A DNA stretch of 33,896 nucleotides from Candidatus Liptonbacteria bacterium. Lineage in GTDB: Bacteria > Patescibacteriota > Minisyncoccia > UBA6257 > 2-01-FULL-56-20. Positions 1-33,896 of the stretch are shown in pieces (positions within the stretch are counted from its first letter, which is position 1; every line of letters starts with the position of its first letter). Where the stretch lies: positions 1-33,896 of the forward strand of contig JACPLI010000023.1 in NCBI GenBank assembly GCA_016186635.1, read 5' to 3'. The position numbers and the translations under genes are program-made. The notes below the pieces were generated by a model. It made no database searches and was not told the origin of the DNA. It saw only the letters and a list, made by a program, of their open reading frames with translations.

Positions 1-135
1 GGCAGCACGTCCCGCAGGCACCTCGAGGACGAAGAAGCGGACGAGGCGCAGCACATCCCGATTCCCGAGACGGCTTCCTTTGATGAGTTTGCGGGGCACG
101 AGTTAAGCATAGAAAAGGTCAAACATCTGTACTAG
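1..135 (+). CDS. C-terminal tail of an unidentified protein (partial)
   Basis: An open frame enters from the left edge and ends at TAG (133-135), giving 44 residues that finish in ...IEKVKHLY. The tail is acidic in its first half (HLEDEEADEAQ), with no motif I recognise. It converges on the NUDIX gene, whose stop lies 8 bases further on. The missing upstream part prevents naming a family. Confidence 0.45.
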   Translation, partial: GSTSRRHLEDEEADEAQHIPIPETASFDEFAGHELSIEKVKHLY

Positions 136-143
136 TCCCTTGT

Positions 144-593
144 TTATTTATCCCATCCAAACTCGGAGTACGGAATTTTGTTTGCAAAATTGTGAAGCGC
201 GTGCCGGATATAAGGGATGGTGTTTTCCGGCAATTTGTCTAACGGAAACCAGCTCAAGTCGTCGCACTTATTCGGTTCCATATTCTCGACCTCGCCGCCC
301 ACACGTGATGCAGTGAAAAAGAAATCAATGCGTTCATGGTCGCCGCAGGAACGGTGCATTGTGAGCGCGAGATGCAAATCGTCCGGCGCTATCTGAACTC
401 CCAACTCTTCCAACACTTCCCGCACCAATGCTTCCCGCATCGTTTCCCCTGCCTCGGCATGCCCCGACGGCAAGCCGTAGTTTCCATCCTCATAGCCCGT
501 TTGGAATCTCCGCAAAAGCAAAATCTTCCCGTCTTTTACGAGGATGAGATATACGGAAGGAATCAATTTAAAACGCTCACTACTGTTGCTCAT
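144..593 (-). CDS. NUDIX hydrolase
   Basis: This 149-residue protein carries a canonical Nudix box at about residues 44-66, starting GHAEAGE and ending REVLEELGV, which supplies the metal-binding glutamates. Family members hydrolyse nucleoside diphosphates linked to another moiety, such as damaged nucleotides or nucleotide sugars; the substrate cannot be read from sequence. The length is normal for a single-domain Nudix protein. The ATG at 591-593 overlaps the end of the frameshifted VOC gene by 14 bases, which suggests the two were once translationally coupled. It is one of four Nudix genes in the window. Confidence 0.9.
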   Translation of the reverse strand: MSNSSERFKLIPSVYLILVKDGKILLLRRFQTGYEDGNYGLPSGHAEAGETMREALVREVLEELGVQIAPDDLHLALTMHRSCGDHERIDFFFTASRVGGEVENMEPNKCDDLSWFPLDKLPENTIPYIRHALHNFANKIPYSEFGWDK

Positions 594-980
594 AAAGTTC
601 TATTTGAATCCCATCCGGGTCGCTTAGAAAACAATACCTACTCCCGCTCGCGCCCAATTTCAGTTCGGATATTTTCATTCTACTCTTTAACTCCTCGTAT
701 AAAGAGCCCAAATCCGTAACCGCAAATGCAATATGGCGCAACCCTCTAATTTTGAGACTGAAAGATTGTCTTTCGGCGCGATTCCATCTTCAAACTCCCA
801 AATCTCGAGCCGCGTGTCGCCCAACTTGAGCATCGCGGCTTTTCCCTTCAAATCCTCGCGCACAAACCTTTTCTCCTCCTCAAAACCAAACTCCTTATAA
901 AAACCAATGGAGCGCTCGATGTTTTCGACGCTTATTGCTATGTGATGGAATCCGTGTATCATTTTATTTACTTTCACCAT
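580..980 (-). pseudogene. VOC (glyoxalase/bleomycin-resistance fold) protein, frameshifted
   Basis: The first frame encodes a VOC N-terminal half (HHIAISVENIERSIGFYKEF, then TRLEIWEFEDG) but runs into an early stop at 687. Starting from the same place in the -1 frame, the second half reads RGLRHIAFAVTDLGSLYEEL and ends CFLSDPDGIQIELYEQQ with a stop at 580-582. Together these make one complete VOC protein of about 133 residues, with the expected metal-ligand positions (His near the start, Glu in IELYE). The break maps to an A4 run near 750 and would be repaired by one extra A. It could be a true recent mutation or an assembly or sequencing error; the site is not a classical slippery heptamer. 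Start ATG at 980 or 962. Confidence 0.75.
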
Positions 981-1031
981 TTTGGAGTATTGACATATTT
1001 TACTGGCTTGTTACACTGGAAACGTTAAACC

Positions 1032-1061
1032 TCTCCCCGCTTCGGCGGGGGGATTCTTTTT
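1032..1061. terminator. GC hairpin with T-run between secA and the VOC gene
   Basis: The stem CCCCGC / GCGGGG (1035-1040 with 1045-1050) closes a TTCG tetraloop and extends by weaker pairs to 1032-1053. A T5 run (1057-1061) follows on the plus strand, so the intrinsic-terminator geometry is best in the plus direction. No plus-strand gene ends here, while secA ends 7 bases away on the minus strand. The hairpin may still mark the secA 3' end. Confidence 0.45.
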
Positions 1062-1067
1062 ACCTCC

Positions 1068-3743
1068 TTATTTCCCATGGCAGTGTTTATACTTTTTCGG
1101 TCGTCCGTCTTCGTGTTTCGCTCCGCACGGGCACGGGTCATTTCTTCCAACCTTTTGGTTAGCTATTAGTTTATAGCCATTAGAACTTAGTGACGACTGT
1201 GCGGCACTAGGCTCTACGCGATTAGCGCTTTGCGATTGGCTATTTGCCGCCTTTGCCATCCTGAAAATGTTCAAGAATATCCACGCATTGAAATTCGTCC
1301 AAAAGCCCCGAAAAAGCCGGTGTGCTTCGTGGCGGTATTCGACGAGCGGGTCGCGCTGGCCGTACGCGCGAAGCCCGATGGATTCCATAAGTGCCTCAAG
1401 GTCTTCAAGGTGGTTCATCCAGAGGAGGTCGAGGATGCTTAAAACGCGGGCGGGAGTCTGGGGGTCGTTCACTGCTTCAGCACTTTGCGTTTCGAGTAAT
1501 TCCTTAAGTGATGCGTAATTGGCAACTGATAATTGGTAATTTGGCGATACAAGCCCGGCCTCTTCTAGAGATTTTTTCAAAGCTTCTTTCACGTCGTCCG
1601 GAAATGCCGCGTCCTCGGCAAACCCTTGCGGGAGCAGGACACTGGCATGCACACTCGCTGATTCAAGAATAAAATTGCGCAAGTCGTCTTTATTCACACT
1701 CCCAAGAATTTCCTGCCGCCGCTTATACACCGCCGTGCGCTGTTTGTTCAGCACGTCGTCGTACTCCAAAAGATGCTTCCGCATATCGAAGTTCGCGCCC
1801 TCCACCTTCGCCTGCGCCTGCGCGACGGCTTTGGACACGATTCCCGCCTCAATCGGCTGGTCCTCCGGCACATCGAACCGCGTCATCAAGTTTTTGATCA
1901 TGCCGCCGCCAAAAATCCTCAGAAGGTCGTCTTCGAGCGAAAGGTAGAACCGCGAGGAACCCGGGTCTCCCTGCCGTCCCGAACGCCCGCGGAGCTGGTT
2001 GTCTATCCGGCGCGCTTCATGCCGCTCGGTGCCGATGACGTGCAAGCCGCCTGCTTCTCGAACCCTTCGACTTCGCTCAGGGTCTTGGGGGTTTCCCCCC
2101 AAGATGATGTCCACGCCGCGCCCCGCCATGTTCGTCGCCACCGTCACGGCGCCCGGCTTCCCTGCTTGGGCGATAATCGCGCCCTCGCGCTCGTTGTTCT
2201 TCGCGTTCAAGACCTCGTGCGGAATATACGCCCTGCTCAAGAGTGCATCCAAGAGTTCGTTCTTCGCAATCGAGGTCGTGCCCACCAAAACCGGTTGACC
2301 CTTCTCGTGTGCCGTCTTAATGTCCTGTACCACCGCATTCCAGCGCGCCTCCGCGGTCTTGTAAATGAAATCTGCCTCGTCTTTGCGCACGCACGGCTTG
2401 TTCGGAGGGATACTTACCACCTCGACGCCGTACACCTTATGAAACTCTTCTGCGGAAGTCTGCGCCGTGCCCGTCATTCCCGAGAGTTTTTTATAAAGCC
2501 GGAAATAGTTCTGAATCGAAACTCGCGCGTAGGTCTTTGACTCCTGCTGGACCACCACGCCCTCTTTCGCCTCAATCGCCTGATGGAGTCCCCCGCTGTA
2601 GCGCCTGCCGTGCAAAAGCCGCCCCGTGAATTCGTCCACAAGCACGATTTCCCCGTTTTTCACCACGTAATCCTTGTCGCGGTGAAAGAGCGCCTTCGCC
2701 TTCAAGCTTTCCTCAAGGTAATGCACGAGCCGCAAATTTTTTGGTCCGTAAAGGTCCTGTGCGCCAAGCATTTTTTCCACCTTCTCGATGCCCTCGTTCG
2801 TGATGCTCACCGCCCGGAACTTCTCGTCCACCGTGTAATGCTTCTCCTTCTCCAAATCCCGCACGACGCGCATGAACGTCTTATAAAATTCGCTCGATTC
2901 CGTATCCGGCGCGGCAATGATGAGCGGCGTCCGCGCCTCGTCAATTAAAATACTATCCACCTCGTCAATAATCGCGTATGCATGCCCGCCCCGCGCCGTC
3001 TGCACCTGCTGGGTAAGCCCGTACGCGAGGTTGTCGCGGAGGTAATCGAAACCGAATTCATGGTTCGTGCCGTACGTGATGTCTGCAAGATACGCCTCCC
3101 TCCGCGAGATGGGCTTCAAAAACTCCTGCTGGACCATAAAACTTCCCGTCGTGTCCCGCTCTTTATCCAACAACGCGGATTCTCGCGGATTATCAGCGCG
3201 AATCTGCGCGGATTTTTCATCGGCGTTGATCTGCGTGTAGGAAGGATCGTAGAGATAGGCGGCGTTGGGCACGAGACACGCTACGGAGAGTCCCAGCGCT
3301 CGGTAAATCTGCCCCATCCACACGGCGTCACGCCGCGCAAGGTATTCGTTCACCGTGACGACATGCACGCCTCCGCCAGCTGGCGGACCCGCGAGTGCGT
3401 TCAGATATGCGGGCGCGACCGCCGCGAGCGTCTTTCCTTCCCCTGTCATCATCTCGGCGATGCCTCCCTCGTGAAGCACGATGCCGCCCATAAGCTGGAC
3501 GTCGTAAGGACGCTGGTTTAAGGTGCGCCGCGCCGCCTCCCGCACCAACGCAAATGCCCGAGGGAGAATTTCATCAAGCGAAGTTCCAGATTGTGCCCCT
3601 GCCTCGAGCGCTTGGCTTTCCTTGAGAAGTTCTGCCGCAGAGAGTCTTTCGATTTCGGTTTCGAGCGCGGTAATTGCCGACGCGCGCGCGCGAAGCGAGG
3701 CAAGGCGCCGCCCCGCGAAAATGTTTTTTACGAGTGAAAGCAT
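1068..3743 (-). CDS. secA: Protein translocase ATPase SecA
   Basis: SecA is the ATPase that pushes preproteins through SecYEG. At 891 residues it has the usual length and domains. Walker A is TGEGKT (about residues 100-105) and the Walker B/DEAD-like motif is IIDEVDS (about 258-264), followed by LIDEARTPLII. NBD2 shows TNMAGRGVDIILGGNP and GTERHEARRIDNQLRGRSGR. The protein ends in a SEC-C zinc motif (CPCGAKHEDGRPKKYKHCHGK without the last residue, Cys/Cys/Cys/His). The start is ATG 3741-3743, with a weak Shine-Dalgarno and a possible -10 (TATAGT) just upstream. The gene carries at least five in-frame repeat-derived insertions, listed separately. hpf and an ArsR-like gene lie upstream; hpf next to secA is common in bacteria. 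Confidence 0.97.
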   Translation of the reverse strand: MLSLVKNIFAGRRLASLRARASAITALETEIERLSAAELLKESQALEAGAQSGTSLDEILPRAFALVREAARRTLNQRPYDVQLMGGIVLHEGGIAEMMTGEGKTLAAVAPAYLNALAGPPAGGGVHVVTVNEYLARRDAVWMGQIYRALGLSVACLVPNAAYLYDPSYTQINADEKSAQIRADNPRESALLDKERDTTGSFMVQQEFLKPISRREAYLADITYGTNHEFGFDYLRDNLAYGLTQQVQTARGGHAYAIIDEVDSILIDEARTPLIIAAPDTESSEFYKTFMRVVRDLEKEKHYTVDEKFRAVSITNEGIEKVEKMLGAQDLYGPKNLRLVHYLEESLKAKALFHRDKDYVVKNGEIVLVDEFTGRLLHGRRYSGGLHQAIEAKEGVVVQQESKTYARVSIQNYFRLYKKLSGMTGTAQTSAEEFHKVYGVEVVSIPPNKPCVRKDEADFIYKTAEARWNAVVQDIKTAHEKGQPVLVGTTSIAKNELLDALLSRAYIPHEVLNAKNNEREGAIIAQAGKPGAVTVATNMAGRGVDIILGGNPQDPERSRRVREAGGLHVIGTERHEARRIDNQLRGRSGRQGDPGSSRFYLSLEDDLLRIFGGGMIKNLMTRFDVPEDQPIEAGIVSKAVAQAQAKVEGANFDMRKHLLEYDDVLNKQRTAVYKRRQEILGSVNKDDLRNFILESASVHASVLLPQGFAEDAAFPDDVKEALKKSLEEAGLVSPNYQLSVANYASLKELLETQSAEAVNDPQTPARVLSILDLLWMNHLEDLEALMESIGLRAYGQRDPLVEYRHEAHRLFRGFWTNFNAWIFLNIFRMAKAANSQSQSANRVEPSAAQSSLSSNGYKLIANQKVGRNDPCPCGAKHEDGRPKKYKHCHGK
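1158..1256 (-). repeat. AT-rich word repeat forming the secA C-terminal linker
   Basis: The DNA between the SecA helical domain and the SEC-C zinc motif is made of degenerate words such as GCGATTGGCTATTTGCCGCC and TAGCTATTAGTTTATAGCC. It encodes the low-complexity linker ANSQSQSANRV...SNGYKLIAN. Very similar words occur between genes at 31205-31239 and 32806-32850. Confidence 0.6.
1516..1552 (-). repeat. AT-rich word repeat inside secA (TAATTGG type)
   Basis: The run TAATTGGCAACTGATAATTG, continuing GTAATTTGG, encodes SPNYQLSVANYA in the SecA helical region. It matches the style of the intergenic words in the liv operon (AATTACCAATTATCAATTTT), read here in frame. Confidence 0.55.
2060..2084 (-). 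repeat. In-frame palindromic repeat encoding DPERSRRVRE in secA
   Basis: The sequence AACCCTTCGACTTCGCTCAG (2061-2080) followed by GGT has ACCCT/AGGGT arms. It interrupts the conserved stretch between ILGGNP and GGLHVIGTERHE, adding about 10 residues (QDPERSRRVREA). I recall the same word as a dispersed repeat in many bacterial and metagenomic contigs; that recollection is unverified here. Confidence 0.6.
3171..3242 (-). repeat. In-frame GCGGATT/ATCTGCG repeat in the secA NBD1
   Basis: Alternating words (GCGGATTCTCGCGGATTATC, then GCGCGAATCTGCGCGGATTT) encode TQINADEKSAQIRADNPRES at about residues 170-189, between YLYDPSY and the conserved REAYLADITYGTNHEFGFDY. I am not aware of such residues in well-studied SecA proteins at this place, so it is likely an inserted repeat tolerated in a loop. 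Confidence 0.6.
3372..3387. repeat. Perfect 16-nt palindrome in secA (PPAGG insert)
   Basis: TCCGCCAGCTGGCGGA is perfectly self-complementary. It encodes PPAGG in LNALAGPPAGGGVHVVTVN, where SecA proteins normally have a short LNALTGKGVHVVTVN-like turn. Confidence 0.6.
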
Positions 3744-3790
3744 TTCATTTTAAGAACCCTACCACTATACCTTGATACTCCGTTTTCTTC

Positions 3791-3824
3791 CACACTTACC
3801 CATTCGTGCGAATGGGTAAGTGTG
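3791..3824. repeat. CATTCGTGCGAATG-core palindrome, copy A
   Basis: The two 16-bp arms (CACACTTACCCATTCG, 3791-3806, and its exact complement, 3809-3824) are separated by TG. It lies 35 bases after the ArsR-like stop and about 47 bases before the secA start. Neither side has a T-run, so it is not a standard intrinsic terminator. Further copies are at 4133, 4210, 23264 and 30206. Confidence 0.85.
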
Positions 3825-3859
3825 ATGCAAACAGAAGAACCGCAAAAGAAAAGGGTTGA

Positions 3860-4120
3860 TTACAGAAGAGAAATAATTCGCTGCACTGCTGGGACGTGGG
3901 ACGCAGCAAGACGATAGAACGCCTGCGAACTTCGCTGCTCTCGCTCCACGATATCTCGTCCGTGAAGCACCGCGAGATGCCGAGAAGTTGATTTGAACGA
4001 GAGGTGAATCTCTTGCGCGACATCTCCCACCGAGGATTCCCCCGTGTTCTTGAGATACTTAAGAATCGCGAGCCGCCTCCTATTTGCAAGCGCCTTCAGT
4101 GATTTCTCCATTTCCCTCAT
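3860..4120 (-). CDS. ArsR/SmtB-like winged-helix transcriptional regulator
   Basis: This 86-residue protein is a compact winged helix-turn-helix. It begins MREMEKSLKALANRRRLAIL, the typical ArsR first helix, followed by GDVAQEIHLSFKSTSRHLAVL as the HTH and a wing ending VEREQRSSQAFYRL. There is no CxC metal site, so the inducer is unknown. Palindromes flank it: copy B lies 12 bases upstream of the start and copy A 35 bases downstream of the stop. Binding to B for autoregulation is possible, but the same palindrome also occurs far from this gene. It sits between hpf and secA on the same strand. Confidence 0.85.
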   Translation of the reverse strand: MREMEKSLKALANRRRLAILKYLKNTGESSVGDVAQEIHLSFKSTSRHLAVLHGRDIVEREQRSSQAFYRLAASHVPAVQRIISLL

Positions 4121-4132
4121 AGTGTTATCCTA

Positions 4133-4168
4133 CCACATTCTCTCATTCGTGCGAATGAGAGAATGTGG
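4133..4168. repeat. CATTCGTGCGAATG-core palindrome, copy B
   Basis: Arms of 17 bp (CCACATTCTCTCATTCG and its exact complement) are separated by TG. The core matches copy A, but the outer arm differs on both sides in a compensated way. It lies 12 bases upstream of the ArsR-like start and is the one copy close to a start codon. Confidence 0.85.
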
Positions 4169-4209
4169 GTTCAAACCTAAATAGTACGTGTCTTATATAC
4201 CATGCACTA

Positions 4210-4251
4210 CTTCCTCATTGACCCATTCGCACGAATGGGTCAATGAGGAAG
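4210..4251. repeat. CATTCGTGCGAATG-core palindrome, copy C
   Basis: Arms of 20 bp (CTTCCTCATTGACCCATTCG and its exact complement) are separated by CA, so the core reads CATTCGTGCGAATG on the minus strand. It is 44 bases downstream of the hpf stop. The outer arm again differs from the other copies while complementarity is kept. Confidence 0.85.
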
Positions 4252-4295
4252 GTTCCTAAAGAGAACGCATACCGCGAGAAATGCGCGCTCGCGCA

Positions 4296-4640
4296 TCACT
4301 TCCGCACTCCTTCTTTCCGGGGCTTCTCCACGAACTTCGTCTTATACTTCTTGATTTCGATTTCTAGTGTATGCCGCAAGCGGTCCACCGCGACGCGCAC
4401 GTCTTCGGCGCACTCTTCCGCGCGCACAAGCTCCTTCGGCAAGCGAAGATTCGCCTCGGCGCGGAATATCTCCCCCTTCTTGTGATGCTCCGTCGTTTTT
4501 GCGATTTCCACGCGCAATTCAATGCCGCCTTCCGCATCAAACCGCTTCACGAACTTTTGCAAGGTCCCCAGCTTTTTCTCCACAAACGACTTTAGGGCAG
4601 GAGTCCACTCGAAACCGGTTGCTTTAAGATTGAGGTGCAT
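4296..4640 (-). CDS. hpf: Ribosome hibernation promoting factor, short HPF/RaiA type
   Basis: The 114-residue protein has the HPF/RaiA fold pattern: MHLNLKATGFEWTPALKSFV at the start, then KFVKRFDAEGGIELRVEIAK and HHKKGEIFRAEANLRLPKE, followed by a basic tail (KKYKTKFVEKPRKEGVRK). Family members bind the 30S decoding region and inactivate ribosomes under stress. The C-terminal dimerisation domain of long HPF is absent. The start MHL at 4640 is preceded by a TATAGT -10-like box. Confidence 0.92.
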   Translation of the reverse strand: MHLNLKATGFEWTPALKSFVEKKLGTLQKFVKRFDAEGGIELRVEIAKTTEHHKKGEIFRAEANLRLPKELVRAEECAEDVRVAVDRLRHTLEIEIKKYKTKFVEKPRKEGVRK

Positions 4641-4694
4641 AACTTTATCTTACTATACATCCGAAGCCCCGCCAAAACTTCACCCGTACCCGCC

Positions 4695-5624
4695 TCATAG
4701 TATCTGGACTTCCGGTTCGAGTAATATGCCGAATTTCTTTTTCACTGCACGCTGCACCCGCGCGATGAGCTTTTTCACGTCGGCTGCCCGGGCGTTCCTC
4801 CGGTTCACGATGAAATTCGGGTGCTTCGGGGAAACCTCCGCGCCGCCGACGCGCACACCCTTCATTCCGGCTTCGGAGATAAGGTACGCCGCGGGCACCA
4901 CGGGAAACGGGTCTTTCTTAATCACATGCGCAACGCGAGGGAGAATCCGCCTCGGGACCTCGCGCACATCTACATTCTTGAAGATACTCCCCACGTTTGG
5001 AAACTCGAGCGGATGTCGCGCTTTTCGATAGGAAATTTTCTCTTCGGTGCTCTTTCGGATCGCCGACACATCTCCTCTTCGAAGCTCAAACACCGCTTCG
5101 AGGACAATCTCCTCCCCCATCCTCTTTTTGAAAATGCTCGAGCGGTAACCGAAGCGGCACGCCCTTCGCACGCGTTCGAGTGTTCGAAGTGTTCGAATGT
5201 TTAAGGACTTCACGCGAGCGATGGAATCCTTGATTTCGCCGCCGAACGCCCCCGCGTTCCCGCGAATGGCGCCCCCGACCGTCCCCGGCAATCCCCCCGC
5301 CCATTCAAGTCCCGAGAGACCGCGCCTCGCCGCGAACGCGACAAGGCGGCGCATCGGCACTCCCGCGCCTGCATGAATCCGGGTTCCTTTCGCGGAAAGC
5401 CAAGTGAACGCCGGACGCACCACAAGCCCGTCGAACCCCTTGTCGTGCACGAGAAGATTCGTACCCTCTCCTACGACAAATACTTTGAGCTTCTCCGTAT
5501 ACGCCTTTTGGAGCGCGGCTTTAAGCGCAGCGATATTTTTCGCCTGAAAAAAATAGCGGGCACGGCCGCCTATCTTGTACGCCACATGCCCGGCAAGGGA
5601 AACATTTTTTTGGAAACGAATCAT
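4695..5624 (-). CDS. murB: UDP-N-acetylenolpyruvoylglucosamine reductase MurB
   Basis: MurB reduces enolpyruvyl-UDP-GlcNAc to UDP-MurNAc with NADPH and FAD. FAD-binding motifs are GEGTNLLVHDKGFDG (about 53-67) and GLPGTVGGAIRGNAGAFGGE (111-130). The active-site segment is FGYRSSIFK (158-166). The catalytic serine lies in NVGSIFKN (210-217), and the C-terminal glutamate in LEPEVQIL. At 309 residues it is a normal type II-size MurB. A short word repeat at about 5174-5201 encodes NIRTLRTLERV. The start ATG 5622-5624 follows a structured leader and a 24-codon upstream open frame whose TGA is one base before the ATG. Confidence 0.95.
   Translation of the reverse strand: MIRFQKNVSLAGHVAYKIGGRARYFFQAKNIAALKAALQKAYTEKLKVFVVGEGTNLLVHDKGFDGLVVRPAFTWLSAKGTRIHAGAGVPMRRLVAFAARRGLSGLEWAGGLPGTVGGAIRGNAGAFGGEIKDSIARVKSLNIRTLRTLERVRRACRFGYRSSIFKKRMGEEIVLEAVFELRRGDVSAIRKSTEEKISYRKARHPLEFPNVGSIFKNVDVREVPRRILPRVAHVIKKDPFPVVPAAYLISEAGMKGVRVGGAEVSPKHPNFIVNRRNARAADVKKLIARVQRAVKKKFGILLEPEVQIL
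5174..5201 (-). repeat. Short GTTCGA word repeat inside murB
   Basis: CGTTCGAGTGTTCGAAGTGT followed by TCGAATGTTT is a threefold GTTCGA repeat. It is read in frame as NIRTLRTLERV within the MurB FAD domain. Confidence 0.45.
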
Positions 5625-5635
5625 TTCACCGAAAT

Positions 5636-5698
5636 GGAACGGCCGGTGGTGACCTCCGATATCTGTTTGATATTGAATGAGTGCTCGCCGACCGTTCC
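5636..5698 (-). promoter_or_regulatory. Long hairpin in the murB 5' leader, with short upstream frame
   Basis: Arms 5636-5646 (GGAACGGCCGG) and 5688-5698 (CCGACCGTTCC) pair over 11 bp with one G-U. The loop holds a GGAGG that is too far from the murB ATG to serve as its ribosome site. A 24-codon frame starting ATGGAACGG (5700 downward) runs through the hairpin and stops one base before murB, so it could be a leader peptide. Regulation of murB is an inference only. Confidence 0.4.
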
Positions 5699-5769
5699 AT
5701 GAACATCATACCAAAAACGCCACTATTAATGAAAATCCCGCCCCTCTACGGTCGTCGCTCCACTCCTCC

Positions 5770-5853
5770 TTAGAAACCCACGGTTTCTAACATCCGCTCC
5801 GCGGTTTTCCTCCACGGGAGGAACCTCATACTTTCCTCCCGGCCCCTCTTTCG
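5770..5853 (-). mobile_element. Hairpin element core, copy without tRNA (murB leader)
   Basis: Hairpin 3 (5770-5790) has arms TTAGAAACC/GGTTTCTAA. Hairpin 2 (5815-5841) has arms CGGGAGGAA/TTCCTCCCG. A conserved block reading CGAAAGAGGGGCC on the minus strand ends at 5853. The block from 5813 to 5853 matches the tRNA-Arg copy at 32945-32985 at about 39 of 41 positions. Hairpin 3 differs from the other two copies by paired, compensating changes. It lies in the leader between a strong promoter (5968-5997) and murB. Confidence 0.65.
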
Positions 5854-5867
5854 CCGCAAGGGAACGG

Positions 5868-5960
5868 AAACCAAAAGCCCCCTTGCGGGGGCCTGTGGCC
5901 AAACAGATGGATGGGACATACCTTAGTCGATATCATCGTTAAGGTATACTCACACTCACT
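5868..5960 (-). ncRNA. Candidate small RNA or terminated leader upstream of murB
   Basis: A promoter at 5968-5997 would start RNA near 5960. The RNA can form a hairpin with arms ATACCTTA/TAAGGTAT enclosing CGAT/ATCG. It then forms a GC hairpin (5877-5892, GCCCCC-loop-GGGGGC) followed by TTTTGGTTT, consistent with termination near 5868. The result is a transcript of about 93 nt with no open frame. It does not match any RNA class I can recognise; it could be a stand-alone small RNA or an attenuator for murB. Confidence 0.45.
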
Positions 5961-5967
5961 CGGGAGT

Positions 5968-5997
5968 ATTATAGCAGAACAAGCACTAGAAAGTCAA
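5968..5997 (-). promoter_or_regulatory. Sigma70-type promoter toward the murB leader
   Basis: On the minus strand, TTGACT (5992-5997) and TATAAT (5968-5973) are separated by 18 bases. This is the best consensus promoter in the window. Confidence 0.7.
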
Positions 5998-5998
5998 G

Positions 5999-6135
5999 CG
6001 TAGGAGTAATCGCGCCTGCCTGCCGGCAGGCAGGAATAATGCGAATGTGGGTTCAATAACGCGAATCCACTATCGCGGGTCTATCGAACCATTCGCATTA
6101 TTTGCCGACAATTCGCGATATTAGCGATTACTCCC
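5999..6135. repeat. GGAGTAATCGC / ATTCGCATTATT repeat cluster with 20-nt palindrome
   Basis: The stretch begins with GGAGTAATCGC (6003-6013) and ends with its complement GCGATTACTCC (6124-6134). Between them are ATAATGCGAAT, AACGCGAATCC and ATTCGCATTATT words. The perfect palindrome CCTGCCTGCCGGCAGGCAGG lies at 6015-6034. The last GGAGTAATCGC word also encodes the final residues and stop of the GtrA-like protein. Related copies are at 6727, 22440 and 23048. Confidence 0.65.
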
Positions 6136-6726
6136 GCGAAACACCCAAAATTTGTATCCCAAAAAATTGAGCAGGAAAGACGCGGCGACGCCCGCAAGCC
6201 CGCCCACATTCGCCCATTGCTCCTTTGAAACCGCCTCGGGCGCTCCCATAAGGTTCACCACGAGCGAGGCAACCGCGACATTCAACACCCACCCTGCAAC
6301 CGCCACGCCGTAAAACTTCGCCGCCTCGGCGGAAGTCGCGGGCTCGCGTGCATTGAATGTCCAATACTTATTCCACACAAAGCTGTTCGTCGTGGCGACA
6401 AGGAACGAAAATGCTTTCATCGCGGAATACCCCGCTCCCGCCGCGATGCCGGCCGCGAGAATCATAAGGTTCAAAATCCCCAAATCAATCAGAGTGTTCA
6501 GCGTCCCCACCGCGCCGAACTTTGCAAACTGATACAGCGCGGGCATGCGCTTCCCCAAAAGGTGCGCCACGAAAAGTGCGAATGGCGCGAAGAGGAAGCA
6601 GCCAACAATAACCCCCGCGCGGAGCGCGGGGGTTGTCTCTTGCGCCACGTTCGTGAGCACGGGCTGGGCAAGAAGCCCAATCGCGAGTCCAATGACCGTC
6701 ACTATCGCCAGATCGCTACGGTGCAT
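6121..6726 (-). CDS. GtrA-like membrane protein
   Basis: This 201-residue protein has an N-terminal hydrophobic pair (about residues 7-60) followed by a GtrA domain of four membrane segments. The domain opens with YQFAKFGAVGTLNTLIDLGI and carries the typical SFVWNKYWTFN motif, ending FLLNFLGYKFWVF. GtrA proteins are thought to flip or carry polyprenol-linked sugars for surface glycans. The C-terminal residues GSNR and the stop are encoded by the dispersed GGAGTAATCGC repeat, so the 3' end may have been reshaped by repeat insertion. Confidence 0.85.
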   Translation of the reverse strand: MHRSDLAIVTVIGLAIGLLAQPVLTNVAQETTPALRAGVIVGCFLFAPFALFVAHLLGKRMPALYQFAKFGAVGTLNTLIDLGILNLMILAAGIAAGAGYSAMKAFSFLVATTNSFVWNKYWTFNAREPATSAEAAKFYGVAVAGWVLNVAVASLVVNLMGAPEAVSKEQWANVGGLAGVAASFLLNFLGYKFWVFRGSNR

Positions 6727-6777
6727 CTCAATTCGCGTTATTGAATCCAGATTCGCATTATTTGCGATTACTCCTTA
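6727..6777. repeat. GGAGTAATCGC / GGATTC repeat between SIMPL gene and gtrA
   Basis: The 50-base gap between the SIMPL stop and the GtrA start reads, on the minus strand, TAAGGAGTAATCGCAAATAA followed by TGCGAATCTGGATTCAATAA. This is the same repeat as at 22440-22528 and 23048-23119. The SIMPL stop codon abuts the repeat. Confidence 0.6.
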
Positions 6778-7539
6778 GCGGATTTCGTACGTGACGTTCA
6801 CGTTCAGCTTCACTTCGTTTGTCCCCGGTTGAATGCTCGGCACCACCGGCGCCGCCGGACCGGCTCCAAGGCCAACTTTCTCGGCAACAGCCGCGTAGTA
6901 CGGAATCGGTCCCTGGGAGTACTCGGATGCGGTGATGACATTCCCGAGTACCACTCCTGCCGCCCCTGCAATCTCCCGCGCCTTTGCTTCCGCTTTCCGA
7001 AACGCATCCTCGCGGGCTTCGCGCAAGTACCGCTCCGGATTCTCCACGGTGAAATTCACGCCCCCGATTTGGTTCACGCCAAGCGGCGTGAGCCCCGCGA
7101 TAACCGTCGCCACCTTTTCAAGATTCCGCACCTTAATCGTCAAGGTCTGCGTAAGCGTATAGCCGGTGATGAAATTCCGCTGGAGCGTGCGGTCATAGCG
7201 GTAATCCGGAGCAAGCGAGTACGCGGTGGTTTTCATGTCTTCCTCCGCAATTCCTTCGCCCTTCACAAATTTCGCAACCGCATTCATCTTCTGATTGTTG
7301 CTCTCCGAAAGCTCGTCGGGATTTTTCCCCTGCGACACCACCGAGAATGAGAGCTCCGCGATATCCGGCGCCGCGAGCGTTTTTCCTTCCGCCGAAACCG
7401 CAATCGTCCGTACCGGCGCAAACGACCTTCCCCACTTCCCCACTGCGGGCATCGCAAAAACCACCGCGCCCACGACCCACACCACCAGAAGCACATCAAG
7501 CAATATCCAGAAATACAACTTTGCTCTTGTTTCGTGCAT
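6775..7539 (-). CDS. SIMPL-domain (DUF541) protein, membrane-anchored
   Basis: This 254-residue protein has one N-terminal membrane segment (about 10-31, WILLDVLLVVWVVGAVVFAM), then a SIMPL domain beginning RTIAVSAEGKTLAAPDIAEL. The domain continues through AYSLAPDYRYD and TLTQTLTIKVRNLEKV to a C-terminal NEVKLNVNVTYEIR. The family includes BP26/OMP28 and is usually cell-envelope located with poorly known function. Length and domain order are normal. Confidence 0.88.
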   Translation of the reverse strand: MHETRAKLYFWILLDVLLVVWVVGAVVFAMPAVGKWGRSFAPVRTIAVSAEGKTLAAPDIAELSFSVVSQGKNPDELSESNNQKMNAVAKFVKGEGIAEEDMKTTAYSLAPDYRYDRTLQRNFITGYTLTQTLTIKVRNLEKVATVIAGLTPLGVNQIGGVNFTVENPERYLREAREDAFRKAEAKAREIAGAAGVVLGNVITASEYSQGPIPYYAAVAEKVGLGAGPAAPVVPSIQPGTNEVKLNVNVTYEIR

Positions 7540-7614
7540 AAGAATAGGTTTTAGTTTTTAGGTTCTAGGTTTTAGAAATGACCTTTGCTGTTATTCCTTG
7601 TTCCATGTCCCTTG
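7540..7614. repeat. Degenerate word repeats between tpiA and the SIMPL gene
   Basis: The gap is made of words such as GGTTTTAGTTTTTAGGTTCT and CCTTGTTCCATGTCCCTTGT. The same words run into the tpiA stop (CTTGTTACTTGTCGCTCAT). I see no promoter or terminator in it. Confidence 0.45.
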
Positions 7615-8406
7615 TTACTTGTCGCTCATGCTACCATACTTCTCCGCTGCCTTCAAAATTCCCAAGAACTCCTTTGGCTTCAGGCTCGCGCCGCCGACAA
7701 GCGCGCCGCCGATTTCGGGCTCGCGCAAGAACGAACCGGCGTTCTTCGCGTTCACCGAGCCACCGTAGAGCACTCTGGAATATAGAATATGGAATATGGA
7801 ATTGAGAATAGACTTGATGAATGCAATCATTTCGACGGCGTTTTTGGGGTCGTCCGCGGTGTGGGTAGAATCTCCCCCGCTGATTGCCCACACCGGCTCG
7901 TACGTCACTACCAAATTCTTGATACTTGATTCTTGATACTTGATACCTTGCAAGTCTTCCCTAAGCTGCCGCTCGACAAATCGCTTCGCGGCGTCAATTC
8001 CCTTGCGGCGCACTTCCTTCGACTCCCCCACGCAGAGAATTACGCGGAGCCCCGCCTTGAGCGCGGCGAGCACTTTCTTATTCACCATCGCGTCGGTCTC
8101 GCCAAGGTGCCTGCGCCGCTCGGAGTGCCCGATGATGGCGTAGTCCACGCCTGAATTTTTGAGCATCGCCGCAGAAATCTCTCCCGTGAAAGCACCACCG
8201 CTCTCCCAAAACACATCTTGCGCTCCAAACTTCACCTTCCCCGTCGACTCATGCGACATATCGGTAAGCCACACGAAAGGCGGGCAAAGCACCACATCCA
8301 CTTTCTTGGGAGAAGACTTGATAACCGCCTCTGCCAACTGCTCCGCCTCCTTGTATGTAGGAGGGTTCATCTTCCAGTTGGCGATGATAAGTTTTTTATC
8401 GGGCAT
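7615..8406 (-). CDS. tpiA: Triosephosphate isomerase
   Basis: TpiA interconverts dihydroxyacetone phosphate and glyceraldehyde-3-phosphate. Catalytic residues are Lys12 (ANWKMN), His94 (IIGHSERR) and Glu170 (VTYEPVWAI). The phosphate loop is VLYGGSVNAKN, followed by GGALVGGASL. At 263 residues it is slightly long because two repeat-derived insertions are read in frame. KYQESSIK (about 156-163) precedes NLVVTYEPVWA, and NSIFHILYS (about 202-210) precedes RVLYGGSV. Both surround catalytic loops, so activity should be confirmed. The start is ATG 8404-8406. Confidence 0.95.
   Translation of the reverse strand: MPDKKLIIANWKMNPPTYKEAEQLAEAVIKSSPKKVDVVLCPPFVWLTDMSHESTGKVKFGAQDVFWESGGAFTGEISAAMLKNSGVDYAIIGHSERRRHLGETDAMVNKKVLAALKAGLRVILCVGESKEVRRKGIDAAKRFVERQLREDLQGIKYQESSIKNLVVTYEPVWAISGGDSTHTADDPKNAVEMIAFIKSILNSIFHILYSRVLYGGSVNAKNAGSFLREPEIGGALVGGASLKPKEFLGILKAAEKYGSMSDK
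7775..7812 (-). repeat. In-frame GAATATGGAAT word repeat in tpiA
   Basis: CTGGAATATAGAATATGGAA followed by TATGGAATTGAGAATAG reads in frame as SILNSIFHILYS on the minus strand. A very similar word lies inside rsmH at 14264-14296. Confidence 0.6.
7917..7948 (-). repeat. In-frame TCTTGATACTTGA word repeat in tpiA
   Basis: TTCTTGATACTTGATTCTTG then ATACTTGATACC is a threefold word. It is read in frame as GIKYQESSIKN on the minus strand, just before the YEPVWA catalytic loop. Confidence 0.6.
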
Positions 8407-8436
8407 ACTAGGATTTTAGCACATTACCTCACATAC

Positions 8437-8465
8437 TTGATTTATTTATATGATTGTTGTATAAG
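8437..8465 (+). promoter_or_regulatory. Promoter for the cytidine-deaminase-like gene
   Basis: TTGATT (8437-8442) and TATAAG (8460-8465) are 17 bases apart. A clear Shine-Dalgarno GGAGGG (8499-8504) lies 4 bases before the ATG at 8509. Such a strong ribosome site is rare in this window. Confidence 0.6.
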
Positions 8466-8508
8466 GTGAAAACGATATTTTCTTTAACAACTAACCCTGG
8501 AGGGAATC

Positions 8509-9051
8509 ATGAAAGCAAAGCGAAGAGCGAGCGAGAAAGCCCTTTTGCCTCAAGACCAAATCTTACAACCTGAGCGGATATTGGAAGTAACGGGGCTGCA
8601 ACACGATCTGATCCGCAAGGTAGCGAGAACGCTCACCGATAGGGACAAGGTCATCGTCGTTGCTGCACAACAGCTCGCACGGGACCGCTATGAAAACGGG
8701 AGGCACCACCTCGCCGCATGCGGCTGGGGAAAATACCAAGCGGAGCATTACTCCGCGCTCCAAATTAATTGCAAACGGGCGCGCGAGGCATCCGTGTGCG
8801 CGGAAGCGGGAGTCCTTATCGCGGCAAGCATGAAAGGAGACGAAGTGCTCACCATCGTCACCTTTCACGGGAATCACGTGCACAACGGAAAGCATGGGCC
8901 ATATGTGGTGCCGCCCTGCTCGCTCTGCGCCGCGCGCCTCCGGCGCTTTGCGCCGAACTGCGAAGTCATCATCGAATTCGAGGGTGACTTGGTGAAGATT
9001 CCTCAGACCGCATTCATGTTGATTCCGTATCCTATGATCGACCTCGAATAA
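8509..9051 (+). CDS. Cytidine-deaminase-superfamily protein
   Basis: The 180-residue protein carries zinc-site motifs of the cytidine deaminase fold: CAE at residues 97-99 (SVCAEAGVLIAAS) and PCxxC at 136-140 (VVPPCSLCAARL). It could deaminate cytidine or a related nucleoside or base; the substrate cannot be read. The N-terminal 45 residues (MKAKRRASEKALLPQDQ...) are charged and resemble no part of standard Cdd. It is on the plus strand between minus-strand tpiA and the HigBA pair. It has its own promoter, a strong Shine-Dalgarno and a terminator, so it is a single-gene unit and possibly acquired. Confidence 0.8.
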   Translation: MKAKRRASEKALLPQDQILQPERILEVTGLQHDLIRKVARTLTDRDKVIVVAAQQLARDRYENGRHHLAACGWGKYQAEHYSALQINCKRAREASVCAEAGVLIAASMKGDEVLTIVTFHGNHVHNGKHGPYVVPPCSLCAARLRRFAPNCEVIIEFEGDLVKIPQTAFMLIPYPMIDLE

Positions 9052-9070
9052 ACAAGCCCGCCCGCGCAGA

Positions 9071-9100
9071 AACCTGCCTCCGGCGGGTTTTCTGTTTTTA
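9071..9100 (+). terminator. Intrinsic terminator after the deaminase-like gene
   Basis: The stem AACCTGCC/GGCGGGTT (9071-9078 with 9082-9089, loop TCC) is followed by TTTCTGTTTTTATTT. It lies 20 bases after the stop codon. Confidence 0.8.
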
Positions 9101-9142
9101 TTTATCCTACTTAAAACGGTGCAGTTTCAGAAAATTCAAGCC

Positions 9143-9171
9143 TTGCAATGATATAGCATACTTGCTATATT
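9143..9171 (+). promoter_or_regulatory. Promoter with overlapping operator for the HigBA-like pair
   Basis: TTGCAA (9143-9148) and TATATT (9166-9171) are 17 bases apart. The inverted repeat ATATAGC-6-GCTATAT (9151-9170) covers the spacer and -10. This is the expected position for repression by the downstream HTH antitoxin. Confidence 0.6.
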
Positions 9172-9204
9172 TACAGAAAGGTCGAATACACTCTAACTTC
9201 CTTA

Positions 9205-9498
9205 ATGTTATTAAAGATACTAAGGGATGCTTCAAATTTTATCGAAACACTTTCGGATACCGATGCAGCAAAGATACTCGCCCACCTCAATTCCCTTGAA
9301 CACAAACGTCTTGAGGCATTACAAATTAAGACTCTGCACAAAAAGATTAAAGAACTGATAGTTTTTCCTTATCGAATCGTATTCTTTGAGATAGATGGGC
9401 TCGCTTACGTGACCGACATATTTAGGAAGAAAAGTCAGAAAACCCCGCCGAGGATTATCGAAAGAGCGGTAAAGATTTATCAAAGCATCATTAAGTAA
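9205..9498 (+). CDS. higB: RelE/HigB-type toxin
   Basis: This 97-residue protein has the RelE-superfamily pattern: MLLKILRDASNFIETLSD at the start, then KTLHKKIKELIVFPYRIVFFEIDGLAYVTDIFRKKSQKTP. The core KELRxxYRIxFF strand and the following FRKKSQKTPxxxIxxA helix resemble Gp49/HigB-like ribosome-associated mRNA interferases. The toxin-first order with a downstream XRE gene is the HigBA arrangement. The ATG at 9205 lacks a good Shine-Dalgarno. Confidence 0.85.
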   Translation: MLLKILRDASNFIETLSDTDAAKILAHLNSLEHKRLEALQIKTLHKKIKELIVFPYRIVFFEIDGLAYVTDIFRKKSQKTPPRIIERAVKIYQSIIK

Positions 9499-9516
9499 TA
9501 ACTCATAGGGCTAGCT

Positions 9517-9843
9517 ATGAAAAAAAACGAAGCTAAAAGAACAACTAAAAAAGATTTTGTTTCTCTCTCTGCGATTATTGCGCGAAGGTCAAAGAGTGAG
9601 CGTTTTCGGAGTGCGTTCTCTGAAGAAGATGCTCGGCTTAAGCTTGCGTCCGAACTTAAAGTTCTTCGGAGGGAAAAAAGGATGACTCAAGAAGAGGTAG
9701 CCGCGAAAGCCGAGATGCCGCAATCAGTAATTGCTCGCATCGAATCGGGAACGCATAATTTCTCGCTTACTACTCTCCATAGAATCGCCGAAGTGTTCGA
9801 TAAGGAAATAGGGTTTGTGGAGCACACTCAAAACCGCCGATAA
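9517..9843 (+). CDS. higA: XRE-family antitoxin, HigA-type
   Basis: The 108-residue protein has a C-terminal XRE helix-turn-helix (LASELKVLRREKRMTQEEVA, then AEMPQSVIARIESGTHNFSL and TTLHRIAEVFDKEIGF) and a basic N-terminal arm. It would neutralise the RelE-like toxin 18 bases upstream and repress the shared promoter through the palindrome at 9151-9170. Its last codons (TQNRR, stop) lie in the 5' arm and loop of the terminator. Confidence 0.88.
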   Translation: MKKNEAKRTTKKDFVSLSAIIARRSKSERFRSAFSEEDARLKLASELKVLRREKRMTQEEVAAKAEMPQSVIARIESGTHNFSLTTLHRIAEVFDKEIGFVEHTQNRR

Positions 9844-9855
9844 GGCGGTTTTGAG
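9827..9855 (+). terminator. Terminator overlapping the higA stop codon
   Basis: The arms CTCAAAACCGCC (9827-9838) and GGCGGTTTTGAG (9844-9855) enclose GATAA, which contains the TAA stop. A short T-rich tract follows. Confidence 0.75.
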
Positions 9856-9867
9856 TTTCCGGTAACC

Positions 9868-9896
9868 TCGACCCCGCATGAAAAGTAAGCTATTAT
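9868..9896 (+). promoter_or_regulatory. Possible promoter for tRNA-Glu
   Basis: TATTAT (9891-9896) lies 14 bases before the tRNA. A weak -35 (TCGACC, 9868-9873) is 17 bases upstream of it. Confidence 0.4.
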
Positions 9897-9910
9897 ATTT
9901 TCTGTTTGAA

Positions 9911-9983
9911 GGCCCCATCGTCTAGTGGCCTAGGACACTGCGTTCTCAGCGCAGGAACAGGGGTTCGATTCCCCTTGGGGCTA
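9911..9983 (+). tRNA. tRNA-Glu (anticodon CTC)
   Basis: The acceptor GGCCCCA pairs with TGGGGCT (first pair G-U). The anticodon stem CTGCG/CGCAG holds loop TTCTCAG with anticodon CTC. The T arm is AGGGG-TTCGATT-CCCCT and the discriminator is A. CCA is not encoded. The last 16 bases recur exactly at 10125-10140. Confidence 0.95.
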
Positions 9984-10140
9984 CGAGCGAAGCGAGGAGA
10001 CCAAAACACCACACGCATGTGTGGTGTTTTGGGAATCGAACGGGAAAGGGGTCGGGGAAACGGGAGTTTCCCCGTGGCGGAAATGTTAAAACCGCTGGGT
10101 TTTAAGGAGCGGAGCGACGTGAGCTTCCCCTTGGGGCTAC
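9969..10140 (+). mobile_element. Hairpin element downstream of tRNA-Glu, flanked by tRNA 3' direct repeats
   Basis: The tRNA 3' end TTCCCCTTGGGGCTAC (9969-9984) is repeated at 10125-10140. Between them are 140 bases in order: a 14-bp perfect hairpin (10001-10032); GGGAATCGAAC (10031-10041), the inverted copy of the tRNA T arm at 9963-9973; GGGAAAGGGGTC; an 8-bp hairpin (10053-10074, CGGGGAAA/TTTCCCCG); a hairpin TTAAAACC/GGTTTTAA (10086-10105); and GGAGCGGAGCGACGTGAGC. There is no open frame. The layout looks like a miniature element inserted at the tRNA 3' end. The same block order follows tRNA-Arg at 33098-32854. Confidence 0.7.
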
Positions 10141-10204
10141 CAAATCATCTTTTTCAGAGTTTGATTCCTGATTAACCTTGTAGATTAGGGTTGATTTGAT
10201 TGCT

Positions 10205-11488
10205 TTACACCACCTTTATCCCCTCCACCACTTCCTCAAGGTGCATCGCGTGCGAGCCCTTCACAAGCACGAGGTCGCCTTTTTGAATAAGGTCGTGCAC
10301 CGGCTTCGCGGCGTCCTCCGCAGTATCAAAGCTCATGACGCGCTCCCGCGCGAGCCCCGCGCGGATTGCGCCGTCTGCGATGAACTTTCCGCGCAAACCA
10401 ACCGTGACGAGCACATTCGCGCATGCTGCGGCAAGCCGCCCGACATGCTCATGCGCGGGAATCGCGAACGAGCCGATTTCGAGCATGTCGCCAAGCACCG
10501 CGACTTTCCGCGCCGCCGGGAGGTCGCGGAGCGTCTCCAAGGCGCTTTGCATGGAGAGCGGGCTCGCGTTGTAGGAATCGTCCAAGAGAGAGGAATCCTT
10601 CACTCCCTTGTGCAAATCGAGCCGCCCGCGCGCGGGAATATACCCGGCAAGCGCCTCGGAAATCCGGACGAGGTTCATCCCGAACGCGAGCCCTACCGCC
10701 GCCGCCGCCGCAGCGGCGTATGCGTGCGCCCGCCCAAACACATTGTCGAGCCGCACCGGCACGAAACTGCCCCCGCGCCCGATTTTGCATGAAATGCCCG
10801 CCGGCTTCCCGTCGAGTATCCTGTGTTCGAACCTTGCAAGCTCGACTTCGGCGCCTTTCTCGAACCCATAGGTAAGCACGTGCGCGCGCGTGCGGCTTTT
10901 CTGCGCTCGCACCGTCTCATCGTCGTAGTTCAAAACTGCGAATCCCGCCGCCGGAAGGCACTCGATGAGCCGCGCTTTCTCGCGTGCCACCTCCTCCGGG
11001 CTCGCATAGAACTCCACGTGCACCGGCACCTCGCCGATTGCGGTGAGCACGCTCACGCTCGGGCGCGCAATCGAAAGAAGTTCTTTGATATCCCCCGGTT
11101 TGTCCGCGCCGTACTCGAGCACAAGCACCTCCGGGTAACTCCGCTTCGGAAGAAACAAAAGCCGCATGGCGCCGCCGCAGAGCACCCTGCACCAGAAAAT
11201 TGCTTTCTTCACAAACTGACCCGGAGGGGCTTCCCTGCTCACTAGGTTCGCATGGCGCTCATCCCAGTCCCCCAAAATCGCAATGGGGAGTCCGAGGTCA
11301 TTATTCAAGTTTCCCGGCGCCGCACGCACGCGCCGGTCCGCGCCGAGCACCGACGCAATCGCAAGCTTCGCGGACGTTTTCCCGACGCTTCCCGTAACAC
11401 CCACAATGCCTGGCTCAAACCGCCAAAGCGTGAGCCGCGCGAGCTGTTTTAGTTTCCACCCTAGCATTTTCCGAAATAAATTTCGCAT
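10205..11488 (-). CDS. murF: UDP-N-acetylmuramoyl-tripeptide-D-Ala-D-Ala ligase MurF
   Basis: MurF adds D-Ala-D-Ala to UDP-MurNAc-tripeptide. The P-loop is GVTGSVGKTSAK (about 30-41), the central Mur ligase motif is EYGADKPGDI (125-134), and the DDSYNASP motif lies at 303-310. The 427-residue length is normal. It closes the mraZ-rsmH-ftsL-ftsI cluster, 74 bases after ftsI, and the start ATG 11486-11488 follows a hexamer repeat. The gap 10141-10204 downstream holds only degenerate GATT words. Confidence 0.93.
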   Translation of the reverse strand: MRNLFRKMLGWKLKQLARLTLWRFEPGIVGVTGSVGKTSAKLAIASVLGADRRVRAAPGNLNNDLGLPIAILGDWDERHANLVSREAPPGQFVKKAIFWCRVLCGGAMRLLFLPKRSYPEVLVLEYGADKPGDIKELLSIARPSVSVLTAIGEVPVHVEFYASPEEVAREKARLIECLPAAGFAVLNYDDETVRAQKSRTRAHVLTYGFEKGAEVELARFEHRILDGKPAGISCKIGRGGSFVPVRLDNVFGRAHAYAAAAAAAVGLAFGMNLVRISEALAGYIPARGRLDLHKGVKDSSLLDDSYNASPLSMQSALETLRDLPAARKVAVLGDMLEIGSFAIPAHEHVGRLAAACANVLVTVGLRGKFIADGAIRAGLARERVMSFDTAEDAAKPVHDLIQKGDLVLVKGSHAMHLEEVVEGIKVV

Positions 11489-11537
11489 GAAAATTCACTA
11501 TAACCATAACGATGACGATAACATCGGATTCTTCGCC

Positions 11538-11567
11538 GTCATAGTCATTGTCATAGTCATAGTCATT
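11538..11567. repeat. Hexamer tandem repeat GTCATA/GTCATT between ftsI and murF
   Basis: Five tandem hexamers (GTCATA, GTCATT, GTCATA, GTCATA, GTCATT) run to the ftsI stop, whose TGA is read within the last unit. Confidence 0.75.
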
Positions 11568-13209
11568 GTTTTTCTAATCTGTCCGGCGGAATGTTGTAAT
11601 AGTTCAAAAGAAATTGCGCAAGGTTCTGGAAGGAAGGCACGACGGAGAACCCCGCGAGCGGCGCATCGGGCGGCTGGTCCAGTTTGATGAGAATGATGAA
11701 GCGGGGAGCGGTTGCGGGTCCGAATCCGACATACGTGTTGATAACATTGTCGGTGTACCCGCCCTTTTTGAAATCCGGGACAAATGCGGTGCCCGTTTTC
11801 CCCGCAATTGCGTAGCCGCTCACGCCCGCGACGGCGGCGGTGTCCACCGCGGCAACCATCATCTGCGTCACTTGCTTCGCCGCAGACTCGCTCACCACGC
11901 GGCGCACGACCTGCGGCTCAAGCCGCGCGTCAAGGTACGGGCGCATGAGGTTCCCCCCGTTCGCGATGGCGCCTACCGCCTGCACCAGCCCGAGCGGCGT
12001 TACCGCGACTCCCTGCCCGTAGGATGCGGTTGCAAACGCAATGTCGCGCACCCCCCGCTCGAGGAGCGGGCGCACACTGCCCTTGAGTTCCCCCGGAAGG
12101 GTGATGCCCGTCTTCTCCGCCAACCCGAAACGCTTGAGATACTCAAGAAACGCCGCGTTTCCCAATTTCTGCTCCACAAACACCGCTCCGGTGTTCAGCG
12201 AATGCTTCAGCACGTACTCCATTGAAACCTTCCCGTGCCCGCCGCGCACGTCGTAGTCGAAGTTCTTGATAGTGTAGCCGTTCATAGTGAGCATTCCCCG
12301 GTCGGTGTACGTCGTCTCCGGCGTGACGGCTCCCGCATCAACCGCGCTCACCATCGTAATAACTTTGAGGACTGAGCCGGGCTCATATATCTTCTGAACC
12401 GCAGGGTTTGCGAGATTTTCAAGCGGGAAGCGGCCGTAGGAATTCGGGTCAAACGCGGGGAAACTCGCCATCGCAAGGACCTTCCCCGTCTTCGGCTCTT
12501 CGACAATGACCGTTCCGCCCTGCGCGCGATAGTTTGCAACAAGGTCCTTGAGCGTGCGCTCCGCTTCGAACTGAACCGTGGGGTCAAGCGTGAGCACCGC
12601 GTCGCTCCCCGCCTGCGGCGCGATGAACGTGCCGTTCACGCTGGTCCCCGCCGTCCCCCGCAGCTCGCCGTCGTAGAATTTTTCGATTCCATAGTTGCCC
12701 CGCTCCCCTTCGCCGCCGCCGGGACCCACAAACCCGACTACCTGCGCGCCCAATGCGCCGTTGGGATAATACCTCCCCGGCATGGTATCCGCGTAAATCC
12801 CTTTGACATTCAAGTCCTCCACCGCCTGCACCACTGCCTCATCCGCCCGTTTCACGAGAAGCTGATAGAGACTGTTTGGCTGGGAAAACTTCGCGCGCAG
12901 TTCGTCTGCGGAAAAAGGAAGGGTGCCGGCAAGCGTGTGCGCTGCCTCCTCCGCGTCTTCAATCGCTTTGGGGGCCGCATAAATAACAGGAAATTCTTTA
13001 TTGAGCGCGACGGGAAAACGCGTGCCGTCCTTGCCGGTAAAGTAGATAAGCCCGCGCGGCGCATCGAGCGCGACCGCAGCGCGGTACTGCGACTGCGCGC
13101 GCGCAAGGAAGTGCTCCCCGCGCACGAGTTGGAGGTCGTACAAACGGACCACCAAGGCGAGATACCCAAGCGTGACTCCTGCAATTATTGTCCAGAAGCG
13201 AGATGCCAT
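11563..13209 (-). CDS. ftsI: Penicillin-binding transpeptidase FtsI/PBP2 type
   Basis: This septal peptidoglycan transpeptidase has an N-terminal membrane anchor (about 5-22), a pedestal domain, and penicillin-binding motifs SxxK at 279-282 (EPGSVLKV), SLN at 337-339 (HSLNTGAV) and KTGT at 471-474 (AGKTGTAF). At 548 residues it is a normal class B PBP. Its start overlaps the FtsL-like gene by 25 bases, as often seen in division clusters. No PASTA domains follow. Confidence 0.95.
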   Translation of the reverse strand: MASRFWTIIAGVTLGYLALVVRLYDLQLVRGEHFLARAQSQYRAAVALDAPRGLIYFTGKDGTRFPVALNKEFPVIYAAPKAIEDAEEAAHTLAGTLPFSADELRAKFSQPNSLYQLLVKRADEAVVQAVEDLNVKGIYADTMPGRYYPNGALGAQVVGFVGPGGGEGERGNYGIEKFYDGELRGTAGTSVNGTFIAPQAGSDAVLTLDPTVQFEAERTLKDLVANYRAQGGTVIVEEPKTGKVLAMASFPAFDPNSYGRFPLENLANPAVQKIYEPGSVLKVITMVSAVDAGAVTPETTYTDRGMLTMNGYTIKNFDYDVRGGHGKVSMEYVLKHSLNTGAVFVEQKLGNAAFLEYLKRFGLAEKTGITLPGELKGSVRPLLERGVRDIAFATASYGQGVAVTPLGLVQAVGAIANGGNLMRPYLDARLEPQVVRRVVSESAAKQVTQMMVAAVDTAAVAGVSGYAIAGKTGTAFVPDFKKGGYTDNVINTYVGFGPATAPRFIILIKLDQPPDAPLAGFSVVPSFQNLAQFLLNYYNIPPDRLEKQ

Positions 13210-13502
13210 TGCGCGTCCACCGTGAGATACGCCGGATGTTTCTCCCGGATAAGCGACCGCGATTCTGCAAATGCGGTGAGGTGCGCCGCGTCAAAGAGCG
13301 TGAGAAGTTCGCTCTTAAGCTTCGCATTCCGCGCCTCCTGCTGCTGAAGCCTGCTCGCGAACGCGCTCACGCTCCGCTCAACGTTGATAAAGCGGTTGTA
13401 CGCGACCACCAGCGACGAGGCGCCGGCGACCATTCCAAATATCATGCACACAAGCACGATGGTAAGAATGCTTTTTTTGTTGTGAGGTTTGATGAAAGTC
13501 AT
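13185..13502 (-). CDS. ftsL: FtsL-like septum protein
   Basis: The 105-residue protein has a basic N-terminus, one membrane segment (about residues 11-35, SILTIVLVCMIFGMVAGASSL) and a following heptad-like helix (ERSVSAFASRLQQQEARNAKL). Size, topology and position directly before ftsI and after rsmH fit FtsL, which bridges FtsB and FtsI/FtsW. Sequence conservation of FtsL is low, so the call rests mainly on context. Confidence 0.7.
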   Translation of the reverse strand: MTFIKPHNKKSILTIVLVCMIFGMVAGASSLVVAYNRFINVERSVSAFASRLQQQEARNAKLKSELLTLFDAAHLTAFAESRSLIREKHPAYLTVDAQWHLASGQ

Positions 13503-13585
13503 GAGTTTGAACGCGTAATTGAGAAACTAAGTAATTGAGTAATCGGAAAGATATGATGAAAATTACTTAATTACCTAGTTGCTAA
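13503..13585. repeat. TAATTACTTAATTAC-type words between rsmH and ftsL
   Basis: The gap reads GCGTAATTGAGAAACTAAGT and later AAAATTACTTAATTACCTAG. These words form an imperfect inverted repeat and extend into the last codons of rsmH (GTTCTCATTAC). Confidence 0.45.
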
Positions 13586-14464
13586 TTACGTTCTCATTAC
13601 TGCTGCCCTTAGTTTCGCCGAACGGCTCCGGGGATTTGCCGCAATTTCCCCTGCGGAGGCGGTCACCGGCTTTTTGGTAACGATTTCAAGAATTCCCTTC
13701 TGCGCCATGTCACGGAATGCGTGCTTTACAATTCGGTCTTCGAGCGAATGAAACGTGAGAATCACTGCGCGCCCCCCTGATGCGAGAATTTCCGGCAGTC
13801 CGGCGAGCACCAGCTTCACGTTGCCCAATTCGTCGTTCGCATATATCCGCAATGCCTGGAACGTGCGCGTAGCGGGATGAATCCTTCCCCGCTCATATCC
13901 TTTCGGCACCGCATCGGGCACTATCTGCGCGAGCTCTCCGGTTGTCCCGATGGGATGTTTTTTTAATCGTTCCTTAATCGCTTTCGCAATCCTCGGCGCA
14001 TATCGCTCCTCGCCATACTCGCGGAGAATCTTCACGAGTTCTTCTTCGCTCAATTCCCGCAGGAGTTTTGAAACCGGCGTTGCCGCGCCGTCATAGGTCA
14101 TCGTGAGGGGCTGGTTTTTCTCAAAGCTGAATCCCCTTTTCGATTCGAGCTGTTCCGAGGAAAACCCGAGGTCAAGGAGCAATCCGTCAGCTCTCGGCAA
14201 CTTTCGCTCCGCAAGAATCGCTGGAAGTTCGGCGTAGTTGCCGTGAACGAGCTGCACACTCGAGGAATTTGGAATATGGAATGTGGAATTTTGAATCAGA
14301 CGCTCATCCCAATCAATCCCTAACAATCTTCCATTTGGCTTGATTCGCTCGAAGATAGCTCGCGCATGTCCCCCGCCGTCCACCGTCCCGTCAATTACGA
14401 ACTTCCCCGGCGCAAGTGCCAGATAGTGCAAGACCTCTTCTAAAAGAACGGGGATGTGATTCAT
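13586..14464 (-). CDS. rsmH: 16S rRNA (cytosine1402-N4)-methyltransferase RsmH
   Basis: RsmH methylates C1402 in the decoding centre. It begins MNHIPVLLEEVLHYL, with SAM-binding VIDGTVDGGGHARAI (about 23-37), GLLLDLGFSSEQLESKRGFSF (94-114) and the C-terminal VILTFHSLEDRIVKHAFR. At 292 residues it is standard. A word repeat (14264-14296) is read in frame as IQNSTFHIPNSSS, replacing the helix between LGIDWDE and VQLVHGNY. It follows mraZ by 74 bases, the usual dcw order. Confidence 0.95.
   Translation of the reverse strand: MNHIPVLLEEVLHYLALAPGKFVIDGTVDGGGHARAIFERIKPNGRLLGIDWDERLIQNSTFHIPNSSSVQLVHGNYAELPAILAERKLPRADGLLLDLGFSSEQLESKRGFSFEKNQPLTMTYDGAATPVSKLLRELSEEELVKILREYGEERYAPRIAKAIKERLKKHPIGTTGELAQIVPDAVPKGYERGRIHPATRTFQALRIYANDELGNVKLVLAGLPEILASGGRAVILTFHSLEDRIVKHAFRDMAQKGILEIVTKKPVTASAGEIAANPRSRSAKLRAAVMRT
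14264..14296 (-). repeat. In-frame GGAATATGGAAT word repeat in rsmH
   Basis: GGAATTTGGAATATGGAATG then TGGAATTTTGAAT encodes IQNSTFHIPNSSS on the minus strand. It is nearly the same word as in tpiA at 7775-7812, read in a similar frame (NSIFHI and NSTFHI). Confidence 0.65.
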
Positions 14465-14538
14465 GACTTATGACCGATGACTTATGACTAATAACCTTGC
14501 ATGCCCGTCATAAGTTATTAGTCATTAGTCATCTGTCG
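14465..14538. repeat. TTATGACTAATAAC inverted word repeat between mraZ and rsmH
   Basis: CTTATGACTAATAAC and GTTATTAGTCATTAG are near-perfect inverted copies around CTTGCATGCCC. The rest is made of ATGACTTATGACC-like words. The outer arm abuts the rsmH start. Confidence 0.55.
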
Positions 14539-14970
14539 TTATATTCCAAGCTCTCCCAGCTTCTCCGCAATCTCTTCCGACGCCCCCTCCGTCTTCCGCT
14601 TGTATTCAGCCCATCGGGAGCTATCCCAAATTTCTGCTCTGCTTGCGAGCCCCGCGAACGTTACCTCCTTCGCAAGCCCCGCGTACTTCCGCAAATAGTC
14701 CGGAATCAAGATGCGGCCCTGGTTGTCGAGCGAGACCTCCATCGCCCCCGCGAGCATCAAACGCACAAATGCCCGCGAGTTCGCCTGGGCGAGCGGAAGG
14801 GCAACGAGTTTTGCCGCAAGCGCTTCCCACTCTTTCTTCGCAAACAAAAACAAACAATTGTCCAAACCTCTCGTAATGATGGCATCGGCGCCCAAGGTGT
14901 CCTTAAACTTCGCCGGTATTGCCACCCGACCTTTGGTGTCTAATGTGTGGTTGTATTCGCCGAGTAACAT
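14539..14970 (-). CDS. mraZ: Division/cell-wall cluster regulator MraZ
   Basis: MraZ is a DNA-binding repressor of the dcw cluster. The 143-residue protein starts MLLGEYNHTLDTKGRVAIPA, the first SpoVT-AbrB-like repeat, and has the second repeat at VSLDNQGRILIPDYLRKYAG. I place the start at ATG 14968-14970 because MLLGEYNH matches the family start. A GTG-initiated extension to 15015 is possible but is made of repeat words. It heads the cluster, and GTGG repeats lie at its promoter. Confidence 0.93.
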   Translation of the reverse strand: MLLGEYNHTLDTKGRVAIPAKFKDTLGADAIITRGLDNCLFLFAKKEWEALAAKLVALPLAQANSRAFVRLMLAGAMEVSLDNQGRILIPDYLRKYAGLAKEVTFAGLASRAEIWDSSRWAEYKRKTEGASEEIAEKLGELGI

Positions 14971-15077
14971 AGTGATGAGCGTTAAGTGAGAAGTAATAAG
15001 CGAAAATGCACGCACCCCCTAGAAACCGAACGCACTGGAACTTGATGAACTCCTTTCATGCTGACGCACGCTTGGCT

Positions 15078-15159
15078 GTTCTCGAGGGGCTTCTCGCAGT
15101 GCGACGGCACGAGAGTGAGCGCTGCGGCAGCCCGCCGCAGATAGCGTCCCCGAGAGAAC
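15078..15159. ncRNA. Potential three-way-junction structure upstream of mraZ
   Basis: GTTCTC-GA-GGGG (15078-15089) pairs with CCCC-GA-GAGAAC (15148-15159), leaving tandem G-A oppositions. Inside are two hairpins: CTC..GTGC/GCAC..GAG (15093-15113) and CTGCGGC/GCCGCAG (15122-15140). No open frame crosses it. It would lie in the mraZ leader on the minus strand, but the tandem G-A would favour an RNA read from the plus strand. No known class is recognised. Confidence 0.4.
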
Positions 15160-15208
15160 TGCCATCGTGCGCACCGGAGTTATCAAGTTCTCCCCAGAAG
15201 TGAGGACT

Positions 15209-15237
15209 TATCCACACCTTTATCCACTTTCTCCCAC
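15209..15237 (-). promoter_or_regulatory. GTGG repeats: possible MraZ boxes, with a DnaA-box-like word
   Basis: On the minus strand, three GTGG words (15237-15233 GTGGG, 15227-15224, 15215-15212) are spaced about 10 and 12 bases apart, just after the -10 of the mraZ promoter. This resembles known MraZ operators (repeated TGGG or GTGG units). The plus strand also reads TTATCCACA (15209-15217), a consensus DnaA box; a single box is weak evidence for that role. Confidence 0.5.
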
Positions 15238-15246
15238 TTTGGTATT

Positions 15247-15274
15247 ACTCTACACCACTATTCTGCACTGTCAA
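15247..15274 (-). promoter_or_regulatory. Promoter for the mraZ cluster
   Basis: On the minus strand, TTGACA (15269-15274) and TAGAGT (15247-15252) are 16 bases apart, placing transcription start near 15240 at the GTGG repeats. The rest of 15275-15385 holds no gene I can support. Confidence 0.6.
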
Positions 15275-15385
15275 AGTGAAGATTTTCTGAACTTAAAACA
15301 AAAATAACCCTTGTTTTGCAAGGTTTCCTACCGAAAAACCTAGAAACTATCCACAATTTACGCCCACAGGCTCATTCCCCACCTT

Positions 15386-15763
15386 CTAAAGTCCACTCGC
15401 GCCATTTTTCCATGCCAAGAATCCCCATAACTCAAGAGCGGCCCAACTTACCAACAACGCAGAGACAAACATATGAGAATAAGTTTCGCTGGTCGGCTTG
15501 ATGAGATAAAAAAGGAAGTATCCTACAATCCCCAGAATGACGTCTGCAAATTTGTTGAATGATGTTTCTTGTATCCCTTTAAAAATTTCATAAACTTCCC
15601 ACCCGAGCATGGCAAGAGTTGAAAGTGACAGTCCAACCCAAAAATCAAGCCGAAGAAAAATTATTACCCCCCCGCAAAGCATACCTGCGAGAAAGTGGTT
15701 GATGTGCCAAAAATCAAAATAGTCACTATCTGCCCAGATTTTTATAAACCATTTTCCGCTCAT
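15386..15763 (-). CDS. Small integral membrane protein, unknown function
   Basis: This 125-residue protein has about four membrane segments and conserved-looking polar positions within or next to them: WHINHFLAGM, WEVYEIFKG and NKFADVILGIVGY. The pattern of a histidine, a glutamate and an aspartate in membrane helices suggests an enzyme-like or metal-binding membrane family, but I cannot name it. It lies upstream of mraZ on the same strand, separated by 400 bases including a promoter. Confidence 0.7.
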   Translation of the reverse strand: MSGKWFIKIWADSDYFDFWHINHFLAGMLCGGVIIFLRLDFWVGLSLSTLAMLGWEVYEIFKGIQETSFNKFADVILGIVGYFLFYLIKPTSETYSHMFVSALLVSWAALELWGFLAWKNGASGL

Positions 15764-15767
15764 CGGA

Positions 15768-15830
15768 TTATGCCTTTCCCAAAAACACTTTCTCCAATAT
15801 CCCGCTCTCCACTATTTTTTATTTCCCTTT
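15768..15830 (-). pseudogene. Remnant copy of the livF 3' end
   Basis: The minus strand reads KIVESGILEKVFLGKA then a stop at 15768-15770, next to an in-frame stop upstream. The intact livF ends KVVESGILEKVFLGAA at 16659. The DNA is near-identical over about 38 bases (15775-15812 against 16668-16703). The HEPN/MNT pair lies between the two copies. Confidence 0.75.
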
Positions 15831-15890
15831 CACTCCAGACGGCAAAGTTCCTCCAATCTTTCGTCCTTCGTGGCACCCTTTTACTTCTAC

Positions 15891-16289
15891 TTACCCTTCC
15901 TTCACCTTCCCGGAAAGCTTCCCCATCGCCGCGAGAATCGCCTCAAGGTTCTTATACACCTCGTCCGCTACTTCTTCATAATAGACGTGGCTCGTGAGAT
16001 TGCGCCACTTCGCCATCTTCGCCCACAACTCGCTCTCATCAACGAGATGCTGACCGAATGCTTCCTCAAGACACGTTCGAGGGGATGTGCAAGTAATATC
16101 GTGCTTTTGGAGTAACGTCTCCTTGAGCAGCTTCCACGAAAGATCAAAGCAATACTCAAACCTTTGGATGCAGGCGTCTCGGGCAATGGTGAATTCCGCG
16201 CCCTTTTTTGAGCGCGAGAAATTCCACGCCTCTTTGAGCGTGGCGAAGGCCTTCTCAAACTGTGCCGATTGTGCGCCGTTCTTCGTCAT
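15891..16289 (-). CDS. HEPN-domain protein, HI0074-like (partner of MNT)
   Basis: The 132-residue all-helical protein resembles nucleotidyltransferase-substrate-binding (HI0074) and HepT-like proteins. It has RFEYCFDLSWKLLKETL in the middle and RNLTSHVYYEEVADEV near the end, where RNLTSH fits the R-x4-6-H HEPN catalytic motif. In related toxin-antitoxin pairs the HEPN partner is an RNase toxin silenced by AMP transfer from the MNT protein. It starts 9 bases after the MNT gene. The cassette is flanked by livF and a livF remnant. Confidence 0.82.
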   Translation of the reverse strand: MTKNGAQSAQFEKAFATLKEAWNFSRSKKGAEFTIARDACIQRFEYCFDLSWKLLKETLLQKHDITCTSPRTCLEEAFGQHLVDESELWAKMAKWRNLTSHVYYEEVADEVYKNLEAILAAMGKLSGKVKEG

Positions 16290-16298
16290 ACTCCTATC

Positions 16299-16622
16299 TT
16301 ACCGTATTTCTTCGCTATGCTGAAGAGCCACGTCCCGGAAATCCTGATACGTTTGGCGAAAATCAATCACGTCAATTTTGAGGAGTGTGTTGATGCGCCG
16401 CATCTCTTCCCGTACCTCATCAAGTTCTTCGAGTGTAAGTTTGCGCGAACCCATGATGCCGACATCAATATCCGAGCGCTCCCTGTTTTTTCCCTCAACC
16501 CGCGAACCAAAGAAAAAACAGCGGAAGTCGGTTCCGTTAAAACGCTGTTTGAGGAGGCGCGCAATCTCCGCCTTGACCACCGCAAGATGCACGTCGGCCT
16601 CCGATTTACTCTGCTCCGCCAT
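16299..16622 (-). CDS. MNT-type minimal nucleotidyltransferase (antitoxin-like)
   Basis: The protein of about 107 residues carries the minimal nucleotidyltransferase motif FFFGSRVEGKNRERSDIDVG, with GS followed by the metal-binding SDIDV aspartates. It pairs with the HEPN gene downstream, the MntA-HepT order. I choose ATG 16620-16622 (MAEQSKSEAD); an upstream ATG at 16658 would extend into the livF stop. It begins 36 bases after livF on the same strand, so it may be co-transcribed with the liv genes. Confidence 0.82.
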   Translation of the reverse strand: MAEQSKSEADVHLAVVKAEIARLLKQRFNGTDFRCFFFGSRVEGKNRERSDIDVGIMGSRKLTLEELDEVREEMRRINTLLKIDVIDFRQTYQDFRDVALQHSEEIR

Positions 16623-16658
16623 GCGGACATCATGCCACACAAAGCACCCATGCGCCAC

Positions 16659-17378
16659 CTACGCCGCTCCCAAAAACACTTTCTCCAAAATCCCGCTCTC
16701 CACAACTTTTTTTGATTCCCCCTCGGCAACCACTTTACCCTTGTCGAGCACGTAGGCGCGGCGTGCGATCGAGAGAAGCGAAACCAAGTTATGTTCAACT
16801 ACCATGATTGCGGTTTTGTGCCGCTCGCTGATTTCCTTAATTTTTATAAATACTTCCTTCACAATTTTCGGCGCGGGTCCGAGAGAAGGTTCATCGAGGA
16901 GGAGCACTTTCGGTTCGGTAATCATGCCGCGCGCAATCGCGAGCATTTGTTGTTCTCCGCCAGAGAGCGTCGCGGCGTTCAACGCTCGCTTATGTTTGAG
17001 TACAGGGAAAAAATCGAACACCTCCGCGATGCGCCGTTTCCGCTCGGCTTTGTCTTTCACAAGAAAACCGCCTACTTCCAAATTCTCCTCAACGCTTAAT
17101 CCCGCAAACACCCGCCGCCCCTGCGGCACGAAAGAAATCCCGCGCGCGACAATCTCATGCGGCACCGGCAGAATGGGTGCGCCATGCCACCTCACTTCGC
17201 CGCGCTCCAATGGCGCAAGCCCGAATATCGCTTTGAGCACGGTGGACTTCCCCGCCCCGTTTGGGCCCATAAGCGCCACCACTTCTCCCTCGTCGAGCGC
17301 CACGCTCGCGCCATCGAGGGCTTTGACGCCGCCGTAGTGGACATGCACATCATAAACTTCAAGAAGGATATCTTTCAT
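16659..17378 (-). CDS. livF: Branched-chain amino-acid ABC transporter, ATPase LivF
   Basis: This ABC ATPase has Walker A GPNGAGKST, signature LSGGEQQM, Walker B VLLLDEP and the H-loop in VVEHN. The GISFVPQGRRVFAGLSVEENL segment is typical of LivF. The listed start is ATG 17376-17378 (MKDILLEV); the TTG further upstream is unlikely. AT-rich words lie directly upstream. It works with LivG, LivM, LivH and LivK as an importer at the cell membrane. Confidence 0.93.
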   Translation of the reverse strand: MKDILLEVYDVHVHYGGVKALDGASVALDEGEVVALMGPNGAGKSTVLKAIFGLAPLERGEVRWHGAPILPVPHEIVARGISFVPQGRRVFAGLSVEENLEVGGFLVKDKAERKRRIAEVFDFFPVLKHKRALNAATLSGGEQQMLAIARGMITEPKVLLLDEPSLGPAPKIVKEVFIKIKEISERHKTAIMVVEHNLVSLLSIARRAYVLDKGKVVAEGESKKVVESGILEKVFLGAA

Positions 17379-17469
17379 AATTTTCAATTACCAATTATCA
17401 ATTTTCGAATCAATGCTTCAATTTTTAAATTGGAAATTCATTGAAAATTGAGAATTGAAAATTCGATAA
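17379..17469. repeat. TTGAAAATTG-type words between livG and livF
   Basis: The gap is built from TTTTCAATTACCAATTATCA, CAATTTTTAAATTGGAAATT and CATTGAAAATTGAGAATTGA. Related words fill the gaps at 18202, 19168 and 19582. They form weak imperfect hairpins and no clear promoter. Confidence 0.6.
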
Positions 17470-18201
17470 TTACTCCCCTAAATACGCTTCTATGACTTCT
17501 TTCCTCGCCAACACCTCCTCCGGTTTTCCTTCGGCAAGCAACTTGCCTGAGTCGAGCACAAACACGTAATCGGTGAGCCGGCGGATGAGCCCCATGTCGT
17601 GCTCCACCAGAATAATCGTTTTCCCCGCGGCTTTGAGCGCGCGGAATACTTCCGCCACCGTTTCCACCATTGCGGGGAAAAGTCCCGCGAATGGCTCATC
17701 GAACAAGAATATCTCCGCATTCATCGCATACGCCCTTCCGATCTCCAAAAGTTTCCGCTGGCCGTAGGAAAGATTTACGGCAAGCTCATCTCGCTTTTCC
17801 CAAAGCCCCACGAGACGGAGCACTTCTTCTGCTTTCTTCAGATGAAACTCGCCGTGCCGCTCGATGAGCGCGCCGAACACCCCGCGCTCGGTGAGTACGA
17901 AAAGAATGTTGTCGAGAACGGGCATCTGCTCAAATAATCGCACGTTCTGGAACGTCCTCGTGATGCCGTACTCGGGCACCTCGTGCGGCACGATGCGCGT
18001 GAGCGCCGCGCCGCTCACCACCACCGCGCCGCCATCTATGGGAAGCAAACCGCTTACCACGTTGATGAGCGTGGTTTTCCCGGACCCGTTCGGGCCCACG
18101 AGGGCAGTGATGCTCCCCCTCTCTATTTTGAGCGAAAGATTGTCCACCGCGCACACTCCCCCGAAGTGCTTTGCAAGATTTTTGATTTCGAGTGCAAGCA
18201 T
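17470..18201 (-). CDS. livG: Branched-chain amino-acid ABC transporter, ATPase LivG
   Basis: Walker A GPNGSGKTT, signature LSYGQRKLLEIGRA, Walker B IFLFDEPFAGL and H-loop LVEHDMGLIRRL identify a LivG-type ATPase; the LSYGQ signature and EYGITRTFQNVRLF are characteristic. I choose ATG 18199-18201 (MLALEIKNLAKHF) over an upstream TTG. About 243 residues, normal length. Part of the livK-H-M-G-F array on one strand. Confidence 0.93.
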   Translation of the reverse strand: MLALEIKNLAKHFGGVCAVDNLSLKIERGSITALVGPNGSGKTTLINVVSGLLPIDGGAVVVSGAALTRIVPHEVPEYGITRTFQNVRLFEQMPVLDNILFVLTERGVFGALIERHGEFHLKKAEEVLRLVGLWEKRDELAVNLSYGQRKLLEIGRAYAMNAEIFLFDEPFAGLFPAMVETVAEVFRALKAAGKTIILVEHDMGLIRRLTDYVFVLDSGKLLAEGKPEEVLARKEVIEAYLGE

Positions 18202-18300
18202 GAGAATTTTCAAGTATCAATTTTCAATTATCAATAAATTTCCAATCTTAAAATCCTCAAATGGAGCATTGTTTGAAAATTGAACATTGTAAATTGAAAA
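18202..18300. repeat. TTGAAAATTG-type words between livM and livG
   Basis: Words such as CAAGTATCAATTTTCAATTA and GAAAATTGAACATTGTAAAT fill the gap and reach the livM stop. Confidence 0.55.
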
Positions 18301-19167
18301 TTAAAACCGGTATTCCCCAATAAGTCCCTGCGGCCGATAGAGCATAAACAGTACCAGCACCAACCCGTATACAAGCTGCTGCATATTCGCCGCAATGTCC
18401 GCCGAAAAGCCCGCGAACCGAAGCGCCTCCGGTATGAGCACAAGCGCAAAAGCGCCGAGGAGCGAGCCGCGGATATTTGCAAAGCCGCCGAAAATCACAA
18501 TCGCGAGGATGAGTACCGACTCCATCACGCTGAATGTCGTTGGCTCTATAAACGTGATATACGACGCAAAGAGCGCGCCTGCAATCCCCGCCATTGCCGT
18601 GGCGATGCCAGAAACCGCTACTTTGAAGAAAAGCGTGTGGTAGCCAAACACGCGCGCCGCCTCCTCGTCCTCGCGGACTGCCTTAATGACTCTGCCGAAA
18701 GAAGACCTCACCACCCACCGAGAAATAGCGTACACGCATACAAGGAATATAAGCGAGAGTATGAGAAACGGCACGTTCGACCCAAAAGAAAATCCCCCCA
18801 GCGATGGTTTCGGTATGCCGGGAATGCCGAGAGGACCGTTTGTGAGTGATTCCCAGTTTATAAGAATACTCACGACGATAAAGTTCCACGCGACGCTTCC
18901 CATTACGTAGTAGTCGCCGCCGAGGCGCGCAAAGAGCCACCCTATCGCGCACCCAATCACCCCAGAGATAACCGCTCCGAGAATTGCGGCGAGGAAAAAG
19001 TTGAGCCCGAGCTTCGTCATCAAGAGCGCGGTTGCATAGGCGCCCACGCCGAAGAACGCCGCGTGCATCACGGAGATAAGCCCCGTGTAGCCGATAAGCA
19101 GATTCAAACTCACGCCCAAGATAGCGTAGATGGAAAACAAGGTGGAGAGATGGATAAGATAGGACAT
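18301..19167 (-). CDS. livM: Branched-chain amino-acid ABC transporter permease LivM
   Basis: The 288-residue permease has about eight membrane segments and the family pattern SLNLLIGYTGLISVMHAAFFGVGAY, then YYVMGSVAWNFIVVSIL, GRVIKAVREDEEAARVFGY (the ATPase coupling loop) and FGGFANIRGSLLGAF. The end ...LYRPQGLIGE is typical. It pairs with LivH; the two genes are separated here by a four-helix-bundle gene. Confidence 0.93.
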   Translation of the reverse strand: MSYLIHLSTLFSIYAILGVSLNLLIGYTGLISVMHAAFFGVGAYATALLMTKLGLNFFLAAILGAVISGVIGCAIGWLFARLGGDYYVMGSVAWNFIVVSILINWESLTNGPLGIPGIPKPSLGGFSFGSNVPFLILSLIFLVCVYAISRWVVRSSFGRVIKAVREDEEAARVFGYHTLFFKVAVSGIATAMAGIAGALFASYITFIEPTTFSVMESVLILAIVIFGGFANIRGSLLGAFALVLIPEALRFAGFSADIAANMQQLVYGLVLVLFMLYRPQGLIGEYRF

Positions 19168-19208
19168 TTACACTAATTTTCAATTACCAATTATCAATTT
19201 TCAATCAA
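19168..19208. repeat. TTGAAAATTG-type words around the four-helix-bundle gene 3' end
   Basis: CAATTTTCAATTACCAATTA and TCAATCAATCG occupy the gap and extend into the last codons (NQLNNSPID) of the four-helix-bundle gene. Confidence 0.55.
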
Positions 19209-19581
19209 TCGGCGAATTATTCAATTGATTACTTCGGGCACTCCGGACAATCTTTGCAAAGATAAGAAGTAACTCGTGCGCTTCTTTTGAGAACTTCAAG
19301 ATTTCTGCTTTCCGCTCCGGATGTGCGCGCGCAAGAAGGCGTAACCAATGCCTTGCTTCCCTTACCTCTTTTTTGCAGATGCTTATCTTGTGAATGAAAT
19401 CCTTTCTACTTTCCGCCTCAACTGCCTCGCAATAATTTGCACCAGTTGAACCGACCGCACCTATAAGCTGATCAAGAATACGCGCATTTACTGGATCAAT
19501 CTTCAACGAACGGGCAAAAACAACAACCTCTTCACCAAACTTGGCTGTTCGTTCCTCTAAATCGTAGTTGAATTGTGTCAT
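19201..19581 (-). CDS. Four-helix-bundle protein (S23/IVP family)
   Basis: This 126-residue helical protein matches the 23S-rRNA intervening-sequence-protein fold: FARSLKIDPVNARILDQLIGAVGSTGANYCEAVEAESRKDFIHKI without its middle, then CKKEVREARHWLRLLARA. The family function is unknown; members occur in rRNA introns and as stand-alone genes. Its place between livM and livH, with repeat words on both sides and a repeat-encoded C-terminus, suggests an insertion into the transporter operon. Confidence 0.8.
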   Translation of the reverse strand: MTQFNYDLEERTAKFGEEVVVFARSLKIDPVNARILDQLIGAVGSTGANYCEAVEAESRKDFIHKISICKKEVREARHWLRLLARAHPERKAEILKFSKEAHELLLIFAKIVRSARSNQLNNSPID

Positions 19582-19647
19582 TTAAAACTTTATTGAAAAT
19601 TGAACATTGGCATCTTCGTTGAAAATTGGAAATTGAACATTGAAAAT
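19582..19647. repeat. TTGAAAATTG-type words upstream of the four-helix-bundle gene
   Basis: ATTGAAAATTGAACATTGGC and GAAAATTGGAAATTGAACAT make up the gap between the livH stop and the four-helix-bundle start. Confidence 0.55.
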
Positions 19648-20514
19648 TTACTTCCTCCCCATAATCCCTTGCGGCCTGAAAATAAGGAAAAGAGTGAGCA
19701 ATCCGAACGCAATCGCTCCCTTCCACTGGCTTGGGATAAACCAGATGCCGAAGTTCTCGGCGAACCCCAGAAGGAGTGCCCCAATGACGCCGCCCGCCAT
19801 GTTCCCGATGCCGCCCACAATCGAGGGAATCACTCCTTCCACTATGATGAAAAGCCCCATCGTCGGCTGGATGCCGGTATCGAGCCCAATCATAATCCCC
19901 GCAAGCCCTGCAACCGCAGAACCGATAAAGAAAACAATACGCACGATGCGGTCGGTGTTCACCCCGAGCATCTTTGCCACTTCCTCGTCGTCGGAGATTG
20001 CACGCACCACCTTACCGAACGTCGTGAAGCGGAGAAATAAGAAAAAGCCGACGCTTGCGAGCGCCGCAAGCCCCATGGTGGCAAGCTGTACGCTCGTAAT
20101 CAATGCGCCGCCGACCGATACCGTGTCCGCCGCCTCCGCGGGAAGAAGCGCCAAAAACTGCGCGCCGAAGAGAATTGCGAGAAACGCTTGGAGCACCGTG
20201 AACGCCCCGAGCGAGGCGGTAAAGACCACCGGCGGGCGCGCTTTCCTCCGCCGAAGAGGAGCGAAGATGAGCCAGTCAAGGACCGCGCCGAGTACTCCTG
20301 CTCCAAGAACGCCCGCGAACACGGCGGGAATCATCCCCCATCCCCATGTCTGCGTGAGAAAGAAAACGATATACCCGCCGCTCGCCGCCACCGCCCCGTG
20401 CGCCATATTGATGAGCTTCGTCGCGCCATAGATAAGGTTGAACCCAAGCGTGATAAGCGTGTAGAGCGCTCCCGCAATCACGCTGTTTGCGAGGAGCTGG
20501 GCGAAAATATCCAT
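19648..20514 (-). CDS. livH: Branched-chain amino-acid ABC transporter permease LivH
   Basis: This 288-residue permease reads ANSVIAGALYTLITLGFNLIYGATKLINMAHGA at its start (pattern seen without interruption), RAISDDEEVAKMLGVNTDRIV as coupling loop and GVIPSIVGGIGNMAGGVIGA near the end. It is the LivM partner and lies downstream of livK after a terminator hairpin that may lower its expression relative to the binding protein. Confidence 0.93.
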   Translation of the reverse strand: MDIFAQLLANSVIAGALYTLITLGFNLIYGATKLINMAHGAVAASGGYIVFFLTQTWGWGMIPAVFAGVLGAGVLGAVLDWLIFAPLRRRKARPPVVFTASLGAFTVLQAFLAILFGAQFLALLPAEAADTVSVGGALITSVQLATMGLAALASVGFFLFLRFTTFGKVVRAISDDEEVAKMLGVNTDRIVRIVFFIGSAVAGLAGIMIGLDTGIQPTMGLFIIVEGVIPSIVGGIGNMAGGVIGALLLGFAENFGIWFIPSQWKGAIAFGLLTLFLIFRPQGIMGRK

Positions 20515-20683
20515 GAATAGTTTTAAGCTTTAAGTGGTAAGCGATAAGTAGGGAACACGGAGCAGCCGGAAACAAACAGGATTTAGTAATTGTAGCGAGT
20601 TTCACATCAAAAATACAAAAGCCCCGCAGAATGGGGCTTTTGCCACTTATCACTTATCGCTTCGCACTCAAGCACTATTCCTG
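20515..20683. repeat. AAGTGATAAGTGG words and spacer between livK and livH
   Basis: TTAAGCTTTAAGTGGTAAGC and GCCACTTATCACTTATCGCT are inverted-word relatives on each side of the terminator at 20617-20641. Confidence 0.4.
20617..20641 (-). terminator. Intrinsic terminator after livK
   Basis: The arms AAAAGCCCC/GGGGCTTTT surround a 7-base loop. On the minus strand a TTTTGTATTTTT tract follows. It separates livK from livHMGF, consistent with higher expression of the binding protein. Confidence 0.8.
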
Positions 20684-21835
20684 CTATTTCTGCTCTACCG
20701 CCTTCCCGTCCTTCACCGCTTTTACCGCGTAGTTCGCTTCCACGGGGTCGCCGTTCGCATCAAACGCGATCTTCGCCGCGGAGACACCTCCCGCGTACTC
20801 GGTCTTATAGAGTTCATCCTTAATCGCCGTTCCGTCCGTTCCCGCCTTCGCCATCACTTGCGCGAGCAGTTTCAATCCGTCATACGCCTGCGCCGAGCAC
20901 AACCCCACCTCATCGCTCCCGACTTTTGCCTTGAGCGCCGCCTTGAATGCGTCGGAGAGCGGCGCAGAAACCACCGTGTACATCGCGCCCTCGCCCGCCG
21001 CGCCCGCACCGCTCCAAATCTTCGGGTCGTCCCACCCGTCGGCGCCGAAAAGCGGCACGCCGAGCTTCAACTCCGCCGCCTGTTTCACACCCACGATTGA
21101 CCCTTCCGTGTATCCCAAGAAGTACACGAGGTCGGGCTTCGCGGCTTTCACTTTCGTAAGCTGGGTGCGAAGGTCGCGCGCCACCTGCTCATAGCCCTCT
21201 TCAGCGACAATAGCCCCACCGAGTTTCTTAAACTCATCGGCGAAGACCTGCCGGATACCGCTCCCCCAATCGCTCTTCACGTAGACAATCGCTACTTTCT
21301 TTTTCCCAAGCTTCTCATACACATATTTCGCTCCGAACGCCCCTTGGAAAAGGTCGGAGGGATAGTCACGAAAAATGTAATCCCCTGCCTGCGTAATCGA
21401 AGGCGCCGAGGAGCAATACGAGAGCACGACGCGTTTTGCCTGTTCTGCCGCACCTGCGAACGACGCGGTCTCACCGGAGCAAAGCCCGCCCAGAATCACC
21501 GGCACATTGTCCGCGTTGATGAGCTTGTTCGCCGCGTTCGACGCAACTTTCCCCGTGCACTGACCGTCCTCATAAATGACGTTAAGCGTCCTTCCCGCAA
21601 CTCCTCCTGCTTTGTTCACTTCCTCCACCGCGAGTTCCACCGCGGCTTTCGCGTTTTGCCCAATCGCCGCCGCGTCGCCCGTCAAGGGCCCGATAAAGCC
21701 GATAGTTACCGGCTCTTGTGCGACGGGTGCCGCCGGACCGTTCGCCGTCTCCGGCGACTGGAGCAAGGCATACACCCCCGCGAGCACCGCCACGATAATT
21801 ACTACCCCCAACACCAACCTCCCTGAACTGCTCAT
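20684..21835 (-). CDS. livK: Branched-chain amino-acid substrate-binding protein LivK-like
   Basis: The 383-residue protein has an N-terminal membrane anchor (about 7-25) without a lipobox cysteine, then a type I periplasmic binding fold: VTIGFIGPLTGDAAAIGQNAKAAV without interruption of motif, GGVAGRTLNVIYEDGQCTG, VPVILGGLCSGETASF and KVAIVYVKSDWGSGIRQVF. It presumably captures amino acids, possibly other small molecules. The absence of a lipobox suggests anchoring by the uncleaved helix. Confidence 0.92.
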   Translation of the reverse strand: MSSSGRLVLGVVIIVAVLAGVYALLQSPETANGPAAPVAQEPVTIGFIGPLTGDAAAIGQNAKAAVELAVEEVNKAGGVAGRTLNVIYEDGQCTGKVASNAANKLINADNVPVILGGLCSGETASFAGAAEQAKRVVLSYCSSAPSITQAGDYIFRDYPSDLFQGAFGAKYVYEKLGKKKVAIVYVKSDWGSGIRQVFADEFKKLGGAIVAEEGYEQVARDLRTQLTKVKAAKPDLVYFLGYTEGSIVGVKQAAELKLGVPLFGADGWDDPKIWSGAGAAGEGAMYTVVSAPLSDAFKAALKAKVGSDEVGLCSAQAYDGLKLLAQVMAKAGTDGTAIKDELYKTEYAGGVSAAKIAFDANGDPVEANYAVKAVKDGKAVEQK

Positions 21836-21888
21836 ATTTTGTGTATGAGATAAATTCCCCTGAAAAAGTTTGACCTTTAATTATTTCC

Positions 21889-21916
21889 ACTATACTCCCC
21901 TCGCGGAAGGGCGCAA
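21889..21916 (-). promoter_or_regulatory. Promoter for livK
   Basis: On the minus strand, TTGCGC (21911-21916) and TATAGT (21889-21894) are 16 bases apart, giving a leader of about 45 bases. Confidence 0.5.
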
Positions 21917-21945
21917 GCACAGGGAACAAGCCAAACTTATGGCTG

Positions 21946-22017
21946 TGCGCGTTGCAGGGATCGGACCTGCGACCTTTCCGATGTGAACGGAACGCTCTGC
22001 CACTGAGCTAAACGCGC
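21946..22017 (-). tRNA. tRNA-Val (anticodon CAC)
   Basis: The acceptor GCGCGTT pairs perfectly with AACGCGC. The anticodon stem TTCCG/CGGAA holds loop TTCACAT with anticodon CAC. The T arm is GCAGG-TCCGATC-CCTGC and the discriminator is A. CCA is not encoded. A TATTAT -10-like box lies at 22030-22035. Confidence 0.95.
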
Positions 22018-22039
22018 CTACAGTTCACGATAATAAAAC

Positions 22040-22069
22040 AAAAAGACGCCTTCTACAAGGCGTCTTTTT
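22040..22069 (-). terminator. Intrinsic terminator after rplL
   Basis: The 13-bp arms AAAAAGACGCCTT/AAGGCGTCTTTTT have loop CTAC and a T-run on either strand. It begins 3 bases after the rplL stop. Confidence 0.88.
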
Positions 22070-22071
22070 GC

Positions 22072-22437
22072 TTATTGGATCTCGGCTTTCGCTCCTGCTG
22101 CTTCGAGTTTTTTCTTCATCTCTTCCGCTTCCTCTTTCTTCAATCCTTCCTTCACCGTCTTCGGCGCGCCGTCCACCAAGTCCTTCGCTTCCTTGAGCCC
22201 CAAGCTCGTTACCTCGCGGATGACTTTGATGATGTTGATCTTGGTCGCACCCGATTCCTTCAGCACTACGTTGAAACTCGTCTTTTCTTCCGCTGCCGCA
22301 GCCGCCGCGCCTCCGCCCGCCGCAACCGGCGCCGCCGCACTGATGCCAAACTTCTCTTCGAGCTTTTTCACAAGCTCCGCAAGCTCAACCACCGTGAGCG
22401 TTTCGACTTTCGCAATGATGTCGTTCAGTTTTTCCAT
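22072..22437 (-). CDS. rplL: Ribosomal protein L7/L12
   Basis: The 121-residue protein has the N-terminal dimer helix ([20 protein letters not shown]), an Ala-rich hinge, and the C-terminal factor-binding domain [20 protein letters not shown]...[20 protein letters not shown]. It forms the L10-bound stalk that recruits translation factors. It follows rplJ, separated by a 64-base repeat-filled gap. No Shine-Dalgarno is seen. Confidence 0.97.
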
Positions 22438-22439
22438 GG

Positions 22440-22528
22440 GAGTATTCGCGAATAATGCTAATCAGGATTCAATAATGCGAATCCTATTTGCATTATTTGC
22501 CTTAATTCGCGGTATTCGCGATTACTTC
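22440..22528. repeat. GGATTC/ATTCGC repeat between rplJ and rplL
   Basis: The minus strand reads GGATTCGCATTATTGAATCC (a 6-bp-arm hairpin) flanked by ATTCGCGAATACTCCC and GAAGTAATCGCGAATACCGC. The last part encodes the L10 C-terminus EVIANTAN and its stop. The same organisation lies before rplJ and near gtrA. Confidence 0.65.
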
Positions 22529-23047
22529 TTGCGACCTTTTCGATTTCTCCTGGAGCAAATACATAAACGAGCGCAACGGCGCCGCAAGCATTCCGAGAAG
22601 CTGCGCCAAGAGCACCTCCCGCGGCGGGAGCTTGCCGATAAAGACAACTTGGTCCGCGCCAATAGCCGCGTTCCCTTTCGTATCATAGGCGCCCAGAATA
22701 TGCTTCGCCCACATGCCTTTCTCGCCGCCTTCCGGCACTTCGAGCTTCGAGAAGAATGAATACACGGGCCCGCTGATGTTCTCAACGCCCTTCTTCGAGA
22801 AAATCGTGCCTACCGAACCGCCGAACTGCTTCGCGTCGTACTCAATTCCTTTCTCCTTCAAAAGTACGTTTAGGAGCCGCTTCTTGATGACAAGGAACTC
22901 CGCTCCCGCTTCGCGTGCGGCTTTCCGCAGTTTCTTCAAGTTCTCGTTCGAAACGCGCGAAAAATCCGCGAAGACGAGCGCCTCGCTTTCCGCAAGGAGC
23001 TTCCGCCCCTTTTCAAGCTCTATTCCTTTTTGTGATTTGGTCTTCAT
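22502..23047 (-). CDS. rplJ: Ribosomal protein L10
   Basis: The 181-residue L10 begins MKTKSQKGIELEKGRKLLAE and has ALVFADFSRVSNENLKKLRK, FLVIKKRLLNVLLKEKGIEY and the C-terminal L12-binding helix (APLRSFMYLLQEKSKRSQ). I choose ATG 23045-23047, not an upstream extension running through repeat DNA. The last residues (EVIANTAN) are repeat-encoded. A classic L10 leader and promoter lie upstream. Confidence 0.95.
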   Translation of the reverse strand: MKTKSQKGIELEKGRKLLAESEALVFADFSRVSNENLKKLRKAAREAGAEFLVIKKRLLNVLLKEKGIEYDAKQFGGSVGTIFSKKGVENISGPVYSFFSKLEVPEGGEKGMWAKHILGAYDTKGNAAIGADQVVFIGKLPPREVLLAQLLGMLAAPLRSFMYLLQEKSKRSQEVIANTAN

Positions 23048-23119
23048 GCGTAGTATTCGCGAATAATACGAATTTGGATTCAATAATGCGAATCCATTTG
23101 CGTTATTAGCGATTACTCC
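23048..23119. repeat. GGATTC/ATTCGC repeat between the L10 leader and rplJ
   Basis: The minus strand reads GGAGTAATCGCTAATAACGC, GGATTCGCATTATTGAATCC and TATTATTCGCGAATACTACG, the same three blocks as between rplJ and rplL. It separates the leader terminator from the rplJ start. Confidence 0.65.
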
Positions 23120-23226
23120 AAAATAAAACAGCCCTTTCCAAAGGCCGTTCGAGAATGATGACAGTTCGTCAGATTTCCTCGGCAGGACCTACTCCCTTTT
23201 CCCCGGGACGCCCGCTGTCTTTGGAC
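23120..23226 (-). promoter_or_regulatory. L10-type leader of the rplJL operon with terminator
   Basis: The leader contains AAAGACAGCGGGCG and GGTCCTGCCGAGGAAATC, which match the recurrent GACAGC...TCCTGCCGAGG core of bacterial L10 leaders. A terminator-like hairpin follows (23128-23148, ACGG-CCTTT/AAAGG-CTGT) with a TTTTATTTT tract. L10 or L10-L12 binding would reduce readthrough, an autoregulation known for this class. Confidence 0.8.
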
Positions 23227-23232
23227 TTGATG

Positions 23233-23260
23233 AGTGTAGCACGACGGATAATCCTGTCAA
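23233..23260 (-). promoter_or_regulatory. Promoter for rplJL
   Basis: On the minus strand, TTGACA (23255-23260) and TACACT (23233-23238) are 16 bases apart. The -35 is 3 bases from the palindrome at 23264. Confidence 0.7.
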
Positions 23261-23263
23261 ATC

Positions 23264-23297
23264 CACACTTACCCATTCGTGAGAATGGGTAAGTGTG
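23264..23297. repeat. CATTCGTGAGAATG-core palindrome, copy D
   Basis: Arms of 15 bp (CACACTTACCCATTC and its complement) surround GTGA. Relative to other copies the core has one change, which on the plus strand turns the GTGC loop into a GNRA-like GTGA. It lies 15 bases after the phosphatase stop and just before the rplJ promoter. Confidence 0.85.
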
Positions 23298-23312
23298 AAG
23301 CAAAAACTCGTA

Positions 23313-23930
23313 TCAGTGGTTACGCTGCTCAATCGCAAACACATGCGTCTCTTCCGCCGGAGAGTCCTCCGCAAGAAGAAGCAGTTCCGAATTCCCGAAG
23401 TGGAACATTCTCAAAATAGTCTCCCAGTCAAGATGATAATATGCTGCGTACATCATCTTCCCTATATCGCCATGACACACGAGAAGCACATTGCCGTCAG
23501 TATGCTTCCCTTTCACCCAACTGATAACTCTCTTGCCCCGCTCTATCGCTTGCGGGAATGTTTCCGCGCCTTGGGGATTAATGAAATACACCACCGGGTC
23601 AGCCTTGATAATGTCGGGAGCGCAGAGTTTTTCGATGTCCTGAACCCGCTTTCCCGTCATAACGCCAAAATCCATTTCGGTAAGATCCTCGAGTGCAACC
23701 GGCGCTTTCATGCCCAGCTCTGCGGCGACAATTTCCGCAGTCCGCCGCGCGCGCACAAGCGGCGAGGTATACACGGCATCAAACGCAAGCTTGCGCTCTT
23801 TGATATTCTTCGCAAGCTGTTCCGCCTGCCGCACGCCAAGTTTGGTAAGCGGCATGTCGCGCCGCCCGTTTAGGATACCGTTCGCATTGTCCTCGTCCTG
23901 CCCGTGCCGGGCAATATAGAGCCGAAGCAT
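23313..23930 (-). CDS. Histidine phosphatase (phosphoglycerate-mutase-like)
   Basis: The 205-residue protein has the phosphohistidine motif in LYIARHGQDEDN near residue 9, ARRTAEIVAAEL, LTEMDFGVMTGK with the second conserved glutamate, and VLLVCHGDIGKM with the second catalytic histidine. Substrate is unknown; related proteins act on small phospho-compounds or sugar phosphates. Start ATG 23928-23930. It diverges from gpsA across 64 bases. Confidence 0.9.
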   Translation of the reverse strand: MLRLYIARHGQDEDNANGILNGRRDMPLTKLGVRQAEQLAKNIKERKLAFDAVYTSPLVRARRTAEIVAAELGMKAPVALEDLTEMDFGVMTGKRVQDIEKLCAPDIIKADPVVYFINPQGAETFPQAIERGKRVISWVKGKHTDGNVLLVCHGDIGKMMYAAYYHLDWETILRMFHFGNSELLLLAEDSPAEETHVFAIEQRNH

Positions 23931-23994
23931 GGAAACAGCATAGCACCTCTCCGACATTCCAAAAGAGCGCAAATTGAGATATAACTATACCAAC

Positions 23995-24888
23995 ATGGAA
24001 GACACCCTGATTATCGGAGCAGGCGAACTTGGACAGGCAATCAGAAAAGTGCTCGCGGAGAAACGGCTTCGTTCCGCGCTGTGGGACAGGACTCCCGGGA
24101 AGGTTCCGCACCAAAAACCTCTCTCCGTTACCGCCCCGCGCGCCGCAATTATTCTTTTGTGCGTCCCCTCGTGGGCGCTGCGCGAGGTTGCAAGCGGGAT
24201 ACAACCGTACCTCGCCCGCGGAGCGACCCTCGTTACGTTCGCAAAGGGGCTTGAGCAAACTTCGCGCAAAACCGCGGGAGAACTTCTCGCGCAGCTTCTC
24301 CCCCGGCAGCACATCGCATTCATCGGAGGACCGATGCTCGCGGAAGAATTAGAAACGAAACAAGGCGGCATGGGCATCCTCGCCTCGTCCGATGCCCGAG
24401 CGGAGCACAAGGTGCGCGAACTCTTCCGCGGCACCTCGCTCCGGCTTGAATGCATGCGCGAGATGCGGAGCGTAGCGCTCGCGGGAGTCCTCAAAAACAT
24501 CTATGCAATCGGGCTTGGTGTCGCCACCGCGCTCGAGTGGAGAGACAACCGGAAGGGCTGGTTCGCCGCCGCCGCCTTTCAGGAAATCGCGAGAATACTT
24601 CCCCTGCTCGGCGCCCCCCACGAGACCGCATACACTCCCGCCGGACTCGGGGATTTCCTCGCCACCGGCTACAGCGGCTATTCGAGCAACCACCACGCGG
24701 GGCTGGAACTCGTCGCTACCGGACACTCCACCCGCCGGAGCGAGGGAACCTACTCACTGCCTACCGTACTCAAAATTCTGGGAAAAAAGAAAAAGCAGTT
24801 CGCAATCCTTACCGCCATCGAGTCCGTGGTAGTACGTCACGCTGATGCGAAAAAAACCTTCGAAAAACTCTTCAAGAGTGAGTGCTAA
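23995..24888 (+). CDS. gpsA: Glycerol-3-phosphate dehydrogenase [NAD(P)+]
   Basis: GpsA interconverts dihydroxyacetone phosphate and sn-glycerol-3-phosphate. The protein of about 297 residues starts MEDTLIIGAGELGQAI with the GxGxxG dinucleotide motif (residues 8-13). It has LVTFAKGLEQTSRKT and IGGPMLAEEL, and the catalytic lysine in VLKNIYAIGLG (about residue 167). The substrate-binding segment is YTPAGLGDFLATGYSGYSSN. The downstream glpK overlaps its end, so they form an operon. Slightly shorter than typical (about 330), mostly at the C-terminus. Confidence 0.92.
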   Translation: MEDTLIIGAGELGQAIRKVLAEKRLRSALWDRTPGKVPHQKPLSVTAPRAAIILLCVPSWALREVASGIQPYLARGATLVTFAKGLEQTSRKTAGELLAQLLPRQHIAFIGGPMLAEELETKQGGMGILASSDARAEHKVRELFRGTSLRLECMREMRSVALAGVLKNIYAIGLGVATALEWRDNRKGWFAAAAFQEIARILPLLGAPHETAYTPAGLGDFLATGYSGYSSNHHAGLELVATGHSTRRSEGTYSLPTVLKILGKKKKQFAILTAIESVVVRHADAKKTFEKLFKSEC

Positions 24889-26041
24889 AGGGGCGCTTGT
24901 GCTGGACGTGGGCACTACGGGCGTGAAAGCGTTTGTGTTCAACCGGAAATTTGAAGTGCTTGCGAAGTCGTATGTGCGCCTCTCCAAAAAATTTACCCGC
25001 ACAGGCTGGGTGGAACAAAATCCCCGCGAACTTGCGGCAAGCTCTCTCCGCGTACTGCGCGAAGCCGTGCGCCGCAGTAAGCTTCCGCCAAGGGCGTTTA
25101 TGGGATTCGGCATCACCAACCAGCGCGAGACGACTATTCTCTGGGACACGCGCACCGGCCAGCCGGTCTATCCCGCGATCGTATGGGAAGATGCGCGCAC
25201 CAAAAAGTATTGTGAGGCGCTTCAGAAAAAACACGGCGCCGCCGTGCGCGCGAAAACCGGCTTGCCTATAGATTCTTATTTCTCCGCCTCGAAAATTCAC
25301 TGGATTCTTGCAAATGCCCCGCGAGCATCAAAGCTCGCGCGCGCCGGACGACTCGCCTTCGGCACCGTGGACGCGTGGCTCCTGTGGAATCTCACCGAAG
25401 GGCATGTGCACCGGACGGACCACACGAACGCTTCCCGGACATTGCTCTTCGATATCAAAACGTTCACGTGGGACGAAGAACTCTTGAAAATGTTTTGCGT
25501 GCCGCGCGAGCTCCTCCCGCAGGCGCAGCCGTCCGCATCGCTCTTTGGCGTGCTCCGGAAAAACGTGGTGGGCGCTCCCCTTCCCGTCCTCGCTGTCTGC
25601 GGCGACCAGCAGTCCGCGCTCGCGGCGGCAGGGCACGCCGCCGGAACCACAAAAGTAACCTACGGCACGGGCGCTTTTATCATGCAGATTACGGGCGCGC
25701 AGTTCCGCATTCAAAAACCGTTTTTCACGACGCTCACCGCAAGCCGGAAAAATCCTTACGCGCTTGAAGCAAAAGTCCCGGGCTGCGGGGCGGAAGTGGA
25801 TGCGCTTCTCCGCGCGAAGAAGCCGCTCGAGGGCGCGCTGCGGAACATCGCGCGGCGCGTGGATAACTACCTCAAGAAACTTCCCAAAAAGCCCGCACGG
25901 CTCATCGTGGACGGGGGCATCACGCAAGCGCCGTATCTCCTTGCAGCGCAGACAGCAGTTTCAAAGCTCCCCGTGAAAAAGCAGAAGATATTCGACGGCA
26001 CTGCGCTCGGCATTGCAAAGCTGATATTTAGAAAAAGTTAG
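24845..26041 (+). CDS. glpK: Glycerol kinase, internally shortened
   Basis: The FGGY kinase shows the glycerol kinase signatures LVLDVGTTGVKAFVF, GITNQRETTILWD, VYPAIVWEDART, TGLPIDSYFSASKIHWIL, GTVDAWLLWNLT, TDHTNASRTLLFDI and the catalytic VCGDQQSALAAAGH. After YGTGAFIMQITG it lacks about 100 residues that normally include the PAFSGLGAPYWD...GLTRGT region, then resumes at LIVDGGITQAPYLLA. At 398 residues against about 500, it may be inactive or altered. It overlaps gpsA by 44 bases, or 11 if the GTG at 24878 is used. Confidence 0.85.
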   Translation: MRKKPSKNSSRVSAKGALVLDVGTTGVKAFVFNRKFEVLAKSYVRLSKKFTRTGWVEQNPRELAASSLRVLREAVRRSKLPPRAFMGFGITNQRETTILWDTRTGQPVYPAIVWEDARTKKYCEALQKKHGAAVRAKTGLPIDSYFSASKIHWILANAPRASKLARAGRLAFGTVDAWLLWNLTEGHVHRTDHTNASRTLLFDIKTFTWDEELLKMFCVPRELLPQAQPSASLFGVLRKNVVGAPLPVLAVCGDQQSALAAAGHAAGTTKVTYGTGAFIMQITGAQFRIQKPFFTTLTASRKNPYALEAKVPGCGAEVDALLRAKKPLEGALRNIARRVDNYLKKLPKKPARLIVDGGITQAPYLLAAQTAVSKLPVKKQKIFDGTALGIAKLIFRKS

Positions 26042-26488
26042 CTATTTTCGCCGTAACGCGAGGTATTCCTTCACGCCCTTGAGCCACCCGCCGGAGAAAT
26101 AATCTTCCGGTGTGAAGGTGTGCATATCCACCCACCGCATTTCGGTATGCGAAGGCGGGAGGTGAATTTCTCCACCCATGAATGCCGCTTCATATCCCAC
26201 GGCGAATATCCGCACCGTTGGCTTCTCCGGCGTCGCCTCCGCCCGTTCGTGGCGCATAAATACAATCGGTTTCCCAATTCTATATTGGATTCCCTCTCCT
26301 AATTCTTCCCGCAATTTCCGCCCGAGAATGTCTTCAAGCGGCGTTGCAAACTCATCCGGCTTTATTCTTCCGCCGGGCAGGTCCCATCCCGCCACGGTGG
26401 GGCCAAATTTATCTTTCAGGACCAAAATCTTCCCGTCGTGCTCGAGGAACGCCTTGACCGCCACGAAATACATATCTTTCCCGTTCAT
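26042..26488 (-). CDS. NUDIX hydrolase
   Basis: The 148-residue protein has a divergent Nudix box at about residues 39-66: WDLPGGRIKPDEF, then EDILGRKLREELGEGI, with about four extra residues between the first glutamate and the REEL helix. Substrate unknown. Its ATG overlaps the stop of the next Nudix gene by 4 bases (ATGA), so they are co-translated. It ends one base after the convergent glpK stop. Confidence 0.85.
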   Translation of the reverse strand: MNGKDMYFVAVKAFLEHDGKILVLKDKFGPTVAGWDLPGGRIKPDEFATPLEDILGRKLREELGEGIQYRIGKPIVFMRHERAEATPEKPTVRIFAVGYEAAFMGGEIHLPPSHTEMRWVDMHTFTPEDYFSGGWLKGVKEYLALRRK

Positions 26489-27063
26489 GGAAACAATGCT
26501 TTCCTAAACTCCTCCTTTTTCTTCCCGTCATATTTCGCGCGGAGCATGTAGTTCTTGAATTCCGCGGACATCCAGAAACGCGGGTCTTCAACCAGTTCAA
26601 GAAATGCGTCGAATGAGATGAGGCGCGTGCTGATTTTTTCTCCTGCGTCGAGCTGCGGCTCGGCGGTTTTTGCGCAGTCGCGGGCGATGAAGTAATAAAC
26701 GTCGTGGAGTATCTTGCTGTTATCCCGTCCGTGCTTCATAAAAAGCGACCACTGCGCCGACGCGTAACCCGTTTCTTCGAGAAGTTCCCGCTTCGCCTCT
26801 TCAAGCGGGTCCTCTCCCTTATCCGCCCTCCCGCTCGGCAAGTTTATATTTCCCGGCCTGTCCGGCTGGTCCTGTTCCTCGATAAGAAGTTTGTCACCCA
26901 CCGTCGCAAATACTTCGATGGTCGGATAACGCCACACTCTCTCGAATACTCCGCTGGTCCCGTCAAACAACTTCTGCTCCCACTGCCACACCTCGAAAAT
27001 CTCGCCCTTAAACACCCGCGTGGCGTTTGCAGGAAGCCCCTCCCTTGGCGCAATGTTCTCCAT
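26485..27063 (-). CDS. NUDIX hydrolase, ADP-ribose-pyrophosphatase-like
   Basis: The 192-residue protein has a full Nudix box (SGRADKGEDPLEEAKRELLEETGY without break) at about residues 77-100, preceded by VWRYPTIEVFATVGDKLLIEEQDQPDR. The longer N-terminal region is like NudF/ADP-ribose pyrophosphatases. It lies 9 bases after the ABC exporter and overlaps the next Nudix gene, so the three form one operon. Confidence 0.88.
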   Translation of the reverse strand: MENIAPREGLPANATRVFKGEIFEVWQWEQKLFDGTSGVFERVWRYPTIEVFATVGDKLLIEEQDQPDRPGNINLPSGRADKGEDPLEEAKRELLEETGYASAQWSLFMKHGRDNSKILHDVYYFIARDCAKTAEPQLDAGEKISTRLISFDAFLELVEDPRFWMSAEFKNYMLRAKYDGKKKEEFRKALFP

Positions 27064-27072
27064 TTGTTCTCG

Positions 27073-28884
27073 TTAGTGCTGCAGCGCGTATAAACTGCCG
27101 AGTTTCGAATCCCGACGCTTGATGAGCGTATCGAACTTCCCGCGCTCCACAATCGCGCCCTTGTCGAACACGATGACTTCGTCTGCGTTGCGAATCGTGG
27201 AAAGGCGATGCGCCACAATAAGGAACGTTTTGTCTCCGCCGAACTCGCCGAAGAGCCGGCCCACGATGTGCTTCTCGGTTTTGCTGTCGAGGGACGACGT
27301 TGCCTCGTCCAAAATCACAATCGGGCAATCTTTATAAATCGCGCGCGCGATGCCGATGCGCTGGCGCTCCCCGCCCGAGAGATTATACCCCCGCTCCCCG
27401 ATATACGTATCCACCCCCTCGGGAAGCCGCGCGATTACGTCCTTCAGGTCGGCAACCTTGATTGCGCGCGCAAAAAGCTCGCGGTCAAAGTCGCGCATGA
27501 GCGTGATGTTTTCCTGAAACGAAAGATTGAAGAGTTCGGTTTCCTGAAGCACCACCGCAATGTTGCCGGTAACTGCCTCGCGGGACATTTCGTAAAAATT
27601 GGTTTCGCCCACGGCGAACTTCCCGCGCTTGAGCTCGTAAAGCCCAAGGAGAAGCTTTACAAGCGTGGACTTCCCGCTGCCGGAGCCGCCCGCAACCCCC
27701 ACGCGCGCGCCGCGCGGAATTTGCAAACTGAAGCGGGGAAGCCCGGCGCGGGTATTCGGATAACGGAACTCCGCGTCGGTGAGCGTGAGTGCATCCCACT
27801 CCTTCGGGAAGGGTTTCTTCCCCGAGCGCACCGCCGACTTCTCGCGGAATATCGGCATCATGCGCCCCACGTCTACCTTGAAACCGACAAGTACCGTGCC
27901 GATGTCGTTGATGTCGTTTGCGGACTCCCGCAATTTACTGAAATATACGTAGAGCACGAGGATTAAGCCGATGCTCACCGTGCCGGCAAGAACCTGCTGC
28001 CCGATGAGAAAGAGAAGAATGCCGTACGCGCATCCGTTCCATACCTGGAAAAACCGCCACTTTGTATTATTCGTGTCCGCAATCCTAAACTGAAACTCTT
28101 TGACGCTCACCTCATGCGCCTCCACCCGGGAATGCACGTGGGACTCTGCGCCCGCGGCTTTGATGGAAAGAATGTTGCCCGCGCCTTCAATATAGGTCCC
28201 GCTCGAGCGCTCAAGCGCCTGGTCGTACCCGAAGCTTAATGTTTCCATTTTCCTGCTGAACGTAATAAGTATGGTGAGAAACACCGCAACATACACGAGC
28301 GAGAATATGAAAAGCGTCCAGTGCGTAAAAAGGAAAAACAACGGAACGCCCACGAGATTCGTAAGGATAAAATACACGTTGCGGTTGGTGAGCTGGATAA
28401 GCTCGAAGAGTGCGGTGCTTCCGCCGAGCACCCTTTGGACTTTATTCCCGGTGTTCTCCTTCGCATGCCACTCAATCGAGGCATCCATCAGCCGCTCAAA
28501 TCCCTTCACCTTCGCGCGGGAACGCACCGCAATGGCGATTTTATTTAAGATGTTTTTGGTGCGAAGCCGGATAAGCGCCGCAATCGCGTAGGAAACAGTG
28601 AGAAATGCGATGAGGAGATAGAACGGCTGGAGCGGGGCGCCCGCACGGTAGCCGCTCCAAAAATCCACCACTTTCCCTATCACGAACGGCGGCACAAATT
28701 CGTAAAAGAACACCGCGAAGAGCAACGCGTTGAAAAGCGCGAATGTGGCTTTGTCGGCATCCAAAAAACCCCAGATGGCGCGGGGCACGCCCCACCACGA
28801 AAACGCGCCGTCCTCGGGCGTGAGTTTCCGGAAATGCCCCGACCGGTACTGCCCGCCTTTGAGTTCTGTCGCCACTCGCGCCAT
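27073..28884 (-). CDS. ABC exporter (fused membrane and ATPase domains)
   Basis: The 603-residue protein has a transmembrane domain of about six helices (residues 47-315) followed by an ATPase domain with Walker A GGSGSGKST (399-407), signature LSGGERQ (502-508), Walker B IVILDEA (522-528) and H-loop His559. Such half-transporters form homodimers or heterodimers that export lipids, peptides or drugs; the substrate is unknown. A truncated Nudix gene overlaps its 5' end in another frame. Confidence 0.93.
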   Translation of the reverse strand: MARVATELKGGQYRSGHFRKLTPEDGAFSWWGVPRAIWGFLDADKATFALFNALLFAVFFYEFVPPFVIGKVVDFWSGYRAGAPLQPFYLLIAFLTVSYAIAALIRLRTKNILNKIAIAVRSRAKVKGFERLMDASIEWHAKENTGNKVQRVLGGSTALFELIQLTNRNVYFILTNLVGVPLFFLFTHWTLFIFSLVYVAVFLTILITFSRKMETLSFGYDQALERSSGTYIEGAGNILSIKAAGAESHVHSRVEAHEVSVKEFQFRIADTNNTKWRFFQVWNGCAYGILLFLIGQQVLAGTVSIGLILVLYVYFSKLRESANDINDIGTVLVGFKVDVGRMMPIFREKSAVRSGKKPFPKEWDALTLTDAEFRYPNTRAGLPRFSLQIPRGARVGVAGGSGSGKSTLVKLLLGLYELKRGKFAVGETNFYEMSREAVTGNIAVVLQETELFNLSFQENITLMRDFDRELFARAIKVADLKDVIARLPEGVDTYIGERGYNLSGGERQRIGIARAIYKDCPIVILDEATSSLDSKTEKHIVGRLFGEFGGDKTFLIVAHRLSTIRNADEVIVFDKGAIVERGKFDTLIKRRDSKLGSLYALQH

Positions 28885-29168
28885 GGGTATAGTGTAACGA
28901 AAAAAGTTAAAGTTTTCTCGCTCTCCCCGTCATTCGTGTCGTCGAGAAGCTCGATCGTATACGGTGCGATATCGATGCCCGTCTCCTCACGGACTTCCCG
29001 CACGAGCGCGGCTTCTTTGGTTTCTCCCTCCTCAACTCCGCCGCCGGGAATGTGCCAGCACTCAATCGGGTACACTCCCCCTCCTTTGGGGTCTTTCAAA
29101 GCTTGCAGCAGCTTCCCGTCGCGGGAGAAGATGAGCGCCCCCACAATGTCCCGGTGGATTGTCCGCAT
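28680..29168 (-). pseudogene. NUDIX hydrolase, 3'-truncated and running into the ABC gene
   Basis: The first 87 or so residues are a normal Nudix N-terminal part: RDIVGALIFSRDGKLLQALK, a full box in GGGVEEGETKEAALVREVREETGI and TIELLDDTNDGESEKTL. The frame then passes through the ABC gene start in a different frame, so the last 75 residues (VTLYPWREWRQNSK...) look like a frame shadow. Typical relatives have about 140-160 residues. The gene seems to have lost its 3' half, perhaps when the ABC gene was joined. It could still make a truncated protein. Confidence 0.7.
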
Positions 29169-29186
29169 GGTTTTTGAAACGCCTCA

Positions 29187-29585
29187 TCACTCCCACGGGA
29201 ATTGCATCACTTCGGGCACCTCCCGCAGGAAGTAGTCCGGCGTCATCTCCGAAGTCGGCATGGTGTACAAACATGCAGTTTTGACGACGGCGCCATTCAA
29301 TTCCAGATATTTCTTCGCCGCCGCCAAACTCTTCCCCGATTCAATCATATCCTCCACTACGAGCACTTTTTTCCCCGCGATGTCGCCGCCAAGCTCGTCC
29401 AAAATCTCCCGCGTCCCGCCGTTCCGCGCCATCGTGATGCACCGCATCTGCGGGACGCTTAAAAGCGTGGAGAGTAACCGCGCGGGCACGAGCCCGCCCC
29501 GCACCACGCCCACAATCATGTCGGGAGTGTAATCCACCTTCTCCGCAAGCGCCCGTATTTCTTTGTCGAACTCATCCCACGACAT
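29187..29585 (-). CDS. Phosphoribosyltransferase (purine salvage type)
   Basis: The 132-residue PRTase-fold protein has the PRPP-binding loop VLVVEDMIESGKSLAAAK (about 74-91) and the pyrophosphate loop VGVVRGGLVPARLL (25-38). The second acidic residue of the loop is conserved as ED. It is likely a hypoxanthine/xanthine/guanine-type enzyme, but the specificity hood is short and cannot be assigned. It lies 18 bases upstream of the truncated Nudix gene on the same strand. Confidence 0.85.
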   Translation of the reverse strand: MSWDEFDKEIRALAEKVDYTPDMIVGVVRGGLVPARLLSTLLSVPQMRCITMARNGGTREILDELGGDIAGKKVLVVEDMIESGKSLAAAKKYLELNGAVVKTACLYTMPTSEMTPDYFLREVPEVMQFPWE

Positions 29586-29663
29586 ACGTTAGTGCAGATT
29601 ATACTCTTTCTGCGGTGTCTGTTGAAAGACACCACTCGAACGAAACTCCTGAATAGGGTAATT

Positions 29664-30053
29664 TCAATTTTTTCTTTGGCGGCGAATTTTCTTGATTGAG
29701 AGATTTTTGAAAGCACTCCCGAATGTGCCATAATCAGGCCGAGTCATTGCTTTATGAACCAACTTATAAAAAGTTCCGATTGACATATGCCCCGCGCCTT
29801 GCCCGAAAATCCAATCATTGTATGTTCCTCTAAACCTTCGATAAAATTGGCAGAATCTAAGTTCTTTATGACGTTTTTGATGCTCGTCGGGTTGAAATTC
29901 AACAAGGTCAACAATGCGCATGTAATCTCCCCACTTGGAGAAACGCTCTATCACCATCGCCCGTCCTATAATCTTCCCGATAGAATGACCCTGTCCTACT
30001 GCCTTAGGATATGGATATTTAACATCTCTCGGTGGTATCCTTATTTCTCCCAT
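29664..30053 (-). CDS. Hypothetical protein, basic and aromatic-rich
   Basis: The 129-residue protein starts MGEIRIPPRDVKYPYPKAVG and contains WGDYMRIVDLVEFQPDEHQKR, LRFCQFYRRFRGTYNDWIFG and a basic tail (SIKKIRRQRKN). I recognise no family. The ATG at 30051-30053 is preferred; an upstream extension would translate the tRNA-Trp gene. The lower GC than in its neighbours and its tRNA-adjacent position suggest it may have been acquired. Confidence 0.6.
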   Translation of the reverse strand: MGEIRIPPRDVKYPYPKAVGQGHSIGKIIGRAMVIERFSKWGDYMRIVDLVEFQPDEHQKRHKELRFCQFYRRFRGTYNDWIFGQGAGHMSIGTFYKLVHKAMTRPDYGTFGSAFKNLSIKKIRRQRKN

Positions 30054-30081
30054 AGTTTTTAATTCATATTTTTCTAATCGG

Positions 30082-30154
30082 CGGGGGCACGAGGATTTGA
30101 ACCTCGAAGTCGGGATTTGGAGTCCCGCAGTTTGCCAGTTGAGCTTATACCCCC
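30082..30154 (-). tRNA. tRNA-Trp (anticodon CCA)
   Basis: The acceptor GGGGGTA pairs with TGCCCCC (last pair A-T). The anticodon stem CGGGA/TCCCG holds loop CTCCAAA with anticodon CCA. The T arm is CGAGG-TTCAAAT-CCTCG. Discriminator G. CCA tail not encoded. Confidence 0.94.
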
Positions 30155-30205
30155 TTCCCCACGATTCTAGCGGGATTGCGTAAAAACTCCAGCTCCGCCC
30201 CCGCC

Positions 30206-30237
30206 ACACTTACCCATTCGTGCGAATGGGTAAGTGT
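30206..30237. repeat. CATTCGTGCGAATG-core palindrome, copy E
   Basis: The 15-bp arms (ACACTTACCCATTCG and its complement) are separated by TG. It lies 35 bases after the rpmG stop and about 50 bases before tRNA-Trp on the same strand. The sequence is almost the same as copy A. Confidence 0.85.
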
Positions 30238-30272
30238 AGAATCACCCCTTCGGCGAACGACACCAGCAAAGA

Positions 30273-30449
30273 CTACACTTTCACTTCCTTATGAGAAGTA
30301 TGTTTTCTGCACCACTCGCAAAACTTCTTCAACTCAATTTTGCGTTCTACCTTCTTCTTGTTCTTGGAAGAATAGTAGTTTCTCCGCTTGCATGCCGTGC
30401 ACCGAAGCCCGATAAGGTTCTCGGAATGTTTGGATTTCTTGCCCGCCAT
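30273..30449 (-). CDS. rpmG: Ribosomal protein L33
   Basis: The 58-residue protein MAGKKSKHSENLIGLRCTAC...CEWCRKHTSHKEVKV has the zinc-binding C+ form of L33 with two CxxC pairs (CTAC and CEWC). The start MAGKKS at 30447-30449 is chosen over an upstream ATG. It lies among tRNA genes, as is common. Confidence 0.93.
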   Translation of the reverse strand: MAGKKSKHSENLIGLRCTACKRRNYYSSKNKKKVERKIELKKFCEWCRKHTSHKEVKV

Positions 30450-30495
30450 GCCGAAGATGGTAGCACACAACAGCGCGACGTCAAAATACCTCTTG

Positions 30496-30567
30496 AGCCG
30501 GAGGGGAGAATCGGACTCCCGGCCTCGTTCTTACCAAGAACGCGTTCTGCCACTGAACTACTCCGGC
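30496..30567 (-). tRNA. tRNA-Thr (anticodon GGT)
   Basis: The acceptor GCCGGAG pairs perfectly with CTCCGGC. The anticodon stem CGTTC/GAACG holds loop TTGGTAA with anticodon GGT. T arm GGGAG-TCCGATT-CTCCC. Discriminator T. No CCA. The gap 30568-30703 downstream of the MazG-like gene shows no further gene. Confidence 0.94.
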
Positions 30568-30703
30568 GTTAGAAATGTGCGAACATTCGCGGGCTTACAG
30601 TTCGTTACGTCCCGCCATGGGCGGGGCACTGAACTTTGCGACAACCGCACTTAAGCTTACTATTGTTTCCCCGAGGGGTCAAAACTACTCTTTAAACTAT
30701 TTT

Positions 30704-31060
30704 CTAAGGGCGCGGGAGCATGAGAACCCTCTTTTTGAACCCGCCACGCTCTTTCCTTTTTTTCTTCTGGACTGCCGCAATACCTCTCCTTGTTTTCTTC
30801 TTTAGGCGGAGAATGGCATCGAGGACTTCGAATATGTCGGCTAATTCTTCCTCGAAATTGCCGTGCACTTTGGATTTCCGGAGTTCCATCGACTCCTCGA
30901 TGAGTTTTTTCGCAAGATAATCAAAAAACTCTTCGCCGTCCTGAATAACCCGAAAACGGGCGCTTTCTCCGCCCTGCCGTTTCTCGATTTCCGGAATCCG
31001 GTCGCGCACGAGCTTCGGATACTCGCGTTCGAATTTGTAGTTTGTATGCGTAAAACTCAT
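30704..31060 (-). CDS. MazG-like / phosphoribosyl-ATP-pyrophosphohydrolase-like protein
   Basis: This 118-residue helical protein has KLVRDRIPEIEKRQGG, then KKLIEESMELRKSKVHGNFEEELADIFEVLDAI with the EExxEL and EELAD acidic metal-binding pattern of all-alpha NTP pyrophosphohydrolases. It may remove non-canonical nucleotides. The basic tail (KKKTRRGIAAVQKKKRKERG) is unusual. It starts one base after tRNA-Thr(TGT). Confidence 0.8.
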   Translation of the reverse strand: MSFTHTNYKFEREYPKLVRDRIPEIEKRQGGESARFRVIQDGEEFFDYLAKKLIEESMELRKSKVHGNFEEELADIFEVLDAILRLKKKTRRGIAAVQKKKRKERGGFKKRVLMLPRP

Positions 31061-31061
31061 G

Positions 31062-31133
31062 AGCCGTCCCCGGGACTTGAACCCGGAACCTTCACTTTAC
31101 AAAAGTGTTGCTCTGCCATTGAGCTAGGACGGC
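31062..31133 (-). tRNA. tRNA-Thr (anticodon TGT)
   Basis: The acceptor GCCGTCC pairs with GGACGGC. The anticodon loop TTTGTAA has anticodon TGT on a stem with one A-A mismatch at its base. The T arm is CCGGG-TTCAAGT-CCCGG. Discriminator T, no CCA. Confidence 0.93.
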
Positions 31134-31199
31134 GTGGGTTCTTCCTCGCACTTTACCAAAACTCTCCCAAAACAAAAAGCCCCGCCTCACACGAAGCTT

Positions 31200-31239
31200 T
31201 TCTTTGCTACGTGCTATTCGCTATTTGCTATTTGCCGCC
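31200..31239. repeat. CTATTCGCTATTTGC words before the DUF4383-like gene 3' end
   Basis: GTGCTATTCGCTATTTGCTA then TTTGCCGCC is close to the words in the secA linker (1158-1256) and at 32806-32850. Confidence 0.5.
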
Positions 31240-31617
31240 TTACCCCATCCCCTCCCTCCCGCGGGATGCGATAAGCGCCCAGATACCCACCACGAGATGG
31301 AGAATCGAGTCCGCCGGGTTCTCAAGGTTCGCGCCGAGGAAGCTCTCCCCGACGAGAATGCTGTAGAGTCCCACAAGCACTGCCACAATGCCCACCACGA
31401 CGACGAGCGGCTTCTGCGCCTCCGCGCTCAAGGCGTACGCCGCAATAAGCGCGACGATGCCGATGATGAGGTGCGCCCAGTTCTCGCCGTTGTCGAACCA
31501 CCACCCCGCGCCGAAAATGCTCGCCTCCGGCGTCGGTCCCAAGACGTTCACAAATCCCAAAATACCCACGAGCACGAGCACTCCGCCGCCGATGCGAAGA
31601 AACTGCTTCGGGTTCAT
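31240..31617 (-). CDS. Small four-helix membrane protein, DUF4383-like
   Basis: The 125-residue protein has about four membrane segments (starting FLRIGGGVLVLVGILGFV) with GWWFDNGENWAHLIIGIVAL and NPADSILHLVVGIWAL. The repeated histidine-in-helix pattern (ENWAHLIIG, DSILHLVVG) fits DUF4383. Function unknown. A DoxX-like gene lies upstream on the same strand. Confidence 0.7.
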   Translation of the reverse strand: MNPKQFLRIGGGVLVLVGILGFVNVLGPTPEASIFGAGWWFDNGENWAHLIIGIVALIAAYALSAEAQKPLVVVVGIVAVLVGLYSILVGESFLGANLENPADSILHLVVGIWALIASRGREGMG

Positions 31618-31694
31618 AAAAATAAAAAGTGTATATATTCTCCGACCTTTTCTTTATCCTATTATACCAGCCCCTTCCCCGCTACCCCATTCCT

Positions 31695-32081
31695 CTACTC
31701 CCTCTTCCGCAAAAGGCAAAGCCGGTCCTCGCCGGAGAGCGCCACTGCGAGCGTCGCCATGCTCAAGCCGAAGTCGCGCACACCGAGTTCGGTCATGCCA
31801 AGACTCGCCGCAATCCCTGCGAGATGCATAAAAAGGAGAAATGCAACCGGTCTCACGGCGACGCCAAGCCCAAGGAGCACGCTCGCGACGACTTCAAACC
31901 ACCCGTTCACATGCACGATTGTCGCGGCGCCCATCCCGGAAATGTTCAGCGCCCACGCCGGCACGAACCCGGTCCACGCCGCGGGAGTGGTGAGTTGTGA
32001 GGTGCCAAACCAGAGGAACACCAGCGCAAGCGCGAGCCGAAGCACCACGGGGGCGTACGAAGCGAGATTTCGGGAATCCAT
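31695..32081 (-). CDS. DoxX-like membrane protein
   Basis: The 128-residue protein has four hydrophobic helices, with LRLALALVFLWFGTSQLTTPAAWTG near the start, a GWFEVVASVLLGLGV segment and FLLFMHLAGI. The pattern fits the DoxX-like family, sometimes linked to redox or quinone functions. It probably pairs with the DUF4383-like gene 77 bases downstream. Confidence 0.7.
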   Translation of the reverse strand: MDSRNLASYAPVVLRLALALVFLWFGTSQLTTPAAWTGFVPAWALNISGMGAATIVHVNGWFEVVASVLLGLGVAVRPVAFLLFMHLAGIAASLGMTELGVRDFGLSMATLAVALSGEDRLCLLRKRE

Positions 32082-32140
32082 GCGCTCATTCTACCACAAA
32101 AAACTTTATTTTCTCACGTTTTCGGGGTAGGATGGAGCAA

Positions 32141-32186
32141 GATTCAGAGCGGAGGGGTGGCTGAGCGGCCGAAGGCACCGCACTCG
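32141..32186 (+). pseudogene. tRNA-Ser 5' half, truncated in the anticodon
   Basis: GATTCAGAGC (32141-32150) is followed by a 36-base tRNA-Ser 5' half, starting GGAGGGG and ending CCGCACTCG. That is acceptor, D arm (GGCTGAGCGGCCGAAGGC) and the anticodon stem to the second anticodon base. The same 46-base stretch recurs at 32490-32535 with 38 matches, there continuing into a full tRNA. No 3' half is seen here. Confidence 0.8.
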
Positions 32187-32535
32187 CCCGCCGAAGGCAG
32201 GGTCCGCCTCTGGCGGAAAATGCTCAATATGGCATCAACATATCTGCTATTCAGTCCGAATATGAAAAAGTTTTATGTGGGATCTTCTAGAAAAGAAGAT
32301 GCGAATGTGCGCCTTTCTCATCACAACAACGGGTCAGTCAGATCTACAAAAGCCGGGCGACCATGGATTGTTGTTGAAATTGAGAGATTTGAGAACTATA
32401 CTGATGCCAGAAAAAGAGAGCTATTCTTAAAATCCGGGATTGGTCGTAAGGAAATCTATAAAAAATTTGGCAACTTGAAGAAAGAGCTGGATTCAGAACG
32501 GAGGGTTGGCAGAGTGGTCTAACGCGCCGCACTCG
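32187..32535 (+). mobile_element. GIY-YIG cassette replacing the tRNA-Ser 5' half
   Basis: The stretch runs from the broken tRNA-Ser anticodon to the same position in the intact copy. It holds a hairpin (about 32189-32217, CCGCC...GGCGG with AGGC/GCCT inside), the GIY-YIG gene, and a new 5' half of tRNA-Ser. In this reading, insertion of 349 bases at one anticodon position would separate the old 5' half and supply a new one to the 3' half. Confidence 0.5.
32220..32522 (+). CDS. Single-domain GIY-YIG endonuclease
   Basis: About 100 residues starting at ATG 32220 or 32229 (MASTYLLFSPNMKKFYVGSS). YLL and FYVG are the GIY and YIG elements, followed by HHNNGSVRSTKAGRPWIVVE and the conserved glutamate in DARKRELFLKSGIGRKEIYK. 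Proteins of this type occur widely in reduced bacteria with unclear roles, and GIY-YIG domains often drive mobile-element homing. The last codons (SERRVGRVV, stop at 32522) lie inside the intact tRNA-Ser gene, so the gene and the tRNA overlap by 23 bases. Lower GC than its neighbours. Confidence 0.88.
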   Translation: MLNMASTYLLFSPNMKKFYVGSSRKEDANVRLSHHNNGSVRSTKAGRPWIVVEIERFENYTDARKRELFLKSGIGRKEIYKKFGNLKKELDSERRVGRVV

Positions 32536-32586
32536 AAATGCGGTTGGGGAGAAATCCCCTCAGAGGTTCGAATCCTCTACCCTCCG
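32500..32586 (+). tRNA. tRNA-Ser (anticodon CGA)
   Basis: The acceptor GGAGGGT pairs perfectly with ACCCTCC. The anticodon stem CCGCA/TGCGG holds loop CTCGAAA with anticodon CGA. A long variable arm (GGGGA..TCCCC) and T arm GAGGTTCGAATCCTC complete a type II tRNA. Discriminator G. The flanks GATTCAGAAC and GCTCTGAATC extend the acceptor pairing with one mismatch. Confidence 0.95.
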
Positions 32587-32805
32587 CTCTGAATCTTTTG
32601 CTTTGAAAATTTTTCCCAGCCACTTCCCCGTGAGCACCCGGATGCCGACGAGCTCGAGCCCCACGAGCGCGAGCCACGAGCCGGGCGTGAGCGGAGTCAC
32701 GAGCGCAAGCAGCCCGACCAGCACCAAAAGAATCCCGACGGCGAACTTCACCCGCGGGTATTTCCCGGAAATGTAGTCATGAAGTTTTTGGAGATGATTG
32801 CGCAT
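32560..32805 (-). CDS. Small membrane protein, C-terminus antisense to tRNA-Ser
   Basis: The 81-residue protein has one or two hydrophobic segments (FAVGILLVLVGLLALVTPLTPG and SWLALVGLELVGIRVL). It resembles short transmembrane proteins of unknown function with a central PLTPG turn. Its last residues (KDSERRVEDSNL) are encoded by the complement of the tRNA-Ser 3' end, so an original stop was probably lost. Confidence 0.6.
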   Translation of the reverse strand: MRNHLQKLHDYISGKYPRVKFAVGILLVLVGLLALVTPLTPGSWLALVGLELVGIRVLTGKWLGKIFKAKDSERRVEDSNL

Positions 32806-32850
32806 GCGAGTTGACGATTGGCTATTAACTATTTGCCCTTTGCTATGAAC
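32806..32850. repeat. GATTGGCTATTAACTATTTGC words
   Basis: GACGATTGGCTATTAACTAT then TTGCCCTTTGCTATGAACG is the same word type as in the secA linker and at 31200-31239. Confidence 0.5.
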
Positions 32851-32853
32851 GCG

Positions 32854-33002
32854 GTGCCCTCGAGAGGAATTTCACTGCTCGCTCACCTACGTTCGCTGCG
32901 CTTTCAAAACCCTCGGTTTTGAATCCGCCTCCGGCTCATTCCTACACGGGAGGAACCTTATACTTTCCTCCCGACCCCTCTTTCGGTTCAATTCCCTCCG
33001 AG
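32854..33002 (-). mobile_element. Hairpin element downstream of tRNA-Arg, with tRNA 3' copies
   Basis: Read from the tRNA on the minus strand: after a 24-base spacer comes an exact 18-base inverted copy of the tRNA T arm and acceptor (32985-33002 against 33031-33048). Next is CGAAAGAGGGGTC (32973-32985), then a 9-bp hairpin CGGGAGGAA/TTCCTCCCG (32947-32973). A 9-bp hairpin TTCAAAACC/GGTTTTGAA (32903-32923) follows, then an AGCGAACGTAGGTGAGCG tract. Last is a degenerate direct copy of the tRNA 3' end (32854-32871, 15 of 18 matches). The block order matches the element at tRNA-Glu. Confidence 0.7.
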
Positions 33003-33026
33003 AAACTATATCACTTTCTATAAATG

Positions 33027-33098
33027 TGCCCTCGGAGGGAATTGAACCCCCATCTCTTCCTTAGGACGGAATAGCTCTATCCGTTGAGCTACGAGGGC
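33027..33098 (-). tRNA. tRNA-Arg (anticodon CCT)
   Basis: The acceptor GCCCTCG pairs perfectly with CGAGGGC. The anticodon loop GTCCTAA has anticodon CCT on stem ATTCC/GGAAG, with a weak outer pair. T arm GGGGG..TTCAATT..CCCTC. Discriminator A. The 3' part recurs as an 18-base inverted repeat immediately downstream. Confidence 0.92.
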
Positions 33099-33156
33099 GG
33101 ACAAACTCGCCTACACGCCTAATAATTGCAAAGAACTCCTTAAGCAGCAAGCCTCC

Positions 33157-33334
33157 TATAGTCGCGGATTGTGGCGCCGCAAAGTATTGCGGCATCTCGC
33201 AGATCCTCGAAGGGGACTACAAAAATATAGTCGCGGAGTACCGCTCGTCTTGGGTTGTGGCGCCGCAAAGTATTGCGGCATCTCGCAGATCCTCGAAGGG
33301 GACTACAAAAATATAGTCGCGGAGTACCGCTCGT
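33157..33334. repeat. Tandem 86-nt repeat between tRNA-Ala and tRNA-Arg
   Basis: A unit beginning TTGTGGCGCCGCAAAGTATT is present at 33169 and 33255, identical over 80 bases, with a period of 86. A partial copy (TATAGTCGCGGA, 33157-33168) precedes them. Each unit holds hairpins GCCGCAA/TTGCGGC and GACTA/TAGTC (TAGTC on the other strand) and GCGGTACTCCGC. There is no open frame or spacer-like variability. Confidence 0.85.
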
Positions 33335-33342
33335 TATTTTTG

Positions 33343-33413
33343 TGGACCTACGGGGAGTCGAACCCCGACCTCGCCCATGCCATGGGCGCGTAATACCGCT
33401 TTACTATAGGCCC
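33343..33413 (-). tRNA. tRNA-Ala (anticodon GGC)
   Basis: The acceptor GGGCCTA pairs with TAGGTCC and has the G3-U70 alanine identity pair. The anticodon stem CGCCC/GGGCG holds loop ATGGCAT with anticodon GGC. D arm GTAA/TTAC, T arm CGGGG-TTCGACT-CCCCG, discriminator A. The variable loop is short, giving 71 nt. Confidence 0.93.
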
Positions 33414-33589
33414 GCGCGATAATCTTACTCGAATATAAAGTATTCTTGCAAACGCACCGCGCTTGACCCCTCCCCTATCTTCTTCTATGCTCTCCGCAGC
33501 GCCGGAGTATCCGGCACAACTTGATGGGAAGCGGAGCAAACTTTCTCCGCAAGATTAACAACGTAACAACGACTGTAACGACAGAAACT

Positions 33590-33896
33590 ATGAACCTAAT
33601 ATTCATGAACATGCTCCTCTGGGGCACTCACACCACGAAAGAACAACATGCGCCGATAATCGAGGAACTCAAGAAGCTCGGCTTCGACGGGGTGGAAATC
33701 CCGGTCATTCAGGGTACCGAAGCGGAGTGCTCCGAACTCAAAACATTACTCCACGAGGGTTAAGGGAACTTTCGTGTTGGTTTTTCTCTCATCGGTCGTT
33801 GCAAATGGGAGAGGATGACGGACACGAGTGTTTTCTTCTGCCGGAGCCGCAACCCTCGGTGCCGCCGCAGCCCCTCCGCAAGGGCGGTATTCACCC
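33590..33896 (+). pseudogene. Sugar-phosphate isomerase/epimerase-like gene, degraded
   Basis: The start ATG 33590 (or 33605) gives MNMLLWGTHTTKEQHAPIIE then ELKKLGFDGVEIPVIQGT, typical of a TIM-barrel sugar isomerase N-terminus. The frame stops at 33761-33763 (LLHEG, stop). Fragments that look like continuation lie in other frames (GLR; GTFVLV; AGAATLGAAAA near the right edge), so several indels separate them. It is either a pseudogene or a poorly assembled contig end. Confidence 0.5.

Follow-up and report, generated by a model that had tools for sequence, protein, structure and literature searches.

The stretch of DNA analysed here (the window; 33,896 nucleotides of a Candidatus Liptonbacteria assembly) holds one instance of a widespread and apparently undescribed family of GIY-YIG/tRNA elements in Patescibacteria. 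On the sequence itself can be read a split tRNA-Ser(CGA) gene with a hairpin at the break, a GIY-YIG nuclease gene, and an intact tRNA of the same isotype; the arrangement recurs in other genomes, its nucleases track tRNA isotype without host signal, and an uninterrupted tRNA-Ser gene is present in a relative. The interval 32151-32587 is probably a member of a small mobile cassette family spread by homing of its nuclease, with cleavage, repair-driven spread, the order of events, and the direction of transfer being what we infer.

The broken tRNA-Ser ends in ..GCACTCG, cut after nucleotide 36, the second base of the CGA anticodon, as the initial annotation had described. This half is identical at 34 of 36 positions to the uninterrupted tRNA-Ser(CGA) of G001, a genome of the same genus. 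The proposed insertion in the tRNA-Ser anticodon is supported. The parts named in the proposed cassette layout are all in place (Table 1), among them the inverted flank copy after the intact tRNA and a nuclease gene that ends within that tRNA (stop codon TAA, 32520-32522), and a recount of the 46 bases of flank plus tRNA compared between the two copies again gives 38 matches and eight mismatches. Overlooked at that stage were the double hairpin and the AAATGC behind it. The first hairpin (CCCGCCGAAGGCAGGG) is imperfect; the second (TCCGCCTCTGGCGGA) has a 6-bp stem and a 3-nt loop and is present once in the window, where 0.2 occurrences are expected with one mismatch allowed. No displaced 3′ half of tRNA-Ser is left downstream in the window.

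Table 1. Features of the split tRNA-Ser(CGA) cassette, in window coordinates.
Feature	Positions	Strand	Remarks
GATTCAGAGC, 5′ flank of the broken tRNA-Ser	32141-32150	+	Complementary to 32586-32595
tRNA-Ser(CGA) 5′ part, nucleotides 1-36, native-like (class Y)	32151-32186	+	
Double hairpin at the break, CCCGCCGAAGGCAGGG + TCCGCCTCTGGCGGA	32187-32217	+	
AAATGC, resumed tRNA-Ser nucleotides 37-42	32218-32223	+	Same pattern in relatives
GIY-YIG nuclease gene; likelier start ATG 32229, giving 97 aa	32229-32522	+	Alternative ATG 32220
GATTCAGAAC, 5′ flank of the intact tRNA	32490-32499	+	Inside the nuclease frame, near its end
Intact tRNA-Ser(CGA) (class X)	32500-32587	+	ARAGORN; Rfam tRNA, 53 bits
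GCTCTGAATC, inverted copy of the 5′ flank	32586-32595	+	Lengthens the acceptor stem

That a tRNA is restored to intact form, as first claimed, agrees with the calls of two programs. This class X tRNA-Ser(CGA) is identical at 88/88 positions to that of G016, a genome of another genus, so both of its parts (36/36 and 52/52) match the other-genus gene, whereas the broken half is native-like. In G001, the class Y tRNA-Ser(CGA) lies 2.3 kb from the counterpart of the window's downstream neighbour gene and has another GIY-YIG gene behind it. The window's genome, 97.85% complete, yielded no second intact tRNA-Ser(CGA). These matches are most simply read as a replacement of the native tRNA-Ser by a whole foreign tRNA, with loss of the native 3′ half. 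The initial annotation had held that the cassette brings a new 5′ half; the replacement stands, but its restriction to the 5′ half does not, since both parts match the other genus and complete relatives enclose a whole tRNA, and the cassette probably carries the entire tRNA. Its likening of the locus to a mirror image of classic islands is also incomplete, as in some elements the GIY-YIG gene comes after the tRNA and the fragment left behind is a 3′ one. The foreign-tRNA reading leaves unexplained the 10-nt flank GATTCAGA(G/A)C, which precedes both the broken and the intact copy in the window and is the best argument for a duplication step.

For the nuclease gene, the start at 32229 is likelier because the alternative ATG lies within the tRNA-derived AAATGC and because the sister gene in G011 keeps that frame. 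The product matches PF01541 (Pfam, E=2.7e-10) and possesses the conserved Tyr, Tyr, Gly, Arg, His, and Glu residues of the GIY-YIG family (Y8, Y19, G21, R31, H35, and E67), which are invariant among 20 relatives. The nuclease (97-100 aa), whose structure is predicted with confidence (mean pLDDT 89.7), comprises the GIY-YIG domain and a short helix, without a DNA-binding domain of the I-TevI type. The closest solved structures by profile are UPF0213 (1zg2, E=3.6e-17), with which it shares a single-domain architecture, and SLX1 (E about 6e-9); SLX1 is also the closest fold to the predicted structure, with I-TevI matched weakly by both profile and fold. SLX1 works together with SLX4 on branched DNA, and this kinship suggests, by analogy, structure-specific cutting; to our knowledge, neither SLX1 nor UPF0213 is associated with tRNA genes. 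The GIY-YIG gene is the sole recognised gene of the window cassette. Its product has no match in phage records and, used as a single query against GTDB r220 contigs, found no relative. The sister element in G011 has the same tRNA, the same break, and a similar hairpin. Its nuclease gene is disrupted by a nonsense mutation, whereas its tRNA is preserved intact, as is expected of a homing gene decaying after fixation.

A protein search of 61 genomes returned relatives in 41, and the survey set comprises 97 GIY-YIG genes at 93 loci in 60 related genomes. A same-strand tRNA, of many isotypes, lies close to 53 of the 97 genes. The gene usually comes first, with about -22 to +18 nt between its stop codon and the tRNA start, and nucleotides 8-10 of the tRNA itself often form the stop codon. 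Ahead of the gene lies the 5′ part of a tRNA of the same isotype, broken off within the D, anticodon, or T arm: at nucleotide 36 in Ser(CGA), 33 in Cys, 35 or 10-12 in Glu, 54 in Gln, 56 in Pro, 20 in Phe and Val, and 12-16 in Ser(GCT). In a second arrangement (Gly, Asp, Gln, and Trp), the tRNA is followed by the gene and then by a 3′ fragment. Of 39 tRNAs lying behind a GIY-YIG gene, 24 are preceded within 450 nt by a second copy of their 5′ end, compared with 2 of 81 control tRNAs more than 500 nt from any such gene (p=5e-13), and identity before the break reaches 100% (54/54 at L010; 56/56 at L027). In an independent sample of the phylum, a same-strand tRNA adjoins 17 of 31 genes (12 downstream, 5 upstream), and an opposite-strand tRNA is near 0/31; a draw of genomes from the phylum contains the family in 106 of 145. 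The pairing of GIY-YIG genes with tRNA fragments, which the initial annotation had proposed to seek elsewhere, hence recurs in dozens of genomes, with controls, and neither of the two outcomes it regarded as contrary (tandem complete tRNAs in relatives, and no recurrence elsewhere) was what emerged. An assembly artefact was considered and ruled out, as numerous unrelated assemblies show the pattern, one of them being G025 (L018), a genome in a single contig. No description of such elements in Patescibacteria was found in the literature searched, outside which lie most subscription papers and all bioRxiv preprints.

In complete cases, the halves of one split tRNA lie on either side of a GIY-YIG gene and an intact, different tRNA with the same isotype. 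The outer halves pair at 7/7 positions of the acceptor stem for Ile (L003), Gln (L010 and L017), Pro (L027), Tyr (L104), and Ser(GGA) (L209), and at 6/7 for Arg (L007), with cross-isotype pairs averaging 3.1; the outer halves of two Cys cases fail this pairing test. Acceptor-stem complementarity was used in place of a test in which fused halves were submitted to ARAGORN, which returned tRNAs of the same isotype at several loci yet was not specific (it is also passed by mixed halves and by 57 of 600 shuffles). The acceptor stem of the inner tRNA differs from that of the outer halves in the Ile, Tyr, Arg, and Ser(GGA) cases, and thus a whole tRNA of the same isotype sits inside the split one. 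The window's genome has four such loci (the window, L002, L003, and L209).

Two of the complete arrangements, L209 and the Arg case of L007, are without a nuclease gene. At L209:1365-1617 (G000:C27, about 13.4-13.7 kb), in the same genome as the window, a split tRNA-Ser(GGA) surrounds an intact tRNA-Ser(GGA), and the pair lies inside the inverted repeats TCCCGTATAAAGC/GCTTTATACGGGA; this element is possibly a non-autonomous form. At L007:1217-1407, beside the sister Ser element, a split tRNA-Arg(CCT) holds a whole tRNA-Arg in its anticodon, the insert lying between inverted-repeat-like sequences. Extended inverted repeats that lengthen the acceptor stem are common around the tRNA genes of these genomes (19 bp at L007; also L010, L017, L045, L060, and L061), and they occur as well at loci where no GIY-YIG gene is seen.

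Split tRNAs are broken in the D, anticodon, or T loop, in most cases with a structurally conserved hairpin at the break. Ten hairpin pairs, from Cys, Ser, Glu, and Gln breaks, align as two 15-nt hairpins in which 96.7% of cells are paired, 10 of 12 pairs have changed on both sides, and covariation is 0.648 (0.207 in shuffles, 0/500); the rows are ungapped 30-mers picked by eye, and these values describe conserved pairing among them, not its frequency. A second hairpin type, the 20-mer perfect palindrome CCTGCCTGCCGGCAGGCAGG, lies between GGTA and GAGC of the D-loop. A DNA-pattern scan across GTDB r220 located 21 sites of this kind, 12 of them near a GIY-YIG gene, all in Patescibacteria records except for two in one Omnitrophota MAG and a few in unnamed bins. 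The 20-mer is present in 28 of the 41 genomes with GIY-YIG matches, compared with 1 of the 20 without (p=2e-6, kinship ignored). It is dispersed in G000, G003, G004, and others, with up to 22 copies in 0.7 Mb. Some tRNAs bear a hairpin in a further loop as well (L069, L076, and L083).

The phylogeny of the GIY-YIG domains is coupled to the isotype of the target tRNA and decoupled from the host. On a tree of 105 domains (81 columns, with weak deep forks), the amino acid of the adjacent tRNA changes 30 times (shuffled mean 46.3, minimum 41), association with a tRNA 15 times (33.9, minimum 27), and the break-site class, for which labels were set by hand, 13 times (22.9, minimum 18). Host genus requires 78 changes compared with 78.9 when shuffled and so gives no host signal. 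About 45 of the 105 members have no adjacent tRNA.

Under the homing reading that we hold to be probable, the cassette would consist of a stand-alone GIY-YIG gene, end hairpins, and a complete replacement tRNA of the isotype of the gene that it splits. The nuclease would cut in an arm loop of the resident tRNA gene (in the window, between nucleotides 36 and 37 of tRNA-Ser(CGA)), and the break would be repaired from a cassette-bearing copy, with the tRNA halves providing homology, as in homing. The resident tRNA would be left split and hairpin-tagged while the carried tRNA takes over, and the cassette would therefore not be cheaply lost; the window would since have lost its right-hand hairpin and the 3′ half that was displaced. 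Such cutting and repair would account for the isotype match, for breaks in conserved loops, and for the decoupling from host phylogeny, and it has precedents in phage SegB and in fungal mobile ORFs (mORFs). Several observations fit it less well, however. The nuclease has no DNA-binding tail and is structurally nearest to SLX1 and UPF0213; the target loop of the intact tRNA is uninterrupted, which leaves self-immunity unexplained; hairpins at many genomic places and in second loops of the same tRNA are not predicted by simple homing; a large share of tree members lack an adjacent tRNA; and the repeated flank suits tandem duplication better than a foreign insert.

The hairpins are better explained if a structure-specific nuclease akin to SLX1 and UPF0213 recognises stem-loops or cruciforms and places hairpin DNA, with or without cargo, in tRNA arm loops. 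The cargo would be the nuclease gene and a tRNA, homology of the carried tRNA would explain the isotype match, and the relationship would resemble that of REP sequences and their transposase. Consistent with this are the break hairpins, which conserve structure and not sequence, the position of breaks in arm loops, the dispersal of the 20-mer mostly in GIY-YIG-bearing genomes, the SLX1 and UPF0213 folds, the inverted repeats around tRNA-less GIY-YIG genes, and the nuclease-free version in the window's own genome (L209). We know of no GIY-YIG enzyme that transposes DNA in this manner, however; the correlation between hairpin and GIY-YIG gene ignores kinship; and the coupling of the tree to isotype and break site points to a degree of sequence specificity. 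We regard the explanation as rather unlikely. A more general proposal, possible although doubtful, is that hairpin-ended selfish elements moved by a structure-specific, SLX1/UPF0213-like GIY-YIG nuclease occur phylum-wide, insert in apical loops of structured RNA genes, tRNA genes chief among them, carry a complete replacement tRNA as a guarantee of survival, and drive horizontal replacement of essential tRNA genes.

It is quite improbable that tRNA-Ser was duplicated in tandem and its first copy decayed, with the GIY-YIG gene merely in between. The flank before both window copies and loci that retain two complete copies (L020) would suit such a history, but it does not accommodate sharp loop breaks with hairpins and up to 100% identity before the break, the rarity of such copies among tRNAs away from GIY-YIG genes, or the match of the window's two copies to different genera, and it is contradicted by the complete elements, in which the two outer parts fit one another and are unlike the inner tRNA. 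Loops of tRNA genes are classic integrase sites. They are also classic sites of group I introns (PMC3984707), and the GIY-YIG gene could in principle be a passenger in an ordinary integrative element or an intron remnant; this is very improbable, given that about 0.3-0.5 kb separates the halves, that GIY-YIG is the only recognisable gene, with no integrase, and that a complete, separate tRNA gene downstream makes splicing unnecessary. Rfam gave no intron match in the window, and no integrase or intron core was seen in the complete elements. That the hairpin-bearing split tRNAs are functional, being joined in trans or spliced at a domesticated tRNA-processing locus, is barely credible: the hairpins do keep their base pairing and co-transcription is plausible where the nuclease frame enters the tRNA, but the fragments are often decayed or one-sided and have an intact tRNA of the same isotype beside them.

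Among known systems, REP sequences and their transposases (RAYT) combine dispersed short palindromes with a small nuclease; the co-occurrence of the 20-mer with GIY-YIG genes, counted without regard to kinship, may be a counterpart. The RAYT enzyme is of the HUH (Y1) type, whereas the present elements have GIY-YIG as their only enzyme and tRNA loops as their sites. Integrative elements in tRNA genes also target a tRNA, keep it functional, and displace a fragment. Such elements depend on an integrase, and it is usually the 3′ part that they restore; here there is no integrase, and mostly 5′ fragments are left beside a whole new tRNA. As with free-standing homing endonucleases, the gene interrupts its presumed target (the split tRNA-Ser), of which G001 has an uninterrupted allele. 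SegB of phages T4 and T6 is a free-standing GIY-YIG homing endonuclease located between tRNA genes (PMC13096335, PMC2988022); it cuts within tRNA genes at the motif RAWTSGAAC (PMC13096335), which, as we read it, is complementary to the T-arm, where some of the present elements have their break. The window nuclease is similarly a stand-alone GIY-YIG enzyme among tRNA genes. SegB, however, lies between intact phage tRNA genes, and the available portions of these accounts describe no split tRNA, hairpin-tagged fragment, or isotype-matched replacement. The mORFs of fungal mitochondria (atp6 in Allomyces; atp6, atp9, cox2, and nad3 in Glomus; one case GIY-YIG) combine an endonuclease gene with a foreign copy of the displaced gene part, giving a functional hybrid (PMC3630166). 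A nuclease gene with a foreign replacement for a displaced part of a host gene is also what the present elements contain. In mORFs, the 3′ part of a mitochondrial protein gene is replaced and the passages cited mention no hairpins, whereas here tRNA genes are concerned, mostly with a whole tRNA (or a 5′ part) supplied, in bacteria.

If the homing reading is correct, one of the largest groups of bacteria would have had its essential tRNA genes repeatedly split and replaced by a selfish element that is hard to lose, as it holds the surviving tRNA copy. Two precedents, the SegB-type cutter of tRNA genes and the replacement parts of fungal mORFs, would be joined in a free-living bacterial setting. 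An origin would thereby be offered for the dispersed palindromes and foreign tRNA genes of these genomes, and dozens of natural enzyme/target pairs with predicted cut sites would make specificity directly testable.

Away from tRNAs, exact inverted repeats of at least 10 nt flank 25 of 43 GIY-YIG loci (1.3% at random). TRNA-less loci within conserved inverted repeats, which include ATCCCGTTAGAGATA, CCCCCCACCACTTTT, and CCCAACTTTTTGGA, are L030, L034, L067, L072, L077, L091, L099, L102, L110, L111, L113, L117, and others. Partial copies of tmRNA or RNase P RNA were sought upstream of the GIY-YIG genes that adjoin these RNAs and were not found. Two sister genes lie 78-90 nt before tmRNA (L112 and L023), and another pair of sister genes adjoins RNase P RNA (L110, and L100, which overlaps the predicted 5′ end by ~35 nt). 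One further GIY-YIG gene lies inside a 16S rRNA gene (L122). Elsewhere in the window, an 86-bp unit is repeated 1.9 times with 100% identity between tRNA-Arg and tRNA-Ala (33169-33334), and a 32-bp portion of it also occurs near a tRNA-Ala on contig C18.
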